Below, piece after piece: positions 1 through 64,000 of a DNA stretch of 64,000 nt. Source of the DNA: Protonemura montana (lineage: Eukaryota > Arthropoda > Insecta > Plecoptera > Nemouridae); the NCBI GenBank assembly GCA_947568835.1, contig OX387608.1, positions 5,370,001 to 5,434,000 on the forward strand, given 5' to 3'. Every line of letters begins with the position of its first letter. Within the stretch, counting starts at the first letter, position 1. Both the position numbers and the translations under genes were made by a program. A model generated the notes under the pieces. The model was not told the DNA's origin. It did not search any database and saw only the letters and a program-made list of their open reading frames with translations.

Positions 1-479
1 AAGAAAACAATGGTAAGGGAAAATATTTTGATATCAGACAGGACCCAAGTAATTTTGAATCCCTTTAGGCATCATGTAGAATTGGTCAAATATTGTTCAC
101 AAAGTAAAGTCACAAGTTACAGCTGAAAAACAGAGTAGATTCTGTGATATTAGACTGGTCTGCCATTAAAGTAGGATACTTTTTTATTATGTGATAATTA
201 CTGCAATTCATGCATAGCAGAGTTTTCTTAATCAGGTAAAAGAGCAGATTTTACAGTATTCTTAAAAGATTGATTGGTCGATTCTTTAGTTTAACAGCGC
301 GTCAGTTCTTGGCTATTTGAGCCTGCCTTTTTAAGCCTTCTTAAGCCTAGCTTAAACGTGTGTTTTAGACTCAAAATACTTTAAAACGCTGCGAAGTTAT
401 GTTGATTGACCATTAAAGATACATTTGAAACCAATTCTCGTGATCAAATACGCAAAGTTTCACTAACCTCCGTAAGGTT

Positions 480-660
480 AACGGTGGTTAGTACCGGACA
501 TATGCCGGCGCTCTATCGACCGACGCTTACGCCCTTTTGCCCGACGCCAGACGCGGCGTCGTTGGCAGGCGTTGCCGTCGTCCGTTGTTCCTAATCGCCT
601 TGTACAGGTCACTAGCCGACTTCGGTCAAGGTCACATGACAGCGACAAAGATAGAATGGA
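480..660. other. GC-rich CpG-rich block, unidentified
   Basis: This stretch is clearly richer in G, C and CpG than the AT-rich DNA around it. It is open in more than one frame: on the plus strand through 406-594 and on the minus strand through 478-669. Neither translation resembles a family I know, and no convincing pair of splice sites brackets it. It could be an exon, a promoter-proximal CpG block or a fragment of an old repeat. The flanks from 1 to 480 and from 660 to 1280 are AT-rich, with a short AAT run near 721-741, and show nothing further. Confidence 0.2.
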
Positions 661-1286
661 TTCTGCCAAACACTTTTCTAAGATTTACATGAGATTATTT
701 ACACTCTATTAAAAAATATTCATAATAATAATAATAATAAAACATTTAAATCAAAGTAGACAAAATAATTTTTCAGAGCTTGGCCAGCGTAGATTTTGTA
801 ATTTTAGCCAAAATTTACTACGATGTAAGAACCGATATGGCTTTGGAATGAGGTACTTTTTGTTTACTGTCTTGACATAGTCTTATTTTGGAAGATATAT
901 GATATTTTTTGTATTCAGAAAACTTGATTATCATTTGAAGTTGCTGCATTTTAATCAATTATTGACTCAGCTTCTATAAGAGTTATGCTTTTAAAATTAT
1001 TACTTGAAGATGGCTACAAAATAAAGCAAAACAACTGCTATAATTGAAGTGCACTAAAACCTTTTTGGATGACCAACTTTCTTAGCATAAAAAAACTGCG
1101 ATAGCCAATTTTATTCCTGTCAAAATTTCCCAATATCTCTTGAAAAAGTTTCACTAAGAAATACATATATTCACGAGGCTGACCCGGCACTGCATTTAAA
1201 CCGAAGAAAAATGAGAAAATAAAAAAACAGGAAAAAAAGTCATAACCAAAAATGACCTACTTCCCGAATAAAAGATTAGACTTTCC

Positions 1287-1688
1287 TTACACCTCACTTA
1301 ACAATAATTCAATAAGAATTTTCCTTCCAACAACATTGCTGGCCGTTTTTAACGCTACGCTTTTCACAAAGATATCGCTGCACAGACTTTTCCATTTTCC
1401 ACATCGCTGCCGAACGTACGATAGACAGCAACGTAAAAACTCAACTCCATTCATAATCACAACGAGTCCGAGAAAAGAACTTGCCCAGGCTTTCTTGGTA
1501 GTAAAACGCATGGCAAATCTCAATTGATTTCTTGTGTTGTCGACCGAGACGTCCACGAGAGGCGTTTTGAAAGCTTGGGGTTGCACCCTATCAGCCAGCT
1601 GAGACCATGGAGGAGGGGTGACAAGCAATCCGGTGTTTTCCTCTAAAGTCTTCTCGATTCGCGGCGCGTGGAAGTCGGATGGTGGCGT
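1287..1688 (-). CDS. long open frame / candidate exon, unknown product
   Basis: The minus strand is open for 133 codons after an AG (at 1690-1689) that could serve as a splice acceptor, ending at a stop at 1287. The first 55 or so codons have coding-like composition (for example EKTLEENTGLLVTPPPWSQL). The later part becomes more AT-rich and hydrophobic and could be intron read-through. No family is recognised. It overlaps the plus-strand candidate exon at 1649-1730, so the two compete. A frame this long is unusual but not impossible by chance. Confidence 0.3.
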   Translation of the reverse strand, partial: TPPSDFHAPRIEKTLEENTGLLVTPPPWSQLADRVQPQAFKTPLVDVSVDNTRNQLRFAMRFTTKKAWASSFLGLVVIMNGVEFLRCCLSYVRQRCGKWKSLCSDIFVKSVALKTASNVVGRKILIELLLSEV

Positions 1689-1730
1689 CTACAACTTGCA
1701 AAGTGGTGAGATTTACGCCGACGAATTCAC
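1649..1730 (+). CDS. candidate internal exon, unknown product
   Basis: An 82-bp segment lies between an acceptor-like site (pyrimidine-rich TTTTCCTCTAAAG just before it) and a strong donor-like site (CAC followed by GTGAGC). In the frame where the first two bases complete a split codon it reads through without a stop and includes GGVYNLQSGEIYADEF; codons are rich in the RNY pattern typical of coding DNA. No family is recognised. The opposite strand is a rival: a minus frame open from 1688 down to 1287 (133 codons) covers the same DNA and also begins after an AG. Only one is likely to be real. The splice signals favour plus; the open length favours minus. Confidence 0.33.
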
Positions 1731-1732
1731 GT

Positions 1733-1753
1733 GAGCAGAGAGAGAGAGAGAGA
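1733..1753. repeat. (GA)n microsatellite
   Basis: About eight GA dinucleotides follow the donor-like GTGAGC site. It is a simple-sequence repeat; GA runs can also bind GAGA-type factors in arthropods, but nothing here shows that use. Confidence 0.85.
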
Positions 1754-1929
1754 TCCAGCTGACTTGAGTTGCCAGCTCACTTTAAAGCGATTCTGTACGG
1801 ATTTGTTTCATGAGAATATCAATTTCCTCCATTTTTACCATTGGCAACAATGACAACAACTCTGATTTTTATTGCTGAGAATGTTCTGTTTCTAGTTTTG
1901 AATGCAAAAAAGGTACAATCACGTTTATG

Positions 1930-2206
1930 AGGTTCAATGGTATGTACATAACGTTTGGTAGCCATGGAGATCGCCTGACAGAGCTTCTCAATTCTGCTAC
2001 CTAATGAAACCACGGGTATATCATGGCCTAGCATAGGAGGTCCAGTGGTAGATTCAACGTTTAGTAGCCATGGAGATGCTGAGATCGCCTAACAGAGCTT
2101 CTCAATTCTGCTATCTTATGTTACCACGGGTATGTCATGGCCTACTATAGGAGGTTCAATGGTAGATTCAACGTTTAGTAGCCATGGAGATGCTGCGATC
2201 GCCTGA
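1930..2206. repeat. tandem repeat, about 2.5 units of 106-114 bp
   Basis: A unit containing GTAGCCATGGAGAT, then GATCGCC, CAGAGCTTCTCAATTCTGCT, CCACGGGTAT and TCATGGCCTA, occurs twice in full and once in part. GTAGCCATGG recurs at 1958, 2064 and 2178, giving periods of 106 and 114 bp. The second and third copies share extra bases (ATGCTG) absent from the first, so they are the more recent pair. No coding sense is apparent. Confidence 0.85.
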
Positions 2207-2457
2207 TTACTAAACAGTTTTTGTGAGGTGCCCAAATATAAAAACAAAAAACGAGAAATAATAAGCATAAATCGTATGGTACCGTAATTTACACGGTGCT
2301 TTCACATTTCCTTGGGTTTTTCACAAAGTTACCACCAAAAATCCATCCACACCTACACACACATCACCACCTTTCTACCCCACACCAAAACCCTCTCCAT
2401 CTCTACAAGCTACAAGCTTCCGAACAACGAGATTTACTCGCAAGCCAGGCGAGCGCG

Positions 2458-2700
2458 CTAAGAACGCGACGGCAGCACAGTTGGCGGCAGGCGTAGGTGG
2501 GATTGTTCCCTGTGCCACGTAGCACCGCGTGCTGCGCTAGCGGAATCCCCGCGTTCGCCGGCAATCGGGTTCCCGGAGGCAGCGGCAATCGTGTAGAACA
2601 GAATTGGCACACCAGGCATTCGATACTCGTGGGGAATGAACAAAAAAAGGGTTGCGGTTTTCCTGGATGTGTTTTATTCGCACGTTGGTGAAAGTTTTTC
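2458..2700. other. GC-rich block with open frames on both strands
   Basis: This block is much richer in G, C and CpG than its flanks and is open on both strands. The minus frame from 2625 to 2458 follows a pyrimidine-rich acceptor-like stretch (TTTTTTGTTCATTCCCCACGAG) and contains MPGVPILFYTIAAASGNPIA before a stop. The plus frame 2497-2691 contains GNRVPGGSGNRVEQNW. Because the RNY periodicity of one strand mirrors the other, codon pattern does not decide the strand. It may be one exon or a CpG-rich non-coding block. Product unknown. Confidence 0.25.
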
Positions 2701-3481
2701 ACCTTGTTTTCGGGCGTCCCACATGGGAAACGAGCGATTTTAAAGGATGATAGAAATAAATTGTTGAGCGCACTGGTTTGCTTGTTATGAAGGTTTATTG
2801 CACACAGGGTTGCGCATAGCCTTGGGTCAGAAATCTCTGAAATTTCTAGGTTTTGGGATTGTTCTGATTGTGCGGGTATTAAAATTAAAATGAATAAAAA
2901 AAATATGCCCGCAATGCACAACCTGATAACATGCAAACAACCCTCCTGAAGATGTTAACGTACTTATAGACGTAATTTGGGAGGTACTTCGTGTATAAAA
3001 CGCAAGTGTTCAAATCAATTCCTGCTCAATCAAAATTTGTCTGGTTTCGGGAGTGACAACCCGTCTCGAATATTTTAAATTCACCCCTTAGGCCGCAGAA
3101 GCAATCAGAATGCAGTCAAACACACCGTGTTTCGTCCCCTTTTCGTACTAGTTTAGTAATTATCATGTCGATTTGGTGGAGGCTGGAGCGACCAAAATTC
3201 GGCGTTGACAAGCAAGGTGTGAGGCTGGAGCGTGATTTTACAACGGCTAAAAACGGTGAGAACAAATTCGTTCGTTTAAGTTTATTATGGTTTTCACAAC
3301 GTAAGTGCTAGGTGTAGAGAGGGGAACCTACCCAAATTAAATAAAAAATGCCACTTTTTTCTTTATAAAGAACTGCAAAATCTATGGATCATGTCCACTC
3401 AATCTAACCTTAGAACTAGTTTTTTAAAAGTAAATAAATACAATATCCTACAACTAACTATTCTGTAATACACTATTCTTT

Positions 3482-4033
3482 ATGAAGTTTCGTCCTAAAG
3501 TTATACAAAGTGAAAGTATCTTCAATTTAATCATTTCGCATGGATTTGTGGTTTTGGTCTCATGTTTGATTACTACCAACTCCAAAAGCAGGCGTTGTTT
3601 ATTTTTAAGGGTCGCTACTTCAACCTTTTCGCCCAAGTCTCTGAATATAGTACGGCGAAACCTCCGCGGAAACTTTCGCACAAAGTTTCGTCGACAGAGC
3701 TCGCTTGTTATCGGACTGGATAAATGTCTGCCATCAAGGAGCGCGCTGAAAGAAACCGTTTGTAAAGTTTCAGGAATCTTTTCATTTCCTTTTCGTTACG
3801 CCAACAACAGGAGCCACTATCCCAACGTGGAGCACAATTCGCAAGAAATTTCTCCAACGGCCGCCGTATACACAAGTTTGAGAAGAGTGAACTGCCGGGA
3901 CAATTTCTTTTGTCTTTACTCTAAGAGTCTTATAGAGTGCACGCTGACGTTTACTCATCGAGAGAAAATAACGGAAATTTGTTTTCTATTTAGTACTAAA
4001 TGTCACCGGTGGTGTTGTGTGTTCATAACATGA
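3482..4033 (+). CDS. long ATG-started frame of 183 codons, doubtful; possible exon within
   Basis: One of the two longest frames in the window, opening with ATG. It has no domain or motif I recognise, and most of it is composed like non-coding DNA. The part after about 3810 is better: a long pyrimidine tract and CAACAACAG precede a segment reading SHYPNVEHNSQEISPTAAVY with coding-like codons. A short internal exon starting at about 3811 is therefore possible, but its 3' donor is weak. A frame of this length can arise by chance in 64 kb, so treat it as unproven. Confidence 0.2.
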   Translation: MKFRPKVIQSESIFNLIISHGFVVLVSCLITTNSKSRRCLFLRVATSTFSPKSLNIVRRNLRGNFRTKFRRQSSLVIGLDKCLPSRSALKETVCKVSGIFSFPFRYANNRSHYPNVEHNSQEISPTAAVYTSLRRVNCRDNFFCLYSKSLIECTLTFTHREKITEICFLFSTKCHRWCCVFIT

Positions 4034-5289
4034 AATACCTTTCATACAATTTCAAGAAAAAGGTGAGCAAAATGTAGTTGCGAGCTTTTGTAAATAAATA
4101 TGTTATAAATATTGAAAAACTGCATGGAAACTAACGAAAATATTTTATGAACTTACAAAGTGCAGCATTAAGTACTTTACGAGTTTCCACTGCAAACAGA
4201 AAATGAAGTTGCAGGTTTTTTGGAAGACTTCACGTAGAAATATTGAGGTTAAATAATAAATAAGACTTAAAAAATGTATAACATTTCAGAATGGTGATAC
4301 AGAGAAGTTTCCGAATTCTGCTTTCGGTTCAATTCCCCCCACCCCCTCTGAATTCCCACCCTTACCACGGACCTTAAAGTCATTACCCATTACAACCCAG
4401 GGAATGTGCGTGAGCATATTCATGCTTTCACGCATAACCAAATAAGCTGAAACATCCCAACCAAAGCCTAAATCACAAATTAACAAATTTTGCTTTTCAC
4501 ATAAGTACAGCTCAGAGTTGAAAGCTCGATAGTTTTAAATCACTTTAGAATTTTTAATAGCTGTAGATAAAGGTTTTCCCTCAAAAGAAGGCTACAAATT
4601 CCATGTCCATGTCTACTCCTGCGACAAGCGTGAAACGTCCAGCAATGCAGGCATCTTAATTTAATGAGCCTAACTAAAACAATCTACCTTACCCACACGC
4701 TGCACACCATAATATAACGTAATTAACGAGAAACCACGGGATTTATCCAGCGGCGCACGTTACGCATTCCGAGAGTTGCGACTAAACAAACGACTTCCGT
4801 TTGAAATAGTGCTGTACGACCTGAGAGCTGCGATCTCTAAACAATGGTCGCCATGATCGCTCCAACAAAGAACCAAAATACTGTCTTGAACGAGATTTTC
4901 TCATCCTCTTTTGTAAGCTAAATCGTGACAGGTCATGGTATAAGTATAGTTGATGACAGATATCCAATTCTCCTATGATTGCAGCTTACATAAAAGATCT
5001 AGCATAAGAAACAAGAGTTGTTAAGTTTTTTTGAGCTGGTAAATTGGTAAAAACATAGCGGTTTTGGTCTTAGATGGTCAATCTCGATAGAGGTTAGTCT
5101 TATTTTAGGTCTGTATTTCTGTTCGATAAAGGTACCCAAGTTTCTCCCTTTTTTTTAAATAAAATTCATAAGTTGAGATATCAGAAAAAATAAGGTTAGA
5201 AAAGATATAAAACAGCTCTAAAAAGCTTGTTGGGAAAGCAATTTTGGTACAAAACTGCCTGGCTTGACCATAACGGACACTCTTGAAGC

Positions 5290-5793
5290 TTGATTCAAAG
5301 ACTTACGGCTAAACTTGGGTTTAAAAACGTATTCTTCGATAAAAATATCGTAAGTTACCCCGAAATTCCAGTACCCTTAAAAAGGGTACGAACCAGCTCC
5401 AAAAAGCGTTTTGTGAATCCACTTTCGGTACCAAAAATTTGGCGGCCATTGAATACAGAACAACCTCTCTCCGACCGAGTACAGGTTTACTACCTCCTTG
5501 TAGCTAGCTGCTTAGGTATAATTAATCACAGGGCTGTACCGTTCAGCGACTGTTCAGCGAACACGGTAAGTCAACGAAGAACGCCGACAAAGTCTTCGGC
5601 GCGCGACGCTGGGGTTTTGACGGAAATGAGTTTCGCTGTCCCGAGGAGGCGAGCTCTTCGTGTTTTAATACGCTTGAAGCAAGGTGAACGCCGAGGAGTA
5701 GTGGGAGGTAAGCTTTATATTAAGCTGCCAGCTTATTTAGTGGTTGAACAATTGAAAGATGCAGGTGAAGCGAATATTTTGGTGAAGCAATAG
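5290..5793 (+). CDS. long open frame, doubtful; contains a strong donor-like site
   Basis: A frame of 167 codons without a recognisable domain. It crosses a perfect donor-like GTAAGT near 5564. About 34 bp upstream an AATTAATCACAG could act as an acceptor, which would define a very short exon in a different frame. Translation of the whole frame looks arbitrary. Chance is the simplest explanation. Confidence 0.15.
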   Translation: MIQRLTAKLGFKNVFFDKNIVSYPEIPVPLKRVRTSSKKRFVNPLSVPKIWRPLNTEQPLSDRVQVYYLLVASCLGIINHRAVPFSDCSANTVSQRRTPTKSSARDAGVLTEMSFAVPRRRALRVLIRLKQGERRGVVGGKLYIKLPAYLVVEQLKDAGEANILVKQ

Positions 5794-5970
5794 GAAGTTG
5801 ATGAGGTGTTGTTAGGTCGTTATTAGAAGGTTTGTGATGAAAGTAAGCTTAGGTTATTAAAGACTAGGCTTTAAATATGGCTCCTCCACCGATAGTATGA
5901 GGAAAAAACAAAACGGTTTATTTTAATTTGGAGTACACAAATTGAATTTCGATAAAAATATTGTGTCTTG

Positions 5971-6332
5971 AATGGGTGTCCATTATACACATGACCAGTT
6001 CTGTTCGGGAGAGAGGTTGGAGAGATGAAAGTTAGCACAGCAATTTCACTCGCCTTGCTTATCAACCTCTCGACAGCATGGATTCGTGGAGGAATCCTAC
6101 TGTTCGCGTTGTACCGTCCTTCGGAAGGGACCTTAAACCGGTGGTCTCTTTGGTCTTTGACAGGTGTAGGCTACGTGCCAGCATCGGGTTTCTCCTCGTC
6201 CCTTCTAGGTTAGGTAAGGTTCATCATTATCCTCATCATCATCCACTTATTTAACGACGCTATAAGGCCAGTGCCACACTGCCCGTTGTCAAAACAATGC
6301 GTAGTTAAACCCAAGCAGTAAATCAATCAACC
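5971..6332 (+). mobile_element. 5S-derived SINE, copy a (head-truncated)
   Basis: This copy begins inside the 5S-like head (ATGGGTGTCCATTATACAC), runs through the family body with TCGACAGCATGGAT and GTCCTTCGGAAGGGAC, and ends in the tail module with CCAGTGCCACA, GTTAAAC and an AATCAATCAA tail. Point changes relative to the other copies (CCTTAAACCGG for CGTTAAGCCGG) mark it as old. The small reading frame at 6025-6213 is only the translation of this element, which recurs wherever the SINE lies. It is non-autonomous and presumably spread using LINE-encoded enzymes. Confidence 0.85.
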
Positions 6333-6337
6333 CCACC

Positions 6338-6410
6338 TTGTCTAACAACATTCGCCCATACAAACTAACTGGCAAGATGGCTGTGTGTCGGCCATTTTGA
6401 AAATTCTTTA
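6338..6410 (+). repeat. short hairpin-like repeat (family D), copy 1
   Basis: Directly after the SINE tail lies GTCTAACAACATTC followed by GATGGCTGTGTGTCGGCCAT. The same words recur at 28674, 33759, 46660 and in weaker form at 25577. The unit has partly complementary ends (AATGGCC near the start, GGTCGGCCATT near the end), like a very short foldback element. Confidence 0.45.
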
Positions 6411-6881
6411 AATGCCTTACAAGAAAAGAAACGTTACTTCTATACCTTCTAACAATTCCAAGTAAATAATAAACCGGACAAAGATGGTCTTATTGTGAAC
6501 TGGTAGAAGCTACAAGCTCTGTAAATATTTGCCAAGTATGAACTTTAGTTCCAACCTCCTTCTAAGATTCTAGATGCAACGAGTATCGAGTGGACAAGCT
6601 GTTCCGTGAAGCTATTCCTAAAGCGGAGCCCGCTTTAAGCTCGCTGAGCAAGTTGTGTGTATATCGTTAAAATTAAATTAATGAGGACTTGGCACAGATT
6701 CCATGGATAAGCTTTAAAATCGGCTCCTCCATTTTCAGGTTAAACTGACACATGAACTGTATGAAATAGGGATCTAAATATTCATTCAAGAAGCAACGCT
6801 TGTGCTAGGACTCTTACACAGTTCGAAAGCTAAGTTTATAAGTAAGGGGGTCCCTTATCCCACCCCGAGAAAACTGGAATG

Positions 6882-6943
6882 TGTGTGTCCGGATAGCTCA
6901 GTCGGTAGAGCACCCGGGTTTGTATCCCGGTTCGGTCGCACAT
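6882..6943 (+). mobile_element. tRNA-like SINE head or tRNA pseudogene lacking the anticodon arm
   Basis: Box A (TAGCTCAGTCGG, 6894-6905) and a box B-like GGTTTGTATCC (6917-6927) are both present, with a long acceptor-like pairing between TGTGTGTCC and GGTCGCACA. Only about eleven bases separate the boxes, so the anticodon arm is absent; the loss can be explained by recombination between two CCCGG words. Outer ACTGGAA and TTCCAGT add a further inverted flank. It cannot be a working tRNA. It is best read as a decayed tRNA-derived SINE head or pseudogene. Confidence 0.6.
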
Positions 6944-7557
6944 TTTTCCAGTCTAGCTCCTCTTTCAAGTTTAGAAGCGTTTGGAATATCTTTTAAAGAT
7001 GGGCAAAGAAAAGTGGTATCAGTGATAAGCTTCAGAGAACGCGGCTGAACCACTTTCACCTTCAAATGGAAGCAAAACTGCAATCATTCGTAGAAAAAGT
7101 TCGAAACAAAACCGAATTTTCATTTCAAAGCATACTCTCGTGACGAATCTGCAAGAAGCTTATCGCTAAGGTCTTTGACAAGCTTAATTTCAATTTTAAT
7201 TTAAAAAGATACAGCAATTAGCAAATAGATATTTCAATTGATAGCAAATGTTAATATTTAGAGAACTAGCACTGAAGTAATGATCTTTCCAATGTAAAAA
7301 TGATGTTTGACACATAGTCAGCAATAAGCTTTACAAGCTTCAATTGAAACATGGAGTGAAACAACGAGTAACACTTTGAATCGATAGGCAAAACAAAAGG
7401 TAGGCAAGTTCATTCATAAAAGTAATCTCTTAACGGGTACGTTAAGGTTAAACTACGCCAGCAGACAATGACACGAAATTCGCCAGTTTTCCTAATGGCA
7501 GTGACGTAATAACGGCTAAACAAACTCTTCACGTCGAGCCTCCCGGGGGTGGAGCGA

Positions 7558-7573
7558 GGGGGGGGGGGGGGGG
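7558..7573 (+). repeat. poly-G run, potential G-quadruplex
   Basis: An uninterrupted run of 16 G lies within a wider G-rich block ending GATGGGGGC. The rest of 6950-7680 shows no supported gene. Such runs vary in length and are prone to assembly error. Confidence 0.8.
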
Positions 7574-7689
7574 ATGGGGGCTGCCAGTCGCGGCTCGCGC
7601 AGGAATGCTCCTGGAATACAAATGACATGACTTTTACGTCGTTGAAGCCGAGAGGAACAGTGGCGAAGGTATACCCTACACCTAATAAT

Positions 7690-7830
7690 CGAGCTCATAC
7701 CATCGGGTTTATAGCGAGTCATGGTAGGAGCCTTTCTGCTGGGCACATGTGGTAACGGTAGGTGCCACCCGATGGCGCTTGCGGCCGTCCTTTTTAACAA
7801 ACTTTTACAAAAATGACGGTGATTCTACCT
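7690..7830 (+). repeat. interspersed repeat family B, copy 1 (internally deleted)
   Basis: It contains GTGGTAACGGTAGGTGCC and the family mark CGATGGCGCTTGCGGCCGT followed by CTTTTTAACAAAC. Compared with the copies at 24145 and 55336 it jumps early to GACGGTGATTCT, so about 100 bp of the middle are missing. The reading frame on the minus strand here is a by-product of the repeat. Confidence 0.7.
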
Positions 7831-8049
7831 AAAAGCACCTAGATTATCTGTCGGTTTAGTAGTTAAAAAAAAAGAGATGTAAAAATTCATCTTTAAAAAT
7901 GAAAAAAAAAAAATGCTTTTTAAATTAAACGCCTTATGACAGCTATATGAACTTTAAAAAAGCGAAGAAAAATGGGAGACTACAGCGCCACTGGATAAAC
8001 GCGCTTCATAATAAAGCACATTTCAGGCATCGCCTATCAGGTCATACGT

Positions 8050-8300
8050 GCCCGCCCGCCGCCGCCCGCCGCCGCAGAATAACGCACATTCCCACCTTAC
8101 ACCCTTGGCCTGTGGCAGGAGAGTGGGTGGATGTGGGAAGGGAGGCACCACGTGACCTAATTACTTTCTGGGGCTAATTTCCAGCACCGACCGTGGCTTC
8201 ATGTCGACTCGACTGCTTTATTTCGCAAGCAGCCCGTGAGCGCTGGCGACGTGACTGAGCGAAAGAGCGGTTCGCTAGGCACTAGGTGAGCGCGTGACAA
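8050..8300. other. CpG-rich block with GCC repeats and donor-like site
   Basis: A short CCG/GCC-rich run at 8051-8076 starts a CpG-rich block. Near its end, CACTAG is followed by GTGAGC, a good donor-like site on the plus strand. This layout could be a promoter with a non-coding first exon, but no TATA, no clear start site and no frame support that. Function unproven. Confidence 0.2.
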
Positions 8301-8834
8301 ATGTGCTCGGTGGAAAGCTGTTGGTGTTTTGTACCGAAAAAACATTTAAAGTCCCATTTTGTGGGTAAAATTATAAACTAATTTTCAGCCTAGAACATGA
8401 CTGTGCCATTGACGGAAAATAACTGCAAGCATGTCATCTAACTTTAATAAATAAAGATTAAAAAAAAATGAAATAAAATCCTGGCAAATTTTCACAATTT
8501 TTTACGGTCCGAGAACAAGCACTTATTTCATTTTTATTATCACCATATTTTAATTTAGGGCAGACAAATTAAATTACTTTTAATAAATTTTAATAACTTT
8601 TTAACTTTTTAATTAATTTATTTATGCTCTAGTGAATTAATATTCCTCCAGCTCAAAAACTCAATTACAAAACATTTGTGTCTAACTTATTTATAAAATC
8701 CAACCAAATGGACGGGCTCGCATCGAGCTTTTAGAAACATGGAAACCAAGAAAATTAAAAGACTTCCAAAGACCAGCGCACATAAACCGACAGCTAGGAT
8801 CATGATAACCTAGACTAAAAGTCATATCATTTGT

Positions 8835-9076
8835 CTACTCAAAAACAGGGTGGGACGGGTGGCTCAGCGACGAGGTTGTACCCATCGTAATGTCCCCACG
8901 GGCGGACATTTGCAAAGTAGAGTCGAAAACAGTGTTATCCTGATCCCCTCTCATTTCGGCCAGAGGGGCAGTTTCCAGGAACATGTTCAGGCAACGTAAA
9001 ATATGATCGGGGTTGAAAGGGGACGTCTGCAGAGGCGGGTCTCCACAGCCAGGACAAACAAACTTCATCACAGCAT
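8835..9076 (-). CDS. candidate terminal exon, unknown product
   Basis: This minus-strand segment is open for about 80 codons and ends at a TAG at 8837-8835. It is preceded by a plausible acceptor (CCTCCCATCTAATATCCTAG just upstream); the first two exon bases complete a split codon. The protein starts AVMKFVCPGCGDPPLQ, with a CPGCG motif that resembles half of a zinc site, continues with a leucine-rich helix-like part (DHILRCLNMFLE) and finishes in a polar Ser/Thr/His-rich tail. Codon use is RNY-rich and unlike the AT-rich surroundings. The family is not recognised. It could instead be an internal exon using a weak GTAGAC donor at the stop. Confidence 0.5.
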
Positions 9077-9107
9077 CTAGGATATTAGATGGGAGGATTA
9101 TAATCAA

Positions 9108-12100
9108 TGTGGATTACAGTGTATGGGAAAGGCAAAGAGGAATATAAGGAAAAGTCTTCCCAAATTTCTGATGGTAAAAGCCGGCAAGAAAAAACGTGAT
9201 TTCAAGACGCATGGGGTGAAACAGCGTTGAAATCTGGAAGAAACAACTTTTTATTTATTTTCATAGGAATAACTTAACCGAATGTTTGTTTTACAGCGTC
9301 AGACACGTCTTTATTTCTGCTTTTTTATAAAAGCGTATCAGATTCAGAAAGAAATGGCGCATGTAAGATCGGAGATAAGCGACGATCCGTTTTGTTATTT
9401 CAATAAAAATGTACAAATGCCTTCAGCGGATTGTTCCCCTGTACCTTAAATTCCTCTCGCCCCTACCAGCGAGTGTTTCTATCGTGAAATATTGTTGTGG
9501 ACCGCTTGTAAATATGTATATGCTACTATAGGAAGTAGACGTGTATAGGGATTGTTGTCCCTAATCCTGGCGTCCTTATTCGCGGAAAGGCAGCGCGTCC
9601 TGGGGCGATTTTCAGGACTTCTTTCATCCTGGCTGCCGTTGCCGTTAGTCCTGGTTCCTGCTCACTTTACATTTATCATATGATTTTTTTTAAGGCTGGC
9701 GGAAGGAAACGCGAACTGAAAGGACCAAAGGGGATGAAAAGAATGAATGGAATTGACAAAGATGAAGAAGGACCTAGAGGGAAAAAAAAAGAAAATATAT
9801 CGGAAATCATATAAAAAAAATCCCTGGGATGGCATCGTGGCGTTTCCTTTGCTTAGTAATCTCGAGGAAAATTCGCCGGGTAATTGTTGGGAAATCGGCT
9901 ATTCATGTTTCCCACGTAAGGGTCTGGGACATTCAATTATTTTCAGGTGTTCTTGTGTTCAGGTGTTCAGGCGGTGTCCATCACTATAAGGATCTAGAGA
10001 TAGCACATATTTCTTAAAAGAAAATATTCGTTTGACAAGGATTTATATATCCAAGCGTCATCGACTTGGGAATAAAATAAGTCGCCTTCAATTTACGTTC
10101 CATAAGAACCTGTTAAACGTAGTTCCTCGGACACTAAGTCTTCTTGTTTTAAAACCCGCGTAGCGTCTCAGCTGAGCCAAATAAGACTCGACGAGATAAA
10201 TAAGAAAACTAGCCTCCTTTATATACGATAGCGAGTGCACATATTTCACAAAAGCCTTTTTAGAAAATTAGCCTACGTTAAATTGCACTCAATTTACTGC
10301 ATAAATGCAATTAAACGTGGTAGGTACTTGAAAGCCGAGTGCACAAATACATAATCAGAATTACGACGGTGTAATTCAGCTAATTGCATGCTCAGCCGAG
10401 CTGAATTTATACGAACATCAAAGAAAGTACGCTGAACATACACTTCAAAAAGGATCGAAAACAAAAAAAAAACTGTACCATGCGAAAATTCTTGAAATAG
10501 GAATAAGAAATAAAAACGACTTGAAATAAAAAGTTTTCATTTCTAAAATTTGTCTTTATGCGCTTGTGTATATAAAAGTAAAACAGAGAGGTACCCCATC
10601 GTAGGTAAGGTAATCATGAAGAGCGTTTTACGCATCTCGTCACACGCATAACGTTGCGTATAGTGCGTACGTAATACGCGCGAGTGTCCTCGAAATGTGC
10701 AGAACCATCATGCTACCGACGGCTGCGTAAACCATTTCCACGCAAACTCTCCCCCCCTTTTCCCGACCCCGTCCTACACTTACATTGCAGGGGATGGAAA
10801 ATGTTCAAATGTTTGATGGGTCACCCCCCCATTCCCCATACGGTGACTTTAGTTAGGGGTTGGGGTGGATTTTCAGATGAAGGGTAGCTTTCAGGGACTA
10901 TCAACCCCCACCAATAACACGCACACAACACATAGCACTAGGACTCTGATAGCTGCTGTTTCTCACATTACTCGTTTGTTATTGCACTGTTGGGAGTTGC
11001 TTTTCTTCACGATATAAATTTAGATAAAATAGTTTGGTACATCGTAAAATATAAATGAATTAGCTGTGTGAAAGAGTAGTTAGTAAAATTGAGTGAGGGA
11101 GAGAAATGGGTTTTATTAAAAGTAATAAAATGTTTTGTTTTTAGTAATGTTCAACTGGCTAAAAGCTTTGGCCAGAGTTATTACAAAATTTGACTAACTA
11201 AAAACAACCCCTAAAATTACTGACTGGTCGCTTGCCATGAGTCATATAAGCTCACGTGATCTCTCTTCATGATCATATCAGTCATAGAAATAAATCACCT
11301 GTGTTTTCGTCAAAATCCCAGAGCTCGTTAGTCACCAAATAATATGTTTAGATTTTAGATATTTTGACTCCAATCAAAGTTACTGATTAATTGTAGCTAT
11401 TTATTAATTAGGTCCAAAGCTTGAAAGTTGACCGAGGAAAAGTCGCTGTTTGTAGGAAAGTTGATCCATCATTCTTTTCCCGGCATCGGGAAAGCTCAAG
11501 CGCGTGGAAATTCGAGCCCGGAAAATTCATTTCACATTCGGTACGTTCCGCAGAAGGCTTTTCCGTGATGAATTTCAAATTTATCAGCTAACCTCTCCCA
11601 CACAAGTATCATTATTATTACGATCTGTCTTGAAATACGATTCGGGATTGCATCGCTTCTTTCTGAGACTTAGAGAAAAGGAAACGAATAAGATGTGTTA
11701 TTTTTCTCAGGATGTTTAACCTCGATTTACGCGTACGTGCCTTTTCCCCTTGGAAAAGAAAGTTTTGAGACCCTTTCTTTCACCCTTTCTTTGCCCCCTT
11801 TGGTTTAAGTGAAGAGTTTAAAGTGTAAAAGCCTCAAAGAAAAGGATATTTGTCTAAAATACCATCCATCCCTTTATTCGAAATTTGCAAACAGGTGAAT
11901 AACTCTTAAACTTTTTGAAAGAAGCACGTCCCTGATTAAATTACCGTGACAAATCTTTCATAGATCGTTAGTTAGGAAATTTACCGAATATTCTGAGCAC
12001 AATTCTGTTGATGTTGTATATCTAGGGTCTACTAAGCTTTGAAGGAGAGAAAGCACATTTAGACAAATATATGCTACGAACTTCTATCTATTTTCAAACT

Positions 12101-13278
12101 TTTTGCCCTTTTTAGGGCCGCAAACATCTTCTTGCCATAGCACAACCGTCAAGCACATCAAATCATGAAACCACGACTCTGAAAACTATCGCGCAACTAT
12201 TTTATATCAAAAAATTACTGCATTTCATTCGTACTGACTCAATTTCAAATATATGTTCCTAAGTAACCCGTGGCCAGTTTTCAAAACACCGATTTAGAAG
12301 AAAAGTGGTGGTTTAACAGAAAACTAAATACAAATTGCTTAAAAACGGATCAGACAAAACAGAATCCAACATTTTCTTCAATTCAGATTACCGAGGTGCT
12401 CTTACTGAAATAACCACAGGCACAATGAGTGCAACTAACCCACTGGAACAACCATGGAGTGACAAAGTAGCTCATCCAGAATGTGCAGTCCCATTACCCG
12501 CATCAATGTCCCCTATCGGGACAAGATCGAAACCTGTCCTGAAAGTACAGCGCCACAGGAAGCGAGAGAAGGGTAATAGGAGAAGCAACCAGGGGACGTA
12601 GATACGTCCGACGAAATCATAATATGCAAGAAAAAAGAATTTTATCACTTTTGAAATAAAAGCAATTGGTTTTTCTTGTTTTAGGGGCAGATATCAACCA
12701 AATCACACTTAAATTATCAAATATTTATTAAAAGGCGCAATCAAGTTAGGTCCTACTCCTACATTTACAATTTGGCTAACTTTTAGTTGGTTTTGAAACT
12801 TTGAAGACACGGGGAAGATTTCAAAAGATTTTCAGCGCAAAATTGGACTGCTTTAGCCCCATCCCATCGTTGTTATAAAGATTTTTATGGACCAGAACTC
12901 GCATTCTTGTAAGCTGGTTTAGTCCTTTTTGGCAGTCAATAACGGTAACCAGTATACAAAAAACTCCACGCATAATTGAATTGAAAATGAAAGGAACGAA
13001 GCAGGTGAAAAGTTGTTGAAAAGTCCAAAAGATGTCACTGTATTGCAGCGAGGGCGCTCCTGCCGAATAATGGATACCTCTGCCTCTGCATGACTTTCAA
13101 CATCACCCTCATGGATCCGTGGACCACGATCAAATGACCGACCATCACTCAAAATAGGGTCCGGTCTTTATATCTAGTTTATAAGGATTTCCAAGACGAG
13201 GCTTGCCCCTGTTACCAACTGGCAATACAATCATTTCCTCGAGTGGAAGCCACTCGATTTTGGGCTACTTTGGTTATT
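9108..13278. other. AT-rich stretch without supported genes
   Basis: The interval holds mostly AT-rich sequence with short A and T runs. Small frames at 10684 and 12335 have no recognisable content or convincing splice context. No repeat shared with the rest of the window was seen. It could be intron or intergenic. Confidence 0.5.
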
Positions 13279-13560
13279 GTTTTTAGCGACGCACTGTTTT
13301 GAAAACGGGCTCTGTGTCACTGGTCTAATGGCATTGACGAATGTTAAGGTAACTTAACCTAGTTTAGAATGGAGTAAAAGAGGCCGCGTGTCCACAAAAA
13401 GCCTAAGAGACCAAGAAGCCTACAGGCGTAACGTCCCTTCCGAAGGACGGTGCAGCGCGAACAACAGGATTCCTCTACAAATCTATGCTGTTGAGAGGTT
13501 GATAAGCAAGGCGAGTGAAGTTGTACTAACTTTAATTTCTCCAACCTCTTTCCGGCACGG
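13279..13560 (-). mobile_element. 5S-derived SINE, copy b
   Basis: Reading the minus strand, the body (CCAACCTC-type region, GTTGATAAGCAAGGCGAGTG complement and GTCCTTCGGAAGGGAC) leads into the tail module ending in the complement of TTTTAGCGACGCACTG. The 5S head is missing and the centre is diverged (AGCCTAAGAGACCAAG in place of the usual sequence). The frames at 13359-13573 on both strands derive from this element. Confidence 0.8.
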
Positions 13561-16500
13561 TATAGGGTGTTGAATTTTGAGGGTCATGGTAATATATTTC
13601 CCTGGTTTTCTCTAAGTTACCTTCCAGTAGTTTGACCACGAGGTGTTTTGCTATGGTAGATGTTTGCACACTTTCCAGGGCTAATCAGCTGATGTGATAC
13701 ATGCAGTGTCGATAAACAGGGTTACTCCCCAAGTAATCCAGATCCCTGGATATTGGAAAAGTGAACGAGTCGGCTTGTAAATCAGGTAATCAGCATAGTA
13801 AACGGAATTGTTGACCTGGATTTTTGATTATTCCAATTTTCTTCCAAGTAAAGTTCTTCAAGTTGAAGTTCTTTCAAGTTAAAAACGAGGTCAAATTACC
13901 TATCGCAAGTATTTTCTTGAGCAAATATGGTCCCTGCCCTTAAAAAAAAGATGGAAAAGCAATAAAATTCAATAGTTTTGCAGGAAGCAGTGGCAAGTAG
14001 TCCAGTTTAGAATCGCATTAACGTTTGCAATGTGCGGGATTTTTTTTTTTTTTTATTTATATTGACTACAGATAACTGTATTTTTTAGATTTACTTTGGA
14101 TTTTATTGTAAATGCAATTTTAAATCAATTGTACAGAAGATATTTTAACTTAAAAAAAAAAACCCGATTTATCGGCGGCATTCAATTGAATTTCAGCAGG
14201 CTGGAACAAATTGCTGTTAGGCAAATCAATAACCATAGTGACCATAAAAAAAATCCCGTCCCATGGTAAGCGAGGTGAATGTCAAGTGTTACCCAACAAA
14301 TTAGCGCGTGCCGACATCTCCGCACCTACCATAAAACGGTGCATGATATTACGCGAGTCCGTCAATCAAACGTGGCTCCAGCTGACAGCTGGGCAGGGAT
14401 GTCGGTCGATGTCAAGCAGCCACGAGATCATGTGATCGACTGACATGTGTGAGTCCACAAAACCGTCATCCATCATCGACCACTCGGTCATCGGTCACGT
14501 GATGCTGTAGTGGCGAACACATAGGGACCTAGTAATCGGGTAAGAGTTTAAAATTATGCAAAACGTTTAGACGTTTTCAAAAATACTTCTTGAGAGCGAC
14601 AAACTGATTTTTTTTAAGGGGATTGTCGTCGGCACCCGTTGGAAGGATGTCCTAAGCGCACTTTTTGTATCTCCCATATGTGTTATCTCAAATACATATC
14701 AATAGATCTCAATAGATTATCTTAATAGAGATTTAAACTTATCAAACTTATTATGATCTTCATTCACAGCAATGGCCATCTCTCTACTACTTCCCAACAA
14801 CTGTTACCAGTAAATCATGGCGCCCATTTATATAAACCACTGATTTCGGTTGATTTCGAGTAATTTTCTATGCTTAGGTAACAGTGAATTCCACTCAGCA
14901 CTTCTAATTACATAAAGTAATGGCATTGCCGCTGAGCGCCAATTGTTAAAAGAGTTACGACAATGACTATTGGGCATTGAATGGCGGAGCATTGTACAGA
15001 GCCACTCGCCCGGGGAAATTGCGCGCCATACCCCATTCCAGCATCGAAATGTCGAGGGTCAAAATACCATTACGACACTGAAGAGGTCGATTTTGATGCA
15101 CTACAAGTTGTGGTTTATCGTAATAACCCAGTGTTTAGTTATTGTACAAGGACTGTCTTTCTTGAAAGTTTCAAAAGAGAGCCTTGTGGAGCTCCCCTTT
15201 TTTATTTTTATTTTATGAACCATTCGAAATTTGATTTAAATTTCAAACGCTTGCAATGAGCGGAGTATTTTATTTATAGAAACACTGCTACCCGCTCCAA
15301 AATCGAACCCCGTTTGGGCATCGACTCTTTTAAATGGTTTTTTTAATAATAAAAAGGTGGTTAACATGTTCAAAAATGACTCGCTGTATTAACATGGCTT
15401 TAGACAAACTAATTTGTGGATAATTTTGAAACTTTCGGTTTGTATCCGATCTTGCTAGCGTTCACAACAAGTACGCCACTGGACTAACTTGCTTATACAG
15501 GTCATCTACCATTATCCAACAATGCATCTAATTTGGTTAATTGTCCCCCCATTGATTGGCGATGTCATATATATATATACATAACGCTAGAATGCCACCG
15601 AACAACAACTCTACGATATTTATGTACATTTGTGTGCATAGAAATGTTCAGAGATATTATTTTATTGAAATGTAACTGGCATTGCCGTTTGATCTACAAC
15701 TGCGCCGTATCAAAGAGCGGATATTTGCATAGAGTTGGGTGTATGTACGATTGAATTACATTTGCAATTGGAATTTTGGACGTGAACTTTGTGTGAGCAA
15801 TATTGACAGAAATAACGAGCGTGGGGTCTGATCGTTTCTTTTGTCTGCAGTTATGATTTTCCTGGCTCGTACGTGCCGGCAGTTTGGTACAATATAACAT
15901 GGTATGTAATGAAAAAAAAAAATGAAAAAACAGGGGACAAAGAAGAATTTTCATTAGAGTAAGTACCTTGTTTGAGAAGCTCTGATTAAGGGTATGCACC
16001 ATAATTCAAAATAACTTGTTAAGGAAAGAGAAAAAATTCATACCCCCTAAGAAACAAGTAAACAAGATAAGGTATTTCCTCGTTATACGAGGATCGTCTT
16101 AAATCACAAGAGTATATAGCAACATGCAAGAGCGTAACAACAACCCTTGTCTCCTGCGCTGAGGGTTAGTAATTATAATTGTAACTAATTCCAAGATTTA
16201 CTCTACGGCTGCGAAGATTTAATGGGGTGACAAGACCTGACGATCGTGTTTTCATTAAAGTAAGCCACTTATCACTCATCTGAGGGCAAATCTTCCAGCA
16301 GCGTCTTACCAGCTCAGCGCGGGCGACGGGACAGTGGCGCTCCGTGACTCGACGGGAAAATTACAGATGCAAGAAAAACACTCATTAGCTATAAGCTTTT
16401 CTATGGAATCCGACTTTTCTGTACAACATCATTCAACGGTCTGTTATGATAATTGTTTTAGACAATTAACAAGTAAATATTCAGACTCAAATGTGATTGT

Positions 16501-17226
16501 AAAATGTTGACCAATCTCTAATCTTAACAAACGAGGCACATTTCAATACTTCCTGAACAATGATTTATATATTTTATTGGTGTTTGTGTACCTATAACGT
16601 CATTTTTATCGGTACAGTAAAAGAAACACATTGGAATTAATTTGAACCGTGCCACACAGCTGTACCTGTGACGGGTCAGTCTAAAAATCATGAAAACTCA
16701 AAGTCTAACCTGCACTAACATTTGCCTATCAAGAAAAGTGCAAAGTAATGTATAAATTGCTCTAGAATCACACCGGTTCTCTGTGTAGAATAGTTTAACG
16801 GTTGATTAACAGAATTTATTTTCCCGTATCTTGTGCAATCCTGACAAGAACAGGATTTAAATCTCAACCAGATCTTGTGGGCAACTGTCCCTTCAGCCCC
16901 ACTATGGGCAATACTTTTAAATCGCTTTAATTAAATGGTCCATGAAACTTAATGATCACCAGACGAATAAGAGTGAACGTGTGAAAGGAGTTTTAGCCCA
17001 GCATCCACAAAGGATCTTGAACACATTTAACCTAGAAGTTTCACAGACTGTGTTTCAGAAATTGTTACCATGGTGATAGCAACTTTACCCCAAATTAATG
17101 AGGGTTAAGCTTTAATTTTGTTTTGTGGATTCTGCCCTGCTCGAGGAGCCGCACGCCACTGCCAATCCAGCTTAGATCGTTCCGACGCTTCTCCAATCTA
17201 ATTCCTTGCATTCTTTCCCAGCGGCC
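13561..17226. other. AT-rich stretch without supported genes
   Basis: Contains poly-T near 14040, an A run near 14150, an AT dinucleotide run near 15570, and a transposon-end-like CCGCACGCCACTG at 17149-17161. Overlapping frames at 14970-15259 are weak and unrecognised. Confidence 0.45.
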
Positions 17227-17330
17227 GAGGCGCGTGCGCCGGGAACGATGGGTTCTCAACTCGAATCATGGCCCCAGGCGCGTAATTTGGTAATTAGCGA
17301 CACGTCCTAATTAATTCCTAGACATTTTTT
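17227..17330. promoter_or_regulatory. possible homeodomain-type regulatory cluster
   Basis: A CpG-rich palindrome GGCGCGTGCGCC (17229-17240) is followed by GGTAATTAGC near 17289 and CCTAATTAATTCC near 17306. TAATTA cores are the usual recognition words of homeodomain proteins. Density and palindromy are higher than in nearby DNA, but function is inferred only. Confidence 0.25.
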
Positions 17331-20300
17331 TTCAAGTACTCGACTTTCGTAATCTCGCCGTTCTCGCGCGTGCCTCAACTTTATGGAACCAAAAACAAAA
17401 AAAAAAAACTTTATAAGATATGTTTCTTGTCTCCACGGGGCTTTGAAAAAAAAGTGAAATAAACTTCTATTAAGAATTTCGCAGACTTCTTCTTTTTGCA
17501 AGTTTCTCTTTTTTTTTTTAAGAGAAATGAAACGATATATTTATAGGCTCTTCCATAGATGTCGAAGAAATCTATTATCTATACTCAGACTCCACTTTCA
17601 GAAAAGCCTCGCTTTTCATACAAACTTTGTTGAAAGTGAAATACTAAATCACCTCGTGTACTTAGCATATTGCCGTGGGCAGCACTACGGTTTCAGTCGC
17701 GGAGAAAAAGTTAAAAATCCGAACGAAAACTTTAAAAAAATATTAAGCCAGATCACGAATACCAGAACTTTAGTTTTTGCCGCACTGAGCTGGATTTACG
17801 ATGCCAATCACGATAAATGAGCCAATAAAATTCAGTTAGCAGATCATTTGATTGACAGAGATTCAGAATGATAAAAACCACCCTGATTAAAAATTTAAAT
17901 TTTCCCTAAGACCAAAAACTGAGACGAGACCGAGTCACATACTACGTGGTTGCCATCTTATCAGCAACCGCGACAACTCAATTTCTTAAAAAAAAAACAC
18001 TCACACACAAAACTTCAAACCAATCACTTAGATAACACCACTAAAAAAATAAAATAAATAAAAATACTTTTTCGTCTTATTTCATTTTCAATTCCCGTTT
18101 TTACCCCGAGTTCAGAAATGTTACAGGTGACCTAAAATCGAATTAGGCGCTCCCGGGTTGATGCACGTGCCCCGTAAAGTGATACCACTACAGAAGGTAT
18201 TTCAGGGGGGGTGTGTGTGTGTGTGAGGGGGGGCGGTCATCGTGCAGACCCTAGGGATGCTTGAGTTCTACGGGACAACAACGGGAAGATAACGAATGTT
18301 GACAATGCATCGTACACAACGGCAGAGAAAGTGTGCTCCAACGGTGAGCTTTCGAAAGCACGGATCGACGGAAATCAAACAACTTCTGGGCGCTCGGTGA
18401 ATTGAATATTGCCTTCGTGGACAGACGACTTTCTCTAGGGGAGGCGTTTCCTTCTCCGTTTCTTACATCCAATAAAATTCAATCAATTCTCAGAAACAGA
18501 TGACCCAACTGGAAATATTTTCATTTTTAGGAGTGGCTACGTGGCATTTTTTTTTTTTTTTGCCATAGTTTATTATTTTCTAACGCCTTCAGTGATTTCA
18601 AAACCGTCAAAATTGCATTCCATATACAAAGAAACATCGTGACAATTGAGAAAATTTTCTCAAATCTCGTAGCACGATCTGAGATTTTGATATTGAAGTT
18701 TGAGAGAAAATGTCTTTAGAAATAAGAAATAAGAAACCACTCCCCTGTGGGGTAAATGTTCTAAAGGGGCTCAATTTAGACCCTTTAGACGGCTTAAGAT
18801 TTCTGCGATCAATACTTAATTTGACGCCCTTAGACGCAATAGTACACATAAATACTTTCTATTATCATCGCAATAGACGTAATGAACTCTTCATAGAAGA
18901 AGAGACATGTTAGTTCAAATAGAGCAACTAGGGAGGGGGTAGGGCTTTGCTAAATGTACATAAAAGGGTCGTAATCTAAGATGAAGGGGGCTATCAGATT
19001 ATCTTACAAGCGAGAGACACTCAGTAAAGAGATGCCGGCTCAAACTGGACCCTAAGTCCCGGGAGAGAGGAGGATTATTTTTACGGGTGCAGAGGGGGGT
19101 GGCTCGTCTGGCATAAGGCCCATTGTTATGTATGTAGACGCCACAAAGAATAGATCCTTTGAACTATCCAAGCAGCTCTGAGGATTAGCTACTGTGCCCT
19201 TCAAAGACAAAATAAATATATGGTAATGTTGAATGTGGATATTTTACTCTGCTGAGGGGGTGTATCCATTACACGGTCGGTTATTTAAGGGATATTTAGG
19301 TGAATTAGGGTTGAATATGGAGATGAGATCTGAATATAGGGGAGGTTGTGGAAATATGATAGACAATGGATTCTGTCTGTTAACTATCCAGGGATGCTGA
19401 TGGGTATTGTTCCAAGGGTAATCCGTGCGAACGGGAGAAATTGAAAGTCTGCTTTTACCCGAAATGCGTGTGCTTTTCATCAGAATTGACGTCGACAGGA
19501 AAATCGCTGGCGGCTACCGAGAGTTTTCCATTTTCACTTTTCCAAGCTTTCGGCACGCATGGTCGCTGAAATGTACGCAGCTTGTTTTCCCCCGAAAGTC
19601 TATTGGAGCGGGATGGTAGTTTCGGTCGCATTTCGAAAAGCACGTAGGAAAAGTTTGTTTTATTCCACTAAGCCCCAAGGGATTTGATTCGCAGATAATT
19701 AGTTTTTCCATCGGTTTACTTGGGTCTTTTTTTATCTACTTTTAATTGATGTCCGATTTGGGAATCAATTCTCGAGAAGCGAGCACCGAAATCACGAGGC
19801 GATTAAAAACGTGTGTGTGTGTGTGTTTGGACAAAATCCAGGTCATTAACAATTCACGTCTAAAATTAGAAGCGTAGAATTTATTTAAAATGGCAATCCC
19901 GCCTGTAAAAACATTTGGGCGGATACGGTCGAAGTCTGTTCAGGGCAGGTGCTCAAAATGTGTTCCTCCAACTAGTGTATTTTTTCGGTACGCCCGCCAC
20001 CACGATATAGTTAAGGATCTAATTAATTAGGCTTGAAGACGTCAGAGAATTTGAATTAAGATTTCTCATCAAGTTGGCGACTGAATTAGATTGGGAAAGA
20101 AAGCGTAATACCAGGGACAAATCGGTATGTGGCTGTGTGTGTGGAAAGGACTGGACTATCTTTAATATCAATCATGCGGGGGGCAAGTTAAAAGTAATCT
20201 CTGTTACGAGCCACAAAGCAAATCTCTCGAGCTAAAAGCAAAACATCAACACAAGAAAGTCATTGGCGTAACTTTGCTCGTTTCGAGGAGACTAAACCGA

Positions 20301-21300
20301 ATCACAAAATCTGGCAACGTTTTTTCATGGCATCTTAAAATTCGAAATTTGAACAAATCGAAAATTTCATCTATGAGCTAAATTAGAGCTATAGCTAAAT
20401 TAGAAAGTTCTAAATATTTCTTTGCAACAATTTCTGTAACAAAATTAAAGATACTTTAAAAAACCCTTCAAAAAATTACAATTTTGCATTGATATATCTC
20501 AAACCATACCAAAATTCCAGCCCCTTTTTTTCCAGCATCATTCCAAAGCTACCGGCAAAATGTTTTCAGTGCTAAAAACATATTTTAAACACTATCAACA
20601 TTCCTCTGATGTGATAAAGTTTCACAGACAGCTGCGTTGTCGACCATTTCAACTAGCCACACTTAAAACAAAAATCCTAAACCAGCGTTGCAGTCCCCCT
20701 AACTAATCCCCCTTAATAAACGATCATCAGAATCCAAGCTATCGCCCGTGCATCTCCTTTGTTTGACATCCACGCGACTTATAGCGGGCATAAAAATAGT
20801 TTGACACGACAAATCAACGGTAGCCGCGACGCCAGTCGTCGAGACGCCGACGACGACGAGGCTTGGAGTAATAGATCGTTAGACGCGTCTTAAATACCAG
20901 CGAGTGACAGAGATGCATCGGTGGAGACCCATGGATGGAACATAACCACAGCGCGCTGGATGCCAAGGGGTGCTGTCAGAACCTCTTAGCACTTTGGTCC
21001 CAACGTGGAGGTGTGTGTTTTTTTTGTTTTTCTGTCACAGGAAATAGTAAATGTAGCGTCTCAGATGTGCGTGTGGTGCTTTGTTTTTTGTTTTAAGAGT
21101 GCGTTTTTGAAGATTTGGCTGAAGGTTCATTTTTGTGGACAACTGAAGGAACTGGTAGCCAGAGAATCGTAACCATGCGTACACAAAGGGGAGTTAATTA
21201 AAGTCAATCCAGGTCCCAGAGTTGGGGGAATGAACGATAATCAGAACAACAAATCGCTCTGGGACCATTTAAGATAGCACTTATTGGCAACAGCCATAGT
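17331..21300. other. AT-rich stretch; no supported gene
   Basis: Apart from simple repeats and the palindrome CTAATTAATTAG at 20019-20030, no gene or shared repeat was identified. A CpG-rich GACGACGAC-type patch lies near 20830-20870. The small overlapping frames at 18251-19711 carry no recognisable content. Confidence 0.45.
18205..18236 (+). repeat. G-run and (GT)n low-complexity tract
   Basis: A G run, seven GT dinucleotides, then AGGGGGGGCGG. Potential Z-DNA or G-quadruplex forming sequence. A second GT run lies at 19811-19826. Confidence 0.8.
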
Positions 21301-21307
21301 TGAGTCA

Positions 21308-21667
21308 AAGCTGGGTGAGATATTCGATGAGAGACCATCATACACTTGACCAGTTCCGTTTGGGAGAGAGGTTGGCGGGATGAAAGTAAGTAAGGAACTT
21401 CACTCGCCTTGATTTTCAACCTCTTGACAGCATGGATTTGTGGAGGAATCCTGTTGTTCGCGTTGTACTGTCCCTCGGTAGGGACGCTAAGCCGGTGGTC
21501 CCCTTGGAGCTATTCGACTGGAGTAGGCTATGTGCCGGCACTGAGTTTCCCCTCCTCCCTTCTAGGCTAGGTTAGATTTATCTTATTCACCGACACCATT
21601 ATACCAGTGCCACATGACCCTTTGTCAAAAAAGTGCATCGCCAAACACCACTAATCAATCAATCAAT
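21308..21667 (+). mobile_element. 5S-derived SINE, copy c
   Basis: It starts with a degenerate end of the 5S head (AGCTGGGTGAGATATTCGAT), followed by the complete body (GGAATCCTGTTGTTCGCG, AAGCCGGTGGTCCCC, CTTCTAGGCTAGGTTAG) and a tail ending in AATCAATCAATCAA. A gap in the CATCATCATCC part and several substitutions suggest moderate age. Confidence 0.87.
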
Positions 21668-24140
21668 TTTAATACTGATTTGTAAATAGCCAAAGTGGCT
21701 TGCTTAAAAAGTTCGGCGTACTGGCAAAATAACTTTTAACAGAAGTTTCTACGAATCGGTGACATTTTTAAGTTAATTTCTCTTTAAAATAAATATCATA
21801 CCGGCGTTCGACCTAATTTTGAGACCTATGAAACAACTGGCACCAATGCAAGCTTTTCCTAGAATAAATAAAGAGATAATAGGTTTGTGATCAACTTTCC
21901 CATGATGAAACATGTTGGATTTAGCATTGTCAACAGTGACGGCTCTCGTTCGAGAAGAGAGAAGTGAATTTATATACCTTCTAGCATTGAGTGCTAGCAA
22001 GAAACATCGTCACTTGTTCCTAGTGTGAGAACATATTGTTGCAAAACAGAGCATCTTTCCGCGCTTCTAGCGAACGAAGACATGATAATCTCATTAGAAT
22101 ATTTGAATAAAAATAGAACCGTGGCTACCGCTCGGCGGTCGGAAAAGCGAGTAGATTTGTAAAGCTCTCACGTCCTGTTTCCTTGACTTTGATAAGTTTT
22201 ATATGTAACTTGTAGCTAACAAGGGAAATATATATCGTGTATCACTTTTAGCGAGATGGACTCCAGCAAGTTTTCTGGGGTAGGGTGCAGTGGTTGATGG
22301 ACATTGAGTAATTCAGGAAGACTTTGACAAAACGATGGGTCGACGTGGAGGGAGAAACGTTACTCGACATAAGTATAAAACTGTGTTTTTTTTTTCTTTC
22401 TTAAAAGCATCGTTTAAGAAATATGGTTTGAGATGCTGCGTTTTGGGAGAAGAAAATGGCATTTCGGTGTTGAAAGATGCTGATAAAGTAACGGGAGTTT
22501 TATTTAAGTGAAAAGTGGTTTGCGGACACGTGATTATTTAGCGCTTGGTTATTAATTGAGGTGGGAGGGTGACAGGTACATGCACGCTTTCAGATGCGTT
22601 TGACGTGAATTGGGCAGCATAAAAATAATCTTAAAAGTAAATGGCAGACATTTTGGCGTTTGTCCAGTAATATGAGAGATCTTTTGCTATAATACATTGT
22701 TGCCGCGTTGAGTTATGCGTTATGATTAAGAAAAGTGTCAAGATTTTAAATTAAGAATAGTGAATTTTGTGAAGAAAATGAGAAAATGAGATAGATGTTC
22801 CCATCTGGATTGAACAGGCTAAATCTCTTTCTAGCTGCGTCTGGCTTTATTAATTAGTTAACCTCGAGGTATAGATAATATTTCAGAGTGGCACCTCCAC
22901 CAAACTAACCGAACGCCAACAAGCTGAGATGTAAGCTTTTTAAGTGGCTATAAATTAAATACACAACGACATGAATAATTAACGGGGGGTTGCCTAATGA
23001 GAAATTACACATTCACTCAGTTAGCAAGAATGTTTGTAGGTGGACTACAAAAGCCTGAACTGGTCGACAGATTTCCATCACAGAGATTTCCTAAAGATAA
23101 TTGAAGAAGAAGCGAGTGATTTAATTACCAAGTCCTACTAAAGTAGACAAACTTGTGATAAAAAATGCATTCAAATTTTTCAAATCATAAGAGAACGACG
23201 AATGTACGCTTATTTGAGAGTGAGGCGCTCACGGAATGGCAATATAGGTAATATCTACAAGAAACAAAATTAATTTTTGGCATAGATTTTTATTTTTAGA
23301 CTGTTAATAGTTTCAAAAGTTTTAAGACAAACTATCTTGACGCTGAAAAAAGTTAGCGAATGGCGCTATTTGCTTGAATTTCATATTTCTTGAGACACAT
23401 TTCTGTAAAATAACGTTGGCAATTTGCTATGTGGTGTGCAGAGCAAATACACCTTTAGGAGCTATTTTTTTCATCATAAATAGAACCTAATTAAAATGTA
23501 TAAAATCACCTGTTAATAATACAATGTTCTATTATATAATAAGTACTTCAATAATTTCATTATAACATTCAAACAATTCATACAAAACAATAAATACCCA
23601 AATTAAATTATTAATAACTCACTGTAAACCAAAATCCAAACGAATGACTCCTAAATACCAACTAAAATGTTCACCATAATACGTTCACCAGTAAACCTTT
23701 AAGTCTACTACTTACACAAGAAGAAAGTCTTCTCAAATAATCTTCCAATTTCTAAAGGCAGTCCCCGATCCCAGCCAGGGGTAGAGAGTGCCCAACGACA
23801 ATAAACCCTGGCTGCAATTCGAAACCAGCCGAATCGATTCGCCGGCTTAATTCACAAATAATTGCCTTCTCACTATTCACTCTGAAAGGCAAGCTCTAAT
23901 TCCTTGGAAACCCACCTTAGGGGTTGATTATTTTGCCAAAATCGATGGCGTACTGCGAGAAACCAGCAGAGGTGAGACGGATCTTCAGGCGTCTCGTCTA
24001 GACGCTCAGACGCGTTGGTTTATAATCTTTAAAGCGATTCGCATATTTCGAGTTGCAGATGGAATTTGTTAAAATCCCGGTTGCATCGGGTGTATATTTG
24101 GTAACAACACTGATGATAAAAAATTTTAAAAATGAGAACA
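21668..24140. other. AT-rich stretch without supported genes
   Basis: No convincing frame, splice context or shared repeat was seen. The DNA is AT-rich with short homopolymers, including a T run near 22386. Confidence 0.45.
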
Positions 24141-24144
24141 AGGT

Positions 24145-24365
24145 TCTAATACGTGGTAACGGTGGTGACCACGCGATGGCGCTTGCGGCCGTTCTTTTTG
24201 ACAAACTTCTTCAATTATGAATCAAAATATCGATACATGTTTGTCAATCGTTGAGGTAGCGTAAACCAGTCTCAAATGCGAGTAATCTGCGAGAAATAAC
24301 GAAATCAAATTTCTTAACGACGGTGACTCTTATCTCTGGGCGACCACCATTTTTGTGAACTGGAG
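24145..24365 (+). repeat. interspersed repeat family B, copy 2
   Basis: It shares GTGGTAACGG, CGATGGCGCTTGCGGCCGTT and the downstream words ATATCGATACATG, GCGTAAACCAG, CTCAAATGCGA, GAGAAATAACGA and GACGGTGACTC with the copy at 55336. The similarity extends over about 200 bp, so this is a true dispersed repeat. No coding frame is shared, and no terminal repeats are evident. Confidence 0.75.
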
Positions 24366-25416
24366 AAATAAGTAATTTGCGATAAATTGAAGACGTGAAA
24401 TTTATGTGCATACGTAGGAGGTGGGAAAGTTTGAGGGGAAATCCGCCGAGGGTTATAATTGAGTTCTTGAGTGAGTACACATTTAAGCGTGTTGATCCCG
24501 CGAGCTTTGATCAGTTTTTGCGATGTTGCATCGCGAAATTTGATTAATTGAGTAAAGTTTCGTTTAATATTAGGAGTGGTTGGGGTTTGAGGGAAATCTT
24601 AGCTCGAAACATGATTTCATGCGTCGCAGAATAAGCTGACAGAGTCAGAAGAAATGTTTTCAAGTAACGAGAAGATATAACAAAATATCACCGTATTTGG
24701 TAAGAAATCCTAACCTTAAAATAATTTTCATAAAAGTTTCAAAAATCTGTGGTCAATTCACATATATGCACTCAATTCAACCAAAACACGAGAAACAATA
24801 AGCAAGAACGAAACTGATCAACATTAGGGAGTGAAAACCAAAGAAATTTCAAAATGTGTCTTAAATACACCGAGAATGACTTACTTACAAAAGGGCCAGT
24901 AACGAAACGCGTTGCAATCCAGTTTTCTTAGGGTGAGAAAATATATTTCTCCCAACAACTCACCCGACCACATGCCCCGCGCGTATCCAGCATCACTCAC
25001 AAGAGAGACGACTTCTCCCAGCGCATAAACCACCCCATCTCCGCAGCACAAATCTACTTCTTATGCAAATTTCCTTCCTCATAGTCGTGCCTAAATTGAG
25101 AGGGTTTGAATTACGGGGCATAATCGAAAGCGACACAAGAAGTTGTGCACCCATTGCTACTGTATGGTGTAATGGCCGTGGTAAAGTTCACCCTCAAAAT
25201 GTTCTAGGTCCAATCAAATCTACGTGCACGGGTTTGTTCCTCGGCACTCCATAGGCATTTTTGGCTTCGGTATCTAAATCCCGGTGACGCATTGTCTGGA
25301 ATGGGAGGCCTAGACATTAAATTTATTCGCTAAGAAAAACTTCATATGCGTCATTTAGAAGCAGTTACAGAGTATTTCTTTAAAATTGGTTTTGTGAAGT
25401 GGTTCAGAGCCGTGGA

Positions 25417-25486
25417 CTGAAGATGTCAGCGCCAACGCCGACGAAACGTCGACTTTTTAGGTCCTTTTTAGGTCCTTTTTAGGACC
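25417..25486 (+). ncRNA. possible hammerhead-ribozyme-like motif plus 11-bp repeats
   Basis: CTGAAGA (25417-25423), a hairpin with GTC/GAC and GCG/CGC arms around CCAA, and GAAA (25443-25446) followed by the self-complementary ACGT plus C resemble the conserved core order of a minimal hammerhead ribozyme as reported in Penelope-like elements. The fit is imperfect: one extra base lies next to the stem II position and stem I pairing is poor. It is followed by three TTTTTAGG units spaced 11 bp. No reverse transcriptase is seen nearby. Confidence 0.25.
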
Positions 25487-25576
25487 ACAAGTCAATCTCA
25501 ACAGAGCAAGTCCGATACTCACCATAACATTCTTTAAAATTGTTTTGATTAAGTGCTTACTGGATTAGAGCCACTA

Positions 25577-25668
25577 GCAAAATGGCCGACCCTACGACCT
25601 TCTTGCAACATTAACCTAGGACTCTGTCGGGACAATGTTGCTAGAGCCTGTGTGATCAGCAATTTTGT
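25577..25668 (+). repeat. short hairpin-like repeat (family D), diverged copy
   Basis: AAAATGGCCGACC near the left end and a sequence with ACAATGTTGCTAGAGCCTGTG toward the right give partly complementary arms, matching words in the copies at 33759 and 46660. Divergence makes the assignment tentative. Confidence 0.35.
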
Positions 25669-25872
25669 CTAGTATAATGGAATTATGATGCTTACAATAT
25701 TAAATGGACTTGATGATTTCATATAGCTTTACAATTAAACGAGATAACGTTGAATAATTAATAAAACCGAGAATAAAGCAACTGCAAATAAATGATTCTT
25801 GAAAAATAAACTTTGGAACAGCAAACAAAGTAAATTATCTTTATTATATGCGTATCGACCATTGAAATAAAT

Positions 25873-26093
25873 GCAGTCCTTCGGAAGGGACGTTAAGCCG
25901 GTGGTCCCATTCGTGCTCTTTGACAGGGATAGGCTACGTGCCGGCACCGGGTTTACCCCTCCTCCATTGTAGGCTATGTTAGTTTCATCAACATCCTCAC
26001 CATCATCCACTCATTCACTAACGCCACGAAACCAGTGCCGCATGGCCAGATGTCAAAACAGTGCGTCGTTAAACACCACAAATCAGTCGATTT
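25873..26093 (+). mobile_element. 5S-derived SINE, copy d, 5'-truncated with 12-bp target duplication
   Basis: The element begins in the body at GTCCTTCGGAAGGGACG and continues to the normal 3' end (GTGCGTCGTTAAACACCAC and AATCAGTCG). It is flanked by identical ATTGAAATAAAT at 25861-25872 and 26094-26105. A 5' truncation with a target-site duplication is the signature of LINE-style target-primed reverse transcription. The minus-strand frame at 25735-26010 crosses the insertion and is not a gene. Confidence 0.9.
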
Positions 26094-26105
26094 ATTGAAA
26101 TAAAT

Positions 26106-28673
26106 TCTTGAAAATCAAATCAAACGTCGCACCAGTCCCTCTTCTCAGCGATGAAAACAAGCTTTGGTTTAGGCGCCTTAGTGCCGCAGCCAGTGCACCC
26201 TCCTCGTATTTACACCCTAAATGCACATTTACAATGATCTCGAGTCTAATGGATTTGGGCGAGTAAAAAGCTTAGCGACGAGCGGCGCAGAAAATGTGGC
26301 CATAGCCCGATAATCAGGAGCGACCATTTCTGTTTCATCTCGGGCTGACAGGAAAGTGACTTGTACCTAGTTATCGTGCTTAAAGTCGGCATTGTTCGAA
26401 TCCGTTCGGGCGAGAAGGAAGGGATTGTTTACTTAAGGATGTACGTCTTCGGGGAATAATTTCGGAGATGGGGAGGGTGCAACGAAAGTAAAAATAAAAT
26501 TCAAGAAAACTGAATTGTTAATTATCGAAATGTTCACCGAAGACGTTGGATGTTTTCTTAGCAAGATAATGGACTGATATCTTAAGGTTTTCTAATTAAT
26601 TCCCAGCCAAAGATGATGAAGCCATAAAAGCTCAACACAACGAAATGCATTTATGCAGAATTATAATTGAGTATAATTTCAAAATTGATATTAGGGTGAT
26701 AGAGAGTCAAATTTCCCAAAGGGGTTGTCTTGGAAAACATCTCTGGAAGATTCGCACGGTACTTTTAGAACGAGAATCCCCCCAACCAACCCCTTCAAGT
26801 GGAAGGCACATCAGTTCTTCTTTCCTCATTCGTCAACAAAACTTTTACAAACCACTCCTTTATTCATGTAGTTTTAAGAAAAATCTCCCATTGTATCTCC
26901 TTATATATTCCAATTTTCCATATAAAGCTGAAACAATTCTAATAAAATTGATTTCTCTCTCGTTTGATCACGAAACAAAGGTATAAACACATTGAAACAG
27001 TGCAGCTAATTTCCATCAACATAAATGTACATCCGAATGCACTCGCCGAGATGAATATCACAATGCACATGATTTTATTGCCGTAGCATGCATAACGGAA
27101 CTCCATTATCTAGCCGTTGCACTTCGAAAAACAACACAGAATTTATTTTGTACATCTCCCCCTCTAAAAAAGCAGTTGTAATAAAGTTTACTAAAGCTGC
27201 TACATCAACTAGATTAATAAAATAATGGTGTGGGACCGATATAAAGTACAGAGCGGCAATCTTCGCAGATCAAAACTCCTTTGAAATCCGTCCTGGCAAA
27301 CCATTAAAAGTTTACCACCTCGTTTGATAGATTTTTCCAGGGGCCAGATATATAGAAAGTTGCCCGGGATTTTTGATCCAAGTCAAAGGAGTTTCAGTTT
27401 TCCAGGTCGTAAACCGAGTTTTCTATTGCGAGATCAAGATAAAGGGATGTCGGTGAAGTGTTTCGGTTTCGATGAAAATCAGTCCGGAAAAGTTACGATG
27501 GAAAATGACGAGCGAGCACGAACGTCATGGGAAACGGCCAGCTGTAGTCTGAAATGCAACAGCTGAGGGTGTTTGGAAAAGCAAAGAAAATTGTTAGAAA
27601 TACAAGTGGAAACACTCGAATTGTTATTAGTTCGTCATGTGCGATCGTGTTTCATTTTTTTACTTCAATAGGAAATGATAGAAATGTAATTTAATTCTGT
27701 TTTTATTAAATCAAGCTTTGGGAACGACGGGATGTGCAAGTCAAGATTCGACTAATGATTCGTCGACTTGGTAACAGAAAATATATCTATCATAGACAAT
27801 GTATAGCCACTTGGCACTTCGTTTCTTCTTGGGTCAAAATTGTTTTGACTCAATACTCATAACTCAAACTTGTATACGATGTAGCGTAGGGACGCGCAGC
27901 TCAAGAGGCGAGCTGATCTCATTAAAAAGGGTAACTGACCAAATGAGTTATTCCTTCAAAAATGTATAAAAAAAAATCCAACCAAAAACGGCCACGGACA
28001 CTCCTGAAAAATGCCAGACGCTCTGGCAAGAAGCGATGCCAAAAATAAAATAATTTGTCATGGATAAATATCGTGAGGCTGGTCAACTTGGCTCAACCCG
28101 CAAATTTCCAAAAAAATGTACTAATTTCCACAACCACTGACATCAAAACAATGTCCTTTCAAGATTACAGTAGTGGCGGGCGGACGACAAGTTCCTTTAC
28201 TGTAACACCCATTTCACCCACAAACTACTTCTGAGTTAACTATACCTGAACATTAAAAAGTTTTAAATATCTGTTAAAAACCTGCCACAAGCCATTCTAT
28301 TCCTACTCGAAATCCATCACTCACAGGTTATTTCAGTGCTCTACGGCGGTTCGTGTGTTTACCTGCGATATTAGTCGCACAATTTAAGCCTCGACAGACA
28401 AGAAGTGTCGGCCCCGTCACTGTCACCTCGACACAGCTGACTTGGCGAGCCAGAGTTTTCCTAGCGACTGTCAGACTCCCGTCTGTCACTCTATCGTTTG
28501 GGGTGATCGCTGTACCCAGCCTCCGCGTGTCATAAGCCGCGCGTGGTGGACGGGTTGAGAGGGTTAGGTGGGCGAACGGGTGCTTTGATATCAACAAATT
28601 ATTACCTGGGGTTAAAGTAGAGTTTTTAAACCTTTGGTATTTTTAGAGGAAAAAATAGCCAATACATAGCCGT
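26106..28673. other. AT-rich stretch without supported genes
   Basis: Frames at 26645 and 27324 have no recognised content. No shared repeat or strong splice pair was seen. Confidence 0.4.
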
Positions 28674-28750
28674 CTAACAACATTCACTCATAGGAGCTTT
28701 AAATGGCAAGCATTTGAAGGATGTTTGTTGGCCATTTTTGTTGGCAATTT
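28674..28750 (+). repeat. short hairpin-like repeat (family D), copy
   Basis: TCTAACAACATTCACTCATA resembles the word after the SINE at 6332, and AAATGGCAAGC ... TTGGCCATTTTTGTTGGC matches the ends of the copies at 33759 and 46660. Confidence 0.4.
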
Positions 28751-29741
28751 TATCGATGAAAAAACTATGAAGTGTGTGCTATAAAATGTTAAAAATTAAA
28801 TAGGATATCGAATCTCAGAACAAAATGTCATTTTTATATTTGCTTACAAGTATTTAAAAAAATAAGTAGCAGATCAGATTTTGTTTGCAATTTGATCGTT
28901 CTCCCTGTGGGACTTTTGCCCTCCCATATTTCTGTTTCTTGAGTGTTTTAAATAGAATTACAGCATATTTAATGGTAGGTGAATAAATTCAACCAAGTCA
29001 CACGTATTGTTAAAACCACAGAAAATATGTCAGAAAGGTACAGTTAGGTGAAGTTGTATACCCTGCTGGACCATTTTTATACATTTCTTTACTGAATCGA
29101 GTGCTAATAAATGTAGCTGTAAGACTTTGCTCGCAATCGCAATGCGTATTTTGAAACAAGGTTTAAACTTAGCTCGATCCCACGTTTTAGGCGTTGAAAT
29201 TGGCACGCAACACGGCGATCTGCAAGTAAGATGATTTACCACCAGGATCGCGCGCCCGCCCCCGATCATGAAGGTCACAATTCAAGGCCGTCGCACAAGG
29301 TCAATACATCCGAAATAACGACATTTTCTCTTAAGGTTTCCAGTGAGCTTAGAATTTAACGCTTTGTTAGATAAACGGTTAACAGCTACCGTTGAAAACC
29401 ATGTAATCCTGTATGGTAGGAAACTTCTCCGCATCTGTCATAATTTTGTATTAGATTAGAATTGTTGCCACATAAATTTAAAATTCATTGATATAGGTGA
29501 GATTAAGTACCTCTACCTCCTATAGAATAACACATTATTAAGTATGGATATTGCAATCGCTTCTAAAATTTACTGTGACACCGGCTATTTCATAAATACA
29601 TAATCTAACATTTGGCTAATTAAACCATCTACTGAAACATAGCCTCAATGGCACCCCTAGAGCTTAATTCATTGCCTAAACACATTCATTTTGAGCAAGC
29701 CCAGCGATAGAGAAAGTCACATCCAGCAGTATCGAGTCCTA

Positions 29742-29876
29742 CACTGGTTCGCCATAAGGGCACGCCTATGCGGTCATCGAGATCAGATCGAAGAGAGCGC
29801 CACTAGCTAAAGGCGTGGCTCTGAAACGTCTTCGTTGCACGCCACTGGTTTGCCATAAGGGTATGCCTACATGAGG
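29742..29876 (+). repeat. local direct repeat, period 101 bp
   Basis: CACTGGTTCGCCATAAGGG at 29742 and CACTGGTTTGCCATAAGGG at 29843 are followed by related words (CACGCCTATG and TATGCCTACATG). The two units flank GAGAGCGCCACTAGC, which on the minus strand resembles the core of a CTCF site. No gene is supported from 28751 to 32760 otherwise. Confidence 0.6.
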
Positions 29877-32770
29877 TAATAGGTAGCAAATAACAGAGTG
29901 TGCTGTCAACCAAGGTGTGGTTGATTTCTCAGTCGGAAAGTTCCAGGTGAGGTGTGTACTGAGATGACGTATACATGACGTTACCTGCACACAGCTGGCT
30001 CCCATGAAGTGGGTGAGAAATGATTGATCAAGATACGAAGCGAAATGTGGGGTGTCAACTAAAATTAAGATGTTTTTGAACGCTTACTAAAATAAATTTT
30101 TACTTTCCAGTCAATTTCCCTTGTCAATTTTTCGGTAAAGTTTATATTTTAATAGATGCTAAGGTGAGATAAAGTCACGAGTCTCAACACCATAATACAA
30201 TTGCTACTGTCTGGAAATGAATCGAGTCACACAAGTCTGCACAAATACTAAACGATTTCAAAATGGACAATTGACAGTACCTAAACATCCCACACACTAT
30301 CAACCAAATGTACGTCAAACATCCGACACCTACATCATTCGATTTATCTTCCGGGTTCGCTAAAAATCTCGGAAAGAACTGAACTTAACATTTGGCAATC
30401 AGGCATTTGTAAAATACGTCGCAGAATATGCACATACCATTTTTTCCTTTTTTCACAAAAATTTCGATCAAACGAACATCAAATATTGTACAAGACGTCG
30501 CTTACAAAAGCACTGGCTTTTTGACATCGTACTTTCTGGAAAAACTAACTATAAATCCTCTGAGATGCGCTCGTTGAGAAATCACCGAGATGTTTTTCTT
30601 ACAGCATTTCAGTGTCCTTCCATTCTTCTAGCGCATTGTCAGTTCCCGTTTCCCGTCTTGCATAACAACGAATGCATTTAATGCATGTGAGATCAAAACA
30701 GATTGAAGATAAAAACATGACTATGCACTGACTGCATGCTACGGGTAATTCGTTATTCCGCCATTGTCTGCTAGGTGCTAATCCGTGTACAGTAGCCACT
30801 CGTAACCGTACAGCAAATGTGTTCGTAGAAATCAGAAATGCAACATGCATTGAATACACACTGCATTTGCATGCTTTCGACCAAACACATGTCACATTTT
30901 CACAGCGACGCTATCTCACAGTAAAGCTGGATACAGGAAACGGAAATCGCTGCCATGCTACATTTTCATCGCTCTGCCGGATTTTCTTTACGATCTCGTG
31001 GCGGATAGTTTGATATCGACATGTTTCACTTTGAAAAGAGTCGTCGTGTTGTGATTTTCTGTGATGATTTCGAACTAGGTTTGATCTTTTTATGGAGATT
31101 TGATAAAAATATATTTCTGTCAAGCACGTGATTCGGGGCAGCAAATGACCGCTACATTTGGCAGACGGATTTTTCCGAGTGCAAACTGGAAATGATGTGA
31201 ATATCAGAGAAAATCGTAGATATTCAGTTTTTAATATTGGTTTATAGATGCACACTGTTTTGATAACGGGTCGTGTGCCACTATTCTAATGCCATCTAAT
31301 GGCATGAAGTTATTAAATAGCATATATGAAGTTTTCTAATATAAGAAATGTAAGTACTTTTTAAGTACTTCATAAGCAGACTCCCATAACTTCCCTAAGA
31401 ACGTTCCTTGGCATTCAATGGCCTACTTCGGAAAATATATATTCCCCAAGCTAGTTCTTACATCAGGAAAGGGTCTCCATGGAAATCGTTATGATTCCTT
31501 CCTTATACGTTATTGACGGCTTACAAACGACGCACTTCAAAGATATTAAATCTAAATTATGTCGCCGTTTTCCACACATTCGACCTGACGTATCCTTGAA
31601 AAGAAACCAGTAAGACCAAAAACTATAAATACAAAAAACGACTCGCCGTAAATTTGCAAAAAAACGCAGCGGTGTCCATTTATAGCCACGTTTAGCAACA
31701 AAAAAATAAATTAACAGTGAAGTGTGAATCATCGTGATGAACATTCACAAATAAATCGACACTATGAATGTAATTTAGTTTGAACGAGTAGTAGCCGGTC
31801 GTCCTTGAAGGCATCTCGCCTACCTTGCCAGCGCACCTTCAATACCGTCCGAAGAGATCAGCTGTTGGCGGTATCACAGATCAAAACATCTTCTCTCACC
31901 GTTCATTCCGTGAAAAACATGTGAAAGTGGTCACTGCTGTAGGGTGTCATTTTACAAGATGGCTGACTGTCAGATATCAGCTGTTTAGCCATGTCAACGT
32001 ACGAGAGCAAGGTCAAATGGCGGACGTCATTGGTTTACATTATTTGCTATAGAGAACCAAGTTGTCAATATTTCATTTTAATTTTTTTAATTTGATTCGC
32101 ACTGCTTGAATGTTGAAATGTAAAGAAACGTTAAAACTTGATTTGATTAAAAAAAATAAAGTCACGTTTGGCTACAACAACATTTGATCACCATTTGGCT
32201 GTGTTCTAAGATCTTCTGTTTCTTAAAAGACGTTTCTCTGCTCTTCCCTCTCCTCTTTTTTGCCAAGAAAATCCCCACATCGTAGTTATTTCTTCAAAGT
32301 GTGATTGTTGAAAAGTTGATGACTGTCTTCAAGCAATATCCCTTTGAGAAGAAAATACAACGTAAAAAACGTTATTTGCACATTTGATTCTCATCTCTGA
32401 TGTTGACATGCTGAACGCGTGAAAATAGCAAGGCGTCGGCCAGCTCATTGCATGAAACGACACGTTTAACGGCGCCCACTAAACTTTTCAAATTGTCCCA
32501 TTAGTTTGCAAGAAAAACAAATTTCGCGCAGGGAAATTATGGGATATAGAGTAATGTTTTCAATCAGACTAGGCCCGTGAACGTCGGATGTGGCGGCCTG
32601 CCAAACTGCAGTTTGTACCGTGACCTCTAGCCAAGTATGAATTGAAAATAAAGACGTGGCCTAAAGCTAGAAATACGCCGACGAGGTTGGATTTTGGACA
32701 GTTTATATTTTTAAGGGGTGCCCGTTGGGCGACTAATGGGGTGATGGGGACATTTTGGGGAGGCAGCGAA

Positions 32771-33209
32771 TTATTATTATTATTTGTGGTGTTTAACGAC
32801 GCACTGTTTTGACATCTGGCCATGCGGCACTGGTCTAATGGCGTCGATGAATGAGTAGATGATGATGATGATGAACCTAACCTAGCCTAGAAGGGAGGAG
32901 AAATCCGGTGCCGGCACGTAGCCTATTCCTGTCGAAGAGCATCTAGGGGACCACCGGCTTAACGTCCCTTCCGAAGGACGGTACAACGCGAACAACAGGA
33001 TTCCTCCACAAATCCATGCTGTCGAGAGGTTGATAAGCAAGGCGAGTGAAGTTGCTGTACTAACTTTCATCCCTCCAACCTCACTCTCAAACAGAACTGG
33101 TCATGTGTATGATGGTCACCCATCCAATACCTGACTCAGCGCAGTGTTGCTTAACTTCAGTGAGCTAATGAGAACCGGTGTTTCCAACACGCCAAACCGT
33201 CTGGTTCGA
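32771..33209 (-). mobile_element. 5S-derived SINE, copy e, full length with target duplication
   Basis: This is the reference copy. On the minus strand it starts with a 5S-like head (GGAAACACCGGTTCTC, CTGAAGTTAAGCAACACTGC, GTATTGGATGGGTGACC), continues through the body with CTCGACAGCATGGATTTG and TTCGGAAGGGACGTTAAGCC, and ends in AAACACCACAAATAATAATA. AGGCAGCGAA flanks it at 32761-32770 and 33210-33219. At 439 bp it defines the family layout: 5S-derived polymerase III promoter, body, short-repeat tail. The 5S internal control words (box A-like AAGTTAAGCA and box C-like GGATGGGTGACC) are intact enough to be recognised. The frame at 32882-33070 is its translation and not a gene. Confidence 0.93.
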
Positions 33210-33269
33210 AGGCAGCGAAGCTGCCTCCAAAGCCGAAAGGTGCAGCGAAGCCAGAAGCCGCAGATATTA

Positions 33270-33323
33270 ATGATTTGAATGATTATGAATGATTGTTATG
33301 AATGATTGTTATGAATGATTGTC
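33270..33323 (+). repeat. short tandem repeat (GAATGATTGTTAT)n
   Basis: Three to four copies of a 13-14 bp unit built on GAATGATT lie between the two oppositely oriented SINEs. Confidence 0.75.
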
Positions 33324-33380
33324 TTACAGAAAATTATGCAGTGACGCTTTTTGGCATATAATATTTACAGGATTAGAAAG

Positions 33381-33757
33381 GTCAGCGCAGGGTCAGGTAT
33401 TGGATGGGTGACCATCACACACATGACCAGTTCCGTTCAGGAGAGAGGTCAGAGGGATGGAAGTTAGAACAGCAAATTCACTCGCCTTGCTTATCAACCT
33501 CTCGACGGCATGGATTTGTAGAGGAATTCTGTTCGTTTTGTTAATCCTGTTCTGTTCGCGTTGAACCGTCCTTCGGAGAGGACGTTAAGCCGGTGGTCAG
33601 GAATAGGTTACTTGCCACCACAGGGTTTCCCCTCCTCTCTTGTAGGCTAGGTTAGGTTCATCATCATCCTCATATTCATCCACTCATCCACCGACGCCAT
33701 TAGACCAGTGCCACATGACCCGTTGTCAAAACAGTGCGTCGTTTAATACCAATAATC
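33381..33757 (+). mobile_element. 5S-derived SINE, copy f (head-truncated)
   Basis: It begins late in the 5S head (GCAGGGTCAGGTATTGGATG), has the body with a local insertion (GTTCGTTTTGTTAATCCT duplicating nearby words) and a short deletion around the GTGGTC word, and ends in GTGCGTCGTTTAATACC. It faces copy e head to head about 170 bp away. Confidence 0.87.
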
Positions 33758-33758
33758 A

Positions 33759-33825
33759 GAATGGCCAACAAAGAGCCTTCTTGCGAATTTTGTTAGAAGC
33801 CTGTGGTCGGCCATGTTTGTTGGTG
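33759..33825 (+). repeat. short hairpin-like repeat (family D), best copy
   Basis: AATGGCCAACAAAGAGCCTT ... AGAAGCCTGTGGTCGGCCAT ... TTTGTTGG forms an imperfect inverted repeat. It starts directly after the tail of SINE copy f, as the copy at 6338 does after SINE copy a. Confidence 0.5.
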
Positions 33826-33974
33826 TTTTTTTTTTCCTGAAAACACTAAAGACATAGACTTAAGTTGTGATGTGCGGAATGAAAAGTGTGTCCATGACAT
33901 GCTCATAGTTGAGTAAATACCGCATTAAACGTCTCCTCGAATCCCCCAAAAACAACACATGCTTCGAATATAAT

Positions 33975-34112
33975 CTTGATTAATTAACATTACTTGTTAA
34001 TTAATTAAATCATTAACAAAACTAGGGCACTCAAAGTTAGCTTGTGAGATGATTCTAATTAGCATCATCCATGCATACATTCCGTCGCTCGCGAGCGCGA
34101 GAGAGAACATTA
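33975..34112. promoter_or_regulatory. candidate homeodomain-type enhancer cluster
   Basis: Within 140 bp lie TTGATTAATTAAC, GTTAATTAATTAAATC, the palindrome CTAATTAG (34055-34062), ATGCAT, GCTCGCGAGC (34087-34096) and ATTAATTATG. Such a mixture of TAATTA cores and CpG palindromes is typical of developmental enhancers; here it is a motif-level inference. Confidence 0.3.
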
Positions 34113-35248
34113 ATTATGACCGAAGTGTAATTTTGTAGCTAACGACTTTAGAGCAGCAGGAGACGAAGTTTTTGGTGGCAACAATGGGTTCTAAGACCGC
34201 AATGTGCATAGATATTTACAGAGTGTGTCTAACCTAGAACTTGAGGCGGGAATACGACGGCAAAGCAAAGCAAACAGCATGCAAGCTGAAACATGAAATG
34301 TGCAAGGAATTATTCTTGACAGCATTGTTATCTCACAATATCCTTTGGCAAGAGAGGTTAGGAATCAGTGTTCTCTTCTAATTTTATAAATGTGTGCTTT
34401 ATCATTTGTATTGGTTGAAGTACCTAATGTTCATAATTGTTTGGTTATATACCTTACAGGTTAAGCATCAGCATTCATTGATAATTTAATATGTGTAGGC
34501 TTCTTTGGTTATGTTTTACAAGTTTCGGTTTTACCAAAATCTTGCCTCCTATTTGTAGTTTTGGTTGAAATTATGGCCAAAACAACTTCCAATCACATGC
34601 AGTGAAATTCAGATGTCTCTATAGGCTAGAGGTCCAACTCATAGTTGAAAATTTTGTTAAAACACTACCTAAGCATTCGTACAAAATATTCTTTGACCAC
34701 ACAATTAATAAATCAATGTAAATTAACTAATAATATCAGATATATCAATACTCGTTTATGATCATCTAATTTAATTTCAATTCGAATTCGATAAGACTAC
34801 ATGCATACTTTCTATTGTACTCATTTTTCCTTCAAACACAACCCAAAAATACTGGTACATAAATACCGCATTCCCACCACAATTCACCGCAGAGCCAACA
34901 ACATTTTTACACTTTACATCCCAGTAAAACAAACATGTCATATCAGCTCTACCTGTCATAAAATAGCATAATAAAAAATTGCACTGTTCATTCATTACAA
35001 TGGCGGCAGCGGTGCATGAAAGTGTAATTTAACGTTCTCCCCCATGCCGCCTTTGTCACCCATGTGTGGCGTGGATATTTAATCGGGACTGGGTACAACA
35101 AAAAAAACCGCTGACTGTTGATTTTCTTCCTGTGGTCACAATCATTGGGTACACACCGATGGGCACCCTATTTTCAAAAAAGGGGGTGTTGCTGTGTTAG
35201 CTATGTATGCACATGAATGTGTGCTCCAATTTGTAGCTACGTTGATAT
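34113..35248. other. AT-rich stretch without supported genes
   Basis: No convincing frame or repeat. A minus frame at 34777-34995 has no recognised content. Confidence 0.4.
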
Positions 35249-35531
35249 GCTCCGTTCAGCGAGAAAACATTTTTTTTTTCCGGTAAAGGCATCACCGGTC
35301 GTTTTGGGGTGACAGGTGTCTGTCATTAAAAAAAAAAACACTACTTAATCATATCCGCTGATGTCCGCCATTTTCCTTTTGCTCTGAAGCTTTTGTTGAG
35401 CAAATATGTTTGTTCGAACTATTATAAGAATTGTTCTACCAATAATCAGAACATAAGACATTTTTTCCAAGTATATTTTGTAATTTTGTAATTAAATACA
35501 AATTTTCATTGAATCTATGAGTTGGTAACAA
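35249..35531 (+). repeat. interspersed repeat family A, copy 1 (body)
   Basis: Words shared with 42180 and 61655 in the same order: CCGGTAAAGGCATCACCGGT, GGTGTCTGTCATT, CCGCTGATGTCCGCCATTTT, TTTTGTTGAGCAAATATG and TTCTACCAAT. No reading frame or terminal inverted repeat is evident. It runs directly into the 54-bp array. Confidence 0.8.
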
Positions 35532-35960
35532 TGCTGGGGGCAGTTCTTATGCTGGTATTTTCCCTAACGGGCTAGACTGTAGCAATGTAAGGGACAGTCC
35601 TTGTGCTGGTATCTTCTCTCACGGGCTAGACTGTAGCAATGTAAGGGACAGTCCTTGCGCTGGTATTTTCTCTCACGGGCTAGACTGTAGCAATGCAGGG
35701 GACAGTCCTTGCGCTGGTATCTTCTCTCACGGGCTAGACTGTAGCAATGCAGGGGACAGTCCTTGCGCTGGTATCTTCTCTCACGGGCTAGACTGCAGCA
35801 ATGCAGGGGCAGTCCTTGCGCTGGTATCTTCTCTCACGGGCTGGACTGTAGCAATGCAGGGGACAGTCCTTGCGCTGGTATCTTCTCTCACGGGCTAGAC
35901 TGTAGCAATGCAGGGGGCAGTCCTTGCGCTGGTATCTTCTCTCACGGGCTAGACTGTATC
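35532..35960 (+). repeat. 54-bp minisatellite, eight units
   Basis: Units of GGACAGTCCTTGCGCTGG, TATCTTCTCTCACGGGCTAG and ACTGTAGCAATGCAGG start (at CAGT) at 35541, 35595, 35649, 35703, 35757, 35810, 35864 and 35918; one unit is 53 bp. The first units are the most diverged and the last four nearly identical, so expansion probably ran from the right. Because 54 is divisible by three, a reading frame at 35763-36056 shows an 18-residue repeat, but the 53-bp unit breaks phase in the array and there is no other coding support. Copy 2 of family A carries a single diverged unit at the same position. Confidence 0.92.
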
Positions 35961-35979
35961 GCCCACAGAAATTGGAACA

Positions 35980-36546
35980 TTACGCTTGGTAACATCCAGA
36001 TCTCCATAAATATTTCTCGGTGTTGTAAAAACGTACGCTTCGTCGGTTGTTTGTAGCCGACCGAGGTAAGGGCTTTATAAATATGAACCAACAACACTTG
36101 AGGGTTGTGGCGTTGTGTGTAGATGCGTTGAAAATAATTGCCCGTGCGTCATACGCACAGAAAACAAATAAGAGAAGGTGTCGTAGAAGTGCGTGGGGTA
36201 CGTGGGGTGCGTGAGGCTGGGTGAAGCGGCGAGCATAAAAACGCGAATTAAAACAAAAAAATAGGTCGGCACGCAGTTCTGCACGAGGAGGTGTGAAAAC
36301 GAGATCGATACACGGGGCCAAGAACAGAAGAAAAAGCTGCGTTACGCATTCATTTTTAGAAATGGGAACAAGAAAACAATGGGATTGGAAGTGCGAGAAA
36401 GTTGCGAAAAGTGTTTTGCTCGAAAAGAAATAATTAGTTTGGATCTGTGGACGGCGCGAGATAAAGACGAAGATGAAGGCAGCTGATGGAATTGCCAAAT
36501 TGTTTGTGAGAGTTGAAGAGGACGGGTTTAATTTCGCGTGGTTCAC
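35980..36546 (-). CDS. longest minus-strand frame, 188 codons, doubtful
   Basis: The frame is rich in Phe, Ser, His and Leu, lacks a recognisable domain, and has no evident splice or promoter context. Sequence composition (many A runs on the plus strand) explains the lack of stops on the minus strand. I list it only because of its length; it is probably not a gene. Confidence 0.12.
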   Translation of the reverse strand: MNHAKLNPSSSTLTNNLAIPSAAFIFVFISRRPQIQTNYFFSSKTLFATFSHFQSHCFLVPISKNECVTQLFLLFLAPCIDLVFTPPRAELRADLFFCFNSRFYARRFTQPHAPHVPHALLRHLLLFVFCAYDARAIIFNASTHNATTLKCCWFIFIKPLPRSATNNRRSVRFYNTEKYLWRSGCYQA

Positions 36547-36569
36547 GCGCGGGGGGTGCTTTTTGGGAT

Positions 36570-38700
36570 CCTTTTGAACACGCTAATTAAAATTGAAAGC
36601 GAGCGCACGCCTCGTTTTAATTGCGCACACAGGGAAAATAGTTGGAATATTGAAACTTTTCCTCAAAAAAAAAATACATATATATATATAAATCTCGCTC
36701 AATTCCTTCGTGGTCTGACTTCTTACAAAAGAATTACTCCTGTGCCGGACTCATTTTTATTCAAATTACCGTCGGCTTTATTTTATCAAAAGGGAACAAA
36801 AAAATGTCGAGAATTCATCAGGCGGCTACGTGAAATGAATAGAGATTGGTATAAACGTGAAAAAAACCGAAACGTTTAGCATGCCAGCCGGGCTGCAAAA
36901 TTATCGCTCGGGAAAAATGCATATTGAAATAAAAATTTTAGCATTTTAGAGCGCAGCATCGCTCGGGAAACTGTTCTCTAACTAATGCAGAAACGTGGAA
37001 ATAAATTCTAGGATGCACTTGCCAAGAATTCCAGGGGAGATGTAAAGATTTTCCACATTAACATACATTTGCATTGGAAATAAACTTGACAAAGTAAATA
37101 AAGTTTTGTGCAACGCTATACCTTATGGCGAGAAAACCTTTTTTTTTTTGTAAGCAAATTTTACAAAATAATGTAAATCTAACTAAAACCATTCTGTCAA
37201 ATGCTAAAATTAGATTCAGTTTATTTATTAACGCCTGAAATGTACTAAATTCGAACAAGTACGTGAAACTTGCATGAATAGTAAAAGGAAATAAATCAAA
37301 TTTACCCGGTTCTCGTGCTAGCTCTATATACGGCCAGTACGATTCAAGGATCTGGGAGCCCAGGAATTTGGGAATTCGGGAAGAGGCAAGCGTATGCGGT
37401 CTGGTCTGGATAAGGAAGAGATGAACTAGAATCGACAGTGACAGCACTCGGGAAGATTGCTAGGACAGAATCAACCCGAGAACAATACAGAGATGCGTTC
37501 CACTGTTCTGGACCTCACCGTACATCATGCCTTACAAGAATGCCCGAAATCACAATAGCCTTGAAACGATTGCCCCAAAAGAGTAATGATGATTTAGCAA
37601 AAAGGCGAAAAAAACCGATAGAAACGTCGAATGTTTTTAATGTTTCGAATAAAAAAGTCATTTGGCTGTGCAAAACATTTGTTTTGCAAACGAAAACGGC
37701 ACTAAAAATATGAAATTGTCAAAGTTATTATGTTCGCTTATCACAACAACAAAAAAACTGTCGTGTTCAAGACATAAACCCGAAATCTTTTCAAATTAAG
37801 AAACGGTCAAGATTTCGTGAATTTCTTTTCTCTTCATGCCAGCTGCAAAATACACAACAAGCAGATTAATGACCAGCCGGGAGTTTGATAAAAATTACGA
37901 GTTTTCTGCGAGAAAATCTAATAAAAACTCAACTAAGTTTTCCTTAACTGCGACCATGTGTTCTAGAGAACAACTCATATATCCAGCGGAAACCGACGTT
38001 AACTACTGACGTTATGGCGCTAACAGAAAGCCATTTCTACGATCTCTGAGCGGGAATTTGGCGGCAAGGTATAGTTAACGATGCTGTTATATTGTATATT
38101 ATATCAAAGAGAAAAGCCATCAGAAATAATGAAGGCGAGACATAATGAGGTTTCCGACCATTTTCCGACTGTGTCAAAGAAAATCGTTGGGAAATTGTTC
38201 TTAGGTATATGCGATCGCGGATGACTATTCCCTTTCAATTTTGATTGTATTTTTTTACAGATAAACATCGTCATAGGCGTCTCACACGTACCAAATAGGT
38301 ATCAAACATCTCAAATGCGTCTAATTTGCAGCTCATACTTCTCAAAGACATCGCATTGGTACTCACAAGGTGGAAATAACAATACATTTTCGCAAGGATC
38401 AGGTTTTACCATCGTAGTTTAAAATTCCTTACAACATTGAGTTACTTATAGGGTGAGAAAATATGTACGACTCTGCCACTGCCATACACTGCAATACATA
38501 ACTGCATCACTTACGCATGAACTACCTTGATTGTAAGCAAATATTTCCCAGGCACCTCGATGTACCTACAACAAATTGAGTGTATAATCCGCATGTATCG
38601 TATCAAATAATTCTCGCACGTCATCGCCGAACAGACGCAGCTGGTCTCACAAGATTCTCACCACCTGATCGTCTCGCGCCATTAGGCGAGAAAAGAGATG
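36570..38700. other. AT-rich stretch without supported genes
   Basis: Contains an AT dinucleotide run at about 36677-36692 and weak frames at 36538, 37058 and 37438 that are not recognised. Confidence 0.4.
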
Positions 38701-38718
38701 TGTAAATACCGGATCGCG

Positions 38719-38897
38719 ACCAGAGGGCGCCCCTTGTCGTCGATGACGTCACTCTAGACATAATGCCCCCGATCTAGACATAATCTTACCGATGTGTCGC
38801 CGCAGTACAGAGGCTAATAACGCACCGCCTTGCTTTTACTTCGCTTCGTCTGGGAATTTTAATATGTCTCGGGTAAAGGCAGCTGTAGAGGGCGCTC
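38719..38897 (+). promoter_or_regulatory. two CTCF-like motifs around a CRE palindrome
   Basis: ACCAGAGGGCGCC (38719-38731) and TGTAGAGGGCGCTC (38884-38897) both match the AG(A/G)GGGCGC core of CTCF sites in the same orientation. Between them lie a perfect CRE palindrome TGACGTCA (38744-38751) and two TCTAGACATAAT words 20 bp apart (38753 and 38773). The block is CpG-rich compared with its flanks. It could be an insulator, promoter or enhancer; no transcript start is evident. Confidence 0.35.
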
Positions 38898-38899
38898 GC

Positions 38900-41800
38900 A
38901 GCCGGAGAGAGCTTACAAAGTGTGCTTGGGTCGCCATGTTGGATCAAGGTGTTTTGATAACGTAAGATTTTTGATATTTTAATAGTTTGCCGGGCGGGGA
39001 GTAGGTAGTCGTTGAATACTTACTAGGCACAAAGTAATTGCCATCCCTTCTTTGATTGTATATTTTTTGTGTACCATTTGATATTCTTCTTGTACGGTTC
39101 CAATTGAGAAAATATTGGGCAAAAAACACCTAAGAGTTTCTTTTCTCCTCCAAGGTCATTGTAGATGCACACAGAATTTTCCTACAAGTCCTTTGACAAC
39201 CACTATTAAGTCTAAACTTGCATGCATGACAATGTTTCAAACAAAAAAATTATCGCCGACCACTCTCTGGCTGCCGCTGCCCTCTGCATGGCCTACCGGT
39301 TACAGGTTGTCCCTCCGTGCCAAAGATTTGCATCTTCGCGTACCCTATCCGTCTTCCAGCAGTTCCATATAAGCCCCCCTTCTCCCTCTTCCCCCCTCCG
39401 TAGCCATCCGAGAAGCACTTGCACTTTTTAGCATATTTTTCAATAAATATCACGGGAGTTTCTCTTCTGACATCTTTATGGTTGTGATCAAAGACAACGA
39501 CGGCAAAAAAGAGGATTGCAGAGTTTTTATCTAAGATGAGGTATATCGTTGAATCTTCATTGGCCATGATGTAGCTTCAGAGACTTGGAGAAAAACAACC
39601 GTGTAAGTCGCTGCCTCTTATCAAAAGGTATGGGAATCAGTATTGATCCTAAAATAAATATCAATTAAATATGTACGTTTGTATTGAAATTCTATGCAGA
39701 TGGATGAAAGACCATGTTATCTTTTCCACCTAAGAGTGGCCCCATAACCTTAAAACACACAACTGTAGTGATTTTGTTCCGACAATTAACCAAGGTTTGG
39801 CCAGATGAAATCTCATTACTCCAGTCTAGCACGATCTCAATTGCACCGAGAGTTAATAATGTGCAAAACGGTATTATTCGAATCATCATAATCCTCCGTT
39901 AACAAGTTACAACCCAATTAAACTTGTTGGACCGTGAAAGAGCAATGGTTTATAATAGTTTGGCAAACTCTTTATTTCCTCAAGTGCACATCGCAGCATC
40001 GTCTAGAGGTAAGTCGACTTGAACGAACCACGTTATGATCAAATGATTGTTTTCAAAGCATGATGAAAGATCTGGCATGTTGAAGATGTTGAAAGATTCG
40101 GCGGTATCACAAATTGCTGTACTTATAGTTCTGTACTAAATGTAACCTTAGAGACGAGTCTTAAGCTAGCAGTTATTTTTTTTATCTTGACATTGTAAAA
40201 ATGTTCTAAAAGTTTCTATATGGTCAATGTTGTTTTACGATTTCAGTCGCGGTTGAATCAACAACGCTCAACATATATTGTAACTTACTTTCTAGATTTT
40301 AATGTTTGTTAGAAATTCAAACCCACATAAATTGTTCAATATAAACAGCCATCATATAACTATACCAAAAATCGAAAAAAAAATCAATTGTATCAGAAAA
40401 CCAGTCCCAAATCACCAGAGACAGCCAAACAACCCACACTTTCGCGACAAGTTCGGTCATTCGATGTGGCCTCATTTATTACCCATCCACTCACCCCCAA
40501 AGTTAACAGGGATCGACTCTCCCCCAACCACGCGCTGCTTCTCCCATTATTTCAACTCGATTTGCTCATATTGGACCCAGCCGAAAATACCAAAAACCCC
40601 GAGCGATCAAAATTGATATTAGATCATCTCTCATTCCCGTTGGTAGGAAAACCACCGGGCCAGCGAACACATTATATGGAGATTTTCGCACAGATTGCCA
40701 CATTGAATATCACTGCCGCTCGCTTGCTCTGAAATATCGGGCAAATACTAACGGCTGCTTTAGGGATCGGTGATTTCCAATTTGTATGCCGTTTCAAGGC
40801 GGAGAGCTCAACTCTGTTATTATAAAAGTCAGAAAGTTGAGATTTTGAATTTAAAAAAAATTGATGATTAACATTTTCACAGACAAGCGGCTTGGATTGA
40901 ATAGAGTTTTTTTTTTCTTTATTTGCGGTGTAATCTGGGTTCTGGTTTATTATAATTAGTAAATCTTTGACATACTGTTGGTTGGAAAGGTTGTGATTAT
41001 GATTTGATTAGGTCGGGTTGAACTTTAAAAGCAGAAATTAAAAATTATTAATTGATGGCATCCACGGTATAATTAGTTTGGCTGATTTCCATGTAGTTGA
41101 CGTGAAAAACTAGGCGATTATAACAACTGGCTAATAACGTTTCTTTGCAGATAATTTAAGAGATCTCCATCCCTATGCGAGCAGAGGTTTATGTGGTCAG
41201 ACTTTAGGTGGTCTAAAATTACTCGAAAAGATCTGATAAAAATCAGTGTATATGGAAAGAGCACGTGTAGGTTGCTACCCTATCGGATTTTGATATTTTG
41301 AAAAACGTAGATAAGATGAGGTTTTGAAAAAGAGCTTAAGTGCACATATTTGAAGGTTTTGGGTAACGACACTATAGGTTCAAGTAAAAAATAAAAGTGT
41401 AGCAACTAAGACCACAGTATTTCCCTATGCATTGTCGACTGCTTAAGGGTGTGCAAGCTCAAATGTTGGTAGAAACCGGGGAAAAAAAGTCAAAAAGTCA
41501 TTTGAACTGAGTTCAAGCCGAGTTAAGCTCCATATTTTCGGAATCAGACATCAAAAGTTCAATCGTGTTTTCCTATCACTCGCAGGAAGTACACTGCAAA
41601 GCGAAAAGCAAATAAACCAAAAATAAAATGCATTCCTAGCGTTGTTGACAATCTACCACAACTGAACAAAATCGCAAACTAGCACGACCAAAACTTTTTC
41701 GGTTTCGCCCACCTAATCTTATAAAGACAACAACTATTACTTCTGGACATTTGGTACATCTCTGTGCAATGTACTCTTTGCACTGTGTACTGCACTACTG

Positions 41801-42179
41801 TTATGTTCAGTAAGTATTTACTTTCCCAAAACAAACATTTACTTAACGGCGAGTCAAAGTACTTTATAAATATTCCGTAGATGTCTCGCTCGTTTCTAGA
41901 GAAATTACCAGACGAAACGAAGATATAGAATTATTTTATCAAATATCGCGTGCGTGCAAATTAATACGTGGCTTTCTGCAGTTTAATTGCATTATCTTTG
42001 CACTACAGCGATGTCGGCTCGGATATTAAACAACGTAAACATTCAGTTATTTTGGCGTACGCCCAAAATACTGAGCGTGCCTCAAGGTAATAAGCAAGTG
42101 CAAAATATTTGTCTGTAATTAATAGTTGTTATTAAACCAAATAGTACGCTCAAACCCAATAAAGTGCTCAAGATATTCT
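38900..42179. other. AT-rich stretch without supported genes
   Basis: Overlapping frames at 39115-39567 and 40302-40732 are unrecognised. An isolated perfect donor-like CTAGAG/GTAAGT lies near 40004-40015 with no supported exon. Confidence 0.4.
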
Positions 42180-42520
42180 ATACCCCGTTTAGCGAGGACA
42201 TACTTTCCCGGTACAGGAGCCACCGGTCGTTTTGTGCTGACATGTGGGGCAACTGTCATTTTTAAAAACACCACAAAACATCTCCGCTGATGCTTGCCAT
42301 TTTATTTTCGCTCTAAAACGTTTGTCTAGCCAAGATATTTTGTTTATCGAGCTATTAAAAGAATTTTTCTACCAATTAAAACAATCTTGGAGGATATTTT
42401 TTCAGATATAATAAATATTTCGAAATCCCTCCTGTGAAATTTGTATTTACAAGTTGTTAGAAATGCTAGTGGGTAGTTTTTGGGATGGTATTTTCTCTCG
42501 AGAGCTAGACTTTACAAATA
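42180..42520 (+). repeat. interspersed repeat family A, copy 2
   Basis: Matches the other copies at CCGGTACAGGAGCCACCGGT, CAACTGTCATTTTTAAAAAC, ATCTCCGCTGATG, GCCATTTTATTTTCGCTC and TTCTACCAATTAAAAC. It ends with one diverged 54-bp unit (GGTATTTTCTCTCGAGAGC, TAGACTTTAC), the ancestor-like state of the array seen at 35532. Confidence 0.8.
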
Positions 42521-42595
42521 TACGTACATAACAGCGTACATGGTTAGCTATGTTTCATAGTTTTGCAAGTCCTGAAATTTTTAACTAAATTAAAT

Positions 42596-43011
42596 ATGAC
42601 TACCCTAGTCTGTGAAACAGCATCCCAGCTCAGGACCGCCCCTCTGCAGAACTACCAACTCCTATATGAAATTTCAACGGAGTTTTCAAATATCAAAAGA
42701 AAAATAACCAAAACACACAGAAAATATCATATATTTGACAATTCATTAAGCAAAATGGCAGTTATCATCGCAGATGAGGCATCTACCATCTTTTCAGGCC
42801 GCCAAAGAGTAGGATTGATATCCACTAGCACGGATGCATCAAAAGACTAATGACAACCTACAATAGAATTAAAACAACCTGCCCTGACATAGATATCTTT
42901 TCAGACGCCTTCATGACTTACAAATCCCGACTTAAACACCGCGATCAAACAGCTGTCCATCAAAACTTGTACATATATCAATTAACTACTGCAATCTCTC
43001 GTTGCGTGTAA
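42596..43011 (+). CDS. two short overlapping frames (TAATG junction), unknown
   Basis: The first frame runs from ATG at 42596 to TAA at 42848-42850 (84 codons). The second starts with ATG at 42850, sharing one base with that stop, and ends at TAA at 43009-43011 (53 codons). The second contains IFSDAFMTYKSRLKHRDQ. A TAATG overlap is known in some retrotransposons for termination-reinitiation, but no family match is recognised here, and chance is possible. The pair sits just after family A copy 2. Confidence 0.18.
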
Positions 43012-45073
43012 CGTCTTAATTTAAGCTTACATTTGTTGATAATCATGTTTGTAATCGTTCATTTTCTAAGTCAAATTTTAACCATCTTAGATGTTTTACT
43101 TTCCGTTCTGTTTATAATGTCTCCAGTATTGTTTTAATCTTATTATATCACAGTTGCCTCCTTCAATGAAAAATAATAATTGCTTTTGTCATTTTATATT
43201 ACCCCCGAAAGACCCGTGACGCCTTTGCCGGGAAAAGCATGTTCTCTCGTCGAACTATCGTGAGGTACAGAATCAGAAGCCCCAAAAACCTATAAGCAGC
43301 TCATTTGGGATGCTAACCAATGACTCAGAGACAAAGGCATTGTAAACGGAAATGTCCGGTGCGCGTTTTGTGTTAATGGCTTGGCACCAACCAAGGACAA
43401 AAGGTGAGACTCGGAATTGTATGAACCCACACTCGACGTCGATCTGCAAAGATCGGATCGGATCGCATGCCAAGACGGGCACGACCCAACGCCTCAGCCA
43501 AATGTGACAATGTCTTAAAAAGTCAGGTGAAAATGATTTACTAGACTAGATATTTTTTAATTGGTAAGCTAATTATTAGTTACGTTTTGACATACATGTC
43601 GTCTAAATATATCAATGGAGACCAATTACAAAATTATTACGGTAGTGTGCGAAAGTGAAATTATATATGATTTCTACTTTGCTAACAACCAGTAGAAGGT
43701 TTATGTAGCCTACAATTTCAATCCACAATAATTACATCTTAATGTATATGGTTTATCATAATTTTTTTTAAACAAAAAGGTCAGATCAATCAATGTTTAC
43801 GAGTTTATCGCGCTGTAATCAGATCCAGGTCGTTTAAAAATTCTAAAAAACAACGATCAAAGTATAATTTCAGAAAATATAAATCAACGATATTTTCATC
43901 TTGTCGATAATCGTGAACGGACGCAAATCGAACAGAAATATATCCAGATGTTTTCGACGTCTGTGACCGCCCATGCACCAAGCATTTACACACCCATTAT
44001 ATCTGTCCAGTGGCGTAGCGAGAATCGAGACCGGTCACTGGCCCCGAGCTAACAATGGGTACCATAAAGGGTTGAGTCAGAAAAACTGTTTATTACAAAA
44101 TAAATTCACAATTCAGTATATTCGTGCCTGAGGTCCATAGACCATCCCATTCTTATATATTGCCACATGAAATGAAACGGAATTCCTTGCCGTTATTCGT
44201 ATAACCAGAGAAAAATTCATATTACTAGCGCTTTTGGCGTTATTGTAATCATTATTTCAATGCCAATTGTGCTCCAAATTGTTCCGAAAAACAGTATTTT
44301 GCAGAATCAATTTTGCGCCGAAACACATGCCATTTCCGAAGAGCGTAACTAGACTTATTTTAAGAGCTCTGTTTGTTTTTTGTTCGACAAAGAAATTACC
44401 TCCTCTTAAACTGTCTATCCTACTCCAAAAAAGCAGCGAAAACAAAACTAAATATGTACAAAAACATACAACAACAAAGGTTGTCTATTCTGTAATCTGT
44501 CATGTAACTTTTCACACATCCACTCCTGGCCGCTTTAGCCAAAATAACATGAAATCGATTCCTTTTCTATCGCAGAAGTTTAGACCTTGGGGGGTTAGAA
44601 ATCACAAAGCCTACTTACCAGCAACCCCCGGGGTTCTTCGTCTGGGCGTTCAAACACAGAGAACACGAAATGTAAAAAAAAGAAAAATTTAACTTCTTTT
44701 CAACTTGGGTCGGCTTTTCAAACAAACATATCCTGTCTACGAAAATCGATGTGTTAAGTGCACGTGGTTCCTTCAAGAGGTTCTCTTTATGGTTCTCTTA
44801 TTTTGCTAAAACACAAGTGTGTACACCTGGGATTAAAAAAAAATAGATATATGGTCTTAGATTTTGCTCTAAAATATAGTTACACTGTTACATAAAAAAT
44901 CTTCGCCTTATTTTTATAAATAATGAAAAAATCGAAAATAATCGAAGTTAAACAAAGCTTTGGCAGCGTTTTTTTTCCCGAAATCAGCCGCGGAAAAAAA
45001 CATTTTCCCCGACAATTTCCCAGTTACCCGTCCGATTCCTGCGTCGCCTGACCGCACGCCACTGCTGATTAGC

Positions 45074-45286
45074 ATGTCAAGATGCCGACCACGAGCCAAG
45101 TCTAGTGCAACGTCTACACCTTTGGTCTACACTCTCATTCACCGTGATCTTACGACCACTGCCGGTGACTCATTCGACGACGCTGTCATAGTTTCGATCA
45201 ATGAGCATCGTGGCGTCATAGGCACGGAATCACGACGTAATTCGTGCATGACCTCCTTAGTAAATTGTGTCTATAAAGTGCGATGA
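45074..45286 (+). CDS. short frame with coding-like codons, unknown product
   Basis: A 70-codon frame from ATG at 45074 to TGA at 45284-45286, open further upstream to about 44960. Codon pattern is strongly RNY (for example the stretch TTAGDSFDDAVIVSINEHRG). No family recognised and no clear flanking splice sites. A transposon-end-like CCGCACGCCACTG precedes it at 45052-45064, so it may belong to a mobile element. Confidence 0.22.
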   Translation: MSRCRPRAKSSATSTPLVYTLIHRDLTTTAGDSFDDAVIVSINEHRGVIGTESRRNSCMTSLVNCVYKVR

Positions 45287-45513
45287 TGGCGAATGATTGT
45301 CAATCGTGTGCGGCCGGCGCTCGTATGGGATATCTGGACAGAATATGACGTAGGTTGGGAGCGATTGTGACCAAAAAAACTGTAGCGATGCATTTTTAGA
45401 ACTATTTGTTGTGTTTTTTAAATGTAACCCTGAAATTGTTCTCTCAATTAGTAAATAAAAATAATATTTTGTGTAACGTAAAAAAAAAATTCAAGTGAAA
45501 CCTTGAAGTGAAT

Positions 45514-45576
45514 AGATTGATTGATTCGTGGAGTTTAACGACGCACTGTTCAACGACGCACTGTTTGACAACTGTC
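45514..45576 (-). mobile_element. 5S-derived SINE tail fragment, copy g
   Basis: Only the 3' tail module remains. The word AACGACGCACTGTT is tandemly duplicated inside it, and the ATTGATTGATT tail is present. Confidence 0.75.
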
Positions 45577-46084
45577 TTTGAGCAAGCTAGAATGATTTTA
45601 TAGGCACAAGGTGAAATCGATTTGATTTTTTTTTTTATCACACTGACACATTAGTGATTGGTTTGTCATAGTCTTTTTAGCCTCATTGCCCTATATGAAA
45701 ACCCCGAAAGAAACCCTAAAGTATTACAATTTTCTTAACTCCTAAATTGACTAGGAGTTAAATAAGCATGCAGTAAAAGTCAGCTGTTTCTGTGAGTTAA
45801 GAGCTTAACTCTGAGTTGAAAAAGATAGTAATAATGGGCCTAAGAGGAATTAAAAAAACTCAGTGGCGTCCAGTTAAAACATCGAAAAGCCAATTTGCGA
45901 CGAGTCATGTTTTGTTTACAAAACCAAGCGTGTCTCTTCGACATAAATTTATTGATAGTCAAAACAACCAATAAAATAACGGAAAACAAGTTATCATAAA
46001 ATGTCAGGTTGCTCGAGGCCAGTTCTCACGCCCTGAACAATCGAACGGTTATTAAAGTAAAAGTTTCCACAAAGATATATGTGA

Positions 46085-46125
46085 AAAACAAACAAACAAA
46101 CAAACAAACAAACAAACAAACAAAC
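46085..46125 (+). repeat. (CAAA)n microsatellite
   Basis: About ten CAAA units. The minus frame 45994-46221 owes its repeated Phe-Val-Cys-Leu part to this tract. Confidence 0.95.
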
Positions 46126-46659
46126 CATAAATATGCGAGGACATTGTGAATATACAACTAAACGTCGAGGAAGCCCCAAAAAGTCAACCGTTTGTTCTGT
46201 CCCAACTCCACTTCTGTGCAAAACTTATACAAAAGACCTCGACGTCCCCGAGATCAGGGAGTCAAAACGCTGTACGGAGAAGCAAATCCCGTATAGTGCA
46301 TTCCAGGCTTGTGGTAAGAAAAGGGGTGAGAAGGGAGAGGGGCTGTTTTGGGTCCGCAAAGTCCGCCATGTCAGCGACGTGAGCCCCGAATTTACGTTCC
46401 CCGAGATGAAGCGCCCAAGTGATTAATCATTGAATCAAAGCTAGCGACTCGACGGCCGCTTTTCTTGGACTTTTCTTGGGAAACTCGTCTGTTTTATCTC
46501 GTTACCTTCTTGGCGCAGACGTTTTCAGGATAATTTATTATGGTGGATCATAATTCGTGAGTTTATTGATATGATAAAGGACAAATACGTCTGAGAAAAG
46601 GTTCAAAAAAAGGCCGCGCTGGGTTTTCTCTGCTCTCGCTTGTGTATACTTTTTGAACC

Positions 46660-46750
46660 AACTAAAATGGCGAGCACACAGCCTTGTTGCTTATTAACTA
46701 ATTTGGGCAAATTTTGCTAGAAGGCCGTGGTCGGCCATTTTTGTTGATAT
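46660..46750 (+). repeat. short hairpin-like repeat (family D), copy
   Basis: AAAATGGCGAGCACACAGCC ... GCTAGAAGGCCGTGGTCGG ... CCATTTTTGTTG matches the copy at 33759 in order and spacing, with partly complementary ends. Confidence 0.5.
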
Positions 46751-47037
46751 TTTATGCTTTTAATTTTATATTTATACTTTAAGTAACCTCAAGGGAGACA
46801 CCTTAAATATTTAACTAGATATTTTCAAGGCCAACCTCAATTTCAATCCACAAAACCATAAAAACTTCCCTCAAATAAAAACGCGGTCCGAGACCCCATT
46901 AAACCCGTCATTCACAGCAACCCATTGAGTTTCCGCGCGTCTTGGGGTTTTGGGTCGCGTTCAAACAGACCGAAATCCCGTCAAAATTGATCCCCGCGGT
47001 GCGATCTGTCATCGTAGCCCCCACCCCCCCTTGCCAG

Positions 47038-47165
47038 GGTAGGCGTCGCGACGTCGAGCACACCGAAAAGCGACGCGCGTCCGGCACGAACAAGGCGACG
47101 CCGTCAAGACCGAACCCCCCCGCGCGGTCGTCGAACTACCGGGACGCCGAACAGCTGACGCGAGG
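47038..47165 (+). CDS. candidate internal exon, unknown product
   Basis: A strongly pyrimidine-rich acceptor (CCCCCACCCCCCCTTGCCAG) precedes, and CGAGG followed by GTAGGG offers a donor. The 128-bp segment starts in phase 0, leaves two bases at its end, and reads GRRRDVEHTEKRRASG ... SSNYRDAEQLTR, a basic and polar, probably disordered sequence. No domain is recognised. The block from about 46890 is GC-rich and open in other frames too, including a minus frame ending at 46908 and a second minus acceptor-like site near 47162, so the strand is not certain. Confidence 0.33.
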
Positions 47166-48320
47166 GTAGGGGTTGGGACAACAGCTGATGACGTCCTGAT
47201 AGTACTTTGGCTGTTAGATTTGTGGTGTGTGGCGTTTAGCTTGGCTTTTCGTAGAGTTAAACAAGTAGGGTACGAAAACACAAAGGAGGGTTGAAGTTTA
47301 ACCCCTGAGTTTAGTATCCATACCTATCTGAAATTTATGAATTTCGTGTACTTCATCGTCTGCAAATACCCATTGTGGTAAATGGACATAAAGCAATAAA
47401 ATTTAAATTATATTAAATTAAATTAAGATGATTAGAAGTCACAGATTGAGTTTCCAGAGTTTTAGGGGTTGGTACCAAAATGATTTATGGGGGCTACGCT
47501 TAAAATCTGCTTTGTTACTCCGGTCCAAGGTAGACGGTATGAGGTAATTACTTAAATTACCAAATAACTATGTGTGGTTCACATTCAGGAAATGTAAATG
47601 TAATTTAAAAGTATATATACTTTAAATAAGTACTTTAATAAGCTTAGTACTTTTAATGGCATTGCATTAATAAACAGTTCGAAACTGATTTCTTGCAGTT
47701 ACTTTTATATTTCTTATAACAGTTTTTAAAAAGTATTTGACTGATTTTAAGGTTAGAGAATTCTTTCTATTTGATACAAAAAAAAAGTAGAAATCTCGTT
47801 GAAATTAGTAAATGTTCTTCTTATTTGATAGAACTCTACAAAAAAAAAATCGATTCTCAAAACTGTCAAAAAGACCACTCCAACATAGTGTACAATTAAC
47901 GTTACTCTCGTTACATCAGCCGTTGTTTCATCCAGTTTTAAACAAATATCTCAACAACAACAAAAACTCCAATCACCAGTTCGCGTAACTCGATCCGTTC
48001 AATTAGCTTTATCAGGGCAGACAGAAGCAAAAAAAAAACACGGGGGCCGCTCGTCCCTGGCGGCCGACAAACGTTTTAAGTGCCATCTCGATTTGTTGAC
48101 AATAATCATGTTTGCCCAGCGTTCATCCAATAACCGTCACATCGGGACAGATGCGATGATGCGTAACCGTGCGTGGGTCTCACGCAGCGATGTTGACACG
48201 GATGTCGTTGTCAAACAAGACCAATCCCCGTGTAAATCGAATACTGAACTACATTTCAGCTCATAAAATGGTATGGTGTAGTATCTAGGGACGAACTGTG
48301 GTAACTAAAAACCACAAAAT

Positions 48321-48863
48321 GGTTTGACGTTTTGGAAACACACATGTCCTTATGAGATCACCAAAGTTAAACAACTCTGCGCTGGATCTGGTATCGGATG
48401 GGTGACCACCGAACGGTTCGGCGTGTTGGAAACACCGGTCCTCGTGAGATCACCGAAGTTAAGCAACATTGCGCTGCGTCAGGTATTGGATGGGTGATCA
48501 CCGAACGGTTCGGCGCGTTGGAAACACCGGTCCTCGTGAGATCACCGAAGTTAAGCAACACTGCGCTGGGTCCGGTATTGGATGGGTGACCATTTGACGT
48601 GTTGGAAACACGTCCTCGTGAGATCATCGAAGTTTAGCAACTCTACGCTGGGTCAGGTATTGGATGGGTGACCACCGAACGGTTGGAAACAAATGCTCTC
48701 GTTAGATCACTGAGGTTAAACAACTCTGCGCTGGGTTTGGTAATGGATGGGTGACAACCTTAATCCTCATCATCATCATCCATTCATTCACCGTCGCCAT
48801 TAGACCAGTGTCAACTGGCCCGTTGTCAACACGTAAAGCCTCACTAATACATCAATCAATCAA
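48321..48863 (+). mobile_element. SINE locus with five tandem 5S-like heads
   Basis: The head word (T)GAGATCACCGAAGTTAAGC recurs at 48354, 48446, 48538, 48620 and 48703, giving spacings of 92, 92, 82 and 83 bp. Each unit also has a GTATTGGATGGGTGACC-like box C and most have GGAAACACCGGTCCTC. After the fifth unit the sequence jumps directly to the SINE tail (CATCATCATCATCC, CCAGTGTCAACTGG, AATCAATCAA); the body is absent. These are not functional 5S rRNA genes, since 5' and 3' halves of 5S rRNA and a terminator are missing. Overlapping frames at 48367-48627 are by-products. Confidence 0.9.
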
Positions 48864-51800
48864 CTAACAGATTGATTGATATTAACCTGTATTGCGTTAC
48901 TTCAATTGAATTCAACCTAACATTAACAGAAAAGCAGACTTGCCGTTGATCTTTGCTGATAAATGTGAGACTGTGATCTCTAGTGACTCACCAGACAAGT
49001 CATTAACTCTTCATGGTAACACACGTTAACTCCCTCTCCTCCGGGTAAAATAGGTAAAACCATCAAAACGGTTACGATAAAACATCGTCTAAAAAACCTC
49101 ACTATACTTCAAATGATCGGCATGCCTAACATTACCACACCATGGCAGCCTATGAAATATAATCCAATCGTCAATAAGTCTTCAAGTGGGCGCTATCAAC
49201 GTGTAATCACCATCTTACACGAGTATATGTTTCACATTCGCAGAGAGCTGGTGGCTTGCAAATGAGATCGATATTTAGTGGTGGGTGTACGACATCGCTT
49301 CACGGGTGTGGTATATTGTACTTCATAACCAGGTGAATGGCCTAATGGACCACTTAGATATCAAACACAACCATGGTTTTGTCTGCTAACATGCCTAGTT
49401 CGCTGTACGAGATATGCTAAACGTAGGACGTACTTTTATTTCTAAATCAAGCCAGATAAGATTGATTGTTACGTATTCACGTAATTCGATTTCAATATGT
49501 ACAGGTATTTAAATTCTGTTGATATTGATCGTGTGTAAAAATTGTGTTTATATCCTGTTTCTTCACTCTAATGGAAAGCTGTTTGTGTAGCAGATCGGAG
49601 CAAAAGGTAGACAAGCTATGAAGCTCTGTTTAACGACGTTAGCTTCAGCTGTAAAAATATTGTCAGTACAGGTCTTATGAAGTGATGAGTGGGTCACCTA
49701 GGCTAGAACGGAGGGTCAGGAAACCCGGTGCCGGTACGTAGCTTTAAAGCATAAATGGGGCTAATGACTTCACGGATGTCTATGCTAAGCCTTGGTGTTT
49801 AGAGGGTGGACATCCGATAAGCAAGTTGCAGAGGAACCGTTGTATGGTAACTGTTATCCTTTCTGCCTGTAACTGACGTTTCTAGGGATGGTAGATAAGC
49901 TTCCAGTAGAAATATTTTCTAGCCCGGACCATCCCCATGATAATCCTGTAACTCGAGAGACGTCTGGAAGTGCGACTAATCCTACCCAAAAACCGCAAAA
50001 CAGACTTCTCGACTACCGTCCTCTGGTCCACCATTAGTCAGCCAATAGACCCTTGCTATGTAATCAAGCCCCAACCAATCGCCGGGGACGAAGCAGTTAT
50101 CTTTTGAACTGGACATTATCCAGTTCATAATCTATTTATTAATCAAGTTTAAAAGTGTACAAATCCACACGCATTAAAAAAATGAATGTCAAAAAGAGGT
50201 CAAAATGTCTCCATCGCTTCTCTTACAACTGGCGAAATCGGGAATCGATCATAGCGATGCTAACGCAATCCATCGACGGATTTCTGACCTAACACCAGTG
50301 ATTTTTTTTGCGCAGTCTTCACGCTAATAGAATAGATGAATGTATGCGATGAGTCAATGGTAGCCCCCACTGGATATAAGTTGTAGAAGGATGGCTACGG
50401 TAGCCCATAACCAATTAAGGTTAGAAACTTACGGTTGTAGCAATTTTTTCCTCATAAGGATGGTTAATTTGTGTACGCTTTGTCTGTGGTAGCCATTACC
50501 CCATAAGGTTGGCAGCGTTAGGTGGTAGCTATCCCATAAGAACGGAAAATCTCGGCACGCTTTGGCACGCAACGTCGGCTACCGTGCAAAATAGCAAAAC
50601 ACGGCAATGTTCAAAGGTAACAGAAGCGTTATGGTACTCACATAGCCGCCCGAAACTGTGGCTGAGTCTCTTCTTGAGGCGCTGCACGCGACTCAGGCCG
50701 CCCCCGCCCTTCTTATCACGCATCGTCACGCCTGCAAAGAACAACAATCAATTAGCAACGCCGGTCAAAGGTAATTGGTGCCGGCCAAAGGTAATTGGTG
50801 CCGGCAACAGGTCGATAGGTACCGGCCGGCGATCGTTCACCTGCCCGGGTGGCCGTATCGTGTACTGATGATAGATTTCTTGTTTCCCTTTCGAATTGTG
50901 CCGGTGATTCGTTGGACACTGGAATTTCCGTGCTGCGGAATTAAAATGTGGGGTGCTGAAATCATTAAATCTTCGTGTACGTAAATTTGCGTTTTCCTGT
51001 TATTACCGTCGTGTTACGCGGGCATAGCGCAACTGAAATCGATTTTTAATTAGGTGTGGAAAATTTTATCTGGATTTTTTTGTTTTTTTTTTAGATGCAA
51101 TACCGTGCGTTGGGAGAGAAACCGTGATGAATTAATTGATAGCAGGAAATGCATCATAAATGCAGTTGAAAAAATGTAATTATATAACCGAGGACATAAC
51201 GTGTTGCTACCACTGTATTAATCTATGTCAAAAAAGACTCTAATTGCTGGTCATAAAATATGATGGTTTTATGGTGCAGGTAGGAGGGTCTGCTGTAATA
51301 ACTTTGGGTCCTCATTACGTCAGTTCCGACAGGTAAGAGTGGATAACTGAATCAGCTGTGAGCTGGTTCACACTGCCAAGGTCACAGCTGATGTCATGGC
51401 TAGGTGACGCTATCTAAGCGGGCCGACTTTGTCGTGAGCTAATCACCAGGAAGCTGGGCGATAACTGCCCGAAAATTAGGTCAATCGTCTCGGTGGAGGT
51501 CTCCAGACGAAGGTTAATTTTGGGCCGAAAAAATTATCAGTGCAGCTTTCGGTATTGGAAAATTGTTCGTATATTCAATTTCTGTTCTACTGTTCTAACA
51601 TTGCACTAGAAACATTTGAGGTATCGAACAGTATTGTTTCTAGAGAAGATGGTCTGGAACGGCTTGGAATGCGATGGGATAGGAGACGGTCATTTCAGTA
51701 GAACTACTACAGAACGCATGTGAATCACGTATGGATCCCAGGAATACAGAATCACATGAATCACAGCTAGGAAATGGTTTGCAATTACGAGTCCGATTTT

Positions 51801-52629
51801 AAAATACCCAACGCGCAAATTAAATAAAAGCCAAGAGGAGACATTAATTTGGGATTTTTGACAAACAAAAGTAGGCAATTCAAGAGCACCGATTATAACG
51901 GTTCACTACAATCTACAATGAAACGAAGTCTTTTGTATTGTGTAATTGGTACATATTTAAAAAATTCCTTTCCGCCACTGTAAAAATACCACCGAGGTAA
52001 TTAAAAAAAAACGGAAATAAATGCCCAGTTTGACGCAGAAAAACCGCTAGATTACAAAATAAAGTTAGGAAGGTTCCGGAAACGTCAGAATCTTAAAATT
52101 CTAACCCCTTCCTTCGCTAAAAACGTGAAACGCCTTCCAAAAACACAAAACACAAAGAAAAAAGGCGGGTGAAACTTGACTGATTCGGCCGTCAATTTCA
52201 ATTTACAATTCACAAAACCTCATCCCTACCTCGAGGAAACCATCAGCACTGCCTTAAATTTATTTATTCCAAATCAATCAGTGCATGCTCCCCCCCTCCG
52301 TAGCCCAGCGCTCGATGAATAACTGAATTTCAATTGTCGCCCGAGCATGCCAGCACAATTATTCACGTTCGAATCAATTCCGATCATTCACCCACACAAA
52401 CTAATTAATGCCAAGCACCGTCCGGCCTTTGCTCGAACTCCTGGCTGCATACAAAATCTTTACCATCGTTCCTGCTCTATGAGATACATTGGAGATTGTA
52501 TCAATAAAACATTAGAATATCATCTCTGTTTCAAAACAGCAGTAACAACATTATGGAGAAGAATGGGAGTCAAAAGATAGCCGGTCAATTACAATTATTT
52601 TTTTTACTGCAAGATATACCTACATTTTG
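48864..52629. other. mostly AT-rich stretch, one SINE fragment, no supported gene
   Basis: A short SINE fragment lies at 49697-49743 (minus; CCTAGGCTAGAACGGAGGG and AAACCCGGTGCCGG). Around 50340-50540 the word GGTAGCC followed by CCATAAG recurs several times in a loose pattern. A short tandem of GGTAATTGGTGCCGGC occurs at 50770-50805. Frames at 50509-50984 are unrecognised. Confidence 0.45.
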
Positions 52630-52794
52630 ATTGATTGATTATTGGGTTTTTAACGACGCATTGTTTTAACTACGGGTCTGTGACATTGGTCTCATTACGT
52701 CGGTGAATGCATGGATGATGAGCGTAATCTAGCCTAGAAGGGAGGAGAGGAAACCCGGCTACCGGCACGTAGCCCACTCTTGTCGAAGTGAGCC
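52630..52794 (-). mobile_element. 5S-derived SINE tail fragment, copy i
   Basis: Minus-strand tail module with TAACGACGCATTG, CTAGCCTAGAAGGGAGGAG and CCGGCACGTAGCCCA, preceded by a GATTGATTGATT tail. Body and head are missing. Confidence 0.82.
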
Positions 52795-53439
52795 ATATTT
52801 TGTACAGGTTGTTTTATTTTTGGTCATGTAGGTTCGACTGTGCTATTCAACACTCATTCTCGATTCGACATTGAGAAAGCCATTGTACTCGAATGCGGAT
52901 GCGTACCCCCGGGCAAGCAAGCAAATTTCAGTTTGTCGATTGACTGTTTCGATTTTTCTACAGAATTCCCGACTCGGTTTTCGGTGTTTGATTTATTCAT
53001 TCATTCATAATTCGCCTTATAATAAACATTTCATGCAGAATCAAAATCTAAATACAAATCTCCACCTTTTCGGTCAAACTGGTCTGCAATTTAATTGCAA
53101 TGCACGACGGATCGATAACACCATATAAGGCGTAGAAATTGATTGGAATTATCAACGCCGTCGTGCAATACGCTTTTAAAAATGCGTACCTTCGCTGCTT
53201 TGGTGTCAGAAAACACATAAAGGAACTAGGTCCTATATGGAATGTGTTCCGGCGATCGCTTTATGGCTATAGCACACTTTTAAAACCAGGCAAGAAAGAA
53301 GTAAGTGTTTGTATCAAGAAAAAGTATTTGTTGGTGGCACAGACCAAACAAAGGGATACGGAGGAAAGTTCTAGACAAATCCTGAACAAAAGAGATCCGA
53401 TTTGCATACAATAGTGTCGAGAGTAACAGGAATGGTATC

Positions 53440-53575
53440 TTAAATATACGTACTGAAGAAAGAAATGGTCACGTGTTGGATCTCTTCGCTGGTGAGGACA
53501 CCGTAATCCTTGCGGCACACGTGGATCTGTACCTAGATCTACTCACACGTTCGCGCTGTAGGGCGATATAATTGA
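53440..53575. CDS. coding-like segment, strand unresolved
   Basis: Both strands are open with coding-like codons. Minus: after GTAGATCTAGGTACAG it reads IHVCRKDYGVLTSEEIQHVT and reaches a TTCA/GTACGT donor-like site. Plus: it reads GHVLDLFAGEDTVILAAHVD and ends at TAA near 53570. Mirror-symmetric codon patterns mean the strand cannot be chosen by eye, and neither acceptor is strong. No family is recognised. Confidence 0.22.
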
Positions 53576-54099
53576 CGGTTTTAAAAATGCATAAGAGCAG
53601 GATGTGTGCGATTAACACTGTTTTAAATATTCAGGTAACTTAATTTCGGCAACGAATTAGATGTAGATTCATTTAAAATTGAGAATTCTGCGCCGAACAT
53701 ACGTAGCTAACTTTGCTGACTGTCAGGATCCTTTCAAAAAAACACTCGGCGAAAATTAGATCAACGCTCTTTATCGACTGACGGGTTGTTAAACGTCAAA
53801 AAAGCATAATGTTATGCAAACTCTTTATTTTCAGATGTCAGTCTGTCAAAAAAAACAAAAAAGTTGCGGGACACTTCACAAAACACGAACCGAATTGGTA
53901 AACACCGCCAACAAAGACTACCCACACCTAGCGAAATAAAACCGGCAACGGACAATCAACGAAAAACAAACTGAAAAAACACACGCTTTTTGAATTCAAA
54001 ATTAAAAATACGGAACGCCTCGTTTTGACTAGCCGTTATTATGACTAGAATTCCCGCGCGCACTCCGACCGGATTCAAACGTCAAAGTTGTCAGCTGTT

Positions 54100-54340
54100 C
54101 GTAGCGTCCTAGTGGCAGTGGCTAACACGTGCTACTCGACCAAGAAATGATTGCAGACTGACTGGAGATTGTTTCGCAGAGCGGCCGGCTAACCAACCGA
54201 CCGCTCGCACGCTAGAAGCAAGGGGGTCGGCGCGCGAAATGTGCGTGGTGCGTAGCGGTGCGATGCGTGCGCCAGTGGCGGACGCGATGGGTTTCGCTCA
54301 GTTGACTGGTTTAACTCGTCCGCATTCTGTAACTTTTTTT
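54100..54340. promoter_or_regulatory. CpG-rich block, possible promoter
   Basis: A CpG-dense block (CGGCCGGC, CGACCGCTCGCACGC, GGTGCGATGCGTGCG) interrupts AT-rich DNA and contains GCTCAGTTGAC, an initiator-like TCAGTT word. No TATA box or downstream frame gives further support. Confidence 0.2.
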
Positions 54341-54959
54341 TAATTCTAGTAAAATTTTCTTAGTACTTTTGGTTGTGGTCCCATAAGGGGCTTTGGAAAG
54401 AGCATCTGACAAAACTCGAAATATTTTTAAACGAAAATGCTCCCTCAACTCCAACAGCGGCCGTCAGGCAGCGGGTACTGCTAGTTTCTAGTAAAATGCG
54501 ATGAGATAAATGGAATTCGTAAATTTGCCTTCATTTGTTCCACTGTTCGCGATGGAAATATGATATTTTTCAATCCATTCCACTGGAAAATGTTACGGAA
54601 AAGCGATACTGTTGTTTGACATTCTATTTATTTAAATATTCTGATTCTTGTCTTCGAACAGGGAAAAATTAAAATCGAGCGACAAAAATTAAAAACATTG
54701 AAAGGACTTCAAATCTTGCTGGTTCTAATGGATCCGGTTCCAAATTCTGTCACAGGGGGTTACCATCAGAATTTTCCGAATAGATTTTACAGGCAACTTC
54801 TATAAGATAATCAAAACATTAAATTTCGGATCGCAACCATTCTTTGCAAACGTCCAGTCCGTCAGGAATATGGATAAAACATATGGCAGGAACATTCTCA
54901 ATTAAAATTGATGTGATTCTTCCTCAAAAACATCAAGCCATTTCTTCCGCTGCTTGAGA

Positions 54960-55190
54960 TTGTTAAGATCGGCGACGCGGCCCACCCATGCGTGCGACCC
55001 CAGCACCTACCCCCAGCGGTGCGCCACTGTGCGTGCCCCAGTGCGTGTGGCGCCAGCAAGATAGGCAGCCCGCTCACCCTCCCGGCGCTGCTGGAGCCAG
55101 CCTGGCTGCCCGGATATCAAACTGTTCTAATTCAGGGACATGTTTTGGGTGCACTGGATTAACCCTCACACATAGACTCGGAGAGTAGTG
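54960..55190. CDS. GC-rich block with open frames on both strands, unknown
   Basis: The plus frame 54988-55188 starts with ATG, follows or includes a CACCTACCCCCAG acceptor-like word and ends at TAG. The minus strand has a frame reading NPVHPKHVPELEQFDIRAAR that reaches a good GTGAGC donor-like site at 55077. Neither product is recognised. Composition differs sharply from the flanks, so an exon is possible, but the strand and limits are not settled. Confidence 0.22.
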
Positions 55191-55335
55191 TTTTTTTTTT
55201 TGTGTGTATTGTTGTAAACATGCGTTTGTGGGTTATATATTATTTCCACGCTCACTTCAAAATAGACTTTTTTTTTCAATCCACCCTGAACATTAGTAGT
55301 AAGTACAAGACTTGGACATATTGTCGTAAACCGTA

Positions 55336-55560
55336 AAAGTATGTGCCACCCGATGGCGCTTGCGGCCGTTCATTGTAACAAGCCTCTACAATTAATTAAA
55401 AACTTATCTAAATATCAATACATGTTAGTGTTAATAAAGATGAATAGAGCGTAAACCAGACTCAAATACGAAGAATCTGTGAGAAATAACGATGTGAAAT
55501 TTTTTAACCGTCGAAACGACGGTAACTCCATCTTGTAGCAACTACTATTTCAGTCGGTTC
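55336..55560 (+). repeat. interspersed repeat family B, copy 3
   Basis: CCCGATGGCGCTTGCGGCCG, then AATATCAATACATG, GCGTAAACCAGACTCAAAT, GTGAGAAATAACGA and CGACGGTAACTC, collinear with the copy at 24145. Confidence 0.75.
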
Positions 55561-56994
55561 TTTGTCCCGAAGATAGTTGAAGTGGGTTTTGACCTGCCAA
55601 AACAGACTCATTCCATCGCGCCTAAAAGTTATCAATCGGTGACCACTCGGTGCTACCGGAGGCAATGGGGATACCAAGGTATAAATTGAATGGAAATCTG
55701 GACAATATGAAATTGCAAATAAAGGTGTTAATAAGACAAATCTATTGTAAAAACCAAATCGAGTAGATATAATTTTTTACATACATTTTCCGGAAAATGT
55801 GCACTAAAAGAGAACTTTTAAGTTGATGAAACAGTTTGTACCAACCCCAATTAAAGAATAAAATATATTATTTTGGTGTCTGGATCCTCCAAAAATGTAA
55901 GATGGAGACACTACAATAATAAGAAAAGTATTGTTGTAAAATTCAAATCCTAGAAACAATTCTTTCTCACGGCAGCCGTATTTTCGTGACAGGAATATAG
56001 ATTGACAAGCGGAAATGTGCCTGATCGTCAGGTGATGACAGAATTTTTTTTATTTTTCTATATGACAACGCTTCTAAAATGTAGCGTCTCTTTTTTTTCT
56101 AGATATGAAAAAAAATGAACACACGCATGAACAGGGACGCGCGTAAATGTTGAATGACGCGGAAAAAATTTACTCTTTTTGAGCGGACTCGGCAAATGGT
56201 TCGGGAATTTATTTTCTTTTTTTATCGCCCGCCGTGGAATATATTTTATCCCTTGCGGTCGGTGACTCTGTGTCGGCAAGGGTGAAGGCCCGGAGAGACC
56301 AAATCGCAATCCTCTGCCCAAACTTTGCTGAATTTCGCTCCGGCTCTAAAAGGATTTCATTCTTGTTTCGATTGACATAACATGATAAATGTCAGAATCT
56401 CTTTGACTGATGCCGTTTTCAAGTTTCGATGAAAGTAAAATTAGTGGCGGCATTTTTGCTGGCTGTGGCAACTTCCGTGAAGTTAAACGTCAAAAGCTGT
56501 ACGGAATTGTGTTGCTATTTTTGATCGGCGTCAAATGATTGGCAATTACATTTCGATAAAACTCTTCAGGCAAACTAGAATAAAAGGGGAACGCATTTAC
56601 CCACTTAAAAAAAATTACAAAAAAAATCTACCAGTAGCGCAGGTTGTTACAGACGGTTCTAAATTACCAATATGACAAATTTAAACTTATGGCGCCATTG
56701 CAAGTGAAAATTTCTTGTGTATTTTCTATTTTAAAGCCCGGTATACGATTCTCTTTGTGAATCTTCAAGAAATTAACATTACCAAACAGAAATGGAAGTG
56801 AATAGTGTCAGAATTTGAATTTTTTTATCTTAACTTAAGATGCACTCTGTCCAGTTAATAAGTTAGTGCACCAAGGTCATAAGATTACCTTTTTTATCTA
56901 ATTATTATCTAATCATAATACGAATTAAAATATTACTAAAGCTGTACATGATATCAAAAATTATAATGAATCATCTTAATTAAGATAGATTAAA
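55561..56994. other. AT-rich stretch without supported genes
   Basis: No convincing frame, repeat or regulatory cluster was seen. Confidence 0.4.
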
Positions 56995-57128
56995 CTATTT
57001 GAAATGGGTTTTGAATGCTAAGTAAAGGACAATTCAAATTTCAATTAAAGGAAATTTTAGTTGTCCTTTACTTATTATTTATAATTTGAATTGTCCTTTA
57101 CTTAGCATTTGAAACCCATTTCAAATAG
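56995..57128. repeat. 134-bp near-perfect palindrome, MITE-like
   Basis: The left arm starting CTATTTGAAATGGGTTTTGA and the right arm ending AAACCCATTTCAAATAG are complementary over about 47 bp with roughly two mismatches. Inside, TAAAGGACAA and TTGTCCTTTA repeat, so the loop also folds. The size and structure suit a miniature foldback element; no clear target duplication was found in the flanks. Confidence 0.85.
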
Positions 57129-58746
57129 CTTTTCTTAAAACTAGTGCTAAGGATAAATCAAGTAGATATGAGTCAAAAAACCACCATAATCATTTTAATT
57201 ATTTAATCATGTAAGCCTGAATTCTTTTCTCTAAACCAAAAATACAAAATCAATCTCAAAAAACAAACAAAACTCTCGTAAATCCATCGTTCCTCACCGC
57301 AGTTTCTCTCACGGCTCCCGGTGAGAACTAAATGATTCGTCAGGCAATAAATCAATCGACAAGCTAACAAATATCAATACACTTGTATACACAAAATTGT
57401 GTATACTTATATTCGCCCGCAAATCAGCTTATAGGCGTTATCTCTACGTACACAATGCGGGCCACCTGTAATAATACCGAGCAGGCGAAACGGGTTACAA
57501 CAAAAGCACTGGCGCGCGTGGCCAGGGCTATATCTAATCCAAGATGGAACGCGTTGAATCAAACGATTTTAATCAGATTTGATTGCGTTGTAATTTGATT
57601 ATTTGATAACGTGCTAATTTCAAACAGCATCGCTAGAAATTAACGCGAATCAATCTTGCCACTGTATCTCACGTCGCACATATTAGCGACCTGCACTGCA
57701 GTGGCGTAATGTAGGGGTGAGTCTTCTTACACTAGATCCCAGCTTCGGTGGCCAGTAGACTTTTTTAGAAAGTCGTGGGAACCCTGGTTTTACCTTCTCA
57801 TTATTATGATGTTACGATAAGCTTCCCGATTTCGAATATGGGTTACATAATTGTAAACCGAACCTTTGTGAAGGTTATACATGTGCCCCTACACGCTAAC
57901 TTTTACATAGGAGGCGTATGCTAGTATTGTAGAACATTAAGCAAATACAGTGCAGTTTCGCCTTGGTATGTCAAACTGTAAGGGCTCTTAACACTTTAAA
58001 ACTTTGCACCAGGACGAAGAGCAAGGTATCCTTGCCCGGCATCGGGCAGTTCATCCCAATGAAATACAGGGTGAGTAAAAAAAGTCTCATGACAATCTGA
58101 AATATGTCTGCAGACAAACAAATCTGAAACATGCCACCGTAACTGACCGTAACATAAAACACGCTTGAATTTTTAGTAATGGAAATTGTTTTTGTAACCA
58201 TAGAGTGACGAATTTACTTTAATTTTAAGTGTCTAAAATATAAAATGATGGCTTATCAGCACATGTCATTTTCAAGAGTTATGTCAAAACTATCGCTGGA
58301 CCTGCTGATTTGTTTGGTTTTACGAAACTAAAACTCCCTTCAGTTATTTTGATGTCATTTTCTCGTAGGGCGAATTACAGAACCATTTATGTACACGTCA
58401 AGAAAAGGGCTTTTTAAAGTTTCCCCAACTTTTCACACTCTCGGTATAATTATTTTCCTGTGATCCCAATCTTTGGGAACCAATTGACCCAACCGACCCG
58501 CACGCCACTGGCATCTACCGACGCCACCGGCATTAGTTTCACAGCAGTTTCACATAATTATGCACGCACAGCCTTCCTATCTGTTTATTGCAATTTCTGC
58601 GCAATATTGCTCGATTGCTAATGCACTTTTTTGCATTCATTAGATTCATGCACGGCGCCAGATTGCATTTCTCTGCACACTAACAAAAAAATTGTATCGC
58701 TACTCGTACGCAACAAAAATTGGTTAAACCTGGATCAGTCTGTAAT
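57129..58746. other. AT-rich stretch without supported genes
   Basis: A frame at 57383-57598 has moderately coding-like codons but is unrecognised and lacks splice support. Transposon-end-like CAGTGGCGT lies at 57699 and its reverse form CCGCACGCCACTG at 58498-58510. Confidence 0.4.
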
Positions 58747-58852
58747 GCCTTCTAGGCTTGGTGAGGTTTTACACTAATTATTATCATCGTCACATATTCA
58801 TTCTCCGACAACATAAGACCGGTCTTCAAGTGATCCAGTGCGTCGTTAAACG
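58747..58852 (+). mobile_element. 5S-derived SINE tail fragment, copy k1
   Basis: CTTCTAGGCTTGGTGAGG, then TTATCATCGTCA, and a GTGCGTCGTTAAACG end. Highly diverged; only the tail module remains. It meets the next copy tail to tail. Confidence 0.65.
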
Positions 58853-58862
58853 ATTTCACTGA

Positions 58863-59185
58863 TTTATGGTGTTTAACGAGGAACTGTTTTGTCAACGGGT
58901 TCTGTGGCACTGGTAGATTGGCGTCGGTGAACGCGTGAATCAAATGAGAATGATGACGAATCTAACCTAGCCTAGAAAGCTAGGAGAAGAAACCCGGTGA
59001 TGGTACGTGGTCTACTTCTGTCAAAGAGCACCAAGGGGACCACCGGCTTAACGTTCCTTCCGAAGGACGGTACAACTCGAACAGCAGGATTCCTCCACAA
59101 ATCCATGCTGTCGAGATGTTGATAAGCAAGGCGAATGACGTTGTACTAACTTTTATCCCTGCAACCTCTCTCCCGAACAGAAACA
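58863..59185 (-). mobile_element. 5S-derived SINE, copy k2 (head-truncated)
   Basis: Minus-strand body and tail: TGGTGTTTAACGAGGAACTG, CTAACCTAGCCTAGAAAGC, ACGTTCCTTCCGAAGGACGG and CATGCTGTCGAGATG. It stops before the 5S head, at CCCGAACAG. The frame 58980-59186 is its translation. Confidence 0.87.
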
Positions 59186-59728
59186 TGGAAAACTTGTATA
59201 CAAACTGTATTTACAGGAGAATATGCAATTTGTGTGTATGATTATGAAAAAACTGAACTCTTGTATTCGGGAAAAATTTTAAAAGCCCGTCCAGCCATTG
59301 AAACTATGTGCTGAACAACACTCACTCGTTTGCCGAGTGCGCTTACTGGCGTTCAAACTCATCCCAACTACACGATTAATTGCACAACACATCCTAAGCC
59401 AGATTAATCGACGCAAAATCTGTTTGACGAGACCCATTGAACTCCGAAATGAGCGCCGTGTTTGTACCTGCTAGATAGAGTACACAGTACTCTCGGTACT
59501 TGACATGTAGCATTTGTTTGCCCTTCGAAGTGCTTTACTTGCTAATTCATTGCACCCCTCAAATTACATTCTACCCCAGGGAATTTATGAGCGAGGTGAT
59601 CTATCTGGTGTAACCCTATGACCTCACAATGACCAGCTGGTGAAGAACAAAACACAAGATTGTTTGAAAATGTTGATGTAGTTTTCTTTGTTACATAGAA
59701 AAAATTTAGGCTTAAAAAATGGAAAACC

Positions 59729-60310
59729 AGTGGTGGAACTAAGTGTTCAAGGGGTCTGCGACAACGGGCGGGCCCAGACCCGGCCGCCAGTTTCGGGGAG
59801 TGGGATTTTGCCATTTACGTAAGTCTTTGAATTATTTGAAAAGTGCATGAACAACTATAATTATGTCAGTTTTTTTTTTTATTATTCACACCACCAGAAT
59901 TTAACAGAAATTGCCTTTTTCACTCTAATTTTGTGATTTTGGTCTCCCTGAGTATCTCAATACCTCCGGTCTGCTGGTAAAAATTCAATTCAGGCAATCC
60001 ATTATATGCTCGACATTGTAAGCTGTACAAAGTTCGAGTCAAATATTAAAAGATATCTGCAAGGATCCTTCCCCTTAATTGGTTTATTCTTCGAAATGAT
60101 CAAGCATCGGAACCTATTTGGAGCAAATTTTCAGTAAAAATCGACCTGACATGGAATTGAAAAATTCTTGAAGCCACAGAAGTTTTTCTTTTACGAGGGG
60201 CGATGACTTTTGAAAATAAAAGATTATTAATCGAACATGACTTAGGGTTGGGGTGTGTTGGGTCATTAAAAAAATTATTGGCAGGCCCCTGTGACAAAGT
60301 ACCGCCACTG
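59729..60310. mobile_element. possible degraded terminal-inverted-repeat element
   Basis: CAGTGGTGGAAC at the left and CCGCCACTG at the right are inverted, and CAGTGGCGG-type ends are common in DNA transposons. No matching 8-bp target duplication was found and no transposase is seen inside, so the pairing of these ends is a guess. Confidence 0.2.
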
Positions 60311-60342
60311 ATTTTAAACCACTTTCCATCTAACAGGTGTAG

Positions 60343-60597
60343 AAGGCTGAGGTTTGGCAACGAGATTTCAATCCAGCGGTGTGGGCGATAGGGCATGAAG
60401 AATCAGCTGGCGAGATAGTTCATTACTCGTTACGCCGCATGTACTTGCTGCTGCGCATTAACATGAAGTACGCGAGTACAGAGTCATCAAAAAGGATGGA
60501 CCAGGGGACGATTCCAACACAAAGAACATCCTGTCATCGTTACGGCTCATCGCTGACAATGGCATTGAAAGCTACGGTATTGGCTGCTAGGTGCTAA
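60343..60597 (+). CDS. candidate terminal exon, unknown product
   Basis: After a pyrimidine-containing acceptor-like CACTTTCCATCTAACAGGTGTAG the plus strand is open for 84 codons to TAA at 60595-60597. It reads KAEVWQRDFNPAVWAIGHEE, then HYSLRRMYLLLRINMKYAS and a polar end. Composition is more coding-like than the flanks. No family is recognised, and the overlapping minus frames at 60100-60396 are AT-rich and less convincing. It could also be chance. Confidence 0.3.
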   Translation, partial: KAEVWQRDFNPAVWAIGHEESAGEIVHYSLRRMYLLLRINMKYASTESSKRMDQGTIPTQRTSCHRYGSSLTMALKATVLAARC

Positions 60598-61237
60598 TAC
60601 TAAACATTTTCTAACTATATGATCGACCAGTAATTTTTTTTTCCGACAATCAGCCATTTTTTTAACCAGTTGGTCCTTATTAAAAAAATACTACATTTAA
60701 GATCCCCCTTTTTGGCGGTGTTTTATAGGAACTCCAAACTATTGATCATTTTGCGCCTAATACGCATTTTTTTTTTTGAGAAATAAAAAGTAAAAACATT
60801 TAAAACTTTGTAAAATGTTAGGTTGTAGATTTGCAGCCGATTTTCAGTCGATTCAGTACATTCCTATTACATTTAAGCACCGAAAAATGTATTTTGGAGT
60901 GGAAGAAAAACCATTTGTATTTTCTACATAAGAAGGCAACGATGAACAAGAACAAGATTTTTGTAAATAAGGACCGCTATAAACAGGTTCAGTTATGTAC
61001 TAACATCTTTGTTCGGTACGGTCTTTAGTAACGCTGATCGCATACCATTTCATTCGACATAACCATCCAATTAGTGTATTTTTAGATTTAGATGTACAAT
61101 CAAATCGCAAGCCATTTGAATAATTGCCGCTCTTTATTCGCGTCAATTTGATAGCGAAATTGTCAAAGATTGCGTCCGACGCAATTACGTCCAATAAACG
61201 CGCATGAAAGATGCAGACAATTTAAGATCTGAGTTAA

Positions 61238-61480
61238 GAAACATTAGTAACACTCCGTTCAGCAAGAGAACAAATTGTTCAGAAACATAGATTAATTTGT
61301 TTTAATGACAGCGTATTTTATCTTGGTATTAAACTTTTTAACAACCTTCCTGACAATGTTGCTACAATAGCTGATTTTTCAAAGTTTAGACTCACTATTG
61401 AAAAATTGTTATTATACAAAGGTTTTTATCATATTGACCAATTTTATAAACTAGACATGAATGATTGGACAAAGATGTGA
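61238..61480 (+). pseudogene. 3' end of a non-LTR retrotransposon reverse transcriptase ORF
   Basis: A frame without an ATG, opening after an in-frame TAA (61235-61237) and ending at TGA (61478-61480), reads GIKLFNNLPDNVATIADFSK followed by FRLTIEKLLLYKGFYHIDQF. The pattern G-x-K-x-(Y/F)-N-x-LP followed by F-x-x-x-(L/I)-x-x-x-L and a final aromatic-rich end is typical of the C-terminus of ORF2 in Jockey/CR1-type LINEs. The catalytic domain upstream is absent, so this is a 5'-truncated dead copy. A plausible 3' UTR with a terminal GGACAAATAAA follows to about 61650, where repeat family A begins. Confidence 0.7.
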
Positions 61481-61654
61481 CTGCTTTTACTTTAGAATTG
61501 CACATGACTATCTTAGTATTTTAGTATTAGGCATTGTCTTTGTTTCTTTGGTAATTTATTTGCAATTTGTAATCATAATGCATTTTTAATTTGGACGAGT
61601 CCACATCATTTAACTATTCGAATGTAAGCCCAGTGATTATGGACAAATAAAGGT

Positions 61655-61900
61655 ACTTTTTCCGGCAGAGGCGCCACCGGTCGTATTGAGTTGACATGAG
61701 GGCCAACTGTCATTTTTAAAAACACTGAAAATCATCTCAGATGATGGACGCCATTTTCATTTCGCTAAGCTTTTGTGGTGCCATATATATATAATCTGTT
61801 TTTCGGGCTTTCTAATAATTTTCCTACAAATTAAAACGATCCTGGGAATTATTTCGATGATACAATAAATATTTATAAATACCGACACTGAAATCACTAA
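61655..61900 (+). repeat. interspersed repeat family A, copy 3
   Basis: GGTACTTTTTCCGG, GCGCCACCGGTCGTATTG, CCAACTGTCATTTTTAAAAA, GACGCCATTTTCATTTCGCT and CCTACAAATTAAAACGATCC match copies 1 and 2 in order. It starts directly after the LINE 3' end and lacks the 54-bp unit. Confidence 0.75.
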
Positions 61901-61913
61901 TGAAACTTGATCA

Positions 61914-62050
61914 TTGGTGTTTAACGACGCACTGTTTTGACATCTGGCCATGCGGCACTGGTCTAATGGCGTCGGTGAATGAGTGGATGATGATGAGAAT
62001 GCCGATGAACCTAACCTAGCTTAAAGGTGGAAGGGAAATCCAATGCTGGC
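61914..62050 (-). mobile_element. 5S-derived SINE tail fragment, copy l
   Basis: TTGGTGTTTAACGACGCACT, CTGGCCATGCGGCACTGG and GATGAACCTAACCTAGC are near identical to copy e, so this fragment is relatively young. It is 5'-truncated. Confidence 0.85.
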
Positions 62051-62410
62051 AATGCATGAGTTCTTGCATGAGTTGTTGGTAGCAATGGATTTTCTCTCAT
62101 CGGCATGTAAGTAGACATGTAATGCTGAAAGGTTGCCAAACACAACAACAATTCAGATGCAGCTTAACCATTTATAACCAAGAAAGCGCGCCTTTATGTA
62201 TGAAATCACACAAACAAATAGGGAAATCTTCTTTAAATTATTATTTAATTACTATCATTGTGTTCAAATACGCGTTTAAAATAAAATCTGGTGTATTTTT
62301 CTTTTTATAATCCGATCATAACTTTCCTATTTATATTTGTGTTGAGAATGGCTAAAATATGAATTCTCGTGGCGGGATGAAAACGGGCTGTGATTAACTA
62401 CATGTAGTTC

Positions 62411-62480
62411 TGACGTCATTTTGTGTCTCCTTTGCGTTCGCTTCTGTTTTTCAACATTTTTCGACGTCATAATGACGTCA
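62411..62480 (+). promoter_or_regulatory. cluster of CRE-type palindromes
   Basis: TGACGTCA occurs at 62411-62418 and 62473-62480, with a one-mismatch CGACGTCA at 62462-62469. AAAATGGCGACC, which includes a YY1/Pho-like ATGGC word, follows about 20 bp later. Such spacing suggests CREB/ATF-type binding; function is inferred only. Confidence 0.3.
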
Positions 62481-63504
62481 GATTTCACTTCATGTCATAA
62501 AAAATGGCGACCCTCGTTTTCGTGCGAGATTCAAACGCAAACATTTTAAACAGGTATATTTTATTCAAAATTGGATTTAGAAGAAAATAAAAAAATACGT
62601 GTTTATTATTTTCTCACAAACAAAAATAAGGAAATTGTTTCAAATTTCAAGATATTTCCTTTTTTTTATAATTTTTCCCGTTCAATTATCTAAAACGCCA
62701 AGAAATTGGCAAGAATGACTAAGACACATTAATCTGTGAGAAGAGATGACCAATGAATGGTTTCAACTGTAAACTGTGACGTCCATGACGCAATGATCAT
62801 AAGGTGCCGGTCATCATTTACATCTGGGAGATGGAATTAAAAACATTTCCACCACACACACAACACATGGCTGGGTAACAATTAATTCGTTAAACAGTCT
62901 GCCAAGCTAATTACTTGCTAGTTAGTTGGAAAAGCGACCGCTTATAAATTACCACGGCGACAGCGCAAGCATGTAGGAGGTGGCGATTCGGTAACAATGG
63001 ATTGTGGTTATTTAATAATGCAGTACGCAAATTTCTCTTCAATTGTGCATGGAATTTATGTACGAAAAAAGCATTTAGATAGATATTAAATCTGGGAATT
63101 ATTAAAACTAGAGTAAAGTAACATGAATTGAAATTAGAGGCACGTGCTTTTGATATGTAAAAAAAAAAAAAAATAATTAAATTAACTCTTTTTGCCAAAA
63201 GGCACATGTCCGAGGCACATTGCGCTAAATCTGTAATTAGATTTTAATTTAAACATCATGCTTAATTAATCTGACCTAAAATTTGACATAAAATCTATGG
63301 TGAAACGCAATTGTTAACGTGATATCGATATCAGCATTCGTCCAATAACCACCCAACGTACACTAATCTAAATTCAAAGCTAGATATTTGAAAGCCAAAT
63401 CGCTGACCTTCGGTTTTAAACTCCCAACGGTCACGCATATTTGAAAATATCTACGGCCACATAAACAACGTTGAAATAATCGCGTTTCCTGTATGTCCTT
63501 ACAG
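62481..63504. other. AT-rich stretch, no supported gene
   Basis: A-rich run near 63160; a minus frame at 62911-63207 is unrecognised. Nothing else seen. Confidence 0.4.
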
Positions 63505-63561
63505 AGAGCGTTCACGTCGACAATTTCAATGTCGTCTCGTCTCATCAGCGACCGCTCGCTG
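63505..63561 (+). CDS. candidate 57-bp internal exon, unknown product
   Basis: Both splice signals are strong: GCGTTTCCTGTATGTCCTTACAG immediately upstream and CTG followed by GTAAGA downstream. The RNY-rich frame reads SVHVDNFNVVSSHQRPLAG and is open throughout; two leading bases complete a split codon. The exact 57-bp length is a multiple of three, as expected for a cassette-type small exon. The minus strand is also open with an acceptor and a GTAAGG donor (63558 to 63503), but the plus-strand sites are the better pair. No family is recognised. Confidence 0.42.
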
Positions 63562-64000
63562 GTAAGATTCGCCGAAGACAGCGGCGATGGCAAAGGCGTT
63601 TCAAGAGTGTAATTGTCGCGGTCATGAAATGCTTGCGAAGGCTAAGTACAGAGAGGAAGGCGCACGTACGAACAACTGTTCACCAGAAGGATGAGGACGA
63701 TTTAAATGTGTACTTTCAGCTCGGCAAATTATTAATGCAACAGCATTCTTTGTCAGAGCATGCCATTCCAATCCACGGCATTTTCAGTGTGAATTTACTG
63801 TAACTCCTGCGTTGGATTGTAGATATTGAACATTGCTAAAAGGTAGATTATGTTTAATCTAGATATTTAGCACTCATTTATAGCCTGTAAGTCACATTCT
63901 CAAACGCAATATTGTAAATCTTAGTCTAAATGTCCATGTTCAATTAGTCAGAGGGAAACCCTGCGTGACGGATGTAACGCTACTGTATTCTGATCTAAAG
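63562..64000. other. flank without identified features
   Basis: Moderately AT-rich sequence to the window end with no convincing frame or repeat; it would be intron if the preceding candidate exon is real. Confidence 0.4.

Follow-up and report, generated by a model that had tools for sequence, protein, structure and literature searches.

Tandem arrays of the 5S-derived head in a SINE family of Protonemura montana

SINEs of the SINE3 class have been reported from vertebrates and some insects (PMC7245038, cited here in part), and combine a 5S-derived head with Pol III boxes, an unrelated body and a tail, in dispersed copies with target duplications. The family analyzed here has all of these features in common with them; its head, however, occurs in tandem, in two registers and often in many units, which is not mentioned for SINE3 in the cited part of that source. 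Dimeric Alu offers a second likeness, being a SINE of two related monomers (PMC7245038, same part), but it is a fixed dimer with an A-rich linker, whereas the array described here changes in length. Among satellites, PcP190 of frogs consists of ~190-bp repeats with a 120-bp 5S-like region and a variable region (PMC11675491, cited in part): it is alike in that its tandem repeats include a region similar to transcribed 5S, and unlike in its repeat size and in that no SINE is named in the part cited.

In mouse L1, tandem promoter units (the A, Gf and Tf monomers) stand in variable number at the 5′ end, their promoter strength is additive, the first monomer is often truncated, and both unequal crossing-over and expansion during second-strand priming have been proposed for them (PMC6454616, in the part cited here). 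L1 is an autonomous LINE, its promoter is of the Pol II type and its monomers measure ~200 bp, while the present element is a non-autonomous SINE with a putative 5S-type promoter and units of 91–92 bp; at ~430 bp, it is too short to carry the ORF1 and ORF2 of mouse L1 downstream of its heads. Our best reading of these comparisons is that the family would represent a SINE with a tandem promoter, like the mouse L1 monomers. No description of tandem 5S heads in a SINE was found among the titles and abstract openings listed in the literature searched, which lay mostly outside subscription journals and thus provides weak evidence of absence. Overall, we consider it about 65% probable that the locus studied here is a decayed copy of a 5S-headed SINE whose predicted promoter region exists in the genome as a tandem array of variable length, shaped by both movement and growth.

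Heads, tail and boundaries of the five-head locus

We followed up an original prediction for the window, i.e., the whole 64,000-nt stretch of DNA analyzed (C11:5370001-5434000), within a search space comprising the 258.5-Mb genome on 34 contigs. It had five 5S-like heads running into one SINE tail without a body between them, and this layout was borne out by TRF, by Rfam on head 3, and by the heads occupying 48311-48756 with a tail extending to 48861. The features are as follows, with an ordinary copy from the same window taken as reference.

48303-48310, + strand: AACTAAAA, probably the left target-site duplication, abutting +1 of head 1 and matching 48862-48869 at 7 of 8 positions
48311-48407, + strand: head 1, 84% to the head reference, with TTTT at 48330-48333
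48408-48499, + strand: head 2, 92 bp, 96% to the reference
48500-48591, + strand: head 3, 97% to the reference; Rfam 5S_rRNA match at 48503-48616, 41.6 bits
48592-48673, + strand: head 4, about the first 10 nt absent, 92% to the reference
48674-48756, + strand: head 5, a 9-nt deletion within the first 20 nt, 82% to the reference
48757-48769, + strand: direct head-to-tail joint without body; as an exact pattern, the sole match in the genome
48770-48861, + strand: SINE tail, with (ATCA)n at its end
48862-48869, + strand: probable right target-site duplication AACTAACA, directly after the end of (ATCA)n
32782-33203, - strand: ordinary one-head copy, taken as reference (head 33113-33200, body 32878-33113, tail 32782-32868)

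TRF resolved the heads into an array of 92-bp units over 48321-48684, overlapped by a row of 82-bp units over 48517-48759, and head 3 scored as 5S rRNA above the Rfam cut-off. The complete plan of an ordinary copy is a 92-nt head, a body of ~238 nt and a tail of ~90 nt, and the one-head reference copy (33203-32782, minus strand) carries an exact 10-bp target duplication, TTCGCTGCCT. The five-head element spans 48311-48861 and lacks the body, whose central domain may resemble Deu or Meta domains. In simulations, a match like that of AACTAAAA and AACTAACA arose in those places with a probability of 0.6%.

The head was delimited against a true 5S gene of the same genome (C11:70-188, 116.7 bits). 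A MAFFT alignment of the two was gap-free over nt 1-60, and the head reference retained gene nt 41-60 and 79-92, which we take to be the box A and box C segments of the 5S promoter. About the first 18 nt of the head have diverged from the gene, and a second aligner introduced small gaps within nt 1-12, a stretch too diverged to fix the register alone; +1 was therefore placed by equal length and by target duplications. At one locus (L102), the target duplication ends immediately 5′ of ACC, which, together with equal length, identifies the A of ACC as the first base of the SINE, rather than GAGATCACC. ACC accordingly forms the start at 48311, 48408, 48500 and 48674. Defined in this way, the head is the counterpart of 5S nt 1-92. 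Body sequence begins after nt 92 (GACC), and in head-head junctions (GGTGACC-ACCGAACGG) +1 of the following head is attached at this very position. With a 5′ head derived from 5S rRNA by alignment, box A and box C segments kept, and dispersed copies bearing target-site duplications, the family fits a putative 5S-headed, SINE3-type SINE.

These boundaries shift the head starts originally given (48354, 48446, 48538, 48620 and 48703), which lie 28–43 nt late relative to the true first base at ACC. They also absorb what had been taken for a separate linker shared by all heads: GAACGGTTCGGCG(T/C)GTT is head nt 4-20, inside the first 20 nt of the head, and is complete at only two junctions (48408 and 48500), being mostly lost in unit 4 and interrupted by the 9-nt deletion in unit 5. 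Since it also starts the single-head loci L001, L002, L003 and L007, it is by itself no mark of a multi-head locus. The linker form ACCGAACGGTTCGGCG was likewise discarded as a head-head marker: it had 66 exact matches, and several of the 8 fetched were single-head 5′ ends.

The four longest units of the window copy differ from one another by 12.4% on average, above the mean of 8.6% between loci, which indicates an old array and no recent local burst. A TTTT such as that of head 1 (48330) may weaken a Pol III transcript begun there. The head-to-tail joint is unique in the genome as an exact pattern, from which decayed forms would escape; a partial loss of the body is nothing special, given that the six heads of L004 are accompanied by a short body-like remnant and a tail, and that most of the body is missing from L109. 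The window locus is thus an old, decayed copy of what is by its sequence a 5S-headed SINE with a repeated start. In our reading of its history, a five-head copy would have been inserted and its body lost, either through a deletion or because the reverse transcriptase jumped within the template. In essence the original observation holds, with its details displaced; the locus is unremarkable as an oddity and good as a pointer.

Two tandem registers across the genome

The prediction had called for a genome search for further multi-head loci, with a sole locus pointing to a local event, and the window locus proved not to be alone. A 16-mer across the head-head junction had 1,002 exact matches, the first 100 of which (C1 to C4) fell into 78 loci, and a longer form allowing ≤3 mismatches had 2,037; three consecutive heads were matched exactly 297 times. 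At 37 exact places, a head leads into a body and is itself preceded by another head or at least its end, which is all that the pattern requires upstream: among the 20 of these places fetched, 15 had an annotated upstream head and 5 a short piece (L071, L072, L082, L085 and L086). The reversed control gave 0 matches for each of these four patterns. The suggestion of a multi-promoter SINE variant is therefore supported as a genome-wide state by the exact head-head junctions and by the 37 places at which such a junction leads into a body.

A second register, absent from the original prediction along with the abundance of arrays lacking body and tail, has a 91-bp unit composed of head nt 49-92 and body nt 1-47. 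It was represented by 10,079 exact pairs (control: 0) and is far commoner than the 92-bp head-head register: of 20,884 exact head-body junctions (control: 1), 10,079 are followed by another one unit later. The first 100 of these junctions, all on C1, formed 35 clusters with 60 of 65 within-cluster distances being multiples of 91. In 19 of the 35 clusters there were at least two junctions, so that the notion of ordinary copies as one-headed covers just part of what is seen. Some elements, e.g., L079 and L089, contain both registers, and each unit type, 92 or 91 bp, spans one set of box A and box C segments. In a selection of 20 C1 loci, picked from the first 100 of 35,306 matches by skipping visible 91-bp neighbors, 6 were 91-bp arrays and 0 were head-head arrays. 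Judged from these sequence counts, the putative promoter region of the SINE is tandem on a genome-wide scale and multi-head copies are common, i.e., the start of the element behaves like a growing and shrinking array and not like a fixed single unit.

The two junctions constrain how the registers may have been founded. The 92-bp junction joins +1 to nt 92, where the ordinary SINE turns from 5S to body. Because +1 is the end of the RNA template, its simplest source is a reverse transcriptase that jumped between heads, and we propose that the enzyme, having reached the 5′ end of a SINE RNA, probably continued on a second head at nt 92. The 91-bp junction joins body AAGTTAgtacAGCAAC to head AAGTTAAGCAAC in alignment; since the two are similar, mispairing of the head's AAGTTAAGCAAC with the body's AAGTTAgtacAGCAAC would be enough to produce it. 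Each junction would have arisen rarely, and template switching, already named in the original prediction, remains a good account of the founding junction from 5S nt 92 to +1.

A quite unlikely extension of this idea is that a LINE reverse transcriptase jumps from the SINE RNA 5′ end to nt 92 anew for every copy. It would explain the choice of +1, for which a DNA-level event has no obvious reason; the 91-bp register, however, does not use +1, the joint shows no microhomology and keeps both ACC copies, and the higher-order repeats and local similarity of units described below indicate growth at the DNA level.

Growth of arrays and movement of multi-head copies

The length of the arrays changes after insertion, which is well supported. 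Two loci with flanks identical in a masked comparison, L047 (C12) and L049 (C8, an 890-kb scaffold), have 6 vs 5 heads, a difference of one 92-bp unit; the pair may reflect two haplotypes or a duplication in the assembly. Similarly, L069 and L070 (C1:20983000-20990000 and C1:22422500-22428800) are copies of one duplicated segment, 99.5% alike in the left flank and 94.5% between the arrays, with two multi-unit SINEs in opposite orientation that comprise 10 vs 9 and 13 vs 6 units. A foldback DNA transposon of inverted 91-bp arrays ~3.5 kb apart was considered and rejected, the L069 and L070 cases being this one segment copied.

Units also resembled their own array beyond expectation. For 92-bp units (41 arrays, 230 units, with 16 overlapping or duplicate loci set aside), the nearest relative lay within the same array in 49% of cases, against 2.6% expected; for 91-bp units (25 arrays, 126 units; 26 such loci set aside, as in the length comparison), the figures were 36% and 4.4%. 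Mean divergence within and between arrays was 5.8% and 8.6% for 92-bp units, and 4.1% and 4.8% for 91-bp units. Higher-order repeats are visible in some arrays; at C4:22197338-22198273, for instance, a pattern of five units recurs. Later unequal exchange, one of the original suggestions, gains from all three observations, i.e., the length differences between matching-flank copies, the closeness of units to their own array and the higher-order repeats. Under our preferred reading of combined movement and growth, arrays would thus have been lengthened and shortened by unequal exchange or slippage once a junction existed.

The same observations would also be expected from local tandem expansion alone, in which single-head SINEs insert, heads are duplicated later by slippage or unequal exchange, and multi-head copies are immobile. 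That account is further helped by the weak target-duplication scores of most tail-bearing head-head elements: just 2 of the 10 tested scored ≥7, a threshold reached by 14 of 37 elements overall and by 2.7% of 740 mispaired controls (28 overlapping or duplicate loci, and elements with a flank cut by the locus edge, were set aside). L089, one of the elements with a cut flank, has a duplication of 11 bp that lies in simple sequence and includes 1 mismatch. At L026, two heads, body and tail lie inside a perfect 12-bp target duplication (12/12), which taken alone would also fit a later duplication of heads, since heads duplicated after insertion would leave in place a target duplication that abuts an intact first head. 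Target duplications by themselves cannot, therefore, separate mobility from later duplication.

We nevertheless regard purely local expansion as unlikely, for three reasons. First, hundreds of loci share just these two junctions, whereas independent slippage would be expected to vary its breakpoints. Second, 16 of 52 head-head chains open with a truncated head and include a complete one further on, and local duplication of a truncated single head cannot yield a complete head; two of these chains, L006 and L088, have a tail. Third, at L071 and L082 an upstream-head end follows directly after the target duplication: GTCTGGGT and ATTAGGT, respectively, are followed by GACC and then by +1 of a complete head. 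This arrangement fits 5′ truncation of a multi-head RNA, although it comprises just 4 nt upstream of +1 and the search pattern itself demanded GGTGACC before +1.

Weighing against movement, truncated starts were seen not only in 20 of 52 head-head chains but also in 6 of 27 single-head chains (chain counts of 52, 49 and 27 throughout were taken with 27 overlapping or duplicate loci set aside). The truncation points of first heads cluster at reference positions 19-23 and 35-43 (~5S nt 22-26 and 38-46), which perhaps represent stops of the reverse transcriptase or alternative starts. With parts linked over distances up to 100 bp, 14 of 49 head-head chains extend to a tail and carry several units in tandem at the 5′ end of a tail-bearing element. 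Movement of multi-head copies is probable, and the retroposition of multi-head RNAs is less secure than growth. As we picture it, new copies would come from transcripts starting in upstream heads, and such starts would guard against promoter loss through 5′ truncation.

Head arrays without body and tail

Retroposition by means of the tail does not explain the arrays that lack both body and tail. Body and tail were absent within 100 bp from 31 of the 49 head-head chains uncut by a locus edge (34 of 49 by a 60-bp rule), in a sample biased to long arrays by its five-head query; at L004, L037 and L064, which the two rules treat differently, decayed body or tail lay more than 60 bp away. Exact counts also indicate that few arrays lead into a body (37 places vs 297 matches to three consecutive heads). 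As many as 14 units were counted in one fetched array. Another tandem repeat was present within the same 3-kb stretch at 18 of 27 head-head loci scanned vs 0 of 4 single-head loci, with units of 41, 47, 52, 67, 72 and 114 bp, among others. Finally, 60 of 75 exact-junction loci on C1, C2 and C3, from the first 100 matches listed and with no single-head control set, were in the outer 2 × 20% of the chromosome. Loose head arrays look like minisatellites, while the window copy has a tail.

Tail-less arrays, accompanying repeats and outer chromosomal positions would all be natural if a 5S-derived 92-bp minisatellite had spread first, and the SINE had later taken its head from it or merely adjoined it. 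We find this order of events very unlikely: arrays joined to both body and tail exist, and arrays and single heads share most of their departures from 5S, neither being, by eye, consistently closer to the gene. Carriage of all head arrays by a larger mobile element was rejected, as flanks were common just within small groups among the loci compared. These shared flanks are mainly other tandem repeats on differing sides, along with a near-terminal duplicated segment (L010 and kin).

Beyond the preferred reading, i.e., a SINE with a start that both moves and grows, we tentatively consider a broader but doubtful possibility: a Pol III SINE with a self-renewing tandem promoter, marked by two duplications and about half of the exact head-body junctions in arrays, whose tail-less arrays seed minisatellites. 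If so, each duplication would span a complete 5S-type internal control region and leave copies transcribable despite 5′ truncation, and one element would feed both the retroposon and the satellite parts of the genome, documenting a route from SINE head to minisatellites. With mouse L1 as the precedent for a tandem promoter, a SINE that repeats a 5S-type Pol III promoter, in two registers and at thousands of junctions, would be a parallel case based on a different polymerase. The natural series of unit numbers may then allow promoter dose, reverse transcriptase jumping and unequal exchange to be distinguished.

Several other repeats were observed alongside the head arrays. The start of contig C11 (C11:70-105743) carries true 5S genes, at first in a 9,508-bp repeat with three 5S per repeat, one of them reversed; this repeat is presumably linked to a larger rDNA unit. 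In the window, a 54-bp minisatellite at 35525-35958 (8 copies, 94% alike) had no match among the fetched loci. A 114-bp tandem repeat at window positions 1967-2204 is a dispersed minisatellite family, 91–95% alike in L051, L059 and L086, all with head arrays. Ten loci on C3, C5, C11, C12, C14 and C15 (L010, L012, L013, L017-L021, L024 and L025) share stretches of at least 3 kb that are ~95–100% alike and contain a fixed head/body/head fragment plus a repeat of ~118 bp, a size inferred from match offsets. The nearest contig end is no more than 1 Mb away from 9 of the 10 and 1.1 Mb away from the remaining one, so they are probably duplicated subtelomeric DNA.
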